Shown: in pieces, positions 1 through 64,000 of the stretch
Layout of the letters: each line of letters starts with the position of its first letter
Numbering within the stretch: the stretch's first letter is position 1
Assembly (NCBI GenBank): GCA_033065855.1
Contig: JAVXUO010002601.1
Coordinates: forward strand, 558,001 to 622,000
Source: Escallonia rubra
Taxonomy: Eukaryota > Streptophyta > Magnoliopsida > Escalloniales > Escalloniaceae
DNA: 64,000 nt
Direction: 5' to 3'
Made by a program: the position numbers and the translations under genes
Notes under the pieces: generated by a model
What the model was told of the DNA's origin: nothing
What the model saw: the letters and a program-made list of their open reading frames with translations, nothing else
Database searches by the model: none

Positions 1-84
1 CTGCAAGTTGTCAATACCATGCAAGTTTTTTTGTATCCTTCAGACAAGTTTGGAAAGACATGATTCTTTACTACGTTTATACAG

Positions 85-3000
85 GTAGCAGTTTATGCGT
101 TGCTGAAAGCAGCAATCGAAGTGGAGTTATTTCTTTCTCATAAACGTTCTAACAACCCTTCTACAGTTTGTGAGATGTAAGTACCAGATAAGGGTTGTTA
201 AATGTGCTTGAATATTGACTTTGAAAACATTCACTCCTAAATTGTGGAGCACTTAACTACTCTTTTTGTTTCTAGAATTCTCTTTTAGCTATGCCTCACA
301 TAATTCTCCTTTTAACTTCGAACCATTTAGGAGATTTAAACTTTGGTGCCCATACTTGCCTAGTGTCATTACCTTTTCCTTTTGCATATCGATTTAATGA
401 TGAGAGCGACTGCTTGGTCTGACATTTTGTTCCTCATTTGTTTAAGCTTGTCCCCGAAGACTATATTTCTTGGGGAGTGCATAGAAAGTCAATTAAATAT
501 CAGGCACCCAAAATTGGTACAATGGTTTAGAATGGTGGAACTACCTCGTGTAGCTGGATTGTTCATTCCCCTCTTCAAAAAGTGGTCTAGTGAATATGCA
601 GGAAGGTTCGCTACTAGAATCCTCTTTCCGATATTGTTTATCTCTTGCATTTTATGATGGAACTACAATTTCTCTCCAATGAGAGATGCACATTTGTAAT
701 GCGAGGCCTGTGAAACCAGCAGTCAGAAGTCATCTAAACACAAGTTTATTCAGTGGTGTTGCAGGAATAGTTCTGGCTGCAAGTTGCTGTGCTGCAGTAG
801 GAAAGCTGGGTCCAGGGCGTATTTCTTGTCCCTCGTTCTCTGTGTCTATTCACGATGTATTAATAGAGCTCATAAACTTGGCACATACTCTTGTTTCAAT
901 TGATAAGCTGCATCAGTTATCAACTGAGGCAGGATTTGAAGAGGATTTCCTGTCGCATTTTGGTACAAAGGTTCTCCCTTGCAAGAACATCGAAGATATA
1001 GAATTTTGGATTGGTTTGGTATTGAAAAAACTTTCTGAAGCATTTCATCGCGAAAGTGTAATTTCAGGCAAGCAGATTTTTCATGATAAGGTCAGTTTTA
1101 TGTTCGTCGAGTTATCTTTCAAGTCTTTCTAGTGACTGCTCGGGGAAGTAGGAGAAAACAGAATTATATTGAATTGCAAGAGATGACATCCTTTTCTTTT
1201 TGAATTTCCTATGAAAACTAAGAAATTGAGTTATAGAATTTGAAGTTTCTGCTCTATAACGTGATTGTCTGAATATCTAACTGTGGAAGGAACGTCTTGT
1301 GTAGTTCTTTAACCTTAAGAAGCTGACTTGAAAATTAATTTCATCTTCTTGCTTTTGATATACTTGTGTTATTTCTGTCAATGAGTCTTCCCTGATAAGT
1401 TGCACCAATTTAGCATCTCTGGGTGGTTCTTTTGGCAGGTACAAGAGAATAGTTTAGCTACTCTTGGACTTTTTGCATTTTTGGGACGAGAGACAAGATT
1501 ATTCTTGTCAGGGATGAACGTAAAGGATCTCGACCATCAGGTTAAGGACTTTCTCAGGTAGATTCCTTTGCAGTCACTCATGTACAGACTTCTCATACTT
1601 CGACTTTGATAGACATTCTGAACTGATTTATGTGTTCCTTGCAGTTACTTGGAGTGTGGTAGCCTCTTCATTTATCCTGAGTTTTCTTCCCTACCTGAGT
1701 ATCAGCATTTCATGGAGGTTAGTTTAAAGATTTTTTTACTGATTTAACATTAATGTGATTCTGATACATCAAGTTTGTTGCAACTTGTTACAGGTGGTTA
1801 CTGATGAAATTGGATGGCTTGACTTCTATGCTACGTTAAATTGCAAGTTCTATCAGGACGGAAGAAGGTCGAAACCTCATGCCATCCAAGCTGAGAAGGA
1901 GATTATTTTACACACTGTTTTTACTGTTTGCTATGACGTTTTCTCCGGATTTGCTCACTTTAACAGTTCTACTCAACAACCGTTAGATGCAAAATTACTA
2001 GCATTTTTGCTTCAAAGGTAGTGTACAACTCTCCATCTGTATTTTGGCTAAAATTTGGCTACTGGCTTCTAAGTTAATTTGTCATCAAATTTTGTAGTCA
2101 GAGCCTTCTATCTATATGCATGGAGGACTACTGGGCTGCTTATGATAGATCAGGGTAAGTTGGCTTTTCTGACTTTATATATCTAAGTACAGATTAAAAT
2201 ACGTAGATGCATTACAGAGAGTGAAGTGATTATGTTCGTGGTTGATTTTCTTTGGCAGCGAACCACTGAAGACCGATCGAGGTGCATCTGACCCATCCCC
2301 ATCTTTTCGAACTAAAGGCATGGCAAATTCATGCAGTATAATATTGGAAGCACAGCAACAGCCGATCGACTTAATGAAACGAGGAAGTGATCAACGCGTA
2401 TCTAGACCCAGTGAAGTATGCTTTTGAACTTGCCAAGGATTGTTATGGCACGTCTTTGTTGGTTGTTTACTGTGACAATGATCATATGGCTAAAAACTGA
2501 TAATGCTGACATGTTGTGTAAAATTATAGGGGGTTAATCTAATAATAAGATTTTCCGCTAATCTTTCTTTCTTCAAGAGCCGGCACACCATGTCTATAGA
2601 GCTAGAGTTAGTAAAAAAGTCACTTGCTCTTGTGTAGAAGTTTAAAGCTATTACGCCCTACGGTTAGCATGCCAAGTGCAGCTATCATATATATGAAAAT
2701 CTGGTGCATAAATCCATCTGTCCAGCAGATTGGGCAGTTAAGCAAACTGACTAGGATAAGCAAACACGAAAATCATAGCTTCTATAAAAGATAGCACATT
2801 ATAACCTCCGACAGTTGTTTTCGCCATAGCATGATTTTTATTGCATATCGTTTCTGAAACCTTGATCCGTTTCTGTTTTGTCCTTGCGTCCACTTTTCCA
2901 TGAATCCAGTTTACTTTGTTTACACCAGTAGTATCCTGTAATGGCAGGAGGTTAGTTCAGCTTGGATCGACCCAGTAACCAGCGCAGAGACAGGCTGCCG

Positions 3001-4317
3001 CCCTGCTGAACCAAAGCCGCAGGGTGAGAGTTTACTGAGGAAATCCACCGTCAAAATGATATCTGCGAGTGTGGTAAGACTGATGATCCCGCAATTAGAT
3101 AGTTTTGATTCTTATTCATGATCTTAATAATATCCAGCTGCTAATATGGCAAACTGAACTGGCTCGTATAGGATATAGTGATGGGCACTCAATTGCTCCT
3201 AGTAGACATAGTGGATATTCTGGGACTTCTTATGAAGCAATTGCGTGGTCACAAGGTTACAAAAAGGGAAAGGAAGAAAATAGAAAGAACGCTCGCTGAT
3301 ATTGCTGCGCTAATCCCGGTTACAATCTTAATACTACTTCCTGTAAGAATCTATTCAAATTTATAATCTTCAGCCCTTTCCTGGAAATTTTGCCTTCTTT
3401 TCTTTTGAAGTATAATACATATGAGCTATTTATAGTAGTTTTTCATATTTACTATTCGCCATGTGTTAGTATTGGTGGTCCATTGGCAAGCAGGTCTTTG
3501 CCCAACTGGTGGAGGGATGGAAGGTTAGGATTCCAAGTTCAACCTTTGCTCCCTCCATTTGGTTACCCGCTTAAAAAGCCCTCGTTAGGGCTGAGGCCGG
3601 TAGTCTATTCACTTCTGTCATTCCCAGTTCCCAACTGACACTCGCCCTGTTGCGGTAACGCGGATTTGGAGTTGCCATATACCGGTAACCCCTTCCTCCA
3701 CCATTTTGTCCAGCAAAAGTTCCACTACTTGTGCTGTGGCCTTGGAGCAATACTAACTAAAGGAATTCTAGTAGACCATGCTCACTTCAGGAAGAAGATA
3801 AGCAAGGGCTCTATGTATTGCAACAATCAGACGCATAGATTGCTATTAATACCTGACAACACTAAACCCACTAGAGAAGTATGTCAATTTGGTATCACTA
3901 GAATCATAAATAGTCAAGGGGTAGATGACTGATCCATATGAATCAAAACGAGGTTGTGTGTGTTGGTACTTCCTCTGGCATAAATCACCAGTGTGTAGCA
4001 TGTGATATTTATGAACAGTTTATCGAACTATATATCCTTGTGCTGTGATCAGGTATCTGCTATAGGCCATGCAGTCATGTTTGCTGCAATCAAGAAATAC
4101 ATGCCAGCAATGGTAAATCTTGTCACCACATTGTTTCTTCCCTGCTTTCGAGTTGCTTCGTTTCTTTACGTGATCTTATCTCAGTCTTCTATTGTCCTAG
4201 ATTCCTTCTCCATATTCTTCTGAACGTCTCGATGTTGTGAAACAATTGAAGAGGACAAAGAAGATGGAAGTTCAATCTCAGAACACCATCAAAGATAACT
4301 CCTCTACACTCATTTAG
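85..4317 (+). CDS. LETM1-like protein, 3' part (5' end outside window)
   Basis: Plant LETM1-domain family protein, probably organellar; the N-terminal targeting region lies upstream of the window. Inferred exons: 85-176, 447-605, 754-1090, 1439-1557, 1645-1717, 1794-2017, 2098-2154, 2259-2415, 2948-3073, 3172-3342, 4053-4112, 4201-4317. Together they give 1692 nt, an open frame of 563 residues plus TAG, with compatible phases at every junction. The family is shown by the C-terminal core in the last three exons: a basic KRERKKIERTLADIAALIP stretch, a hydrophobic ILILLPV segment, then KKYMPAMIPSPYSSERL. This matches the RTxxDxxxLxP / PNMLPS pattern of LETM1 proteins. LETM1 proteins act in mitochondrial K+/H+ or Ca2+ homeostasis; this plant branch is poorly characterised, so the exact role is unknown. 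The intron at 3343-4052 carries a probable SINE relic. Confidence 0.88.
3473..3700 (+). mobile_element. Probable tRNA-derived SINE relic in LETM1-like intron
   Basis: The 710-bp intron at 3343-4052 contains a GC-richer insert. It starts with a box A-like motif (TTGGCAAGCAGG, about 3483) and has a box B-like motif (CCAAGTTCAACC, about 3532). A body follows with AAAAAGCCCTCGTTAGGGCTG and a pyrimidine-rich stretch, resembling the head-and-body layout of plant SINEs. The ends and any target-site duplication are not clear. It could instead be another old repeat. Confidence 0.35.
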
Positions 4318-5115
4318 TCGACATGCCTGATGAATATGACATTGCCTTACTATCACTCCCATGCAACATGAGAATTTGGCATTCAGATTGTATATACGCG
4401 GGTAACTGCGAACGTAGCGAGCACAAAAAATGCAATATGTACCTTGTGATTTCACGATTTATAGTTCGGAACTCCTATAACGCACTTATCAGAGGCATGT
4501 GCCGTGTAAATGTAACGTAGGTTGTACTTCCCATTACAGTATAGAGGCGAAGCTTTGTTCTGATTCTTTTCTCTGTAAACCATGTACAAATTGTCAAGCA
4601 CAATAACAATGACTAGTGTCATCTCAATAATGTAAAAAGGCCGGCCTTCAAGTACTTCTCCTTCCGTGCAGAGTTTTCTCTCCTTTGCAGCTTCCTATCG
4701 TTTAAGTCCTCTAGAGACTTGGCCTTTCGAAGACGAAAGTCCTTTCTCTCCAGCCCTTTACAAGCAAAATCCAGCTTCAAAAGAAAGTTCTCCAGGGAGA
4801 CTAAGCACGTGAATCAAAGTGAAATATGCATTTATCAACAACTTGACCAAAAAAAAAAAAACTCTGAAGAGTATCATAACTTATTACGTAGAAGCACAAG
4901 ACATTGCCCATCTATAATTACTAGTAAATGTTATGTTATAACTGTTACCCTCTTGAAAGCACTTTCCTATTCTCGTGCTCTTCTTCTCCCTACTAAAAGT
5001 AACGGACTTTGCCTGCGAGGAAATTGAAAAACAGTCTGTTACCAATGACCACGTTGAGCGACGACACTGATTTAACATCTCATTGTGAGGCTGAAAATGT
5101 CACACCCGTGTATAC
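4318..5115. other. 3' UTR of LETM1-like gene and spacer
   Basis: The start is the 3' UTR of the LETM1-like gene. The rest is AT-rich sequence with an A13 run near 4849. Short open frames on both strands here (4719-5027 plus, 4884-5078 minus) have no recognisable domain and overlap each other. I see no supported gene. Confidence 0.5.
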
Positions 5116-5124
5116 TATCATCAA

Positions 5125-6156
5125 GGGATAATTATAACAATGTTCTTGAGGTTCTGGTGAAATTACAGGCGTGTCCATTAATTTGGATAAATTACACTTA
5201 TATCTATTGACTAAACGGAATATAAAAATACATAACGATTTTGACAAAAAGACATGATTGCCCTTAAATAAAATTAAAATTCCATCTTATTTTATATTTT
5301 TCTTCCTCTTCAATCTTCATCTCCTTTGTCTTCATTTCACACAGAGAGAAAAAGCCTCACACCAAGCCAACGGCAGATCTGGTCGGCGACAGTGATTGTC
5401 CTCTAACTGTCTTCTTCATTGCCCCTGATGTGCCGTTAAAGGAGTGGGGCTGGTTGGTTGATTTTGCTGCTGATTTGTTGGGTTGCGATTGGGGCTGTCG
5501 CGGCAGGGGGCTGTTATGAACTGGGCACGGTGGTGGTGGGAGGAGGGAGGGAGGGAGGGAAGGGGCTGGGGGTGTAAGGCGAGGGGGGAAGAGGTTGCCG
5601 GCGTGGGAAGAAAGATGGGGCTGTCGACGGGGGGGGGGGGGGGGGGAAGGTAGGAGGAGAGAAGATATGGAGGGGGAAGGGCAACGTCGCCGGCGATGGG
5701 AACGAGGGAGGCGGCTGCCGGGGGGGGGGGGGGGGGGGATTAGAAGAGATGGAAGGGGAAGGGCAATGTCGCCGGCAGGATTGGTCACCGGCGATGAAAG
5801 CGACGTCGGCAGGAGATTGGTCACCGGCAGTTGGTTCAAATTAGAAATTAGGGTTTTGAAACCCTAATTTGAAAATTTAGTTTTTTTTTACAAACTCTAA
5901 TTTTCAAATTAGTGTTTAAAATCCTAATTTGAACATTTTAAAAATTATTCAGAATATACAGTTTAAGGATAATATTGCCATTTTGAAAATACGTAACGAT
6001 GACATAATAAAAAATACAATTTTTTGACGAAACTCTAACGGATAGACATAAGTGTTACAAAATTAGAATTTTTGATCACGGTGTGTTACATTTTAAAACT
6101 TAATGTCCTTGATTGTAATTTCATCATAACTTCAGGAATATTGTTGTAATTATCCC
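5125..6156. mobile_element. Non-autonomous MULE-type element, 1032 bp, with 9-bp TSD
   Basis: The two ends form imperfect terminal inverted repeats of about 45 bp, both starting GGGATAATTA. The left end reads inward from 5125 and the right end from 6156. They are flanked by 9-bp direct repeats, TATCATCAA at 5116-5124 and TATCATCGA at 6157-6165 (8 of 9 identical). A 9-bp target-site duplication is typical of Mutator-like elements. The interior has no transposase. It is GC-rich from about 5400 to 5860, with long G runs at 5629-5646 and 5720-5738 and (GGCGA)-like motifs. The open frames in it are low-complexity proline/arginine translations and are not called as genes. Confidence 0.75.
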
Positions 6157-6165
6157 TATCATCGA

Positions 6166-6680
6166 TGATCATAGTGCATACAAACTTTTTAAGCATATCC
6201 GCAGATTTTGCTTTTCCGTCCCAATGTGGCTGCAAACTCCCACAGAAGACCTCCTCGATGAAATCCCGACAGTCGGACGACAATTTTTTTCCATCGTCAA
6301 CCAAGAGCGCGATAGAAAGCAAGAAGCCAGCCTCCCTAGTCCCTACTAAGATTTCCGCAACAAACTTCTGCTTTCAAGACTACCTCTCCCTTTTCCTGGA
6401 ATCCTTCAAATCGCCAAACTCCTCAAAACATTTGCGCTTCCAAAGAAGATCATTCTCCGTTAACAGATCCCTGAACTCTGGACAGAATCGAGTGTAAGCA
6501 GATCTAGGCCGTCCGGTTTATGCATTATTCTCAGCTTCAGCTCGTCGAAAGAAGGGTCAAAAAGTTCAATGTTGCTGCTGCCATGGCCGCTGCCATTGGA
6601 GCAAACCCAAAATTTGCTATCATCTTCAAGGGGGGATCTATATCCAGAAATTATAGCATATGATTCTTCAGAGCACAAAA
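6166..6680 (-). pseudogene. F-box protein pseudogene fragment
   Basis: The minus strand encodes pieces of an F-box-like protein in two frames. One frame gives a DELKLRIMHKPDGLDLLTLDSV stretch, comparable to the start of an F-box (TELKLRIL...). After a frameshift near 6490 the other gives CPEFRDLLTENDLLWKRKCFEEFGD, with the usual leucine/tryptophan spacing. Further on is KFVAEILVGTREAGF, after in-frame TAG and TGA codons near 6380-6390. Frameshift, internal stops and lack of a full reading frame make it a decayed copy, perhaps of the SKIP22-like class. The MULE-type element is inserted at its 3' edge. The family call rests on motif resemblance only. Confidence 0.5.
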
Positions 6681-6816
6681 GTGTAGAAAGTACAATGGTT
6701 GAAATGGTCCATCAAATATATGCTCAACCTTACTAATAGGAAAAACTGAGAAATAGTTTAACATAAACCAATATAACTACTACTGCCATGCTAAAAAATT
6801 GTAATGAAAACTTTCT

Positions 6817-8893
6817 TTAACCAGCCGCAGTTGAAACATCCAAAGCATCTTCTGTTTCATCAACAACGATCTCGTTTTTAAAAAGGAGTTTAAGGTACGG
6901 AACTACTTTTGGCAGCACCTGAAGGTCTGCTAGGTTGACGCTCATCATGTCGAAAGCTATACATGTCTTGTGCATGTGAGTTTCATCAAAAACTGGAATT
7001 TTAGGGTATCTTTGGCTGAAGTGGGTAAGGATGATGCGATATGCTCCAGCAGAATCCCCTACTTCAACAGCTTCCTTTGTTGTGCTGTGGTTTCTTGCTA
7101 TGGCCTCATCCACCATACCATCCTCAAATGTCGCCTGCAAGCAATTATATTAAAAAAAGGGGTAAATCAGTCCTTGTGTTCACGGATAAAAGTATAAAAC
7201 CCCAACTAGAACAGATACATCTTATACATTCTATCTCTGGCTATTGCAATTTGCTGTCACCCAAATATTTGTAGGAAACGGTGAATCCAGAATGGTGTTG
7301 CTTAGTAATTCAATATGCTCAAAATCACAATATGGCCCATCATTTGAGATAGAGCTTTTGGTAGAACATCGGGAACTGATTGCATCTATGCTATGGGAAT
7401 TTAAAATGTTGGAAGTGTTGGGAGATGGTAATAGGATCTCATAAGCACATAACTATTAGAAAGTGTGAGAACTTGCCTCGTGTATAAGAACCGTTGCTCC
7501 GGAAGATGCTTTGATTAGTTCAGGGCAGGGCCTAGTGTCACCAGAGTACACAATCTTCCAGCCTGGAATCGTTTCTCCAACACTATTTACTCTGTCTGCC
7601 GCTTTCAACACAACACCAAATGCCTGAGGGCAATGCACAACAGGAAAACTTATCAAAGACTCCAAACCTGCTTCTCCAAGAGTTTTCTTCAAGTTCCTTA
7701 GGATTGGAGAAACCGCGCTAGTGTCAACAGGACTACCCGGTCTCTTCCAATAACTCTGCATACGACTTCCTTTAGCAAACAAATTAGAATCAATAGGTTG
7801 ATTCGTTAGCCCTGTTATTTCTCCATTAGCACTACCAGAATTGGATGGACTGTCTGAACTGGAGCTATCTTGGGTTGATTCAAAAGCATCCAATGAAGCT
7901 TTGGTTGTGTGCCTGCAATCAAGGAACTGCATATCTAGATTCTCAAGTCTTTCGTATGCGTCTAGAAATCTCTTAAGCTGCCGAGGGCCAACAACTAACA
8001 AAGGTTCATGTGGCAGTCCTCTCAACAAATCACGCCTCAGAGCAAGTAATCTTGCTAGACCTGTATGGTGATCGGCATGAATATGAGAAACCCAAATACA
8101 CCTTAAACGTCTCACAGCATCATCAGCACCCTCAATACCAAACCTGTTGCTCAAAACGTATAAAAACCAAGTATTAAACAAGTGAGAATAGCTACAACAA
8201 TGATCAAATGCATAAGAAAATTTCCGAAACAGTTCTTACCTTCTTTTCAGCTGTCCCAAGGTTCCTTCGCCACAATCCAAGATTAAACTTCCTTTCGAAA
8301 AAAGATTGATAAAAATGGAGCTAACATTCCTGTATTTTGAAGGCTGCGATGAACCAGTTCCCAAAAGAACAATTTCCATGTCTTCTCTTGATACATCTTT
8401 CAGACAACGAGGAAGTTCATTATCACTCAACCATGGCTCTTCAATCATATTATTGTTATCTTGAATTGATGGTAACCCGTCTCCTGTTACTTTGCCCCCA
8501 GTCCAGAACTCAGCAACCTGTTGGGCAGCATCTACAATCTCTGGAATCTCTGAAAGTAACTCATTAATAATTTCTGAGGGAGCTGTTGAAGGAGGAACGC
8601 CAGATCTGTCTAATCCAAGCTGTGCGTAAGGACGCAAATGGAACTGTTCCACACATAACAAGCAATATGTTACGCCGAGGATTTTCATTATAACAGTGAA
8701 CTTAAGAACAAGTCAGACACAATCCCATATCCAAACCGGGACAACAGCTGCCACCTTCTTTACAGTGACTACAGTAGCAACAGTTGAACTATAGATCTGT
8801 GGTTAGTCATAAGCACTTGTTTTTCTCTTTGCTGTTCTTTGGTGGATTTGTGTGGGTGTGTTCTGCGTTGTGTGTGTGTGAGGGAGAGAGAGG

Positions 8894-8967
<74 letters not shown>

Positions 8968-8994
8968 GGAGGGGGGGAGGGAGGGAGGGGAGAG

Positions 8995-9025
<31 letters not shown>

Positions 9026-12000
9026 CATATACTTTATTCAGGTAGGGCTCAATAACAAGAAAAAGTACAGCAGTCAGGTGACAACAAACAAAGAAAAGGA
9101 ACATATGATGGACCTCATGCCCCGTAGAAGAGCTATTAAGCATGGATAATAAGAAGAAAACAACGGGTCGTTATCATTGTTATTACAAAACAAAGCAGCA
9201 CCCGAAGGCAAACCCCAAATTATTTTGCATTAGGGAATGAGACCTTGGGTATACACAACTGAATTCTGTATAAGTTGAAGATAGCGTTTGACTGCATGAG
9301 CCTGGTAAGTCTGCAGTTCATGTGATGAAATTGAGTTTAGGATATCTAATTCTTTTGATGAAGTTGAATTCAGCTTACATTTCCAGAAGTCTGAAGGAGG
9401 GTTCTGCTATTATTGTGATAAGAGTGAGATGGCTAGCTAACAGACCACCTCCCATTCAACCTTTTGTCAAATACCTTTCATACTTTTGTTTTGACAATAC
9501 TTATCAAACAAGATCAAGTTCTACATTTCATGTTCTAACTATAACCCCACCTAATTGTCAATACTACTGAATATACTTCGGCATTCATCCAAGAATACGC
9601 ATCATAATAGGTAGGACTAGTAGATAATATGAAAAAAATGCATATGAAACTCAACATCATTCATTGATATATCTCTGTCCCCACCAAAATGCAGATAGAG
9701 TATTTAATTATTTTATTAAAATAATTCTCAACTGTTCACACCTTTAGGAGATTCTCAGCAGAAATAGTTTCACAAAGCATTGAAACAGGACCCTGCAGGC
9801 GAAGAAAAAAACAATTAAACTGATCCGAACCATCCTAAATATGTTAACCATCTCCTGATGTACTCAAAGAAAACTATTCATGGACACAAGATATATCACA
9901 ACAAACCTCACTTGACGCTATGGTTCCTGTTGCCAGGCACTTCAGGGGCTGGAGAGACCAAAACCCCGGAGCTGGAAAGATCTGGGGACAGAGATAGTTG
10001 AGTCGGGCTGCAGTTCTCGCACTAGCCTTTAAAATTGGAATCTCAACATTCCTCCTGCAAACATAAAGGAAATCATCAAGTGTGTGATTACTTGAGAACA
10101 AGGAGCAATAAAAGCAGAGCATGTCTATCACTGGATTTGAAAAGAATCAGATACTCACATTTCGTGTCCTGCCATGATATGTTGGGCCACCCCAAACCTT
10201 GACATCCACTTCTGATACTCACTGGTGTTAGTGACAGTTGAAGGAGACAAATGAATCACACAATTTACAGCTTTGGAATTCTCTGTTGGGCTGCCAGATG
10301 CATTGAAGTAATTTTCAAGAGATTTTGTTGATAACAATTCTTGCATATGAGATACTGTTGGGCAGTCAACAAGGAGCACCACAGGACCAGGGATAGACGG
10401 GCCCAAGACATCACTTGGATGAACCTAACGTATGCAAGAAGCATTAGATGCAAGTCAAAAACAGATAGGAGACATGATATATAGCAAACATTGAAAAATG
10501 TTGCTGAAATACCATAATGCTTTGACGATCTGACATTACTGGATTTCCAAGTTGCAGGTCACGATACTTCGGTCCAGGTCTCAGACCAAGAGCTGCAGCT
10601 TTTTTGGGGTCAAACTTCCCCTTAATTTCTGGCAACTCGACAATATATATCACAGAAATCTCACCAGGCTTTAGTGCAAGCTCAGCTTTGTGGTCTTTAT
10701 TTTGTTGTAAAAGGCGCTCCTGAGACTCCTCTAAAGAAATTTTTGAGCAACTTGGTCGCAAGAGAACAGCTGATAATTTGACAACTTCATCATCTATGAG
10801 AACAAGGGGGTCATCAAACCTCCTTGGATCATGAATAGCAGCGCCATCAGAAACAGCTCGTCCAAAGCTACGCGTGTGAACCATTGCTGCATTTGGGATG
10901 AAAGATTTCATCGCATCGACTAAATAATTAAAATCTGAGGGACCCCATACGTTGACCTTCAAACAATTGAAAATTTTGTATCATAGTCTATATTTTTAGA
11001 AAATGGTTACATATAAAAGCGCCAAAAGGGGAGCGAAAAAATAATCCCCGAACTTCAAGTCCAATTTGGGGATACCGGGTAATGATTAATCAAGGCTTTG
11101 TGACACTCACAGACATTCCTTCGTCACCCATGCCAGCCAAAGTCAATAGGAGACCTGCAATTAAAGTAGAAATGCTAAAACTTCTAAGGCTCTAGTAATC
11201 AATTTGTTGCATTCTGATTAAAGCTATTGAGTAGAACACTACTACAGTACTCCTACTGATAAAAATGTTCAGCAGACAACTTCAAATATTTTACTCTCTT
11301 GTTCAAAAAACATTGATGGAAACTCAAATTTGGTTTTTAAGGCCCAAACCTGGAAGTCCACCAGCAGTTTCTGAGCAGACACGTGAGAGAAATATGTGAT
11401 CAATCTGAAAGGAAAACAAGAAGAAACGGAAACTGGATGCATCATTCACATCTACCTGAGCACCTCGAACTAAGGCAAGCATAACAAAAGAGAACGACAA
11501 CCTATATATGAATCCACAGAAAAGAGAACTTCAAACGTAGGGGTACCTTTGACAACTTGATCTTATGTTCTGTACAAAAGCGTTGCAATCCCTGTAAACA
11601 AGTTTAACAGTGAGAGAAGTGCAAGTTTAAATTTCCTGCGGAACTCTTGTAAAAAAAAATTCGGGCCTATAAGATCCAAAAGGTGTGCAATAACTGTTGT
11701 GCACAAGCACATTCAGCATATAAGACCACCCACATGACCGACCAACAATAGGGAATGACCAGCAAAAGTGCATTGTCCAGTGCTGCTGAGGAATTAAGGA
11801 AAAGAAACACGTACATCTTTTGTATTTTCCTTCCACTCACTTCTGATTTAAAAAAAAAAAAAAGAGCGTGCACAGTTGCTCCAGACTTCCTTTTTATTAA
11901 TCTAATTTTAATGGGAGCTTACACTTTCACCCCATCAGAAAAACAGACAAATAAGAAAAACATAACCCCGATGTTTGACAAGGTAGTATATCAATAACAA

Positions 12001-14086
12001 AGCTTATGACAAGGACAAGTACAAGGATGATGGAGATGACAAATTTAGAATGTTCCCTTGTATGAACGATGCCTCTACATGGACGTCACCGAGAAAAAAA
12101 TTAAAATGACCGAGTGTTTGTAAGCTGCAAAGATAATAGTACCATGAAAAGGTTTTTCGCACGTATTAACCACATATTAAAATTTAATCAGGTATTAAAT
12201 TAACAAACTTTAAGAAATACTTCTAAAAAACAACTCGTAAGGCAAGTAAAAAGATCTTCAGTGAATGGACTTCATATTACACGAATTTGGAGATTTTTCA
12301 AAACCCTGTGGCGGCCATGGGCTCCCCCATACCCCCTTATTTATCCACCACTTGGGCAGACTAAACCGTCGACTATGGCAGCCAAGATGACTTTTCTATA
12401 CGCACCCACTGGCCCCATCATAAAGCAATTAGTTCTTTCACCATAACAATAGATTAACAAGGTGCGCCTGCATATGTAATCGAGACACGCAAAACATACA
12501 CAGTAACATAGTCCAGCCTACAAGCTACTCGTATGTAAGTCCAACCATAGTTATGTGTTACTTACGAATGAGGCTCGTGGTTATGTTTTTAATACTGGTG
12601 TGGCTGGGTGTTGGTGTCATAGCAGGAATCAGTTGGGTAGATGGATCACAGGTTTACAAGGGCTATCGTCTTTCAAAAAGTACAGCTACAGAGCTATGGT
12701 GCATGAGAGAAGGCCTTCCATTGTAGCTTGACTGTGGAAAAGGACATCTGCCACACGCCATGTTCAGGGTACATGTCTGGGTTGAGTTCCAGTTACCTCA
12801 TGCAAATGTTTGGAGTCCACAATCATAGGAAGGCAATTCTTATGCCAATATTATGGCAAACATTGAAGGAAGTCTTTCAGTATTCTTCTAATCATGGACA
12901 AGATTAAAGCCTTCCGTAACAGGAGCTTTCTTCGCCAGAATTATGTAATCATTGTTATTTACTGGAGAACAACAAGAATGATATCTAGATAAACCTATCC
13001 TAACGTCATAAAATTATATCCTTAGCAATATAACTTTTCCTTTCTAGCCGAAGTTAATTTAGATAGAAGCAACAAGATCATAATTAACATGTAATCTAAG
13101 TCATAACATGTAAACAAGGCTTACTCCTCCAGCATTAAAAATGAATATCGGCTTCTTGAGTATCCATAGTTAATTTAGATAGAAGCAACAAGATCATGAT
13201 TAACATGTAAGCTAAGTCATAACAATTAAACAAGGCTTACTTCTCCAGCATTAAAAATGAATCTCTGCTTGTCAAAGAAAAGCAGTACTGATGGCGAGGT
13301 ATCTTGAGTATCCATACCGGTCCCCAGAATCTGCAATGCACAGTAATAGCTCAACCATCATATTCTTATAAGACCAAAATCAACTAGGATTGAAGCTTGA
13401 AACTTTGATGATCGCACCACCGAGACACCATTCACAGCATCCCAGCATGAAACTAACCAAATAAAAAAGAAACAAAGCACAAGATTGCAATTGTCGCATA
13501 GCAGCTATAACATGGCCATTACAGTCAATTGAATCACCACACACGATCCTTATTACTAAAATTGACTACCCAAATAAAAAAGATAAAGGAAAGAGACTGC
13601 CCAATTACCACGGATTCCTGATCAAAATCAAGAACCGAAGTAAACCCATTTCAAAAAAAAGGTAAAATAACAGAATCCAGGTAGCCAATTAGCAGATACC
13701 TGAACGTAGCATATCGTATTGATAGGGTTGAGCTTGCGGACTTTCAGTTGAAGGTTCTTGGGCCTGTCACTCTTATCTCTACCTTCAGCCCTTTTCCTGT
13801 TAAACCCAACTGACTGGCTCACTTCCATTACCGACTCTTCTTTACCCTTCTCACTCTCCTTCAAAGAACTAGTGTTTCTGCGGGCGGGAGTGAAGGGTTT
13901 TGAAGGGCTTCTTGGTGGTTTTTTGAAAGATGATGAAGAGAATGTCGTGAAGAGGGACAAGGGTTTGTGATTAGTTCGTAGGGTTTTGGTTTTGAAGAGG
14001 AGGGAGAGAGAAGAGGACCGGAGATGAGTGAGAAAGAAAGGATTGGCTGAAGAGACTAAGAGGCGCAGGTTCGTAATTTGGTGCAT
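6817..14086 (-). CDS. Long-form tRNase Z (tRNA 3' endonuclease, TRZ3/TRZ4 type)
   Basis: Removes the 3' trailer from precursor tRNAs; plant long forms act in the nucleus and/or mitochondria. Exons, 5' to 3' on the minus strand: 13700-14086, 13241-13330, 11547-11591, 11350-11404, 11111-11154, 10513-10956, 10159-10424, 9907-10054, 9742-9792, 8240-8643, 7477-8143, 6817-7134. They join in frame to 972 residues, normal for the long form. The first in-frame ATG is at 14086; the Ser/Arg-rich N-terminus looks like an organelle transit peptide. The C-terminal half carries the metallo-beta-lactamase signatures: PSKYRN loop (611-616), zinc motif [10 protein letters not shown] (665-674), GDTRP, NHST (882-885) and LTHFSQRY (903-910). 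The N-terminal half is the degenerate duplicate (LGTGMDT..., [15 protein letters not shown]) lacking the metal histidines. The intron 7135-7476 is GC-AG. Introns 2 (11592-13240) and 9 (8644-9741) are long. Confidence 0.93.
8880..9026. repeat. (GA)n/(AG)n microsatellite in tRNase Z intron
   Basis: Almost 150 bp of GA dinucleotides, interrupted by a GGGAGGGAGGG block around 8963-8998, lies inside the intron between the exons ending at 9742 and starting at 8643. On the transcribed strand it reads as CT repeats. All open frames across it are repeat translations. Confidence 0.97.
13052..13312. repeat. 116-bp tandem duplication covering the 3' part of tRNase Z exon 2
   Basis: Copy 1 starts at 13052 and copy 2 at 13168, both with AGTTAATTTAGATAGAAGCA. 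The unit holds intron sequence, the exon 2 donor site (GGCTTAC on the plus strand) and the end of exon 2. In copy 1 the exon part has lost about 35 bp and is decayed; copy 2 holds the working exon (13241-13330). Confidence 0.85.
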
Positions 14087-16250
14087 ATTTTCCCGTGTTG
14101 CCAAAAGCCTGGTCTTTGTAAGGGTTTATGTTCAACGAGGTAGTTTCATTCTTTGCATACCCAGTGCTCTTACCAGAAAACCCCCCAGAATTCAGTTATA
14201 CTACACGTGGACCCTTAGCTGCCTAAAATTTTACGTTTTAGATTTTAGGTTTTTTTTTTTTTTTTTTTTGGGACCATGTCAAAAGTGTGATATTTGTCAC
14301 TCTTTTTGTGCCTCTTCATGTTTAGTTTGTTCAGATGAACTACAAAATTCAGTAGCAGTTCAATATTGTAGTAGAATGTTTAGTGGCAGGATTGATCTCA
14401 ACACTGGTGGATATAGAATGCACCTCTTTCTTTCTTTTTTCCATCACTTTCTTTTTCCAATCCTTGTTTTGTGCCTTGTATGTTCTTGGGATATTGGAGT
14501 AAATTGGGAGATTCGAACCTACAGTTCAAGATTCTACTTTGATGTTAGTCTCGATGCGGTTCGTTGCAATCCTTGTTTCGTGTCATTATGTTGGCTAAGT
14601 GAGCTTGAAATTACCCTAGGCTTGCAGCGAAAGAAAATAGAGTTATGGAATAGCAAATAATTACCTGACATCGATAAGCTTAAGTCTGTACAAAGAAATT
14701 ACTATTTGGAGCGGGTGTGTTGGTTGGAATGGGTGAAGAGGCCAGAATGTTATGGCCAACACCGATGAGTGACAAAATTCTATTTGGTGTTTCACTTAGC
14801 AATGGGTAATGCAAATTGAAGGCTTAGTTGCACTTTTATCCCAACACACATATGGCACGTTAGCATAATTATTCTGAAAGAAATTTAATAGCAAAATCAT
14901 CTTATCATGGGTGGCAGGGATAGCACTGTTATTCTTTCGATTCAAACGAAACTACTAAATTCTTATTTCCCAGAGTATGGAGGGGATTTTAGGAAAGATT
15001 GGATTTTATGTCTTTGAAATCTATACCCCAAAGTATATTTTTTTGCTCAATTAATTTTTGTTCAGCTTGAAAAGGTTTGAGAAAACTTAGTTAAAAATTT
15101 GATGCATGTGGCAAAGTTGTCGGTATTCACCTTCATCAATGGATTGTGAATAGTTTCTACTAAATATTAGTCACTTTTTATGTATGGGTTAATTGCGTGA
15201 ACTTTAACAAGGACGGGGGAGGCATTTAGTCACAAGCATTGCCATTTCGATAAATATATGTACACATGTACATGTGTGCACACACACACATAGACATATA
15301 TACATAGAGAGAGAGAGATTTTTTTTTTGTGGTGCTTTAAGAATGGTGCATAGACACTATATCGCAATCTCTTATGCACGGTATGTGCCACGAGAATGTG
15401 CCGCTAGAACATGAAAACAATCTGAAGGCAGTAGTCAAGATTCGGAGTTATTAAGATTTACTCTTGCTTGACTGAGCCAATTTGTCGGCACAAGCATTAG
15501 ATTCCCGCTAAATGAATATTAATATGCAGTCTCATTCCTTTTCAAGCAAGTTTCATATTCGGAGAATTAGGTTTCTATCTGGATCTATGCCGCTAGAACA
15601 TGGAAACATTCTGAAGGTGGAGCAGTCAAGCTTCGAAGTTCATAAGATTTACTCTTGCTTGGCTGAGCCAATTTGTCGGCACAAGCATTAGATTCTCGCC
15701 GAATGAATATTAATCTACAGTCTCATTCCTTTTCAAGCAAGTTTCGTATACGGTGAATCAAGTTTCAATTTGGATCCATGGAGGAGCTGTTTGTAGTAGC
15801 TTCAATTGCCTCTAAAGCATCGAATTCCAAAATCACTTTTTTGAACTCCTTATTCCAAGAAAGATGTCGTCCCAATCATATAGCCCATAGTTTCGCCGTG
15901 CAACTATTTGAGATCATGAGAGAGAGAGATAAGAGAATTTGCCTGTGTTGTTTGTGGTTGTGCGTGTATGTGTGTGTGAGAGTGTGTGTGTGATTTAAGA
16001 ATAAACGAGAGAAAAATTAAAACGCGAGAGAGAAATAATTGGACCCATATTTATGTATGTTCGTAGAATATTTGCAACAAAATCCCCATAACTTTTTAAT
16101 TACGATTGTAAGATGTCATATTACTCAAAATAGAGAGGGTGTGAATGTAAAATAGTTCCATTGAGAGAGTTTGGGTTTATCAGAGAGAGATTTTGTGTGT
16201 GATAAAGGAAGCACGGAAAAAATAGAAACATAATATAACTCACTTGTTTA
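14087..16250. other. Intergenic spacer upstream of tRNase Z
   Basis: Divergent spacer between tRNase Z (minus) and the tRNA/NDH genes (plus). It should contain the tRNase Z promoter next to 14087. It also has a T19 run at 14251-14269, a CA/TA/GA microsatellite patch at 15255-15320 and the 189-bp tandem duplication at 15400-15779. The long plus-strand open frame at 14028-14660 overlaps tRNase Z exon 1 and resembles no family I know. Confidence 0.5.
15400..15779. repeat. 189-bp tandem duplication
   Basis: Two adjacent diverged copies, 15400-15588 and 15589-15779, each start TGCCGCTAGAACATG and share CCAATTTGTCGGCACAAGCA and CAGTCTCATTCCTTTTCAAG. They differ by scattered substitutions and small indels, so the duplication is not recent. 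No coding potential is visible. Confidence 0.9.
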
Positions 16251-16253
16251 TGA

Positions 16254-17344
16254 GTTAAATACACAATTGATCACTGCACTATAACGCAAATTCAACTTTA
16301 ACCACTAGAGTTCAATTTGTGTCAAAATGAGCATTGAACTCGTTAATTTATTTAATTAGGTCATTTTGTTATGTTCCGTCAAGCTTAAGTCCGTTAAGTA
16401 ATTTAATTTAAGGGCAAATGCGTCACTCTCTATTTTCCTTCTTCTTTTCTTTTCTCAACTTTCTCATTCCACGTTTTCGACTACAAACCAAGCACTACCG
16501 CTACCTAGGATAGCCACGGCTCCACCCCAACCACCACGCGCAATCACGATCATACCATTTCAGTCGCCCATCAGCCGCCCATCCTTCTCGCCAATCAATC
16601 CATTTCAGCCACCGCACCACCAAACAACCAACCCAAAAATCAGACCCTGCAACTCGTCGATCACATACCCACGGCATCGATCTCGTCTTCTTCTTCTTCC
16701 ATAACCCTTCAACTCGCCACCGCTAAGACCCCGTACCCCGAATCCACCTCTGTGGCGCCATCATCATTGTAGGATATGATTGGATACTTCTAGAAATTGT
16801 GGATAGCTACATCAAATTCAGTTGTATGTTGGTGTGTGGAGCTGATGAAAGAGATCTGTGAGGATCTGGAGGAGCATTTTGGTGATGGATTTTGGATCTG
16901 AAATGAGGGGACTAAAGGTGGGAGAGGGGCCTAATAACTTTGATCTTTTTGTGTGTAGATGAATGAGAAAGAAATCATTCTCTAACGACGGTGTTGTAGT
17001 TGTGATGGTGGTACTACAAGTGGTTAATGGTTGGTAGTGGCAGTGGTGGGGGACGGTGGTGGTGATGGGCAGGTGGTCAATGGAGGAAGAAGAGGAGGAA
17101 AGGGAAAAAAAAAGAATATAAAATTAAAATCAGACCAAAAAATTAAAAAACTCAGAGTTGTGTGTTTTGACGATTTTGCCCCCAACTTAAGTCCCAGCAC
17201 TTAACGGGAATCTAGTTAATTGAATTTGACATAATGACTTAATTGGACAAATTGACTAGTCTAATTGTCATTTTGACACAAATCAAAATTCAGTGATTGA
17301 AGTTGAATTTGTGTTATAATACAATGATCAACCGCGTATTTAAC
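16254..17344. mobile_element. Non-autonomous element with ~150-bp terminal inverted repeats (MULE-like)
   Basis: The ends are inverted copies for about 150 bp, each starting GTTAAATAC and containing CAAATTCAACTT and TTTGTGTCAAAATGA. The interior (16440-17100) is unrelated to the ends: first a CCA/CGCC-rich stretch, then a GGTGGT-rich stretch. No transposase frame exists. Long TIRs suggest a Mutator-like derivative, but no clear 9-bp target-site duplication is seen, so the superfamily is uncertain. Confidence 0.65.
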
Positions 17345-18164
17345 AAATTATTTATAAATGTACTTATCAAAGTGCAAAAGCATACCCAAAAATGTATTTA
17401 TGTGAACTATTGTGAATGCTCTCGACTTAACGGCTGCATTGGAGCCGGTTAAACGTTTATATCCCTGCCACTTGTCGAAGGAAAATTTTGCTATTAAATT
17501 TCTTTGAGGGTTAATTGTGCAAACTTGCCATATGTTGGGGTTAAGTTAGCAATTAATATCCAAGATTGAAAATTGTACTCGAACTAAGGCTGATCCATAA
17601 CTCAATCATTTTAGCATTTTTTTTCTCTATCACTTAAACTTTCGTGTTTGGAGAAGTCGCTTGATATCAAAGGGTCCGAACAATTAGCTAGTCGGGTTTA
17701 CGTTTTACCAAAACTATTTTCGTAGATAGTTTCCATTGATGAAAGTTGGATGTAAGGGAAGGTTCTCAAACTAGAACTACTAGAAAGTAAGAGAAATTTC
17801 ATGTATATTAAGCTTTCAATCAAACACCTAAATGTTTGGTAAGACCTCTCGAATAGGCCACATTATTTCTCTTCTTTCATTTATAACCAATTTATATTTG
17901 GGTTAATTTATGCTCATTGTTACGATCTCGTATCTATCTTCAAATGAATGTCAGTGCATTCTGATCGTTTAGAAATGCACAATAAGTTTTAACAATATTT
18001 ACGACCAAAGATTACACCCAGTGACCATCTGTAGTCATTTTAAAAACCATGGATAGATTTACCTTGACGTATTACTAATCACTCACTAGTAAAATTTGGT
18101 CATAAACTTTCGGTCACAAATAATATAGGGTTTGTAGTATAAAGGTAATTGCGGCAACCAAACA
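17345..18164. other. Spacer before tRNA-Asn
   Basis: AT-rich sequence without open frames of note. Around 18005-18120 are short GTGACC / GGTCAC-type motifs in opposite orientations, possibly the worn end of a transposon. The upstream control region of the tRNA would be internal to it (boxes A and B), so no promoter is called. Confidence 0.4.
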
Positions 18165-18181
18165 GCTGGAGTAGCTCAGTT

Positions 18182-18214
<33 letters not shown>

Positions 18215-18238
18215 AAGGTTCAAGCCCTTCCTCTAGCG
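18165..18238 (+). tRNA. tRNA-Asn (anticodon GTT)
   Basis: 74-nt cloverleaf. The acceptor stem GCTGGAG pairs with CTCTAGC with one G-U pair. The D arm contains AGCTCAGTTGGTTAGAGC, the anticodon loop is CTGTTAA, and the T arm is GAAGG/CCTTC with loop TTCAAGC. Discriminator base is G. The sequence is of nuclear plant tRNA-Asn type, not the chloroplast trnN sequence. The genome happens to continue with CCA directly after the discriminator. The standard loop is TTCGA-type, so the TTCAAGC loop is a small variation. No intron. Confidence 0.95.
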
Positions 18239-18497
18239 CCATCCGCCTAACTTTTTTTTTAACCACATCACAACCATTAATACTCTTTCAAAGCCATTTT
18301 TGGTTCTTCAAGACTCTGACTGTCGTCCTTGCTGCAATCAGTTTAGTTTCTATCTCAAAGGAAAAATAGGAAAACACCAAAACGTCACAATAGATAAGGT
18401 GAATGAGAGCCACACACAATCATAAAGACCTAATGTAGACATATCCAATTTCATCACAACTATCTTAGGCAGATTAGCCTTTCATGAACATCCAAAG

Positions 18498-20208
18498 ATG
18501 GGAACACTTCAGTTCAACTCTCATGGTTTAGCTTCTTTTTCAGTTTCTCACAATCTCAAGAACAATTCTACTACTACTAGTGCTGCCATTACCAGTCGAA
18601 AGACACTCGAAGCCTCCAAGTGTCTTAAATTCCCTAGAGGGAAAATCAGAGCAGTCGCGACGACATCCGAGACTCAGTCGGAATCCTCAGCACCGGAGGA
18701 ACCACCATCCGTGAATTTTGCATTCGTTAGTGTGAGTTGAAACGTAAAAGAATAAACACGACCACCCTTTCATGTGCAATGTTGGGGCAGCTATATATAA
18801 AATAAGATTGCTAACGAACTTGTGTGCTTGTTGCAGTCTGTTTTGCTTCCTGATGGAACACCAGATGTGCATTTTCGCCAGGCTTGCGGCGGGCAAAAAC
18901 TTAGGGACATAATGCTGGATTCTAACATGGAGTTGTACGGACCTTATGTAAGTCATCACTCTCTCTTTTGACAATGCCAGTCGATATCTTTCTAACTTTG
19001 TCTAGGTTCAGAAAGAAAATGATTGTGCCCACCACTCTAACGAGATCATTCTCTTTGAAGGACGACTTCTCATTCCCTTCTTATCAAGATTATGGCACTA
19101 GAAATTATTTGTTAGGACTGTTGAACAGCAAGAAATTAAAAGGCTGAGACATACTGAATGCAATAGAGTTCTTTAGCAGACCATCTTACTGCTGAGAGCT
19201 TAAATGTGCATTTTAACTACATATTTTGACATTTTCAGGCTAGACCTTTGCTAAATTGTGCTGGAGGAGGAACCTGTGCCACCTGCGTTGTCGAGGTGAC
19301 TGATCAAAATTGGAACAGCACTAGTTTTCAGTAGCTATATTATCCATAAATGCTCGATATCTTTTGCTGAAGGAATGTTTGATGCTATATGTTTAGATTG
19401 TTGAAGGGAAAGAACTACTGAGCCCACGCACAGACAAAGAGAAAGAAAAACTTAAGCGGGTATGCAATATACAGTTGCCTTATCTTGATACTACTGTAAA
19501 CCCCGTTTGGCCCTTCAATAGTCGCCTTCCCGTATGGCCTGTCTCCCAAAAGAGACATCTCTCGCTAAAGTAGAAAGTCAGTTGTAGCTAATCTCGTATG
19601 GACTAGTCTTCAAAGAAACCCCAACTTGAAAATAACCATTAATTCGTTAAATAGAATTTTTTTGAAATGGTCTCTCAATTTGGGACATAACGCTAGCATG
19701 GCGAAGTTGGCCACCAATCTGTGGATCCTGTTAAGGCAGCATTGCTCATGCAAATTAAATTTTTGCTGTTGAAGCCTACTACTTTACAATGTATAGTTCC
19801 TTTTCTGTTCTTCTTTTGGCTTATGTTTTTTTGGTCATCGTAATTGAAGTCCTCATGGTTTATTCTAACCGAGCATTTCAGAGTATCGGTGTCCCTGCTG
19901 GTAATCAAGGCTAACATATGTCATTGCAGAATCCAAAAAACTGGAGACTTGCCTGTCAGACCACAGTTGGTGAAGCAGATTCAAGAGGCCTGGTTTGTGA
20001 TCTTCTTCACTTATATGGTCCATTTCAAGCAACAACTACTTCTCACATGTTGAACATTCTTGCTGTGAAGCCACCCTAGTTTTTAAAGGTAACTCAACAA
20101 TGTGAAACTTATTCTTTATCCTTGTTTGTGCAGGTTGTCATCCAACAAATGCCTGAGTGGAAAGGGCATGAATGGACATATGGAAAGGAACCTCCTCCAG
20201 AATCTTGA
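18498..20208 (+). CDS. PNSB3: Photosynthetic NDH subunit of subcomplex B 3 (2Fe-2S ferredoxin-like)
   Basis: Nuclear-encoded chloroplast protein of the thylakoid NADH dehydrogenase-like complex, which carries cyclic electron flow around photosystem I. Exons: 18498-18731, 18837-18947, 19239-19295, 19397-19459, 19930-19992, 20134-20208, all joining in phase 0, giving 200 residues. The ATG at 18498 opens a Ser/Thr-rich transit peptide of about 50 residues. The ferredoxin-like domain keeps a CX5CX2C cluster (CAGGGTCATC, Cys122, Cys128, Cys131) and a fourth cysteine in RLACQT (Cys164), so an iron-sulfur cluster could be bound. The blocks SVLLPDGTPDVHFRQACGG and NPKNWRLACQTTVG match the Arabidopsis NDF4/PnsB3 protein as I remember it. 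Genes on both sides match the Arabidopsis neighbours too. Confidence 0.92.
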
Positions 20209-21093
20209 TATAAACACATTTTCTTCCCTCTTTATTTTGTGTTAGTCTAAGTCTAGAGGAATGAAAAAAAGGTTCCAAGTATATCTTTTCTTGATTGTGA
20301 TGAAAGTCAAATAACTTATGTAGTGCCAAGGTTATCAGTGAGCAGCAATGTGAAAGCAACTTAAAAGAACAAAAGGTGAAAAAAGAGGCATGTAGACTGT
20401 AGAAGCAAGAAATTGATGGGCTTCAGAATGGGACTTTATATAAAGTTTAGACAGCCCTTCTTGCAACCATCATCTTATGATCAGCTACTTGAGTTTCCAA
20501 GTGATTTCTGAGTACTAGCTAAATGGAGAAGATAATACAATTGGAATGGACTCCTTGAGCTGACCATGGGGAAGCTCCATACAAGAAGTTAGCAACTAAA
20601 AGTGACCTGTTGGCTATTATCAATCAAAGTTGTTTTATAAATTCAGCAGCTCGTTCTATACATTCAGCGGCGCTAAATACGTGACGACTTAATAGTAGCG
20701 ACCAAAAGACATTTTTAGAGACAAAAATGCCGCTTTCTCAAGATAAACAAGAGTTCCTTGACACCCATTTTTTGACGCTTTTGGATATGGTTGTATTTGA
20801 CTGTCTTTCTAATATGAAAAGCGGAAACGAAACAAAAAACTAGGGCATCAATTGCATTTAAGTTCAAAGATTACAATGAGAAAAAATGATTGCATCTACC
20901 AGCTTCACGCATTTTCTTTTGAATTACAACAATTTCACCCGAAACTTTATTTACAGCTGCAAACCAATTGAGACAAAGAAGGAAAGGAAAATAGGGGGGA
21001 GTAAGAAAGAAGAGCAAAAAATTTGCTTTTCTTTCTTTTATTCCAAAGAGAAAGGGGATTTTGGACACAACAAATTCAATCAGATTTAATCAA
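20209..21093. other. Convergent spacer, PnsB3 and aquaporin 3' UTRs
   Basis: Contains the 3' UTRs of the two converging genes. Around 20665-20745 is a short GCGGC...GCCGC segment that may be a MITE fragment. No supported gene. Confidence 0.4.
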
Positions 21094-22690
21094 CTAGAAG
21101 TCACTAGAGAGAGGAGCATGTTCATGCTGCATGAAGACATTGGAGTAGATGAGCCCAGCTAAGCCACCACCAATCAAGGGTCCAACCCAGTAGATCCAGA
21201 CATCATGGAAGTCCCCACTGGCCACTGCTGGCCCAAAGGAGCGGGCTGGGTTCATCGATCCACCGGAGAACGGGCCGGCAGCCACAATGTTGGCACCAAC
21301 AATCAACCCAATGGCCAATGGGGCAATGGTTCCCAGTGAGCCCTTCTTGGGGTCAGCTGCTGTGGCATAGACTGTGTAGACCAAAGCAAAAGTGATGATG
21401 ATCTCCATCACAACTCCTTCAACGGCTCCAACGCCACTGCCCACACTGTGGATTGGAATAGTCTGAAACAAAAGAAAAATGGATTGATACTTTTAATCAA
21501 TCTCCTCATAGTAACGACATGAAGTCTACTCCCAATTAGGAGAAGGGAAAAGGGTGGCCTATGCAATCAATAAGAGTAGAATTCCCCCTCAAATCAGACA
21601 AACAAAGAAGGGAATCCCGTTGAGTTCTTACGAATTAGAATATTTTTTCGTCTAAACGACCTTCATTGATTTATTCAGAACACCGGCTCGATACATACTT
21701 TTCAAAGTTGGAAGGAAGGAGGAATCGATAATTTTAGTACTCGTTTGAAAGTATCATCCTATGTACAATCATTTCAGACGAAAATTTGTATACACGGTTT
21801 TTCTGAACCAATAGTTAAGATAAGTCACAATTCTTGTCACTATTTAAATTTTTTTGATACATCTCAAAAAGAAACGTGACACCAAAACTATGGAACGGGG
21901 GGAATATAAAATTTTTTTTGCCAATTTTTTGGTTGCATTCTTGCCAAACGCGACACTACAACTGCTATTAATACTCCAGAGGCATAATTTTCTCACTAAA
22001 TGCATGCGGTTGCACTTTGAAACTGGCATACTTCACATCGTGGTATTCTGAAATTCATGAACGTACGATATTGATGCATGACGTACAACATTAGAATTTT
22101 GTCGTTAATCTCTCGTCAAATCTTACCTATACACTAAAAGTAAAAAATAAATGAACTTTAGTTAATGTTGTATAAACCTTAGCGGGTTCAAACTTACCAA
22201 GCCACCTGTGACAACTTTAAGTAGGTAGCATGCAACAATGGCGCCTACAAGTTGGGCAACCCAGTAAAGGATGCCGGTAAGCACGGTGATCTGGCCACCA
22301 AGAGCTAGTCCAAAGGTAACCGCCGGGTTGACGTGCCCGCCGGGTTGACGTGCCCACCGGAGATGTTTGCTGCGATGGCGACCGCAACAAAGAGAGCAAA
22401 TCCGTGGCAAATGGCAACAGCCACAAGCCCGGACGGATCAAGCGCAGCATCTGATGTCAACTTATCTGCTCCAAAAAAAGCATGATCGTAAATACACTAC
22501 TTGCATGGATTGAAAAACATCGTATAACAGAGGATTAAAATGCCTGTGGAATCGAGTATTAACTGTACGCTATGACGGAACCAACTCCGGCAAAGACGAA
22601 GATGAGGGTGGAGATGAATTCAGCTAGATAGGCCTTTAAAGACCCGCAACTGAAGGAATCATCGAAGCGTCCAAAGGCAATTGCAGGCAT
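21094..22690 (-). CDS. Tonoplast aquaporin TIP2-type, frameshifted by a 17-bp duplication
   Basis: Tonoplast intrinsic protein of the TIP2 (delta-TIP) group, a vacuolar water/ammonia channel. Exons on the minus strand: 22564-22690, 22198-22465, 21094-21462. The ATG at 22690 starts [14 protein letters not shown]; the C-terminus is [10 protein letters not shown]. Six hydrophobic segments and the second NPA motif ([14 protein letters not shown]) are present. Within exon 2 the 17-bp unit CGCCGGGTTGACGTGCC occurs twice in direct tandem (22321-22337 and 22338-22354), exactly over the first NPA motif ([11 protein letters not shown]). This shifts the frame and brings a stop after about 95 residues. 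Ignoring one copy, exons 1 and 2 total 378 nt and the protein would be the usual 248 residues. The rest shows no decay, so the break is either very recent or an assembly error. Confidence 0.9.
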
Positions 22691-22767
22691 TTTTAGCAGA
22701 ACTTAACTAAAGATGGAAATGGGTGACAAACTAAGGGATAGAGCAAAGTGGTATTTGGGTGTCACAC

Positions 22768-22780
22768 CTATATATATAAT
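22768..22780 (-). promoter_or_regulatory. TATA box of the TIP2-type gene
   Basis: On the minus strand TTATATATATAGG lies about 80 bp upstream of the ATG at 22690, the expected spacing for a TATA box with a short 5' UTR. Placement is by sequence only. Confidence 0.55.
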
Positions 22781-23102
22781 GAAAATTTAGAGATATACTA
22801 AGACTTAATAGGTCAGTTCATGGGTTAGAATAGTAGGGTTTATGATTTGTTAGAAGATAGAAGGGAATATGCATGTATAGAATACATCCATGCATATATC
22901 CAGTTTGGTTTTCTACAATCCGGCCTAGCTGTTAATGACATGCTTTAATGGAATTGTCGCGAAGGTTATCAATGGCGTAGCCATGTGACTTTTGAGATAA
23001 AGATGCGCATTCCATGGGGACATAAAGACACATATAATGATAAAAGAATATGCCGGGTACAAAGTCTTAGCCATTTAGAGTTACGGATTTGGCGAGCAAA
23101 AG
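22781..23102. other. Spacer upstream of aquaporin
   Basis: AT-rich promoter side of the aquaporin gene. No open frame with recognisable content. The end leads into the LTR relic at 23103. Confidence 0.4.
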
Positions 23103-24059
23103 TTGAAAACGGGAGCGTCAAGTCTCACATCGACAATATATGGAGTTTGAGATTGATTCTTAAATTTGGTGGGCTAGCTTCTTTAACTCTTGAGCATGCT
23201 TTTGAGTTTGATACCGGCCAAGTTCAACATGGTATCAGACCTAGGGCTTGCCGCCCCATTCGATTCAAACGAGACCACCTCTTATTCAAGAGGAGCACTT
23301 CTTATTTCCACGCTTCGCATGAGAGCGGGTGTCAAGTCCTACATCGGCAATACATGAGCAGGGGCGGACCTCCCCCATGACCTCGGGGGGTGGGGGGCAT
23401 GGCACCTCTCAACATTTTTGGGAATCCCTGTTTAGTTTTTTGGATAATGAATAAATATATTTAAAATATTTATGAAAATGCCACTATTTTTGTTATGTTT
23501 TTTACTCTTTATACCTTGTCATAGTCTTTGTCTTTGTCATTTTCTTACTCTATCCTAAATTCTAAATCTCTATATTACAAAAGGATAAGAATAAATTAAG
23601 GTTAGTTATTTTTATTATTTTAAATTCTTATAATTTGTTAACTTGTACGTGATTAACGAACTCATACAATTGATAATCACATTGGTAATATATCTATAGA
23701 GTAAGCGTTAAGTTTTTTTCGTGCAAAATTAGTAATTTATTGTTGACTAATCTTAGTAAGTTATATAAATTACTATTCATAGCAAAAATATATTATTAAT
23801 AGTCAAATTGAGTAATCTATTTTGTATTTAACGTATTCAATAGTGACGCTATTATAATGTATTTTTGATTATTCATATTTTATATGACCTTAAACCTTTT
23901 GCATTCTTTTACATTAGTTATCAGCTTTTTTTATTCTTTTTTGGCACCCCCGATTAGATTTTCTGGATCCGCCCTTGTACATGGGGTTTGTGATTGTTTC
24001 TTATACTTGAATTTCTTCAACTTTTGACCATACTTTTGAATTGAACACCAGATTCAACA
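23103..24059 (+). mobile_element. TRIM-like LTR element, its 3' LTR split by a hAT insertion
   Basis: The left LTR is 23103-23229, starting TGAAAACGGGAG and ending CAACA. It is followed at once by TGGTATCAGACC (23230), a primer-binding site of the initiator-tRNA-Met type. The short internal part is about 90 bp. The right LTR starts at 23320 (TGAGAGCGGGTG), is interrupted by the element at 23359-23977, and resumes to 24059 (ending GATTCAACA). Shared blocks include TCAAGTC..ACATCG and GTTTG.GATTG.TTCTTA. There is no coding capacity, and no 5-bp target-site duplication could be resolved. Confidence 0.6.
23359..23977. mobile_element. Non-autonomous hAT-type element, 619 bp, 8-bp TSD
   Basis: The ends are CAGGGGCGGACC and GGATCCGCCCTTG, short inverted repeats typical of plant hAT derivatives. 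They are flanked by 8-bp direct repeats, TACATGAG at 23351-23358 and TACATGGG at 23978-23985 (7 of 8 identical). The interior is AT-rich and non-coding. It sits inside the right LTR of the older element. Confidence 0.75.
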
Positions 24060-25089
24060 TGGAGGTTGAGATCGAGCAGAAAAAATTGACTTGCAATTAG
24101 TAGAAAGAGCTTAAGAGCGCAAAATAAAAGAAAAAAAATTAAGAGCACGAGTGTAGTCGTATTTGAGAAAGAAATGCATTGATCTCTTTAAAAAGATTCA
24201 TTTACTCAATTTATATACTATCAACAAACATCCTAAACATCTCCATCCAAAATAAAGCGATTTCAAGTGCTGGAGCCCATGGTCTAAAGATGTGGCTATA
24301 TAGGATTGGGACGGTGACAGAGGCGTGACGAGGCTTGGGCCACGAAAGGGCACCGACCATGTACAAGAAAGAGCATGCATCTAGGCTTCGTAATTATTTG
24401 TTGATAGCAATAGCAATGGGGAACAGGTTATCTGAGTGAATAGTCCTAATCATAAGAATTTACTTGCTTTTAGATATGAGGTTGATCAAATCGTCAGATC
24501 TGATTAAGTTTGGATTAAGTCAAATTATTAGATTTTTTGAACAACCGGTTAAATCTGCTTTTAAAAGCTAAAACCTAATTAGTTCATGATTCAAGAAAAA
24601 GAGTATTATGAATTAATCGATGATATTATTTCTCTTATGCATTATGTTATGCACCCGGTCCTGGTAGACATCTATTTTTGCATGGAAAGTAAAAGCTACT
24701 ATTGATACTTTATTGTGGAAGTTTAAGACTATTTAGCGAAAGTCATATACAATAAGTGTGGTAGTACCTGTGATGTCCTCGGTACCCGAAAAAACAGAAA
24801 GCATGAATTTGTACAGTAATAATTTCCTTTCCTTGGCCCATTAAGTATTGATAAGTAGGCCTTTTGCATTGGCAGTCATTTCATCGGATGCTAAATATTT
24901 TTATTGCAGTGCCACACCTAAAACTCTGGCCTTTTAAGCATGATAACCCAACACCAGTTTTTAGGTTTAAATTATTGAAACAGATGGCCAGGACCAAAGT
25001 GATGGGTTCCTGATCGTCATAAGCACAGATTAGAGGGTTAAATCAAAGGGTTAGATTGGATAATAGTTGGTAAGGTAAATTTCAGAGCT
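24060..25089. other. Intergenic spacer without visible gene
   Basis: AT-rich, no recognisable coding sequence or clear repeat ends. Short open frames (such as 24198-24380 minus) look random. Confidence 0.4.
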
Positions 25090-25720
25090 TTTTTGCAACC
25101 TATGGTCGTATCAATGCTTGTTTTGGTCTATATGATGTGTAATTTCGAGACAAGTAAGAGATATTTTCTATAACTTCACGAGGCTTGGAAAAGTTTTTAC
25201 AAGAAGTTTGATTATTTCGATGAGTCCATATGACCAAATTGTGAAGGCAATGTGTTGTTTCTGAGTTGTATTTTCCGCTATGTTTTGGCTTCTTAATCCA
25301 AGCTATAAGCCATTCTTTAATAGAATTGCCGATGTTATGTGTTCGTGAAGAGGAAGTTTGTCCCAAAGGATTTGCCAGATGAGAAAAATCATTTGTAATG
25401 GAAGGGGTAGTGACCACGCTTTCTTCCATAGGCTAGGTTCAAAGGGATGATGCGTTTAACACAAGTTCTTTGAAGTTGAGAGCAACATCCCTGTTTTGGT
25501 AGAGCAATTGGTATGAATTGCTACTGAGAATTCTCCATTCTTAGTGACGCTCCAAACTTGATTAATCTTCAATTGAGGGTGCAAACACGTGGACGGCCAG
25601 GACCTTGTTCACAGTATGACGCGGGAAAATAGATCTGACCGGTTCATTATTCCAAGCATTGTTCTGCATGAGGTCATTGACGTGTGAAATTTGGTTTGGA
25701 ATTCTCACCCACCATTGCCG
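25090..25720 (-). pseudogene. LINE-type retrotransposon relic (C-terminal region and zf-RVT)
   Basis: The minus strand, with several stops and frameshifts, reads in order: ARQWWVRIPNQISHVNDLM, then NNEPVRSIFPRHTVNKVLAV, then WSLPLPLQMIFLIWQILWDKL, then AFTIWSYG. This follows the C-terminal layout of plant non-LTR retrotransposon polyproteins (VSDLI...W...LRSLFP...; WKLPLPPKIKLFLWRLLH; W.IWKARN). The active-site part of the reverse transcriptase is absent. It is a broken, non-functional fragment. Confidence 0.6.
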
Positions 25721-26655
25721 AGCTGAATCCTTCTTTTTTTTTTGTTGTTGATTGACATGGGCACAGAGGATTTACATCCACAAGATTGCTTAATTCAACG
25801 GACCATAATTTCTCGGCCGTTTTCAACCCCCTAAAAAATGACAACTCTAGATCCAACAACAACCAGAGATAAACAACAGACCCTCAAGCTGAGAAGACGG
25901 CAACCGGCAATCTCAAAGACATCAATGTGATTTAATGATTAGAGAAATGTTTATCAAAAAAAAAAAAATGATTAGAGAAATAAGCATCAGAGCCCCAACA
26001 ACCTCGTATCGGGACAGGTGGTGATTTTAAGGTATCGGGACAAGTGGCGATTTTTAAGGAGAAGGGCGTGGGGGTTTGGGATGTTGTGGTGGGGGGTGAG
26101 GTTGGCAACCAGCTAAGACAGTTAGATGGTTCTCATGATAAGTCACAATCATCAATCAGAAGCATAACTACAACCCCACAATTCATAAACCTTCACTCAA
26201 TATGGAGTAACTGCAATCAACAACCTACAACTAATTCAGTACATTGTGACCATGAAACCACGTTCAGGGACTATCGCTTAACGAACAAGGTAAGGTGGTC
26301 TTTATACTAGGGACCCACCTGTTAGGTTGTTTCGGTTCTCCAGTTAACTCCCTGTACAGCGAAAGTGCTAATATGCTACGTGAATGTTATTTGTATGCCC
26401 CTTTAACTTGACTACCCACTGCCATGTGTCCATGTCCGAGGAGTTTACGACGATTTTTAATCGTATGCTCACCCATACATTTTGCAAATAATAGAGAAAT
26501 ATGAAAATAACTGGGGAATGGAAACCATTTTTATTGCCTGAACAGCTCAAACTGGTCCCCAAACAAATGCTGCACACAGCAAACTATTCATATTGGACCG
26601 ACACTCACCCAAACTGACTTGTGCAACCATTTCTAACCCTCTGCATTCATCTGCC
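25721..26655. other. Upstream region of WD40 gene A
   Basis: Holds the promoter of the WD40 gene at 26656. A direct repeat of TATCGGGACA(A/G)GTGG(C/T)GATTTT occurs at about 26008 and 26033. A poly-A run lies near 25957. No TATA box stands out. Confidence 0.4.
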
Positions 26656-27993
26656 ATGCAGTTCACTGAAGAAAGAACTCTTTGGAGCTTGGTGGATGAA
26701 GAAAAGAAAAACATAAACTTGCCTAGGAGACTCTCATTTAGTAATGAGAAAGATTCTCACTTCACTTCTGCAAGAACATCTTGTGCCTCTGCAACATCAT
26801 TCCCACTATGGCCTGCAAGCCCCGAGACACCGTGGACACGGTCCCCCATGCACACATCTCCAGCGCCAGCTCTTCTCTACCACTGCTTAGCCTCCCTCCA
26901 CCGCCATGAAGGTAACATATTTTCAATTGCAGTCTCGAAAGACTTCATCTTCACTGCCTCCGAAAGTAGTAGAGTCCACGCATGGAAGCAACCAGATTGC
27001 ACCGAAATGGGATACATTAAGGCTAAAGCTGGTGATATTCGAGCGATCTTGGCTCACGGAAGGTTGCTCTTCACGACACATGGTGACTGCAAGATACGGG
27101 TGTGGGATGTGTCACTGACAGAAAAGTTCAGACCAAAGAAGACCACAACTTTACCTCGAAGAAGGTCCTTTTTCTCGTACCCAAGGAAAAAAACCCATCA
27201 ACATAAAGACTACATCTCATGCATAGCTTACAACCAATCAGAAAAGCTTTTATATACAGGTTCCTCTGATAGAACTGTTAAAGCTTGGAAAGTGTCAGAA
27301 CGGCTATGTGTTGATTCCTTTGTGGCTCATGAAGGACAGGTAAACGCGATGATGATCAACCAACAAGATGGATGTGTCTTCACTTGCTCGTCGGATGGCA
27401 CAGTAAAAATATGGAGAAGGGTGTTCGGAGAAAGCTCGCATATTCTAACGGTGACACTAAAGTTCCAACCATCACCTGTTAATGCCTTGGCTTTAAGCTT
27501 GACTCCTAGCAGTTGCTTCCTCTACTCTGGCTCGTCAGATGGACTAATAAACTTCTGGGAAAAGGAGAAGATCTCTGGCAGATTTAATCATAAAGGATTT
27601 TTACAAGGGCATCATTTCGCAGTTCTTTGCTTAGTATCAATTGGCGACTTGGTCCTAAGCGGTTCAGAGGATGCAACTATAAGAGTATGGCAGAGAGAGG
27701 AAGGAAATTCCTTCCATACATGTCTTGCAGTCATGGATGGTCATCATGGCCCAGTGAGGTGCTTAGCTGCTTCCGTAGAAACAGACGATGTAGTAACTGG
27801 CTTGCTAGTTTATAGTGCAAGCCTGGATCAAACTTTTAAGGTATGGAGAGTTAAAGTTTATCCCACCGAGAAGGTGAACTTGGACACTCCAGTGGTGAAT
27901 GATCAACAGTCGGAGATTGTGAAGTGCGAGATGAGTCCAGTCTTGTCGCCTACGTGGGTAGAGAAGAAAATGCAGGGCTTCCATTTTCAGTAG
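26656..27993 (+). CDS. WD40-repeat protein, JINGUBANG-like (gene A)
   Basis: Intronless gene, 445 residues from the first in-frame ATG at 26656 to TAG at 27993. After a Ser/Pro-rich N-terminus (1-80) seven WD repeats follow, at about 82-111, 125-152, 182-212, 224-254, 270-301, 319-345 and 361-398. Each ends in WK, VW, AW or IW, with GH/SSD-type motifs (TGSSDRTVKAWK, CSSDGTVKIWR, SGSEDATIRVWQ). They form one seven-bladed propeller, a scaffold for protein binding. The spacing and conserved blocks fit the plant JINGUBANG group, of which the Arabidopsis founder restrains pollen germination; the role of this copy is unknown. A related gene with one intron lies at 39802-42297 on the other strand. 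Confidence 0.92.
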   Translation: MQFTEERTLWSLVDEEKKNINLPRRLSFSNEKDSHFTSARTSCASATSFPLWPASPETPWTRSPMHTSPAPALLYHCLASLHRHEGNIFSIAVSKDFIFTASESSRVHAWKQPDCTEMGYIKAKAGDIRAILAHGRLLFTTHGDCKIRVWDVSLTEKFRPKKTTTLPRRRSFFSYPRKKTHQHKDYISCIAYNQSEKLLYTGSSDRTVKAWKVSERLCVDSFVAHEGQVNAMMINQQDGCVFTCSSDGTVKIWRRVFGESSHILTVTLKFQPSPVNALALSLTPSSCFLYSGSSDGLINFWEKEKISGRFNHKGFLQGHHFAVLCLVSIGDLVLSGSEDATIRVWQREEGNSFHTCLAVMDGHHGPVRCLAASVETDDVVTGLLVYSASLDQTFKVWRVKVYPTEKVNLDTPVVNDQQSEIVKCEMSPVLSPTWVEKKMQGFHFQ

Positions 27994-29114
27994 CAAAACG
28001 GAAAAGAGTATCAGAAGAAGAATCAGAGTCTGTCTGAGCTTTGAAAATTCTTACAGCTTCATGGGTTTCATAAGTAGTGCTCTTTTCCTGGCTCTCAATG
28101 TCATAATCCAGTAGTCCAGTAGTAATAATAACAAAGGATGCTTTCTACTATGCACTCTGTTGGCCTTCAAATCATGCAGTTGTCGTTAACTGTTCTTGGC
28201 ATATGCAATTTCTTTGTATGAGGAATAAAGTCACACAGGATGCTTCTTGCATACTACCGGATGCATCCACACACTAACTTCCCAACAGGAATTATGAATG
28301 CTGCAAATCCAAAAGCATCTTGAATGAAATCTAAAGCATTCCTGCGACTGGTGGGGCTTCACTAAATGTATACTGAAGTTTCAAATTTCTAGCACTGGCC
28401 TGCCCGTCATGGCATCTCTAGCGACCTTCGCTAAAGTATGGTATGTATCAGAACTTTCTTTTGACCCACTCAATATCCATCCATTGTCTGCCCAAACTTC
28501 TCAATTTAGCAGGGGTACGATACAAGACTCTCAACCATCACATGGACACAGACATGATATGTGCAGAAATTTATGTCGTCCTGATTTCCCAACCACTGCA
28601 GGGCACCGTGTTCACCCAACTAGTGTACTAACACTTAAAAGTGCTTCCAATTGTAAGACCAATGATAAATTATTCTCCAGAGGTCCCCCCCCCACCAAAA
28701 CCACTGCCACCCCTCTAATTAATTGGCCTGTGAAACTACAGTTAGTGTGGAAGTATGCACCATCTACTGATGGTTGTTCTGATTGGTTAAACAGTAACTA
28801 GAGTGAATCAGTTATGAAAGAAGTCATGCACCCACCTCTGCACATAAAATCAAAGAATACCTCATCTCTCTGGTCAAAGATAAATGCCCTTTCCCCACCC
28901 CAACACCCGGAACTATGAAATCCAATACAATACCTTGGTAAGAAAACTCACATACAGATAAAATTAACTGTCACAATGAAAATATTTACTGTGGAAAGCT
29001 GTGAAGAGCATATGCATTATAATCATTTCCAGGGAACTTCTGAACCTCATAATAATCTTAATTAATTGTTATTAAAAGAGCAAATACAACATTAGGATTT
29101 CCAAGAAAGAAGGA
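27994..29114. other. Convergent spacer between WD40 gene A and ASCC1-like gene
   Basis: Contains the 3' UTRs of both converging genes. An open frame at 28409-28801 (plus, 130 codons) has no recognisable domain and unusual composition, so it is not called. Confidence 0.45.
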
Positions 29115-32100
29115 TTAATCTAGTTCCATTTTTGGGGGGAAAGATATAGAAGCACAACAATGATAATATCCATTTTCATCAAACACAAACCTCTTCGAGA
29201 GATGGGCTTCACGAATAAGATACTCTCCCCATTCCTCAGATCCAAATTGCTCAAAAACACCTCGTGCATCAAAAGAATCAAACTTTCTTGTCCTTTTCTT
29301 CCTGAAATATTCCAATTTATATACTTGACACACAAGATAAGAAGCAGACTTGAAAAATAAAGGAAATCAAGCACCAAATAGATCAAAATTGAGCAACATT
29401 AGCAATGAAGAAGTACATCACCTTTTTCTGTGTCTTGCATTCATAAGGGTGGCATGCAACTGCAGTTAACAAGAAACATTAAAATTTATGGTTTGTGAGA
29501 CCAAAAGCATGAACAAACCCAAACGTGATAGGAGCACAATAAAGCAAAACATAGACGCAACAAGACCTCAATTTCAATGAGTTGGCAGTGTATGATAGAT
29601 ATTTGAGAAGCCAATTAAAGCAAATACAGGAGTAGAATTAACGCTTTGGCATAGCTCAAGCAGGAAACATCCATACAGACCATGGGTCTAATGTTCATTC
29701 AAACTATGCAACGCACATTGATCTTTTTCTGCTCAAACAATTTTATATGATGGCTTTTCATTTTTGGCTGGCCTGAAGTAGTTATGATACTGCACAAGTC
29801 AAATGTACAATTTTAGAACTTACTAAACAACTTTGGCAATTTCCCCAGCACCAAATACTGTTGCATATAACAACGTTACTCAGAGCAAAACGTGGAAGAA
29901 CTTCATAGCGTGAGTCAATAATATTTCTAGCACCATATAAATAAATCCCGTGGTGTTTATCTCTGGTCATTCTAAATTTTGCACGGAGGTACCCTAAACA
30001 TGACGCCGAGAGCACCAACAGCTAACAGATGTCACAACTCAAAAGACATTGCAACAACCCAGGTCCACGTCCCTATCACAAGGCAAAGCCAAATTAGGTG
30101 TTTATGAGTTCATTGACGGGGTCTTATTAAGCCAATCGCAAACTCTCTCACCTCCAATGTGAGCCAAGATACAACTCAAACTAGTTTCACACACCACAGG
30201 GCCGGTACATCGCTAGTACTCCCACAGTTTACCCTGATACCATATGCAACACCCCAGATCTACCCGGACCCACCACAAGGCAATACCTCCCTCGAAAAGG
30301 CTAGCCAAAGTAGGTAGCTACAAGTTCATTGGCGAGAGTCTTATAAAGCCAATAATGAACCCTCCCACCTCCGGAGTGGGACAAGACGCAACTCAAACTT
30401 ATATCACACATTGCCCAAGACCTCCCCTGTACACAACCAATGTGGAATCTCCATCCACCCTGGTATACAGCAAGTATAGGATCATACGAAGGTTAACTTG
30501 TAAGATGCTTCAATTAAAAAACAAGAATATAGAACCAACTGTTAAGTACAGAAGCATTTCTAACAACATTTGCATCTAAAAACATTTGCAATGAAACTCA
30601 GAAGACTGTAAAAGTCACAAGCAACTAAGAAACTCCAAGCCAATGGTCAAACAGTATATTACGTAAGAGGAAATACTTCTTTTGTAAAGGAGGAACAGAG
30701 AACGCCCTATTCCATTACCTTTAACTTTTGGTGTATATCTTTCTCGAGGACCAGACCAGCTTCAACAAATGCGTCAATAATGACTTCTAAGAAAGCTCAT
30801 GGAAAACAGAAACACAAGTGTTGACATTTGGCAACAAACATTTATGAAATCAAGTGTTCTTTTTCCTTAAAAAGTAATTAGATAACATAGCAACGAAACA
30901 ATGTTATGGATACGACAGGCATGAAAAAGTCGATCCTCCCCTCCGATTTCTTCTACGGGAGCATAGAGAACACGGGCTTTGGCTAAAGAACCTCTCATGC
31001 ACTCCTGCAAGGAGAAGAGAAATTGAGCCAAGTGCTACATATGCTGCAATTATCAAGCAAACAACACCAGTACAAACCCAAAAAAATAAAAAACTGCCTC
31101 AAAGGAAGCAGCTACAGGTATTTTGTTAGATATGATGAGCTTAAAAGAGTCCAAGGCTTGTAAGTGTCAAAAAAACAATCTGAAATTCTGAATATAAACA
31201 TGAACTTTACTTCCCTGTCACACAATATCGTGAAAACTGGGAAGGAGTTATACATAATATGATAAGGTCTACATATGAATAAAAGAAGCTAGATCAATAC
31301 CATGGGTTGTACCTAACACCTCGGGGAGAGGAAATGTACAAGGGTCTTACGTGAAAAGTATGTTAGAAGGAGGAAGAAAAAGGTTAAACAAGAAAACAAT
31401 ATAAGGCTGAGACTCAAGGCAGATAAGATCTTCTTTCACAAACACTCAGTTAAGAAGTTTCAAGGAAATCATCGTTGGGGGGGTTTTGCCAACCTTTTCT
31501 TTGGGAAGGGTGGGGACAGGGGCTGGGGCGAACCATTCCTGAGGGTTCCACTATCTTGGGCAAAGTGTGAGAGCATATGCAAAAATTATTTACTGAAAAT
31601 ATAGATGTATATGATGTAAACATATTACCTCAAACTCAAAAATACACTTCTACAGAACGAAGAATCTTACCAGCCCCTTAAGTCTTATAGAGATAGGCCT
31701 GTTGTCCAAGGCATGCATTACTTTTGAGCTGACACTCTGGATAAGATCACAATCTAAAAATCAGAATACAGTACCACTAACTGACAATACAACTTGATAC
31801 CTTGAACTTTACCCGCAACACATCAGCAGCTATATCAACTCGTTCCTTGTTCCACAACTTCAGCATAAGTACAGTTAAGTGGAATGTTTTGGGCTTAATG
31901 AATATGGATTTTTCAATCCCCAAGTCTGTAATGCGAAAGATAAGCCAGTAATCTTCACGTAAGTCAAGATAATCCAATTATGTAGCAATTATGAGAAATG
32001 CGCACCACTTAGCATGTACATAATAACATTATGGAGGAAAAAAATAACCTTAAACCCAAGAGAGAGATAGAGAGATTAACATTTCAGCATATGTACTGGA

Positions 32101-35100
32101 TAAGTAACTACAGAAAACAGACAGTATTGTTATACATACCAGCTACTGTAGAATTCTTTGGTTCCAAGGTAGAGGAATCTGATGCTTTAGGTGGGTAGCT
32201 TACAATCGGTACATCGATGATATCCACTTTAACTCGTTCACTATGTTCTTCAACGTTTAGTTTAACTGCAAAACGAGTGGCTCTTTCTAACTGCACATCC
32301 CCGTCTTCATTGTCTGAAGTATCTCTATCGGAATCACTATTCAGATTCTGATCTTGACTGTCGTCGTTAATTCCTAGTATAGAGTTTTGAAAGTTGACCA
32401 GCTTATTGACCAGTTCAGGATGTATAGCCAAGGGAAGCGACACGAAGTGAGAGTAGTCGAGGGTTGGGCTTTTGATTACCTGGTCAATTATTACATTAAT
32501 GAATCACAAAAGAACTAGATCATGAGAGGGGAAAACCAAATTAACACTCCAAGAAAAATTTGTGATACACTTACTATGTTCGTTAACAAGAATGGTTTAG
32601 ATTTATAAATAATCAGAAGAACCATGTGAGCTTGACACAAAAAGATGCGAGAAGAAAGAAAATATTAAACTCCTTTTGTACTTGTGACGGATGATACAAA
32701 TTGTTGGGCAATGGGCCCATACTAACAATTTTCCACAGCAGGGTAATTTACGGTGGTATCATAGTTCTAGTTTCGGGAGGCATCGTCCCTGTTTATTATC
32801 CTTGCACTAGGTTTATTTGTGCACTAGGTGGACATTGATTTGTCTCTCGCTGGTTTGTTTTTCCACGTGCCATTGGGAGCTTGCATGACAGTGTTCGCTA
32901 TTTTAGTCTAACTTCCCATGGATATGATAGTAATTCAAAATGCCCGAGAACATAAATGGTAAGTACCCGAGTTTGGTCCCCATTAACCCGAGAACGTAAA
33001 AGGAGCACATCATTAACGCCAATACAGGCCTTAGTTTCTCCCAAATTTAGAAACATATTCTTCCTGTAAACAATAATTAACGAATAAGCTGCCGCTACTT
33101 CGTTCTTCTTGGTTTGCTTCATTTTTCAAATGCATGGCGCACACAGCCCACAGACCAATGGCGAAAAATGCTATCGGCTTCGAAATGAAAACTAGGTTTT
33201 ACATTTGCAGATGACTTTGGTTATACCGAAAGCACTGACAGAACTTTATTAAGAAGCATTAGTCAGGATTACCTCATCGACTATGACTTGAATCTTCTCT
33301 GAAGCTCTAGCTACACTATCTGCCGAAAAGCCTTCAATGGCTGCAAAATTTACAATTGAAAGTCACTCCCTCAATAAAACAAGGTGATGATACTGACAAC
33401 ATACCAGAAATATCAATCAAAAACAAAAGTCAACAATGAAGCAGCTAAAACTACAGGTATTCCGTCTTCTACATTTGAGGAGTGTGAGAAGAGATGTCCA
33501 CTCAGAGAAGGGCTTCTGTAAGAGACTGCTTCCAGCTTTAAATAATGTGCCAAACACATTTGGTAGGGTTATAGTCTCCTCTATTGGCTTCAAAGGCTCA
33601 AAGCAAGAGGGTGTGCACATTACCATTATTAATACGAGGAAATAGACAAAGACATCCGATTAATTAGATTAACAAGTATGATGTTGCAAGTAGCCAGTTG
33701 CGCGGGGCCGGGGGGGGTGTGCAAGATGTTTGAAAAATATAATGCAATTATCAAAGCCACAATTGACTCTTTGGAGTACAGGGTGGATGAAATATTCAGG
33801 TCCAAAATAATATAATTGCCAAATCGAGTAAACGAAGTCAAAAAGAAAAAAAAAGGTAGAAAGCAAAATGTTTAGTTGGCCAGAAAAAAGCAACCTACTG
33901 ATAGATTCCTCCTTTTTGGAGGATGGAAATATAACTCTAGCTCCCGTCTCTTCTTCAATTTCTTTCTGCCTAGAACTCCTGAGAAAGAAATTAAAGAAAA
34001 AATGTTACTATGTGAGGGTTCATATATTCTTATTTGATCTCAACGAGATTGTGTGATTATCATACCACTTTCCTTTGACAAATCTCATCAAGGTAGCTCC
34101 TATCTGCATAAAGATACTTATATCAGACAGAATAGAAGAATAGATAGATCACATCTAGCAACCTCCATGCATAAAAGTGACGACAACACACTGCAGCTTA
34201 AGAAAAACAGTAAAGCAGTGAAGGGGACTGCCGCAAGCACAAGTTGACTCAGAGGTACATCATACAACAGAAATGATAATTAAAGATAAAAATCAGCACA
34301 ATAGGGTCTGTAGCAGCATCATTTAATAAAAAAGAACCAAAAGAAAGTCGAGCGTGAAGAATAACCATTCTGGAAAACTGTGGTCAGTATAAGGATAAGC
34401 TGAAACAAGAGTTGAGCAAAATCCTAACCTCCTCTGGTAGTTTTGCCTTTAAATGTTGTTATTTGTATCACAAAAATTTAACTGCAGACCTAAAGGCAGA
34501 TAAATCTTAATGCTCTCACTTTCTTTCTTTTTCTTTTTTTTTTTTTTTTGATAAGTCACTTCCATCTGCTATTACATACAATCATATGAAGACAACAAGG
34601 TTTGCTCAAGAAAAATCACCCTAATCAAGATCTTTGAAAGCTCAAGCTATATAAATATATGTCAAGGTAATACTTCTGCTTCCAAAAAGAAAAAATTAAT
34701 AGAAAACCACATAGATGTAGAATAACATCTACATGCTGTCACGCACACACACACGCACGTCTGCATATATACATATTAGCATCACTAAGAGCATTGAAAG
34801 CACGAGCATGTAGAGATGGTACAAGTGCTTATGCAATATACTCACAAAACACGACCCATTCCAATTCGGTCTTCCTTCAAAGAGCATGAGTATATTTACA
34901 GAATCATGAACATATACAATTTGGTAACAAAGACCTTACCTCCATTGAAACTGCATGCTTCTTTGGGTGAGACATAGATTCTTCTGCTGCTTTCCCATCA
35001 TCACTGTCCGGCAATGGTGGAGAACTAAGTTTTTGGTCAACTAATTCATTAGCTACTTGAGCTTCACCAGTAGTCTGTTCAGGGTCTGCAACTAAACAAG

Positions 35101-36292
35101 AGAACAATCACACATATACTTAGCAAAAGGATGTGGTAGTATGATGTTCAGCACCGAAACAGTATAATAACAATGTTGTTTAGTGAAATACATGCAAGTC
35201 CACTTTCCCACTTAAGATCCCATCAACAATTGACATGGAGAAGTTTTACTTGTGCAAAAAAAATTTCTTCTCTTTTTTCTCTTTTTGATAAGTGAATTTC
35301 GTAAAAGAACCACCATAAAGGGGCCCAAAATACAACTTTACAAGCTAAGTCATCTACTTATACACAGCACTAATGTGCCAAGGCATCAAGGGACCCAAAT
35401 GAACCATCCTCAGACCAACAAAAAAGATTGGAGGAAAGGGCTTTGCTCGTCAACCACGAAAGCATGTCTACTTCTTTCTGGATGCACCAAAAAAAGCAAT
35501 TGGGAAGTTCAACTATAGTTATGTCATCCTGTTTTGACAAAATCTAAGTTAAATACAAATTCATTATACTAAAATATCAATCATTCCATTTATGACCAAA
35601 CATAAATTTAGTGCAACTTCATTATTTACAACTTTAGATTGTCAAGTACGTGCAGCATTGATGCCACTAATCTACATCTCTTTTTCAATCAATGGGGTCA
35701 ATTTTGATTGTGACTATGCAGTTATAGGAAGAAAACAAAAGCCAGACAATCCCAACATACAAATAGTGTAAATCAACAAAATTGTATGCCAAAAGCTTAA
35801 TTGAAAAAAAAGTTGCAACAGTGTATGGTAACATAAGCTTTTCTCATAAGTTTTATAAAGAGGTAAGTGTTTTTGTAACTTGACAATATTCAGCTGAGGT
35901 AAGTGTGTTTGTTACTCGACAATATTCAGCTGCCATCTTACTAGGTCAATAACAAGCTCTGACAAACTTTGAGTCATAAAGTATTTCAGTTTCCCATTTA
36001 GTTATGTGGAAATGTTGATATCCATTGCAGTACCTCACACAATATGTTTTAATCTAACATAAAACACCAAAGTTTTATCAAATATTAAACTGTTAACTTT
36101 TTTCTGGCCAAAAAAAAATGTCCAAGGTGCATCACACTGAAAGCGACAATAGGGTGTTATAAGGAGTTGCCAACCTGATGAAACCTCACCCGTGTACGAA
36201 TGGGATTGAATACAGACTGGTCTCCATAGAGAAGTAACTGTTCTTTGCTTTTTCCGATCCATAAGACCTCGCATATCCTTCACACCATCCAT
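29115..36292 (-). CDS. ASCC1-like protein: KH domain plus 2H phosphoesterase (LigT-like) domain
   Basis: Coding exons, 5' to 3' on the minus strand: 36190-36292, 34940-35091, 34066-34103, 33899-33978, 33273-33340, 32140-32479, 31813-31925, 31671-31736, 30914-31004, 30719-30786, 29422-29459, 29115-29301. All phases agree, giving 447 residues from the ATG at 36292. A KH-type RNA-binding domain covers about 86-147 (GATLMRFVKGKW, IEEETGARVIFPS). The 2H phosphoesterase domain follows, with SHFVSLPLA (157-165), FHLTVLML (HxT at 276-278) and LHATLMNARHRKR (HxT at 375-377). This order matches human ASCC1, a subunit of the activating signal cointegrator complex in transcription and alkylation repair; the plant role is inferred. 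An acidic Asp/Ser-rich insert lies near 190-210. A further 5' UTR exon may exist near 36988-37050. Confidence 0.9.
30050..30410 (-). mobile_element. TRIM-like LTR pair with very short interior, in ASCC1-like intron
   Basis: Read on the minus strand, LTR A is 30410 down to 30245 (TGTGTGATATAAG...GTTGCA). Two bases later comes TGGTATCAGGG, a tRNA-Met-type primer-binding site. About 51 bp of interior follows, then LTR B from 30193 to 30050 (TGTGTGAAACTAG...GTTGCA). The LTRs are diverged but share TTTGAGTTG, CAATGAAC and CCTTGTG blocks in order. There is no coding capacity. No target-site duplication was resolved. Confidence 0.55.
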
Positions 36293-36560
36293 TTTCCAAT
36301 TACAGTTCAATGCATGATAGAAAACGCATCTCTGTCGTGAATTTGAGCACTAAGATTAATCAAATACTGCAGGTAAAGTTATAGGAAAAATTAAACAACA
36401 TATATAATCTAATTAAATCAACATAAACCAAAGGAAATCTAAGTTCACTCACACAGCAAAAAGTAAGAGCAATGCAAGACGGATAGGCAAGTGTTACAGG
36501 ATGCTCACTAAGGGGTTCATATGTAGGCAAATTTAGCCGTTCCAAACTTACAAAATAGTA

Positions 36561-36791
36561 CTCCCTCTGTTCCATAATGTTTGTGTCATTTAACTTTATG
36601 TATATGTATAATCAAGGATGTAATCTAAACAACTGAATTCAAACTAAAATCGAGATTATAAATAAAGTAATTATTGTTTGCCAAATCAAACCATGGCAAG
36701 AAGAATGAGTAAAGCTAATGCTTACTTGTTCAAACCGTATCTTATGAATTCGCAAAAAGTAAAATGGACAAACATTATGCAATTGAAGGAG
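36561..36791. mobile_element. Stowaway-like MITE (about 231 bp)
   Basis: The left end CTCCCTCTGTTCCATAATG follows a TA. The right end is its imperfect inverted copy (...CATTATGCAATTGAAGGAG). About 30 bp of terminal inverted repeat can be matched, and CTCCCTC is the usual Stowaway terminus. The right TA is degraded (TG). It has no coding capacity. Confidence 0.65.
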
Positions 36792-37058
36792 TGGCATGTA
36801 TTTCCCCTATATTACAGCCACTGATAATCCACACTCAATTAACAAAAAATCGGCCTCAAATTATGGAATTAAGGGCGCCAAATTCGAACTTCCAAGTATT
36901 GACTGATTACTAATTACTAATTACTAATTAGGAGTAATAGCAGTAGATGTGTTGAATTTATGCACATGAAACCTAATTTACAAGGAAACCTGTGGATTTC
37001 GTGCGGGCTTCACGACATATCCGTTTGTGAATTTCCAAGCGCGGTCCAATCTGAAAAT

Positions 37059-37200
37059 ACACTCGATTAAAATCAAATGAATAAATTGTAGTTTTAGCTA
37101 CGATTATTAAGTGTTAATTGTAGAAGCGTACACTCGATTAAAATCAAATGAATGATTTATAGTTTTAGCGAGGATTATTAAGAGTTAAATTGTAGAAGCT
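37059..37200. repeat. 71-bp tandem duplication
   Basis: Copies at 37059-37129 and 37130-37200 both start ACACTCGATTAAAATCAAAT and end TTGTAGAAGC(G/T)T-like. They differ at a handful of positions. Confidence 0.9.
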
Positions 37201-37974
37201 TTAAGTAATTGAATAAGAGGGGCTTACGAGCAGTAATTAGAGAGCGAACCTGACCAGAGGCCTGCAACTGCAAGTTAGCATTCGTTTGTACCTTACTTCG
37301 TCCCGCAAATTGAGTACGATTCTTCAAAATTAGTACGAAAAAATGTAACTCTTTGGGAGCGAATGTTTCCTTTTTCAGGCCTTGTAAATTACATTAACAA
37401 TTTAATCGTAAAGCAATAATATTCTTTGCGACAAATGGTGAAAAAAACATCAATAATGCGAAAATAGACGCTCCCAATTTATTTACGTTCCGTCCAAAAT
37501 TTGACTTATTTAAGAGGCCGTTGCAGTCGAATGACACACCACCTTCGTGTAAGAGAGTGGTAAATGCAACTAATCTCAAAGTCTTAGAAGGTATTAGGGC
37601 CTAATTTCAATAGTATTTCACGATCATCGTGTATTCAGTGGCATTATATTCATCGTCAGTTGCATCAAGATTTTTTTTTTTTTGATATAGTTACTTCAGT
37701 TAAAAGATTGTCGAGTTAATTACTGTCACGTTCCATCCACAGTTTTGCTCCTACCAATGGCATATAAGATATTTTATTAGATGAGGAAAGATTATGGCAA
37801 GGCTAATAATAGAAATGCCACACTAACACTAGTGCGATGTATTAGCACTTCTAGTCAAACCCCATCACTAGGGACCACCACCGACCAACAAGCACAGCTA
37901 CGACACCAACTCAACAACACTAACTACAACTACAGCACCAACCACAACTACGGCACCGCTCAACCACCAATTTG

Positions 37975-38200
37975 CATGTGCGCACACACATACACCGGCG
38001 TGTGCACGCGCACACCCAGATTAACGGATGATTGAATTTATCCATAATCACACACGCGCACATGCAGGCACAAAATGATAATTGATTGAACTTACTTACA
38101 GTTAGACACACACCCGCGGACAAAAGTGCGCGCACGCGCACACACAAAAAACTGAATTCAGACCCACGTACACACTCGTACGCGTGCACACACATACATG
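37975..38200. repeat. Alternating purine-pyrimidine (CA/CG) tract cluster
   Basis: Several patches of GTGCGCGCACGCGCACACAC-type sequence (37975-38020, 38045-38075, 38105-38150, 38165-38200) separated by AT-rich spacers. Such sequence is prone to Z-DNA formation. No coding evidence. Confidence 0.8.
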
Positions 38201-38768
38201 TAGATCTAGTGTGTTTGTGTTTAGTGTATGTGTGTAGTGTCTATGTGACTACATAGATCGTTCTGTGCATATGGGTTTGCCCGTGCGCGCATGAAAGAGT
38301 GAAAGAAAGTCAAGGGAAGAAAGGGATGTGGTATAAATATGTATGGGAAATATATACATATTTGAAGAGTTAAGGGTAAAAAGGTACTACATTATAGTTT
38401 TGAAAATACAATATGTTAACAAAATGTATTAAGTACGAACCAAACTATAACGGAAGGATATATGTCATATGAGTTTTTTGAATTCTATTATGACATGTAA
38501 GGTTTTGAAAGTTGATCAGTTTGACTGTAATTACACCGTAAACTCGAGGGTTCGGTGATATATTTTCTTTATCTTATTGGTTTTCACCTTTGTACACAAA
38601 ATTCACAAATATCACATGACACGACTCCGTATCATTCTATGCTTGAAGGAGAAGTGATAAATTAATCTACAGTTGAAGGCAAGAATACAGTTCAAAACCT
38701 TCTACTCTTAAAACATAGAATCTTCTCGTACATCAATAAAGCTTGCCGCCTCATGCTAAATCTTTGCC

Positions 38769-39056
38769 ATGATGTGCCTAGGATTCTTATTCGGGTGCAG
38801 ACATTCTTCAGTAGAATCCTACGTCCTATCCGCTCTGGCAATCATCGGCATTATCGCCGGTTTGCGCATACTTTGCTACACCGCTCATCGGCTCTTGAAT
38901 AAAGGAGCTGATTGGTCTGATAGCGACCCAAGCTCTGATGATGGGATGGAGACGCAGCCACAGAATCAAGACCAGTCTGCACGGCGGAGTTGCATGGGAA
39001 GGACATTGCCAGAAAGCAAGCCTGTGATCTTTTCAGGAGAAGGTCAATTGGGTTAA
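38769..39056 (+). CDS. Possible small single-pass membrane protein (95 residues)
   Basis: Open frame from ATG ATG at 38769 to TAA at 39056. The N-terminal third has a clear hydrophobic segment (about residues 17-39, ending GLRILCYTAHRL). A Ser/Asp-rich and Gln-rich hydrophilic tail follows (WSDSDPSSDDG). I do not recognise the family. Support is the coherent membrane-plus-tail layout and the doubled ATG; a chance frame cannot be excluded. It stands alone between the ASCC1-like gene and WD40 gene B. Confidence 0.4.
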   Translation: MMCLGFLFGCRHSSVESYVLSALAIIGIIAGLRILCYTAHRLLNKGADWSDSDPSSDDGMETQPQNQDQSARRSCMGRTLPESKPVIFSGEGQLG

Positions 39057-39801
39057 GGTTTGGGTCCTTGTTCACTAGCTGTTCTAGTTGCTTCTCTTTT
39101 TGTCTTGCCAAACAACATTGGATATTGTTAAGACTACGTTTGTACTAGTATCTACAAAGGAAGTTTGTCTATTCAAGAAACTAAATGGAGTTGGAGATTT
39201 ACTTGAGCAATTTAACAAGATGGTCATGCATAAAGGATGAAAGGTCCTTTATAATCAACGCAAACACCTATTCTAAAACTTGAATTTTGTTTTTAACGAT
39301 GACCGTTCAGATGAATTAGTATATGCTACATGAACGTTGGATCCAATACCATAAACAAACAAAGGTCTCAAGAATATCTCAACTACGAGTTTGGTAAACC
39401 AACAGGGAAGTGTATACAAGTATAATTCAAGACGAAACAATGAACTAACGTTGGTTACATGCAGTTGAATGTTCATAACCGCAATGCTAATCTCCCGAAG
39501 ATAATGAAAGTGGATGTATCACTCATTGAGGGTCATTTGGCGCATACTTTTGAGAGCCTTGAAATTACTTTTGATTCAGAAAAGCTGATGATTGAGGCGT
39601 TTAGATACAAACTGTTTGTATTTAAGCATTTCAAAAACAAATTTTCAAGGTTTAAGTAAAAACTTCATCTAAAACATTTTTGCTCAGAAACAATCTTTAC
39701 ATAATCACTTTTGATGAAAAGTAGAAGCAAGTATTTATATTACTGTTCAAAGAAAATATATAATAATACAGTAAACAGCAAACGCCCTCGAATCGGGAGC
39801 T
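39057..39801. other. Spacer between small ORF and WD40 gene B
   Basis: Contains the 3' UTR of WD40 gene B on the minus side. The frame at 39459-39659 (plus) is not supported by any motif. Confidence 0.4.
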
Positions 39802-42297
39802 CTAGCCTCTTGTCAGCTCAAAATACTCGTGACGGTTCACGGTGGCGCAGCCATTTCCGGCGTTCGTGCACGTCACGCGCCACACTTTGAGTACTCCATC
39901 TATACTTCCTGTGCAGACAGTACAACCATCATCAGCCTCCTCGCTCACGCGTCCCGTAAATGCCGCAACGCTCCTAATGGGCCCCCTATGTCCCTGTAGC
40001 ACCGCCTGACACGTGTGCTGACCATCCTGCTCTCTCATCCAGACCCTACATGTAGAGTCAGCCGAGCCACTGATCACATAACTAGCCACGCTGGCCAAGC
40101 ACATCACAGCGTGGGTGTGGCCTTGCAATGCACCACCGTACTGCAATTGGCCTGAAAACCAACCCTTAAGCCAATAATGTATGTAACCATCAGAGCACCC
40201 ACCGTAAAGTACCCCACCATCCGATGTCAGGACTAGGGTTTTGACCGGGGAGTGTTTTGCCGGTAGGGTCACGGTCAGCGCGTGAGGCCGGTCACCGCCA
40301 CAGAAGTTGCGACGCCACACCTTGACGGTGGCGTCATCCGATGCGGTGTAGAGCACGCCATCGTCGCCCACAACAACAGCGTTGATCGAATCCGAATGGG
40401 CGTGAATGGTCTCCATGCATTTATGGTCTGATAATCTCCACACTTTGACTGTTTTATCAAGGGAAGCTGAGTAGAGTATGTCATCAGATACGTTGATTGC
40501 GAGGGATGATATGGGTCCCATGTGCTTCACCTGCTAGATTAATGACAGAATAAATCTACCACCTACTAAACATGAAGCAAGTACAGCGTATATCAATGTA
40601 TAGCTCCCAGTCTCCCACTGGATCTTGGTAGTATAAGGAAGGAATGTGTAGGTACACGGCCATGCAAGTCTTTCGAAAGTGTGTACATGTGTTTGTGTAA
40701 CATGCAACCCATACGGGTCATGATAAAACATTGCTATGGATGTACATTAATAGTAACTTTCGTAATTAATTAGGAACATAGTACAAACTAGAAGCTTCAT
40801 TGCTATATATAGTACTATTCGTTACATAAGATAGTTTGCAAAAACACACATGGGGATGATCTAAGGTCAGTTAACCAACGCTAGCAACGAGAAAAAGAGA
40901 GAATAAAGATCTAGCTAGTACATCAGCTTGTTGATTCTGTTCCTCAAAGTTTTAGCTTTACAAATCTAGCTAGTACATTCTTTTTTCCCCTATGATTAAT
41001 CAGGCCGGGCAGTGGCACATATTAAATTAAGAGCAACAAAAAATGCATAACATTCATCAATCTAGTAGGTCTAACTATCTTAAATGTGTATACATTAATG
41101 ACTTCTAAGAACTATATATCTGATGAGCATGCGTCAATCTATAGTAATAGGCCACATGATCTTGTACTAATTTAAGCGCGACAATAACTTGTAGACAATG
41201 TAAGAATGAAATCAAGCATCGTGTTCAGAAGAATGTTGTTTCTTGTATAAATCTGATGCGGGATTAATTCTCGTAGGGCCAAACTGTTGAGCCAAGAATG
41301 TGTAAATTTGACTAGAGTTGCACATATTTTTGTCATCGGTTGTACCTCCAAAGGTTGATTCAATAGCTAGAAATGCTAGGATCCAGATCCCCTGCTGTAA
41401 CTCATGGTTACAGCAGGGAATCCCAATCCGAAATGCTAACATACTTCTGCACGTAGCAACGCTAAAACATGAAGTACATAATGATAGGGAATCAATCAAG
41501 TAGTTGAGACTACTTTAGTAATGTGCAGCGAATCACCTACAATATCTGCACGCACGCAACGCCACGCCAGAAGGCAGAGAAGCCCACATATATTGTGTTA
41601 GATGAAACATAATGAGTTTGCACCCAAAAAAAAACATAATGAGTAACCATAAATGCAAGACATATCACATTACCATCTTGTCTTTGCCGGCGATGAAGCT
41701 CCGGACGTAGCTTCCGGTCTTCGGGATCGTCCCCACACGAACGTGCTTCGTAACTCCCTCCCAAGTCCGCCGCCAAACCCTAATTTTGCCGTCGGCGTAG
41801 GCTGCGTAAACTTTGTCCTTGGACACCTCCAGTGCAACCACCATGCATGCCTTGGTCTTCAAGTGACCGCACTCGGTGAATTCCGGGAGCTTCCAGATGC
41901 GTACAAGGTTGGTTTCAGAGCCGGTGTAGACCAGGCCCTTGGAAGTTGCAATGGACAGGATCTGGCCGTCCTTTTTAAGGACGGAAGAGACGCAGCGGTA
42001 GGTGGTGCGGATGTCGTCGAGCTTGGAGGTGGCTGTGAAGGAGAGGCGGGGACTGGAAGGCAGGGAGTTGTGGAGGCACGGCGGTGGGAGGGATGGGGAG
42101 CTCAGGCGAGGCGGAGTGAAAGGAAGTTCTGCGAAAGATGGTGCCTCCTTGAGTGAAATGCTTCTTAAGAAATGGTGGTTGTAGGGGTCTCTTATGGCGA
42201 AAGATGGACTCGAAGGTGCATTGCTGGACTCTAATGAAGCCATCTCTCTCTCCATGTGTGTGGGTGAAGCAAGAGGAAGGGGTAATGAAGATGGCAT
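39802..42297 (-). CDS. WD40-repeat protein, JINGUBANG-like (gene B)
   Basis: Two exons on the minus strand, 41674-42297 and 39802-40530, join in phase 0 to 450 residues. The ATG at 42297 (MPSSLPLPL) is the first in frame; MEREMASLES, 14 codons later, is a possible alternative start. A Ser/Pro-rich N-terminus precedes seven WD repeats, with TGSETNLVRIWK, DGKIRVWRR, SASLDKTVKVWR, TASDDATVKVWRR, GGCSDGYIHYW, SGSADSTCRVWMR and TGSIDGVLKVWR closing the blades. It aligns along its whole length with WD40 gene A at 26656-27993, so the two are paralogues. Role unknown beyond a scaffold propeller; the JINGUBANG founder acts in pollen. The intron (40531-41673, 1143 bp) contains a 51-bp foldback. Confidence 0.92.
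41370..41438. mobile_element. 51-bp foldback flanked by 9-bp direct repeats
   Basis: The core 41379-41429 is a hairpin. Its arms GGATCCAGATCCCCTGCTGTAAC and the inverted right copy match at 19 of 23 positions, and the inner CCCTGCTGTAAC/GTTACAGCAGGG is perfect, with loop TCATG. Both sides carry GAAATGCTA (41370-41378 and 41430-41438). It looks like a minimal transposon derivative or excision product inside the intron of WD40 gene B. Confidence 0.6.
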
Positions 42298-44296
42298 TCC
42301 ATATAAATGCAGCTCAAGGTTTAAGTCTCTAACCAACTTTCATACTAAAATGAAGAGGCTTCCCTGAGTTCTGCAACTAACTGCAGCCACAAGTTAAAAT
42401 ATAAAGAGACAATAGCTTTGATATGGACGTGTTGGAACACGACTTGGAAATTCCTCAACAAGTGATCACTGAGACTTGGCAAGTTTCAGTACATTTGTTC
42501 CGGACCATTGGCTCATCAGCCATTCAGGCTGCCATTTACATTTATACCAACCAAAAGGGTTTTGGTTTGGCTTGGAGGAGAGGGTTCCTCGATCCCTTGA
42601 TTCCTTGACCTAGATTAAAAATCTTGGGTCATGATTCTGAGAATTTTATTTCTTCGAATAGAGATATGCGGCCTTAAAATCGTTTGGATACAGGATACAC
42701 GCACGATGTGACATGAGAGAATACTCTTTACCGTTTTTCATTGGCAATCGTTGATCGTCTACAATGTGAATTAAGATGGACCACAACCATTACACCAACT
42801 AATCATTGCAACAAATAAACCAGGGAATACAAGATGTGATATAAATATTAGGGCTAACAAAACATCAAAAGTTCTACAAAAACAGAGTAAACGACCATCG
42901 GATAAAAGTCAACAAATTGCTTACCAAAGCCAAACACCCTCAGCCAAAGTCGCCCACAACAACCACAACTGCGCGCTAAATTGCGAGAACCATTATGGAA
43001 AAAGACACCTTAGTTATACCTACTCTTGATATGAATAAAATAATTCTAAGTGTCACATGACAAAAACAAAAACCTTTCAAAATAGATAATTCTGCCTTCA
43101 AAAAATATATATAATTTTGATCATATATATATATATATATATATTTTGAATTGTCCCAAAAAATTTGATCACTATCTAAATTAAGGAAGATTATGTATTT
43201 GTTTTTACATGTTTACACTTTTTTTATTCTAATCCTTCACGAACTCATTTTATATCTCTCCTGACCCACTTTCTTCCCCTCTCTTCCACCCTCAGTAGAA
43301 TTAAAAACTCATAAAATATGACACATATCCTAAATAAGCGTGCAAGTGAAACATGATTAAATAACTTGAGACTGAGGGAGTATTATTGAATTGAATAATG
43401 GTAGGTATTGATTGAGTACACTAATGAGCAAGTGAGTCACTCGAGAGTCAGGGCAACATGATATATGCCGTTGCACCCATGACCCTTCAAGAAATAGATT
43501 TTAGCTCCCTTCTTGCACCGGCCTCCTTATCATAGCTTCTCTTCGGCTATGCAACATATACAGAGAAAAGTCGTGCCAACAGGATTACAATTGCTAATTT
43601 GCATGAAAATAAATTTCGTCTCTAAATTTTGCGATCGTAACTTGCCTGAAAATGAACTTCGTCTCTAGAATTTGCCATTAAAAAATACGAGTCACTGTGG
43701 CACACGCGATGTGTGTGCGAAAATGAAATTAATAGTACAAATTTTGTTATAAAAAAAAATCACGTATACGTGTTTATTGTCATATTCAGTAAAATGAATC
43801 TTAAATTACTAAAAAGAAGTTAGTCATACGTGTCCAAACATAAGTTAGCAAAATATTATTATCGTATCAAACTTGACCTTTAAAGTTTACTTTAACCCTA
43901 TGTATAGATGAATTTTAATTTGTGAAAACTAAACGTAATTATATAGGTAGTTACTTACCAATTAAGATTTTTATTATGTGTCATTTCTTAGAAATTTTGT
44001 TGGGATGCCACTTGTCATTATTGTAGGTTGGTAGTTATGTAACACAAAAAATGTGTTACACCAAATCATATTTTTGCTTAATAAGTAGTATAAATATAAA
44101 TAGATAGATCGAATGGAAATGAGTAAGTTTTAGAAACTAAAAAGTTACCCAAATATTCAGGAAAAAAGGGAAAAAGGAAAGCCCGTCACTTCTATCTAAT
44201 AAGGCCCAATTTCCTTCCAAACAATTAACAATTCAAAGATCTAAAACTAATCAACTTCATACAAACACTCCACTCCAGTGATCAGTGAGCACGAAG
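42298..44296. other. Divergent spacer between WD40 gene B and the membrane-protein gene
   Basis: Holds both promoters. An (AT)n tract lies at 43123-43144. Around 43375 is CTGAGGGAGTA, which looks like one end of a Stowaway-type MITE, but a convincing partner end was not found. No other gene seen. Confidence 0.45.
43123..43144. repeat. (AT)n microsatellite
   Basis: Uninterrupted AT dinucleotides between WD40 gene B and the membrane-protein gene. Confidence 0.9.
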
Positions 44297-47200
44297 ATGT
44301 TGGAGAGAGTGCTCTCCTTACGCCGGGGAACAACCTCCCCCGACGACGGTGACGACGACGGTGCCGGCGGCGGCGACGAGTCTAAGACAAGAAAGCACGC
44401 ATCTTTCGCGATAAGGGCCACGAACTACATGACCCGAACCGGTTACCTCTGGCCCTGTCTGATCCTCGCTCTCGTACTCCTCGTAATCTCCTCCGTCATT
44501 ATTCACACTCGCGATTTGGTCTGCGTCTCGTCCGTGTCGTCCTTCGATCCCGCCTCGCGCCTCCGCTTCTTCGGGTTCGACGGCCTCGATTCGGACTTCG
44601 GATCCCTAGGCGTCCCCTGGTGTAAGTTCTGCTACTGTTTACTCCCGCTCGTTCTATCGGATTTTCTGTCTTTAACTCGTATATTGTCCTGGATGAAATT
44701 AGTATAGGGTAAAAGAAATGCGTAATGTCAATGTTTACGTGTACTAAATTTATTTGGGGAATCCGCAAAACGTCAAAGGGGAAGGTGCAATGAAGAGGAG
44801 TAATTCGTTTGTGTAGTTTAGTGTTTGTTACTTTGTTTGCTCAGATCTGATAGGAGTGATGCTGAATGTGTAAACGGAGTTGCTGCTAGTTTAGGCACTT
44901 GTTTGGTTGATAAGAAATGGAAGTGGAAGGAAATGATGTGAAGTTCAGGATATGTCGAGATAGTCTGGAAACTCTTAATCGTGGAAGATATAACATTCCT
45001 TTCTGTTTAGTTTATACAACGATGCTTGGAGTTTAACTAACTCGTGGAATAATATTAGGTCAGGAGGTGCTGGACGAACTTTATGAGTTCTTTTTTTTTA
45101 TTTGATGGAGGATTATCAGTGTCTCGCAGTGTTTGGTGTTCCTTTGAACTTCAATTGTGATACGAATCGCTAAACGTGTACAAATTTGTTCAAACCAAAA
45201 ACAAGTATATTTGGCTATATGTGGAAGTGGCACTCGTTTTATAAAACTAATCGTCTTATACTGGCAGCAAGTAGTGTTGTTTAAGTTAATCCAAAAACTG
45301 CACCTAATTTCATGCTGGTTCTTGTGCTAGCAGATTTTTTTGATGGGCTCCTCAGGGGCCTTTAAAGGCTAGTAAGATACACTGAAGTTGTTTAGTATGT
45401 TCCATACATCAAGCGATTACATTCCTTTGAAAGATCCTCGTGATTTTTTTCAAAGAGAGTTTGGTAATTGATTTCAAGAGTTTCACTTATATCATTTAGA
45501 TCATGCTGTTCAATCTACAAGCATATTGATTCCTGGCTTTGTATGCCTTTGGGGTTTCATTATACGAGATTCTGATTTTTAGTTTTATGTTGTATAATGC
45601 GCCATCTCCCGATGTAGTATGTGGAAAACAGTTTAAACTATGGCCCCATAAAGCTTTCTTGTTGATACGCTTTTACTTTTTCAAATATGTTCCTGTAAGT
45701 TTTCTGGTGGTTCCATTTCTGGACATTCTCAAATTTATTGGTTCCTGTAGGATCTTAATCAGGGAACTATTTTTACGATTTGTTAAGTTGAATCACCACT
45801 TTGTAGAGTTGAGTTTAACTCTAGAACAATGAAGTTTTTACAGTCTATCCCCGCTTAATTGTTATCCTTGTCAAAAGGCAGATCGAAACATGGGAAAACC
45901 GTTGAATGGACATCCAAGGATTTACTCAAAGGTCTTGAAGAGTTTGTACCAATATATGAAACACGACCGATAAAGAACAACATGTATGGGATGGGTTTTG
46001 ACCACAGTTTTGGGCTTTGGTTTATGGCACGGTGGCTGAAGCCAGATCTGATGATTGAGAGTGGCGCTTTCAAGGGGCATTCTACTTGGGTTTTAAGGCA
46101 GGCAATGCCTTACACACGAATTCTCTCAATTACGCCCCGCCATCCTGAGAAATACTTGAAGAAGGGCCCTGCTTACGTTGATCAGAATTGCACATATTTT
46201 GCTGGAAAGGACTTTGTGGATTTTGGGAGTGTTGATTGGGGTAGTGTGATGAAGAAACATGGTGTTACAGATCTCAGTAGGGTACTGGTCTTTTTTGACG
46301 ACCACCAAAATGAATTGAAAAGGTAATCATAGTCGGGAAATTTCTTCCTCTCTTCATTCACTATGGACGACAATGTCGAAGAAGCCTGAGTTCATGAGTA
46401 TACAACTACTTTTCGGCACCCTTGTTTGCCCTTTTGCCGCACTCCAATATATTTAATTTTTTTCGTTTATTCTCTAATTGCATTCTTTTATGGGTAGATT
46501 GAAGCAGGCACTAAGGGCTGGCTTCAAGCATCTTGTGTTTGAGGACAATTATGATACTGGAACTGGAGACCATTATTCCTTGAGGCAAATATGTGATCAA
46601 TCTTATATAAGAGGTGTGTATCTTCTACTTCAGATTTTAGAAAAGTCGAGGCCATTTTTTGGCAAATATAACTATGAAGTATCTCGCTTGGCCTACGTAA
46701 GCTTGTCATTGATTGTATATGTTGACATGTTAGCTACCAAGCCATCTATTAGAAGTTTGCAATGAGTCACACTCTAAAAGAACTTTTTTATCATGGCTTC
46801 CTAGAGACTTCGATTCAAGAGAGAAACAAAAAGGCATCTTCTAAGGTTTTCTATCATCTTATTCTCCGCTTGCTAATTTCCATTTCATGTGTGGTGGAAA
46901 ATATTTCATTAAAGTACAAGATTTGCATCAAGTATTTTTAGCTTAATTTCCATTTCATGTGTGGTGGAAAATATTTCATTAAAGTACAAGATTTGCATCA
47001 AGTATTTTTAGCTCAAGGAAGCATTTGCTTCCGTTGTGCATGAAATTAGTGGTTAAGCTTTATGTCACTGTAGCTCTGAAATATGCTCCAAATCTGACTC
47101 TTTCTAACATCTAAACTTTCAGGGCTGCCATATTGGCTAGCTCTAAGGTTTTAGAAACCTCAGAACTGTTATAATTATGAGCTACATAAATTTGGGTGGT

Positions 47201-49428
47201 TTTTGCTATTTATGATGCCTCATGAGCACAGCTTAACTAAAATAGTAAGAATTTCTTTTATAAATACCATATGTGATGAGTTGGGTAATGCGCCTAGTAG
47301 ACGCCCTTAAGGTACATACTATAAGAGTCTGTTTGGAACCAATTCTTTTAGGATTTAGATTTTAATTTCAGAATTGGATTGGATTGGAATTCAATTCAAT
47401 TCATTTTTTTTTAACGGAAGGGAATTCAAATCACAGAATTCTTATTTTGTGTTTCGAGAACAAAAGAAATGGATAGGTAATAAATTTTTAGACAATTATA
47501 TCCTTGACTTATTATAAAAAATGAACTACGGTAAGTGGTTTCAAGTGTGCTAGTGTTAGTATGTGGTGGTAGTGGTGGTGGCAGTAGTGGTGGCGGCGGT
47601 GGTGGTAGTAAAAGTGGTGTGACGATAGCGGCGGTGGTGGTGGTCACGGCGGCGGTAGTGGTGGCGGTAGTAGTGGCGGCAACGGTGGTTGTGCAGTAGG
47701 GGTGGCGGCGGTGGCGGCAGTAGTGGTGGCAGTAATGGTGGCGACGATAGTAGTAGTGGTGGCAAAGATGGTGGCGGCGGCGGTGGCGGTGGCAATAATG
47801 GTGGCAGAAGTGGTGGTGCTAATAGTGGTAGTAAAAGTGGTGTGGCATTAGCGGCAATGAAGACAGTGGTGGTGTGTTGATTGTTAGAGAGATCCAGAAA
47901 ATGGTAAGATTGGTAAATAATTACTTTTAATTCAATTAAATCCAAATCCCACGAAGTCTGACCATTTTCTATCGAATTTCACACTATAGAAACAAATCCA
48001 GTCAAATCACATGAAATCCAATTCCAATTTAATGTTCCAAACAACAAAATTTGAGTATTTGAAATAAAATCCCATCAATTTCATGGTTCCAAACACACTC
48101 TAAAGCTTTTGTTCATATTGTTGGATTTCACTGTGTCAATTCTTGAACTGTAAGACTCGATGTAGCTGGCCTCATATAAGGCCTCTAGATTATTTCAACG
48201 TAAATTTCCCGTACCCTGGTTAGCATGGCCTCGAGCAATGGGAGAGACCCATCTCCTTTGTCTATCATGCAAATGCAGATTTTTTCCGGTGGTCCATCTG
48301 AGGCCATCCTTGGTATAGGTGGGAATCGATCACAGATCTCTTGGTATAGTTCTAAGAAGCTTTTTAAGCTGATTTTGCCAACGCTCAAGCAACTGCAGAT
48401 TTTCATTAGAATCAAAATTTCCTGATATTCTCGTTGGACTGGGAATCAGCAAGTAAAAAATTCACAAGATAACTAGGGCAAAGCCGACTTTCATTTTCAA
48501 ACATTGTGTACGTGTCTCTATGAGCTCCTAGGTAAATTTGTCATTGCCAGCCATTAAACTAGGTACTTTGCTGTGAACAGCTTGCTTCATTTATTTATTG
48601 CTTGAACATGGAAAGGAAAAAAAGGCTACTACTCTATGTTGGTGGTCCAAGTTAGGCAAGGGTCTTGGGAGGGGAAAATTGACTAGCAGTTAATCCCTCC
48701 TCGCAACTGTGCACGACCTCACACCGTTGTGCCAAGAAATGACTTCTAATGAACATCGAAAAAAGTTATGGTTTTGTTTTGGTATTAAATGTAGAAAATT
48801 GAAGGTTATGCTTCCTGTGTTTTAAACTCAGACTCCAGTGGTACGAGCTAACGAAGGGCCTAGTTTTTCCTATATGTATATTTGAAAGGTTCGATTATGG
48901 GCGTGGTTTGCTGTCTGTTGCATTAACTCACCATAATTATTCTCATGTGTTGACCATAATTAGTGCTTGGTGTGATTTAATGATGTTATCCTATTTCATC
49001 CAGGAGGTGGCCATAGCTGCTTTAAGGATGGTGATGAAGCTAGGGTAAGATCGAGGAGGAGGAAATTCTGGGAGAAGGCTGTGGATATTAAAGAACTATG
49101 TGGGCCAGGTGAAGCGTGGTGGGGTGTAAGAGGGCACATGCGGGATGATTTTAACCACAGCAACAAGGCAATAACCCATGCACAACATTTTCAAAACAGC
49201 AGGTTTGTAGAGTCAATACTGGATGTTTATTGGGAGCTGCCTCCCGTGGCTGGTCCTTCACTTACTCATCAGTCAAGATATGACCCAGCTCGTGTTACCA
49301 GTCCTATTGTTGAAGATGGAAGATATGGCTTGTTCCAGAGGCTTGGCTTATCTAGACTCGAGAGTTCTGTATTTAATGGATACACTCAAATGGTGTATCT
49401 TCAGATATCTGCAAAAGAATCATCTTAG
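44297..49428 (+). CDS. Type II membrane protein of unknown function, methyltransferase-like lumenal domain
   Basis: Four exons: 44297-44621, 45878-46322, 46498-46613, 49004-49428. All phases agree; 436 residues. The ATG at 44297 is the first in frame. After an acidic/glycine-rich cytosolic head, one membrane segment spans about 51-70 (YLWPCLILALVLLVISSVII), typical of a Golgi type II protein. The large C-terminal domain contains DLMIESGAFKGHSTWVLRQA followed by ILSITPRHP and VLVFFDDHQNELKR. This resembles a SAM-binding Rossmann layout (ExGxxxGxST) but is not proof of methyltransferase activity. Later blocks include HLVFEDNYDTGTGDHYSL and GGHSCFKDGDEARVR. From memory it may correspond to an uncharacterised gene near At3g16200. 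Intron 3 (46614-49003) holds an exact 70-bp duplication and a Tourist-like element. Confidence 0.88.
46874..47013. repeat. Exact 70-bp tandem duplication in an intron
   Basis: 46874-46943 and 46944-47013 appear identical over the full 70 bp, starting TAATTTCCATTTCATGTGTG and ending GTATTTTTAGCT. No divergence was seen, implying a very recent event or an assembly artefact. It lies in intron 3 of the membrane-protein gene. Confidence 0.92.
47325..48100. mobile_element. Tourist-like (PIF/Harbinger) element, TAA TSD, GGTGGC-rich core
   Basis: Terminal repeats GAGTCTGTTTGGAACCA and inverted GAGTGTGTTTGGAACCA (one mismatch in 17) are flanked by TAA at 47322-47324 and 48101-48103. The subterminal parts carry ATTGGAATT-type inverted sequence. 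The centre (47540-47880) is an interrupted GGTGGC/GGTGGT trinucleotide stretch; the long open frames there are its translations, not genes. Confidence 0.75.
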
Positions 49429-50273
49429 GTTGCCTCACCTTGTTTGTCAATATTTTGCACTCCCTTTTCCTTGTGTCAATTAGATGTCACCTCTCTTTTC
49501 CTTTTCTTTAGGGCCTTCTCAGATTAACTGTCAAGCGTTATAAGAGTTCATTTCTTTAAACATCATTTCAGTAGCCCAGTTAATTTGCTCTCCATGGTTC
49601 CTGTTCTAGTCAAGTTGGAGTCCTGTTGAATAAAATGTCTCTCTGGTCTACTGCTCTCAACTTGAATCTGGCAATGGGAGGTTAATGTGCGTTACAGAGT
49701 AGCTTGTTTTACTAAATATTAATTTCTTTTAGTCGGATACTAGACTGCCATTGCACCCTATTCCTCTAAATTTGAAAGATGTTGTTTCTCGTCCGTTCTG
49801 CTGTGAAGAGCAATGGAGTGCACGTTTTACGGAGGTTAAGGCGGAAGCTCTTTGGTTGGGTAAGGGAGGTTCCAATTGTCTCCATGTCTATTGTTCATCA
49901 ACCGTCCTGGTTTCTTCGACAGTTAAAAGTCGGCAAGCATTTTGTAAAATCTCGTGTGCAACGAAGAATGCCTAGCTAGACATGTTCTGTGCACCATTTT
50001 ATTCAGTGTAACTGGGGAATGTTAGATTGATGTTAGCGAGATCTAGAATGAGAATCGCAACAAGCTAAGCACTCAGTTTACATACAAATTCAAGTTCACA
50101 GATTTGGCATAACCAAGCATCTGAGCTGCTCCAGTTATATCTTCTAGATAGAAGGAAGACTTGTGCCATCCCAGAAAGTACTACATATAGAGAGATATAT
50201 TGAAAGATATATAAGGCCTCTTGAAGACAAGACTTTGTGCTTGATGAAACTCCTCGTTTGTGAGGGAAATATG
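49429..50273. other. Convergent spacer between membrane-protein gene and Aux/IAA gene
   Basis: 3' UTRs of the two genes. Open frames at 49751-49979 (plus, two frames) have basic, unrecognised translations. No supported gene. Confidence 0.4.
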
Positions 50274-52749
50274 CTAGTTTCGGTTCTTGCACTTCTCCAT
50301 AGCCCTAGGAGCTGCAAACAATAGAATGGACAAGTCCCTTTAATCCCAAATCTAAGAAATTTCTAAGTAATTTACGCAAAGAGAAATTTTAAGTGCAGCA
50401 ATTATGATGGCCTAGAAAAAAAAGTATTAGATGACGAACATGCATGATATGCAAGTTCTTAGTATTGGAATACCTAGCCCGATTGCCTCTGAGCCTTTCA
50501 TGATCCTTAATCTCTTGCACGTGCAAGTGAACATCCTGTGAGAACAAACAATGCCAAAATGAACTCGCAATATTTGACGAATTAGGTAATTAAACATTGA
50601 CTTGTCAGCTGCGAGTAAGGAAATTAATCGGAAGTTGCAAGCGTCATAAGCTACGAAAGTATGACATTCCAATCTCGATTTGCACATCAGTTCTGTCAAA
50701 GAGAGAATGTATCAGATCTTTGTGCAAGATAACACCAACTTTGACCACTATCTGTCATATCTAACTCCAGCTCGTCTCTCTTCCCAGTTAACAAAACGCA
50801 ACCCTATATCTGTTCCTGAATTCTAAAAAGAACAACTCAAGCAAAAGTAACTGGAGGAAGAACTTACTCCCAAGGGACATCACCAACAAGCATCCAATCG
50901 CCATCCTTGTCTTCATATGTTTGCACATATTCAGAGCCATGGAGAAGATCCATTAAGCGACTCTCCGTAAGGCCCTCCCGTCCTGGAAGTCCAGAAGTGC
51001 ATTGGCCTATGCATAAACACAAGTAAATCCCGATATGTTACTATTGTTCTAACACATTCAAGAAAATGCATCTCACAAAGACCAAAAATCATGTTGGTTT
51101 AGATAATAAACATATATAAGATTCAGTTTTTTTAATTTGACTAAATGTCTAGGTGTAGTATAAAACGTATAAAAAGAAATAGCGCCTAGATCGCAGCTAC
51201 AAGTTCTGATATGAAGACGGAGAAACAAAGTCAGGACTCCTATATTACGTCCCTAACAAAGCTTTCAAAGTAAAACGTTACCGGTTGCTCCAATAAATGG
51301 CAAAAACAGAAGGGAGGAGATAAAAATGAAAGTAAATTGAAATGTCAAATATGGTTTCATCAGTCCTCAAATATATTCCAAAACATTGGATCAGAAGCTG
51401 GTTTGAACGAGAAGAGAGAGAGAGAGTACCCAAAGTAAAGCAGCTGAACATCTTCTCAAGAGCTGAAGAGAGTTCAGCATAGTTGCAGTAGTTCTTGAGG
51501 TCAACCTTCCTCAGGTATGGAGCACCATCCATACTGACCTTGACATAAAGGCACCCTGATCCTGAATTTCCTTCAACTGTATCACTGTTCTTTGATACAT
51601 TGGTGGCCATGGTGTTCTTCCGAAAAGATCGAATTGGTGGCCATCCTACTACTTGTGCCCTGTTAGCAAAACATCACATGAGATTCCTTCGAATAAATAT
51701 CCACAACACGGACAAAGAAATTGTTGACAACTTCATGAAGAAATAATCAAGTGAAGATTGTTTTCTTTATTATTTTGGTTCATTCTTCCTGGTTCCCCTG
51801 ATGGATAGTTGCATTCAACGCTTTCTCACAAATTATATTTGTAGCACCAACAGCAAGAAAAACAATTACCAGCTATATAATTGAATTACTCCACAGTAAT
51901 ACACTATGTTCTCAAGGACAAAAAGAACAGAGGAAAATCAACTTATATCCTCAGTACTAGATACTTGCTGTTTCCTTCTAGTCAACTGGCCATCTCAAGA
52001 TACCCAAACAAGAAGGGAAAACTTATGAATGGAAGCAGCAGGGCATCTTGAAATCTATTTTTGTGTCATGTATAATAGCTTAAAAATTGAAGAAATTTTA
52101 TTAAGGGGACGTTCGATTATTTACTTTCATGTTGCCTTTGCTCAGTAACTGTAACCTCAAGTGTGTGAGCGTGCGTGTGGGTGGGTGGGTTGTGGGGGAG
52201 GAGGGGGGCGATGTTGTCTTCCAGGATTGGATGAAGAGGAAGGAATCCTTACTTAGCAGCAGGAGCACTGACATGTTCATTTGCAGGCGGAGTTTTCTTC
52301 TCCACATGCTTTGAAGGAGGAACACCAGGCAAATTACATTGCTGGGTATTGTTTTTCTCCAAGCCACCATTCCCACCTCTAGGAGAAAACAAAACTGCGC
52401 CTTTACCCAAATCAACCTCAGATCCACCATTTGCAGAAAAAACCCACTTGTCAGAAGACCCATTAATGGCATCAGAAAAACCCCTCTTAGCCCCAGACCC
52501 AAAGTTCTTCAGAGGCCCAAGTGAATCCGTCCCATAAAGAGAGACCCCAAATCCAGCCTTCCTCTCAGGCGGCTCAGAACCAGGCAACCCAAGTCTCAGC
52601 TCGGTCTCCTTGAGGTTAAGAACATTGTTCTTCTCCTCCTCAGTTGAAAGAGTAGATGAGGAGGAAGAAGAAGAGATCTTGTCAGAGCTTCTTTCCATTG
52701 AAGAAGCTTCTGATAAGCCTATGTAATCATGTTCCAGTGGTACAGACAT
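50274..52749 (-). CDS. Aux/IAA transcriptional repressor, IAA27-like
   Basis: Nuclear repressor that binds ARF factors and is degraded through TIR1/AFB receptors when auxin is present. Exons on the minus strand: 52253-52749, 51430-51659, 50868-51006, 50474-50535, 50274-50311; all phases agree; 321 residues. The ATG at 52749 starts [14 protein letters not shown], the opening of the IAA8/9/27 clade. Domain [12 protein letters not shown] (48-58). Domain II degron: [13 protein letters not shown] (from 169), intact core GWPPI/R. Domain [21 protein letters not shown]. Domain [19 protein letters not shown] and the C-terminal basic [10 protein letters not shown]. Intron positions are those usual in this family. 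The Ser-rich linker between domains I and II is long, as in this clade. The repression motif here has LRLGLPG where EAR consensus is LxLxL. Confidence 0.95.
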
Positions 52750-55700
52750 CAAGTAATTCAAAGATAAGAGAAGGTGGAATGCAAACACCCACAAAAGCTG
52801 AAGGAGCTATGTGATAAACAGGGAGGAAAAGAGAAGAAGAGAATAGCTTTGATTGAAAGCACAAATGCAGAGAGAAAGCATAGGAGGCTCTTTTCTGGGT
52901 ACCCCTAAAAAGAGCTGGGGTTTTGTTGATGCAGAAAAGAAGCTTCTTTGGCCTTTCTGCAACTTTTTGTTTTCTTTAATTTCTAAATCCCCTTTTAAAT
53001 ATGTCAACAATGGTTAGAATAATTTTGGAATTTTTTCAAAAGAAATGCAGGAATGATTCTTCTTGTTTCTCTGTGAACTTTCAAAACAAAAGCAATGGAT
53101 AATGGAAGAACAAGTTTTGGTAGATAATGTGATACTTGATTTATATTGGCTAGTAAAACAAATATTTTTTAAGTACAAGAATATACTGTTTTACAATAAT
53201 TAAAGGTTTCCAGTAAGAATTGTGTTTACATTTTATTGGTTGTTGATGTGTGTTCCACTTCCATTACAAGCCTACCATAACTTTGGTACAAGATATTTTC
53301 AAAAAAATTCAACTCAAGACAGGGGGAGTCAAAACTGAAATTATAAGATCCAATGGCATAATCCAATAAGATTTTATGCAACTGGAAATTAAGTCAAGGA
53401 CCGCCATTCATAGGTAAAGATGAGAAGCATGCAGTATTTGTTTATCCTTTTTCAATTCTATTTTTACAAACACTAAAGTCATATTTTTCAAAATACTGTG
53501 CGGATTATATGTGACGGTTACAAGAACGGTGAAAATTTTAACCTTACTAGACGACATTCAGGAATGGCCATTGTTCCATTGGGCACTACTCTTTTGTTAG
53601 CCGTTTACCAGGAATCTAAACTACTCACAAACAACATTGGGACATTTTTATATTTTCAATTTAGATTAATTATACTCCCATATTTGTCTCTTCTGAAGAA
53701 AAAATAACCTTTAAAGCAATCCTATAAAAACAAAAACTACTAAAACGCTAATGATAAGTAGTATGTCTTCATATCACTTTGACAAGACGATAAAACAAAA
53801 AAAACATAACAAAAGTAGCTCATCTCCTTTTTTCTTTTCAACTTAACAGCAAAAAAAAAATTTATTTTTTATCCTTCTCATAAGACTTAAAAATTTTAAT
53901 TTACTGCCATTTAGTAAATAAGCAACAATTAATAATTAGCAAAAAGGAAAAGGTAAAACATAATGAGTGTATATGTTTTACACAGAGGGACCCAACCACC
54001 GTGGCAAACCCCACCGACAGCAAATTCGCTTTTTAAGATATCGTTTATCGTTTATTCCGCTTTAATCAATCCCCTCTTTAACCTACGCCACCCTCCTCCA
54101 AGATGCGCACGTTATCAACACCGTGGCAGTGTGCAGCGGATGGTGAAAGGTGAGCGAAAAGGCAATTGCACGATCGGACGGCAGCAGTGTCTCATTTACG
54201 ATTCGAGCTCGTAAAGACAGAAATTTCTGGGTTCAGGCCTGCCATTTTTTCTTGATCGCTAGCTGTCGTCCGGAGATTTTTCTCAGATCTTCTCGGGGTA
54301 ATTGTTGTGACGAGGACTCGAATCGAATCGAATCGAGGGAAATAATTGATGCTGGAGAGGAAAGTAGCGGCTGAATTTGAAGAAGACAGTGTGCAAACAA
54401 AACCCTAGCCAGAGACCGTGCACCGATGCTGGGAAGGCTGACACAAAAGATTAAACGTGGAACAATCACGGCAGAGTGAAAGATGAAAAAACGGCAGTTT
54501 GTATCAGAACCTTTGTCTCCCCCATGGCCCATGGCCCATGGATGGGGCGATGTTAATTCTGATTGGGGAGTGAGAAAATGCTACTAGAAAGCACTTGAAA
54601 AAGTGGGGGAATGAATAATCGCGCTCCGCGTAAAACTATTCAAGTAACGATAAAAATGCAATCGAACATTTGTCATATCGTAAAATTTTATTTCGACTCA
54701 AATATCTCTTCTCAAGAAAGCGGATGGTGGTATTTCTTATAACATGCTTTTAGGAGAGTAGGATTTAAGGAGATATCAGCTACCTTGATTTTCTGAAAGC
54801 TTTACGTTGTGGTGTAGTTTGACTATTTTACCGGTCCATGATAGATATGTCGTTGTGGATCAATTAGACAAGGAAGGAAACGTATAAGATTATTTAAACA
54901 AATTTCTGGGGCCTTTTGAGCATTTACGATGAACTTAGAAGGCCAGTATTGTAAGGAAAAAGGTTACCCTCTAAGAAAAATTAACTAATAAACAAAATTA
55001 TGCGGCGTTTGACATATGTCGAATGAAAATTTGGTACATAATAAGTTGTTTCATCACAAATTACTTTTCACGACTGAAACTTGTTACAAAGGTTGCATGT
55101 GACCGGTCAACGACTCGGTTTAAGCGTAGACCAACGGAGCTCACGATGCCCTTGCCTTAACTTGAGGACATAAACTTTATACCAGTGTCTTACACCGTGC
55201 ATTTTAAGAAAAATAAAGATCTAAAAAGATATTGATCACCTTGATTGTTGAAAAGTTTATGCTATCTTCCATTTCGACTGTCTTAGTTATCCACCGATCC
55301 TAGATCTGCGAATCACTTGTGTGACAAAAAAAAACACATAAAGGATTAATGTCACAAATTTTCTTGGTGAAAGGACCGTTTCTTTTTAGAAGTAATATAT
55401 ATTTTGAAGGACCATTTAAACATAGTGGTAACCTCAGAAGGCTAGTATTGTCATTTAGGGGCAAAAGTAAAGGCCAGTAACTTTACTGAACATATATATT
55501 TTAACCTCTCTTTTACCACGCCTGTATCTTCTGGTAATTATTGTGTAAAAAGTACAGAAGATATAGCGAGCGTGCGGATGAATCGGACGGGTCAAGACAA
55601 AGAAGGAGGGCGGGTCGGTGGAGATTCGTCCACGTCAGCATACTCGGTGGTTAGGGGACACAACGGCGTTCGGTAGGAGCACGCAGCGATGATTTGAGTG

Positions 55701-56337
55701 GTTGACCCGACGACCAGACGGTCTCTTAACGTCCTGCGACCGGTGTCTACCCGGTTAAAGCCGGTCATGCAACCGCCTGACACAGACAGTGGAGAATGAA
55801 GAGAAAGCATCAATTGACTTGATTTTGCAGCTTCCACAGGGACATCATTATTAATTTGACTTCCAGGCAGTCCTGCACATAAGTAATAAGTAATGTGTGT
55901 ATAAATTAGTAGCATAGCCTTTTAGTGACAAAAACAAAAAAAAAATTGCATTTTCTCGCTATTATGAATTTTATAACGACATTTTTTCATTGAAGTCAAC
56001 AATAGTTTTTTTTTTAACTCACAATAGAGATTCCTAGTTCCACTTAGTAAGTTACGTCGTGGTTGAATTTTCTGAAATAAAGTAAAGATTGTCTCAAATG
56101 AGAATAATTATAGAAAGTCGTTTTCATATCGTGTGAAGAATCAAATTCGGAAAATTGTTTGGTTTATTGATAGGAAAATGATGTTTTCACTGTGATTTTT
56201 TGTCACAAAAATATTCTTATAACTTATTGTGTTATGTGATGACAACTACGTCTTATAACTTTTATTACAACGTGACAACGAAACTTGTTCTGAATTATTA
56301 TTGATAGTTTTGTTATTTTACACCTCAAGTTGACTTA
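52750..56337. other. Upstream region of Aux/IAA gene and gene-poor spacer
   Basis: Contains the Aux/IAA 5' UTR (likely to about 52960) and a TATTTAAA motif near 52993-53002 on the minus strand that could be its TATA box. At 54230-54540 is a GC-richer stretch with CTAGGGTTTTG on the minus strand, resembling a plant 5' leader, perhaps a distal leader exon. 54740-54960 and 55230-55460 look like two diverged copies of one repeat. The minus-strand frame at 55592-55915 is GC-rich, with an acceptor-like TGTGCAG before GLPGSQINNDVPVEAAKSS; family not recognised. Confidence 0.4.
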
Positions 56338-57163
56338 GGGTGTGTTTGATAACGCAATTAAGCACTTAAAACTTAAAATTTTCAATGATTTTCAATTAAG
56401 TGTGTTTGATAACGCTAAATCTCGTATCACTTAAAAAATTAAGTCCTGCCAAAAATAGACTAAAATTTTAAGTCAGGTGGACTTACTTAATGCTGATCAC
56501 TTAATTTTAAGTGAGATGGTTAAAAAAGTTATTTAACATATTTTTACATAAAAAAATAATTACCACCATGATGCCGCCTCAATTAATTTGCTGACAATAC
56601 CGTCTCCACCACAACCATTATTTCATTTTGCTACCACCACCACAATTACCATAACATAGTCACTATCACCACCACCACTACAAGGACACCGCCACCTCCA
56701 CCACCCACACCGTCGCTGTTGTCACTACGTCTGTTTTTGCCAAAATCATCTAAAGATCCACCACACTACAACCACTACTGACCGCCATGTCACCGCCTTT
56801 TGCTATCATCACAATTACCAACACCACGTCTTCATGCTCAATTACCGCCACCATAGACAGTTTTTTGTCTCCACCGCCACCACCACTCCATCGTCATTGC
56901 CACCACCACCACCATCAACACGATTTTAGCCCCCCCCCCCCCCCCCAACCCAAAAAAAAAAAGTTGAAAAGTACTTAAACAAATGAATAATTTTGGTAAA
57001 ATGGATAAATTTGTAAATAAACAATTTTCAGTTATCTGCTTTTGATTTACCAAACATGTTAACTTATTTTTCAGTAAAAATTCAGTCGCTTAAAGTTTTC
57101 AGTTTTACAAATTCAGTGCTTAACTTTTTCAGCACTTAAATTTCAGTTTTATCAAACAGCCCC
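56338..57163. mobile_element. Tourist-like (PIF/Harbinger) element, TTA TSD, CCACC-rich core
   Basis: Ends GGGTGTGTTTGATAAC and inverted GGGGCTGTTTGATAAA, flanked by TTA at 56335-56337 and 57164-57166. Subterminal AAGCACTTAA motifs are repeated inverted at the other end. The left terminus is partly repeated internally (GTGTGTTTGATAACGCT near 56401). The centre (56560-56940) is CCACCACC-rich and ends in a C17 and an A10 run. It has no coding capacity. Confidence 0.75.
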
Positions 57164-57166
57164 TTA

Positions 57167-58788
57167 GAGAATCACCTCTTCATTGATTGCGCTCACCGCA
57201 TGAGAAGCGGCCTTGAAGGCGATTTGGTTTATACCAATATGAAAACATGCGCAATCTTGTTTGGATATCATTTTTTCATAATCTCATAAATAGAATAAAT
57301 TTGAAAAAAGAAAAGCACGCTTATATTGTTTGAATGTGTATGCAGCATATTTAATGTCAAAGTGACTGAGGGAATATAAGCAGCCATTTGAATAGTGGAT
57401 GCAATTGAGCTCGAGTGCCCACCCAGCTGTTCAAACATGGACGCAATGGAATGACTTGGTCAACATGAATTTCATCAGTCGAACTTGGACTGGACTTGGA
57501 TTCCCCGTTGAAACTCAACGTACTTTCAAAGTTTGTGCAGAATGTGAGTATAGACCATGGTCTTCCGCTCTACTCTGCCGGACAAAGATGGAACACAAAT
57601 ACGGTTCAAGTGAGTACCAAAAAAAAATACGGTTCAAGTGTGTGTCTTAGCATATTCGTGAACCAATTAGCTTCAGGTCTTCTTTCACCACTTCCATAAA
57701 GGTGGTCAAGGATTAAGTTGATAGACGGGAGAGGGAAATATGTTAAACTTCCGCTAACGCTCAGTGCTGAACTTACAGAAAGTTCAACAAATTAACATAT
57801 GTTGTATGTTCTCTAAATTTTAAGCATAAATAACTTCAGACTTCTCTTAGCCCTCTTATTCAATCACGTAAGTATCTCTAAATCAATCGTCCTAAATAGT
57901 CTAGGTACTCTAAGATCATTAATAAGGAACAAAGCAACGCTTGCTTCTACTAATTGTATCAGAATTGAATGCGAAATTTCTTATCCAGAGCATAAACGAA
58001 AGTATGAAACAAACCACCAGGCAACACAAAAGCTTAGCTAAATTGCCATTGAAACGAGATTAAGGAGAAGATACCAATAAAAGCTACCGTACGTTTATCA
58101 TATTTTTTGTTTTCTTTTTTCATTTGTGTTTTCATTTTCATGATTTTCAGATTCAGTTAGAAAATACGCTTATGTACTTTTATCATTTTCACCAAATAAT
58201 TTTAGTTACTTTTTCTTACATTGGGTTAAGTTTGGATGAATATGTTTTCAATTTTTTGTCACTATTTAAGTAACTTTACCCAAAACGAAAATAAAAAAAT
58301 GATAAAAATAAACCAAAAAGAATTATCACATAAAACGAATATAGTAGAGGTACGGGCCCTTAAAATCCCTGACGAGCTTTCTTCTTGAAGTGGTTCATCA
58401 GTTTTCTTTTTCATTGCTTGTCTGGTTGGGGTTGTTGGGATCGGAGTACTTTACTTGAAGTAGCCCTGTAGAAGGCAGAACTTTACTGACTAACTATATG
58501 CAGTGGGCACTTTTAACTCCTGAGATTTACAGAACTAAGTTGGCTTTCGCTGGCTCAATAATGTTGGGTTTGACCCTGCCTTTTTCTTGCAATTGATTTG
58601 AGGGATGGCCCCATGCGCACTAATGGAGTGTAAGGGCTGCCGCTCCACATCGACTGTTTAAGGACAGGCGACCGGTTTCTTCATTGACTACTTACTTCGG
58701 TTGGTCTGTACCTTGAAAGTGCGCCCTCGCATGTGAACCTTTGCTGCCTTCTCATAATGGAGTCCGCAGTGACAAGTTTTTCTTTTTC

Positions 58789-58832
<44 letters not shown>

Positions 58833-60839
58833 TCTTTCTAGGCACAACTCAAATTGCCTCTATTCTTTCTTCTCTAGGCACAACTAGAGGCTTGTAACCA
58901 TTAAGATAGCAATCTTGGCTCAATACTAATTATCAAACAAACATTGCCTAAGACAATCTAGTTTACAACTAGTGGTGGAGAGATGTCATCCAAAAACCAG
59001 ATGTTGAAGATGCAACGAGATTACTTTTGTTTAGATCTCAAAACACAATCTTGACTGTTAGATATCACGTCAACTATGTTGAGAATTTACTCCTCAGATT
59101 TCATGCCGATCAACTCATTTTTTACGGTTTAATAATGCATGTCACAGTAAAATTGCCATCGTTCCTTTCTCAGCCTTTTCATTTCGGTGCTTATTGTTTC
59201 TCTTTTTTCTTCTAAACCTAGTTTTCTGAATATGCAGTCTTTTAGACCTTGGTTCATAAACATTCATATGGGCTCCCTTTTTATCTACTCGGCCGTCGTT
59301 CACATAGGAGGACAAAACTCAAATTTTGCTCTAACAACACGAGGAGATGTAAGACGAATTTTTTTGTATTGCCAAGTAACCCCCAACATATTAATTACTA
59401 ACCCCGTTTGGTTGCTATTTTTCTTCCTTTCATTGTCTTCAAGTATATTTTGTCTTGTTTGGTTACCTTTTTGTAAAGTTTCATTCCAAAAAACAACTTA
59501 TTATTGCATTCTTATCCACCAACCCCCCGCTGAAGTCTTAGGATTTGAATAAACCCCACTCATTTTGACATACAAATTTATTAAATAATAATGGCATACA
59601 ACAATGTATAGACATGTTTTCATATTGCTATAGATGATATATTTGAGTAAATGACCTTACCTGTTGTTATGAAAGTTGTATATAGACAAGCTAATATGTG
59701 TGCAGCTTCTTCTTCGAAAAACATTATTTAATAAAAAAAAAGAAAATGTTAATAACAGTGACCAAGCATTGGTTGAGTTCTTAGAATTTTGCGATAAAAG
59801 TGTCACAAAAGTATCATTTTGTAAGATATCTACTTACCTCTTTCATATACTGATCATGTCTAACTTTTTTCGATAATATCTTAGTCATATAAGATGAGCA
59901 TACAATAACACATATATCCAAGGATCTAGAATGGTCGGTCACAGACGGCTCGATGTTTTCGATGAATCTACGCTTTGTTTGGTTAGCAAATTCGTTGAAC
60001 TCGTTTTTCATACTTCTAAATTTATTTTAAATATTTAGTTTTAGAAAGTATATAATCATGCAATTTTATTCTTTGGTTAGCAAATTTGAGTTTAATATTC
60101 AAATAAAATTGTATTTGGTTATCAAATCTAAATAACCACCTATCCATCTCCGCACAAACCCTAGCCTCCGACTTCGTTTATTTTTTGTATACAAAGCGCC
60201 ACCACACACAAAACCCTATTCCCCTTTATTTTCCATTCGCATGCAACCACCCACCTAGACCCCACTTGTTCCTTCATCACAACCCCCTCCTTCCCCCCTA
60301 CTATTTTTTTCCCGGTCTTCACACAACCCCCTACAAATGCAACATAATATTTCAAATGGAGCGAGGATGTTATGACCTCTTTACGTGTCTCTGGTATGCC
60401 TTTCATCAATACATGTGGCAAAAAAATGAGATGATCTCAAGCTTTTTTTAAGCTGTCAAATTAGCTACTTTAGGGTGTTTGTCCACCTAGAATTTTACTT
60501 TTTTTTTCTTTTATTGAAAAATTTTCAGACAAAAAATAGAAATACATTGTCAAAAACAAAATTTCTATTGATGAATTGGAGGAGTGCAATAGATTTTTAT
60601 TTTCTTCTAGGGAAGTTTTTCTAATTAGAAATGCATTTGAGCCTTAGAGATGATTCAAAAATGACCATGAGAACCAAAGTAATTACACTTCAAATATAAG
60701 TAACGTTTGATCCATGTTACCATTCCCGAAACTCATAGTTTTGCTGGTAAAATAATGCACATATATGTTATTTTTTGCTTCCTCTGATGAATTATAAAGC
60801 TTTGAGAAAGTGTAGCATAAAATATCATTGACTAATTAA
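57167..60839. other. Gene-poor spacer
   Basis: AT-rich. An (AT)n tract lies at 58795-58824. An open frame at 57399-57650 (plus) gives an unremarkable Trp/Cys-containing peptide without a domain. TTTGGTTAGC and CCGTTTGGTTGC motifs near 59400 and 59980-60120 hint at degraded Tourist-like ends, but pairs could not be assigned. No supported gene. Confidence 0.4.
58795..58824. repeat. (AT)n microsatellite followed by T run
   Basis: About 15 AT units followed by a T-rich run. Confidence 0.9.
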
Positions 60840-61301
60840 GGGCCAGTTTGACACAATTTTTTTGCTCTTTTTTTTTTCAATTTTTAAAAACTGAAAAAAA
60901 AAGGAGCGTTTGGAAACAATTTTTTTTTTCAATTTTAAAAACCAGTTTTTAAACTGAAGAGTAAAAAAAAAAACTCTAGAAACTGGTTTTTTTGTTTCAC
61001 TTTTGGTTTTTTTTTCTTAGACCACCACCACCACCCTCCCACCGCCGGCAGCCACCTCAGGCGACCACCGTCGGCCGCCGGAGACTGCCGGCAGCCACCT
61101 CCGGCCGCTGGCCACCACCACCACCACCGCTACACCCCACCACCGCCACCGCAAACCACAAAAAAAAAAGTCAAAATAAAAAGGGTTACCAAACACCAAA
61201 AAAAAAATGGGTTATCAAACACCCACTTGTTTTTATAAAAAAAAAAATTAAGCTGCTCTTTAAAAACTGAAAACAAAAAAAAAAATTTGTCAAACGAACC
61301 C
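60840..61301. mobile_element. Tourist-like element, TAA TSD, CCACC-rich core (complete copy)
   Basis: Ends GGGCCAGTTTGACACAA and inverted GGGTTCGTTTGACAAA, flanked by TAA at 60837-60839 and 61302-61304. Subterminal parts are T/A homopolymer-rich with AAACTG motifs. The core (61020-61160) is CCACCACC- and CGCCG-rich. It has no transposase. Confidence 0.7.
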
Positions 61302-61524
61302 TAAATGTCACATTAAAAATTTTGAGAACTCTTATATGTTGTTGGCATATCATTTTTCATGCATTATATAAATCAATAAAGTGGCCCGAGTTCTTCATAT
61401 ATATGTGAATAGAGTTGATAAATAATTATTAAATTTAATGGCTTTAAAAACTTAACCCAAAAATGATGAGTAAGCGAAGATAACTTTAAATCGTGAACTT
61501 AAAAACAAAGAAACTGGTAACTAA

Positions 61525-61800
61525 GGCCCCGTTTGACAGAGCTTTTTTTTTCAGTTTTGAAAACTGGAAAAAATAAACGTGTTTGGTAACCACTTTTCGT
61601 TTTTTTTGTTCTTCAGTTAAAAAAATCAGTTTTTAAACCAAGACTATTTTTGAAAACTCAAAAAATGAGTTTCGATTTTTTTTTTTTTAGACCACCACCA
61701 CCCTTCTAACGCCGGCAGCCACCGCCACACCCCACCATCGCCACCGCAAACCACCACAAAATAAAAACTGGGTTATCAAACACTCACTTGTTTTTGTAAA
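61525..61800. mobile_element. Second copy of the same Tourist-like family, right end missing
   Basis: Starts after a TAA with GGCCCCGTTTGACAGA. It has the same layout as the element at 60840-61301: homopolymer arm with AAACTG, then ACCACCACC...CGCCGGCAGCCACC core, then GGTTATCAAACACTCACTTG. It breaks off near 61800, just after TTGTTTTTGTAAA, where the complete copy continues for about 80 bp. Confidence 0.65.
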
Positions 61801-64000
61801 GAATGCTGGAGAGGGCCCACCTAGGATGGTGGTCCCATGTCCGTGTTCGCCACGAGATATGGGCGAAAAAAGAGCACATTGCAACCAACCATCAGCGTTG
61901 GGCTTCCATGCCTTTTTTAACCTAACGCCCGAAAAAATATTTTACCGGTTCCTTGGTTTCCTTTTTTATGTTTTGAAAAATCACGGAATTTCTTATTACA
62001 ACTAACAAGAAATTATGTATAAACAATAATATCTTTGTCGGATACCATTTGAAAAAATGATGTGTCAAAAATTAATAAAAACAGGAAAATGATAACAAAA
62101 TAGGGAGCGCCAGTCTATCTTATCTTGGCAAAGGTGTTACCAGAAGAAGCGATGAAAAGTGCCATTAGACTAAACGTAGCCTAGCATGCACTAAAAATGA
62201 AAAATATGGATTGCCAAAATGCAGACTAAAATTCATTGAATCCAGATCTCTGTGGATCCAGTTTATGGAAAAAGAGAAAGAAAACGAGATTCCAGTTGGT
62301 TTGGTGACGTGACAAAATGTAGTGTATTGAATTTGTTGGATTAATTTTGACGATTAAAATTAGATTAGAGCACCTTAGCTGTAACCATAGAACACGTGTC
62401 CTGCGTCAAAGGACCTGGTAACATTTTTTAACCTGGCCATTGTGTTTATGGCCATGAGCTCATGACTCCTAAAGGGTTTTAAAGGGTCCATCTTGCTTGC
62501 CACCATTGCTACAGTAGTAACGCACACAAGTTGTTTAAAGCAAACCTGATAAGCCAAAACCTCCCTCATGGAGAAGGATCTCATCCGTTCCTCTTCAACA
62601 TTCCCAGTCAGAAATTCCCTTTGTCTGGAAACGCATCAACGTTGCTCAAGTTCGCATGTGGTCCGTTGTATGAACGTGAAGCTGCTTATGTGCGTTGGAT
62701 GACAAGGATGCACTGAAGTTGGTGTGTACTTGGTAATGATTCCCCCGGTTCAATTCACAGTCATTTTCTTGTAGACCTCAAATCAAATGACCATTGGGAA
62801 CGTGACATCAATGGCTGGAATGTGGCGCTAAGTCACCGCTTTGCTGAGCGAGAACGCAAAATAAAGGTGATGAGCAAAAGCGCAGGTGTTTTCTAGTTGT
62901 TTTAAGAGGTTTAGCTATTTATCTGAAAAGACTAATTGCGCATGCCATTCTTTTTTGTTCAACTAGAATGAGATTGAGGTAGCTGTCTATCGGGAAAAAA
63001 TAGCATTGTGTGTACTTGCGTAAAAAAATCAGTTTTGAACAATTATTAACATGTAAATAACAAGGTTCGAAAAACAGCAGTAACGTAAGCAAGGAAATAA
63101 AACTATACGTAATAACTCACAACAAGATTGACAAACAGTAAAGGAAAAAGGCCGAGGCGTGAGTTTAATTTACTGTCCTTAAGACTTATTCGTCCCGCAA
63201 CGGTGCTGATGGCTCTCGACGACAGTCTCCCAAGATACAACGGCTACGTCTGAAAATAGGAGCACTCCAAATATTCCAAACCCGGCGAACCAAACAATGG
63301 CAGAACTCTCTCTTTCGGACACAGAAAAACGGACAGAATCTTATAGAAAGAAAAAATTCGGGATTAATTTAATTTACTGGCAAGCTGGAAAGGTCACAAC
63401 TGTTCGAAAAAAAATATTATTTATTTAAAATGTTTTTGTCCCAAAAAGAATAAAGCCTGATGGGCCCAAGCCCAAGCCACGAATCGGGACAGGCGGCGCG
63501 CGCGTGTGGTGGACCTTGGGTCAACCTAGGTCCTCCCTCCTTACAAAACATGGGTACCCCCAAGGGGCCCAACCCTTAGCTTAAGGCTAAGCCTTATAAG
63601 GATATAACATTGACTTTATCTCTTCAATGTGAAATTTTTTTTTCCTTCAAGGTGAACTACCAACTTTAATTTCAATTTTCTCATTCACCTCCCATTCGTT
63701 TTAAACATGTGAATATACCACGATCGTCTATTCCAATAGATGAACATGAATCAATTTGTTCTTAACCAATATATGATTTGGAACCAATTTGGAAATTGAG
63801 TCAAAGTTGCTTCTCCACAATGGGTTTAAAACCCAATTCCAACACTGTCTACTTCAGTTTTCGAAGTGATTCCAGCATGAAGAGATGTTGCAACCAAGAA
63901 GTTTCAAGACATAGAACTATTAGTTGTCACGATCGCTTTTGCTTTTCTTTTAACCGACTTTTCATTCATATCTTTTTACCACTCCCCGCCACTAAACATA
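61801..64000. other. Right-end spacer
   Basis: No supported gene. 62360-62720 has short open frames on both strands without recognisable domains. Near 63590 CTTAGCTTAAGGCTAAGCC is a palindromic stretch, followed by TATAAGGATATAACATTGAC and CAATGTGAAATTTTT, which may belong to an LTR end running out of the window. Confidence 0.35.

Follow-up and report, generated by a model that had tools for sequence, protein, structure and literature searches.

An exact 17-bp tandem duplication breaks the reading frame of an otherwise intact, predicted TIP2-type aquaporin gene in an Escallonia rubra assembly

This study revealed that a predicted TIP2-type aquaporin gene of Escallonia rubra carries an exact 17-bp tandem duplication in its second exon, directly after the first NPA motif. 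The duplication breaks the frame, the rest of the gene is intact, and the assembly yielded no other copy of the gene. About half of our confidence goes to the reading that the duplication is a real and recent null mutation, probably one allele of a heterozygous plant. The duplicated unit, CGCCGGGTTGACGTGCC, lies at positions 22321-22337 and again at 22338-22354 of the window (the whole stretch of 64,000 nucleotides analysed), head-to-tail and with zero spacer. Since the run of exact period 17 has the extent given in Table 1, three registers are possible for the unit. TRF reported a period of 17 with a score of 75 at this site, and across the entire 566-Mb assembly the exact 17-mer is matched twice, both times at the duplication. 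None of 100 dinucleotide shuffles of the window contained two matches to the 17-mer, even with up to three mismatches allowed. The 17-mer positions, TRF and the shuffle control together confirm the exact, spacerless copy described in an earlier note on this DNA.

Table 1. Features of the predicted TIP2-type gene and of the duplicated stretch (positions in the window; a slash marks a splice junction)
Feature	Position	Strand	Remarks
Exact 17-bp tandem duplication, 2.12 copies	22320..22355	-	Period-17 run; frame-breaking; in exon 2
CCGCCGG, one edge of the duplicated stretch	22320..22326		Letters as read; putative role in slippage or microhomology
CCACCGG, other edge of the duplicated stretch	22354..22360		Letters as read; putative role in slippage or microhomology
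Exon 1, 127 nt	22564..22690	-	ATG at 22690; donor ACA/GTTAAT
Exon 2, 268 nt including the duplication	22198..22465	-	Acceptor GAGCAG/AT; donor TTG/GTAAGT
Exon 3, 369 nt	21094..21462	-	Second NPA; intact up to the TAG stop

With regard to the gene model, three exons with GT-AG junctions were found on the minus strand, and a spliced alignment to a TIP2 template independently gave the same exons, with a frameshift at the duplication as the single event. Exons 1 and 2 together measure 395 nt as they stand, which is 17 more than the 378 nt correctly calculated earlier for a single unit. The protein read as is ends after 95 residues, in agreement with the earlier estimate of about 95, and there is no single open frame for six membrane helices. 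Contrary to what had been claimed, the first NPA itself was not destroyed: the letters of SGGHVNPA are kept and the frame is lost immediately after them, so that the loss concerns everything downstream of the NPA. The statement that no other damage is seen was borne out, as the ATG, the GT-AG sites, the coding pieces on both sides, the second NPA and the stop codon are all intact. Within intron 2, positions 21582-21727 are a dispersed repeat, perhaps a small transposon, with matches at eleven further genomic sites (80-100% identity, lengths of 30-143 bp). A tRNA-Asn(GTT) gene was also found in the window, at 18165-18241 on the plus strand.

The premature stop is located 107 nt upstream of the end of exon 2. 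Nonsense-mediated decay follows a 50-55 nt rule, and with the stop at this distance from the last exon junction the mRNA should be degraded. A gene that remains functional because the duplication is circumvented, via splicing or frameshifting for instance, is very improbable. Nothing direct speaks for such a bypass, and skipping of exon 2 would also break the frame, as the 127-nt exon 1 would be joined to a phase-0 exon. Intron gain, with the copy being spliced out, was rejected on size and frame, 17 nt being far below the size of a plant intron.

Several comparisons bear on the assignment to the TIP2 group. The aquaporin family profile (PF00230, MIP) matched exon 3 with an E-value of 5.9e-40, the tail of exon 2 with 2.5e-15 and exon 1 with 1.5e-5 (25.3 bits, against a cut-off of 25). 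The best PDB match of exon 3 was Arabidopsis TIP2;1 (AtTIP2;1, 5i32; E 9.9e-64), followed by an aquaporin-4 (E 7.4e-26). The extended selectivity filter is present (His63, His131, Ile185, Gly194 and Arg200, at positions given for AtTIP2;1 in an excerpt of PMC4814140), as are the two NPA asparagines. In a tree of 12 TIP rows, the gene pairs with AtTIP2;1 with a support of 81/89, below the mark of 95/80 taken as strong. As predicted from its sequence, the gene is a TIP2-type aquaporin, and the best PDB match and the matching filter residues uphold the identity proposed earlier.

No clear decay is observed behind the lesion. The gene departs at 1 of the 57 columns which are invariant in the other 11 TIP rows; when each of those rows was left out in turn (56 to 68 columns per row, with the twin of a doubled row omitted), five rows showed no departure and the others 2, 2, 4, 5, 12 and 12. 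Among the 189 columns alike in AtTIP2;1 and in C1554 and C1555, which carry the only other TIP2-type gene found, the gene differs at 16, including one gap. A three-way count gave private changes at 15 of 188 columns for the window gene, 17 of 190 for AtTIP2;1 and 30 of 203 for the C1554 paralogue. By part, the private changes amount to 3/62 before the lesion, 5/31 just after it and 7/95 in exon 3, against 8/67, 3/29 and 6/94 in AtTIP2;1. The middle piece is therefore slightly more changed than in the relatives (5/31 versus 3/29 and 4/30), on small numbers. Differences to C1554 fall mostly on third codon positions (50/30/152), and dN to this paralogue is 0.142 before the lesion, 0.208 just after it and 0.197 in exon 3, with dS saturated. 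Faster evolution behind the lesion was considered and rejected: dN is somewhat higher there, but the private changes show no general excess. Without selection, 0.55, 1.4 or 3.9 amino-acid changes per Myr would be expected at rates assumed to be 1e-9, 2.5e-9 and 7e-9 per site per year, and thus a first change in about 0.3-2 Myr, depending on the rate. The absence of decay caps the age of the lesion, very roughly, at a million years. The lesion had been called very young; the lack of decay agrees with this, but under these rates it is a weak bound on age and no proof of a recent private mutation.

A PF00230 search of the plant's own genome (566 Mb) gave 87 exon-wise matches, from which 33 other aquaporin loci were modelled (L008 and L019-L050; 30 genes when three doubled pairs are counted once), with two matches left aside, a second one on C1926 and a weak one on C1698. 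Only one of the 33, L041 (G000:C2451:177500-183300), shows frame lesions. This PIP1-like locus has a frameshift, an in-frame stop and an altered first NPA and is, in contrast to the window gene, a decayed pseudogene. As the other 32 are free of frame lesions, coding errors are not rampant in this assembly, with the limitation that small lesions may escape notice in weak models: the ends are rough in L024, L025, L040, L045 and L048, the NIP-type models have no N-terminus, L049 is truncated where its locus ends and L008 gives a poor fit to its template. Four closely similar PIP-type genes were found on G000:C1386 (L033, L034, L035 and L036) and a fifth on C1051 (L038).

The TIP2-type gene on C1554/C1555, assembled twice, is without lesions, as are eight more TIP-type loci, which represent seven distinct genes (one assembled twice) and which we take to be TIP1, TIP3, TIP4 and TIP5. 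The earlier note had spoken of a loss in a major vacuolar channel and had called for a search for another intact TIP2. The search was successful as far as this paralogue is concerned and gave no second copy of the window gene itself, and the weight of the loss is softened by the intact second TIP2-type gene and the eight TIP-type loci. In Arabidopsis roots, TIP2;2 and TIP2;3 overlap, and in leaves TIP2;1 and TIP2;2 may cover for the loss of TIP1, as the authors suggest in an excerpt of PMC2784467; on these excerpted statements, cover among TIPs is plausible. These genes and the failure to find an intact copy of the window gene in the assembly would suit a fixed natural loss, in which the species or a large lineage has lost its TIP2;1-type gene and other TIPs have taken over. 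Nevertheless, we regard such a loss as unlikely. It finds no other decay to accompany it, with a single departure at the invariant columns and no excess of private changes; the paralogue is old, its dS being saturated, so it is no fresh spare copy; and the family's one clear pseudogene has more scars. Equally unlikely is the variant in which the only TIP2;1-type gene of the species became fixed for a null allele very recently and was caught before further decay.

Three aquaporin pairs, differing by 0.6-4.2%, were found on contigs with consecutive numbers, close to the ends that face each other. These are the TIP2-type pair C1554/C1555 (L019/L020; 96.4% identity over 5.7 kb, coding dS 0.032), a TIP-type pair on C2738/C2739 (L025/L026; 95.8% identity, coding dS 0.055) and a PIP pair on C996/C997 (L028/L029; 99.4% identity). 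Tubulin matches with equal scores on C2628/C2629 have the same look. Such contig-end pairs are likely two haplotypes assembled twice, which would inflate gene counts, and could also be young duplicates; on the strength of these pairs, the plant is probably heterozygous. A search for a second copy of the TIP2 gene region, with the best candidates scored, gave the window locus as the only highly identical, full-length match; the remaining matches were paralogous exons and pieces of the dispersed intron repeat. Likewise, no second copy of a WD40 gene 4 kb away was found in the plant's own genome, its relatives showing 66-73% identity. The idea that the assembly holds a second haplotype or a spare copy was therefore rejected, as the gene region, the 17-mer and the neighbouring gene gave none among the best candidates scored. 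With no second copy of either gene, the locus looks collapsed; the plant may be heterozygous here too.

The main rival to a real duplication is an assembly or polishing artefact, in which the plant has one unit and the consensus wrote two, for example by merging haplotypes or read overlaps at a GC-rich stretch. We consider this a serious possibility, with somewhat more than a third of our confidence. The gene is otherwise pristine and is the only TIP2;1-type gene found, apparent haplotypic duplicates occur near contig ends in this assembly, and the duplication coincides with a local GC peak (0.77 over 30 bp). Moreover, erroneous short tandem duplications in genes are known from other assemblies: an excerpt of PMC5632298 describes a bird gene in which 22 bp of spurious tandem repeat, next to a gap at one exon, were corrected by long reads, as were other erroneous tandem duplications. 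The published cases whose location is given there adjoin gaps, whereas the window has no N among its 64,000 bases and the site lies about 580 kb into a 964-kb contig. Nor is there any N in the loci fetched, which total 272,556 bases when overlapping loci are counted each time. The absence of N is a weak argument, because contigs may have been split at their gaps, and no N is left where a gap has been filled. Two further counts argue against an artefact: in the three doubly assembled pairs, none of 6 indels of at least 10 bp was an exact neighbour copy by a simple test, and no exact tandem copy occurs in the modelled exons of 32 other aquaporin loci (24,112 bases).

A scan for exact tandem copies with periods of 10-150 bp and a complexity filter found two in the window, the 17-bp copy and one of 70 bp. 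The latter, at 46874-47013, is a second exact two-copy duplication, with copies 100% identical. In the 32 other aquaporin loci (190,560 bases), four exact tandem copies were found, with units of 10, 10, 18 and 24 bp. First-order Markov sequences with the make-up of the window gave no copy in 18 of 20 trials and one in the other two, under a first version of the filter which overlooked the 70-bp copy. These counts indicate that exact tandem copies are a natural class here, outside exons; a copy in a conserved exon is the expected outcome of either a young mutation or an error.

The reading as a real, recent null allele is supported by the intact remaining coding parts and the lack of signs of relaxed evolution, and also by the 32 lesion-free sister loci, the natural occurrence of such copies, their high share among new rice insertions and the probable heterozygosity of the plant. 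It is weakened because an assembly slip would give the same picture in a sole gene of its type that is otherwise pristine, and because no second haplotype of the locus was found. The options named earlier (functional loss, heterozygous allele or assembly error) proved to be the right set. If the duplication is real, it would have originated within the GC-rich codons of the first NPA loop, in a gene for a tonoplast aquaporin of the TIP2;1 type, either when nearby nicks were repaired or through slipped-strand pairing of the imperfect edge repeats CCGGTGG/CCGGCGG. The exact match run is 19 for the 17-bp unit and then continues at 6 of 7 bases, the two edges in Table 1 being identical to this extent, which suits slipped-strand pairing or microhomology repair. 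The insertion of 17 nt would then shift the frame to leave roughly membrane helices 1 and 2 together with some of loop B, the early stop would lead to degradation of the mRNA, and the other haplotype would have collapsed out of the assembly, leaving one allele of a heterozygous plant. A transposon footprint was rejected, since there is no insert and no inverted repeat of at least 8 bases in 22240-22440; to our knowledge, 17 bp is none of the usual excision footprints.

Real or not, the lesion is of an ordinary kind. If real, it would be a natural null allele of a vacuolar channel permeable to water and ammonia, a permeability reported for AtTIP2;1 in an excerpt of its structure paper (PMC4814140), and would be useful for asking how far TIP isoforms cover one another; if fixed, it would be a natural knock-out of an ammonia-permeable tonoplast channel. 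If it is not real, it serves as a warning that annotation of this assembly will overlook the gene or describe it wrongly.

Compared with known systems, the window gene is closest to Arabidopsis TIP2;1 (delta-TIP; PDB 5i32), with 81.9% identity over 248 positions when the pieces of the gene are read apart. The two proteins share all five extended-filter residues and the two NPA asparagines; what sets the window gene apart is its frame-breaking 17-bp duplication, immediately following the first NPA. The erroneous tandem duplications of assemblies, as excerpted from PMC5632298, are alike in being short genic copies which spoil a predicted protein, and differ in that the located cases adjoin gaps, whereas no N is present in the window. 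In rice, no less than half of the new insertions longer than 10 bp were tandem duplications, according to earlier work told in an excerpt of PMC7971508. There, repair of neighbouring nicks, which needs no homology, is proposed and slippage is held unlikely, the criterion for repair being that the overlap metric d equals the length of the indel; the original work on patch repair is, as told there, that of Vaughn and Bennetzen 2014 and Schiml 2016. As far as these excerpts go, the present duplication resembles plant patch-repair duplications in its size above 10 bp, its exact head-to-tail copy and the lack of foreign DNA. In contrast, it lies in a coding exon, and its exact edge overlap of 2 bases (6/7 in all) permits slippage.
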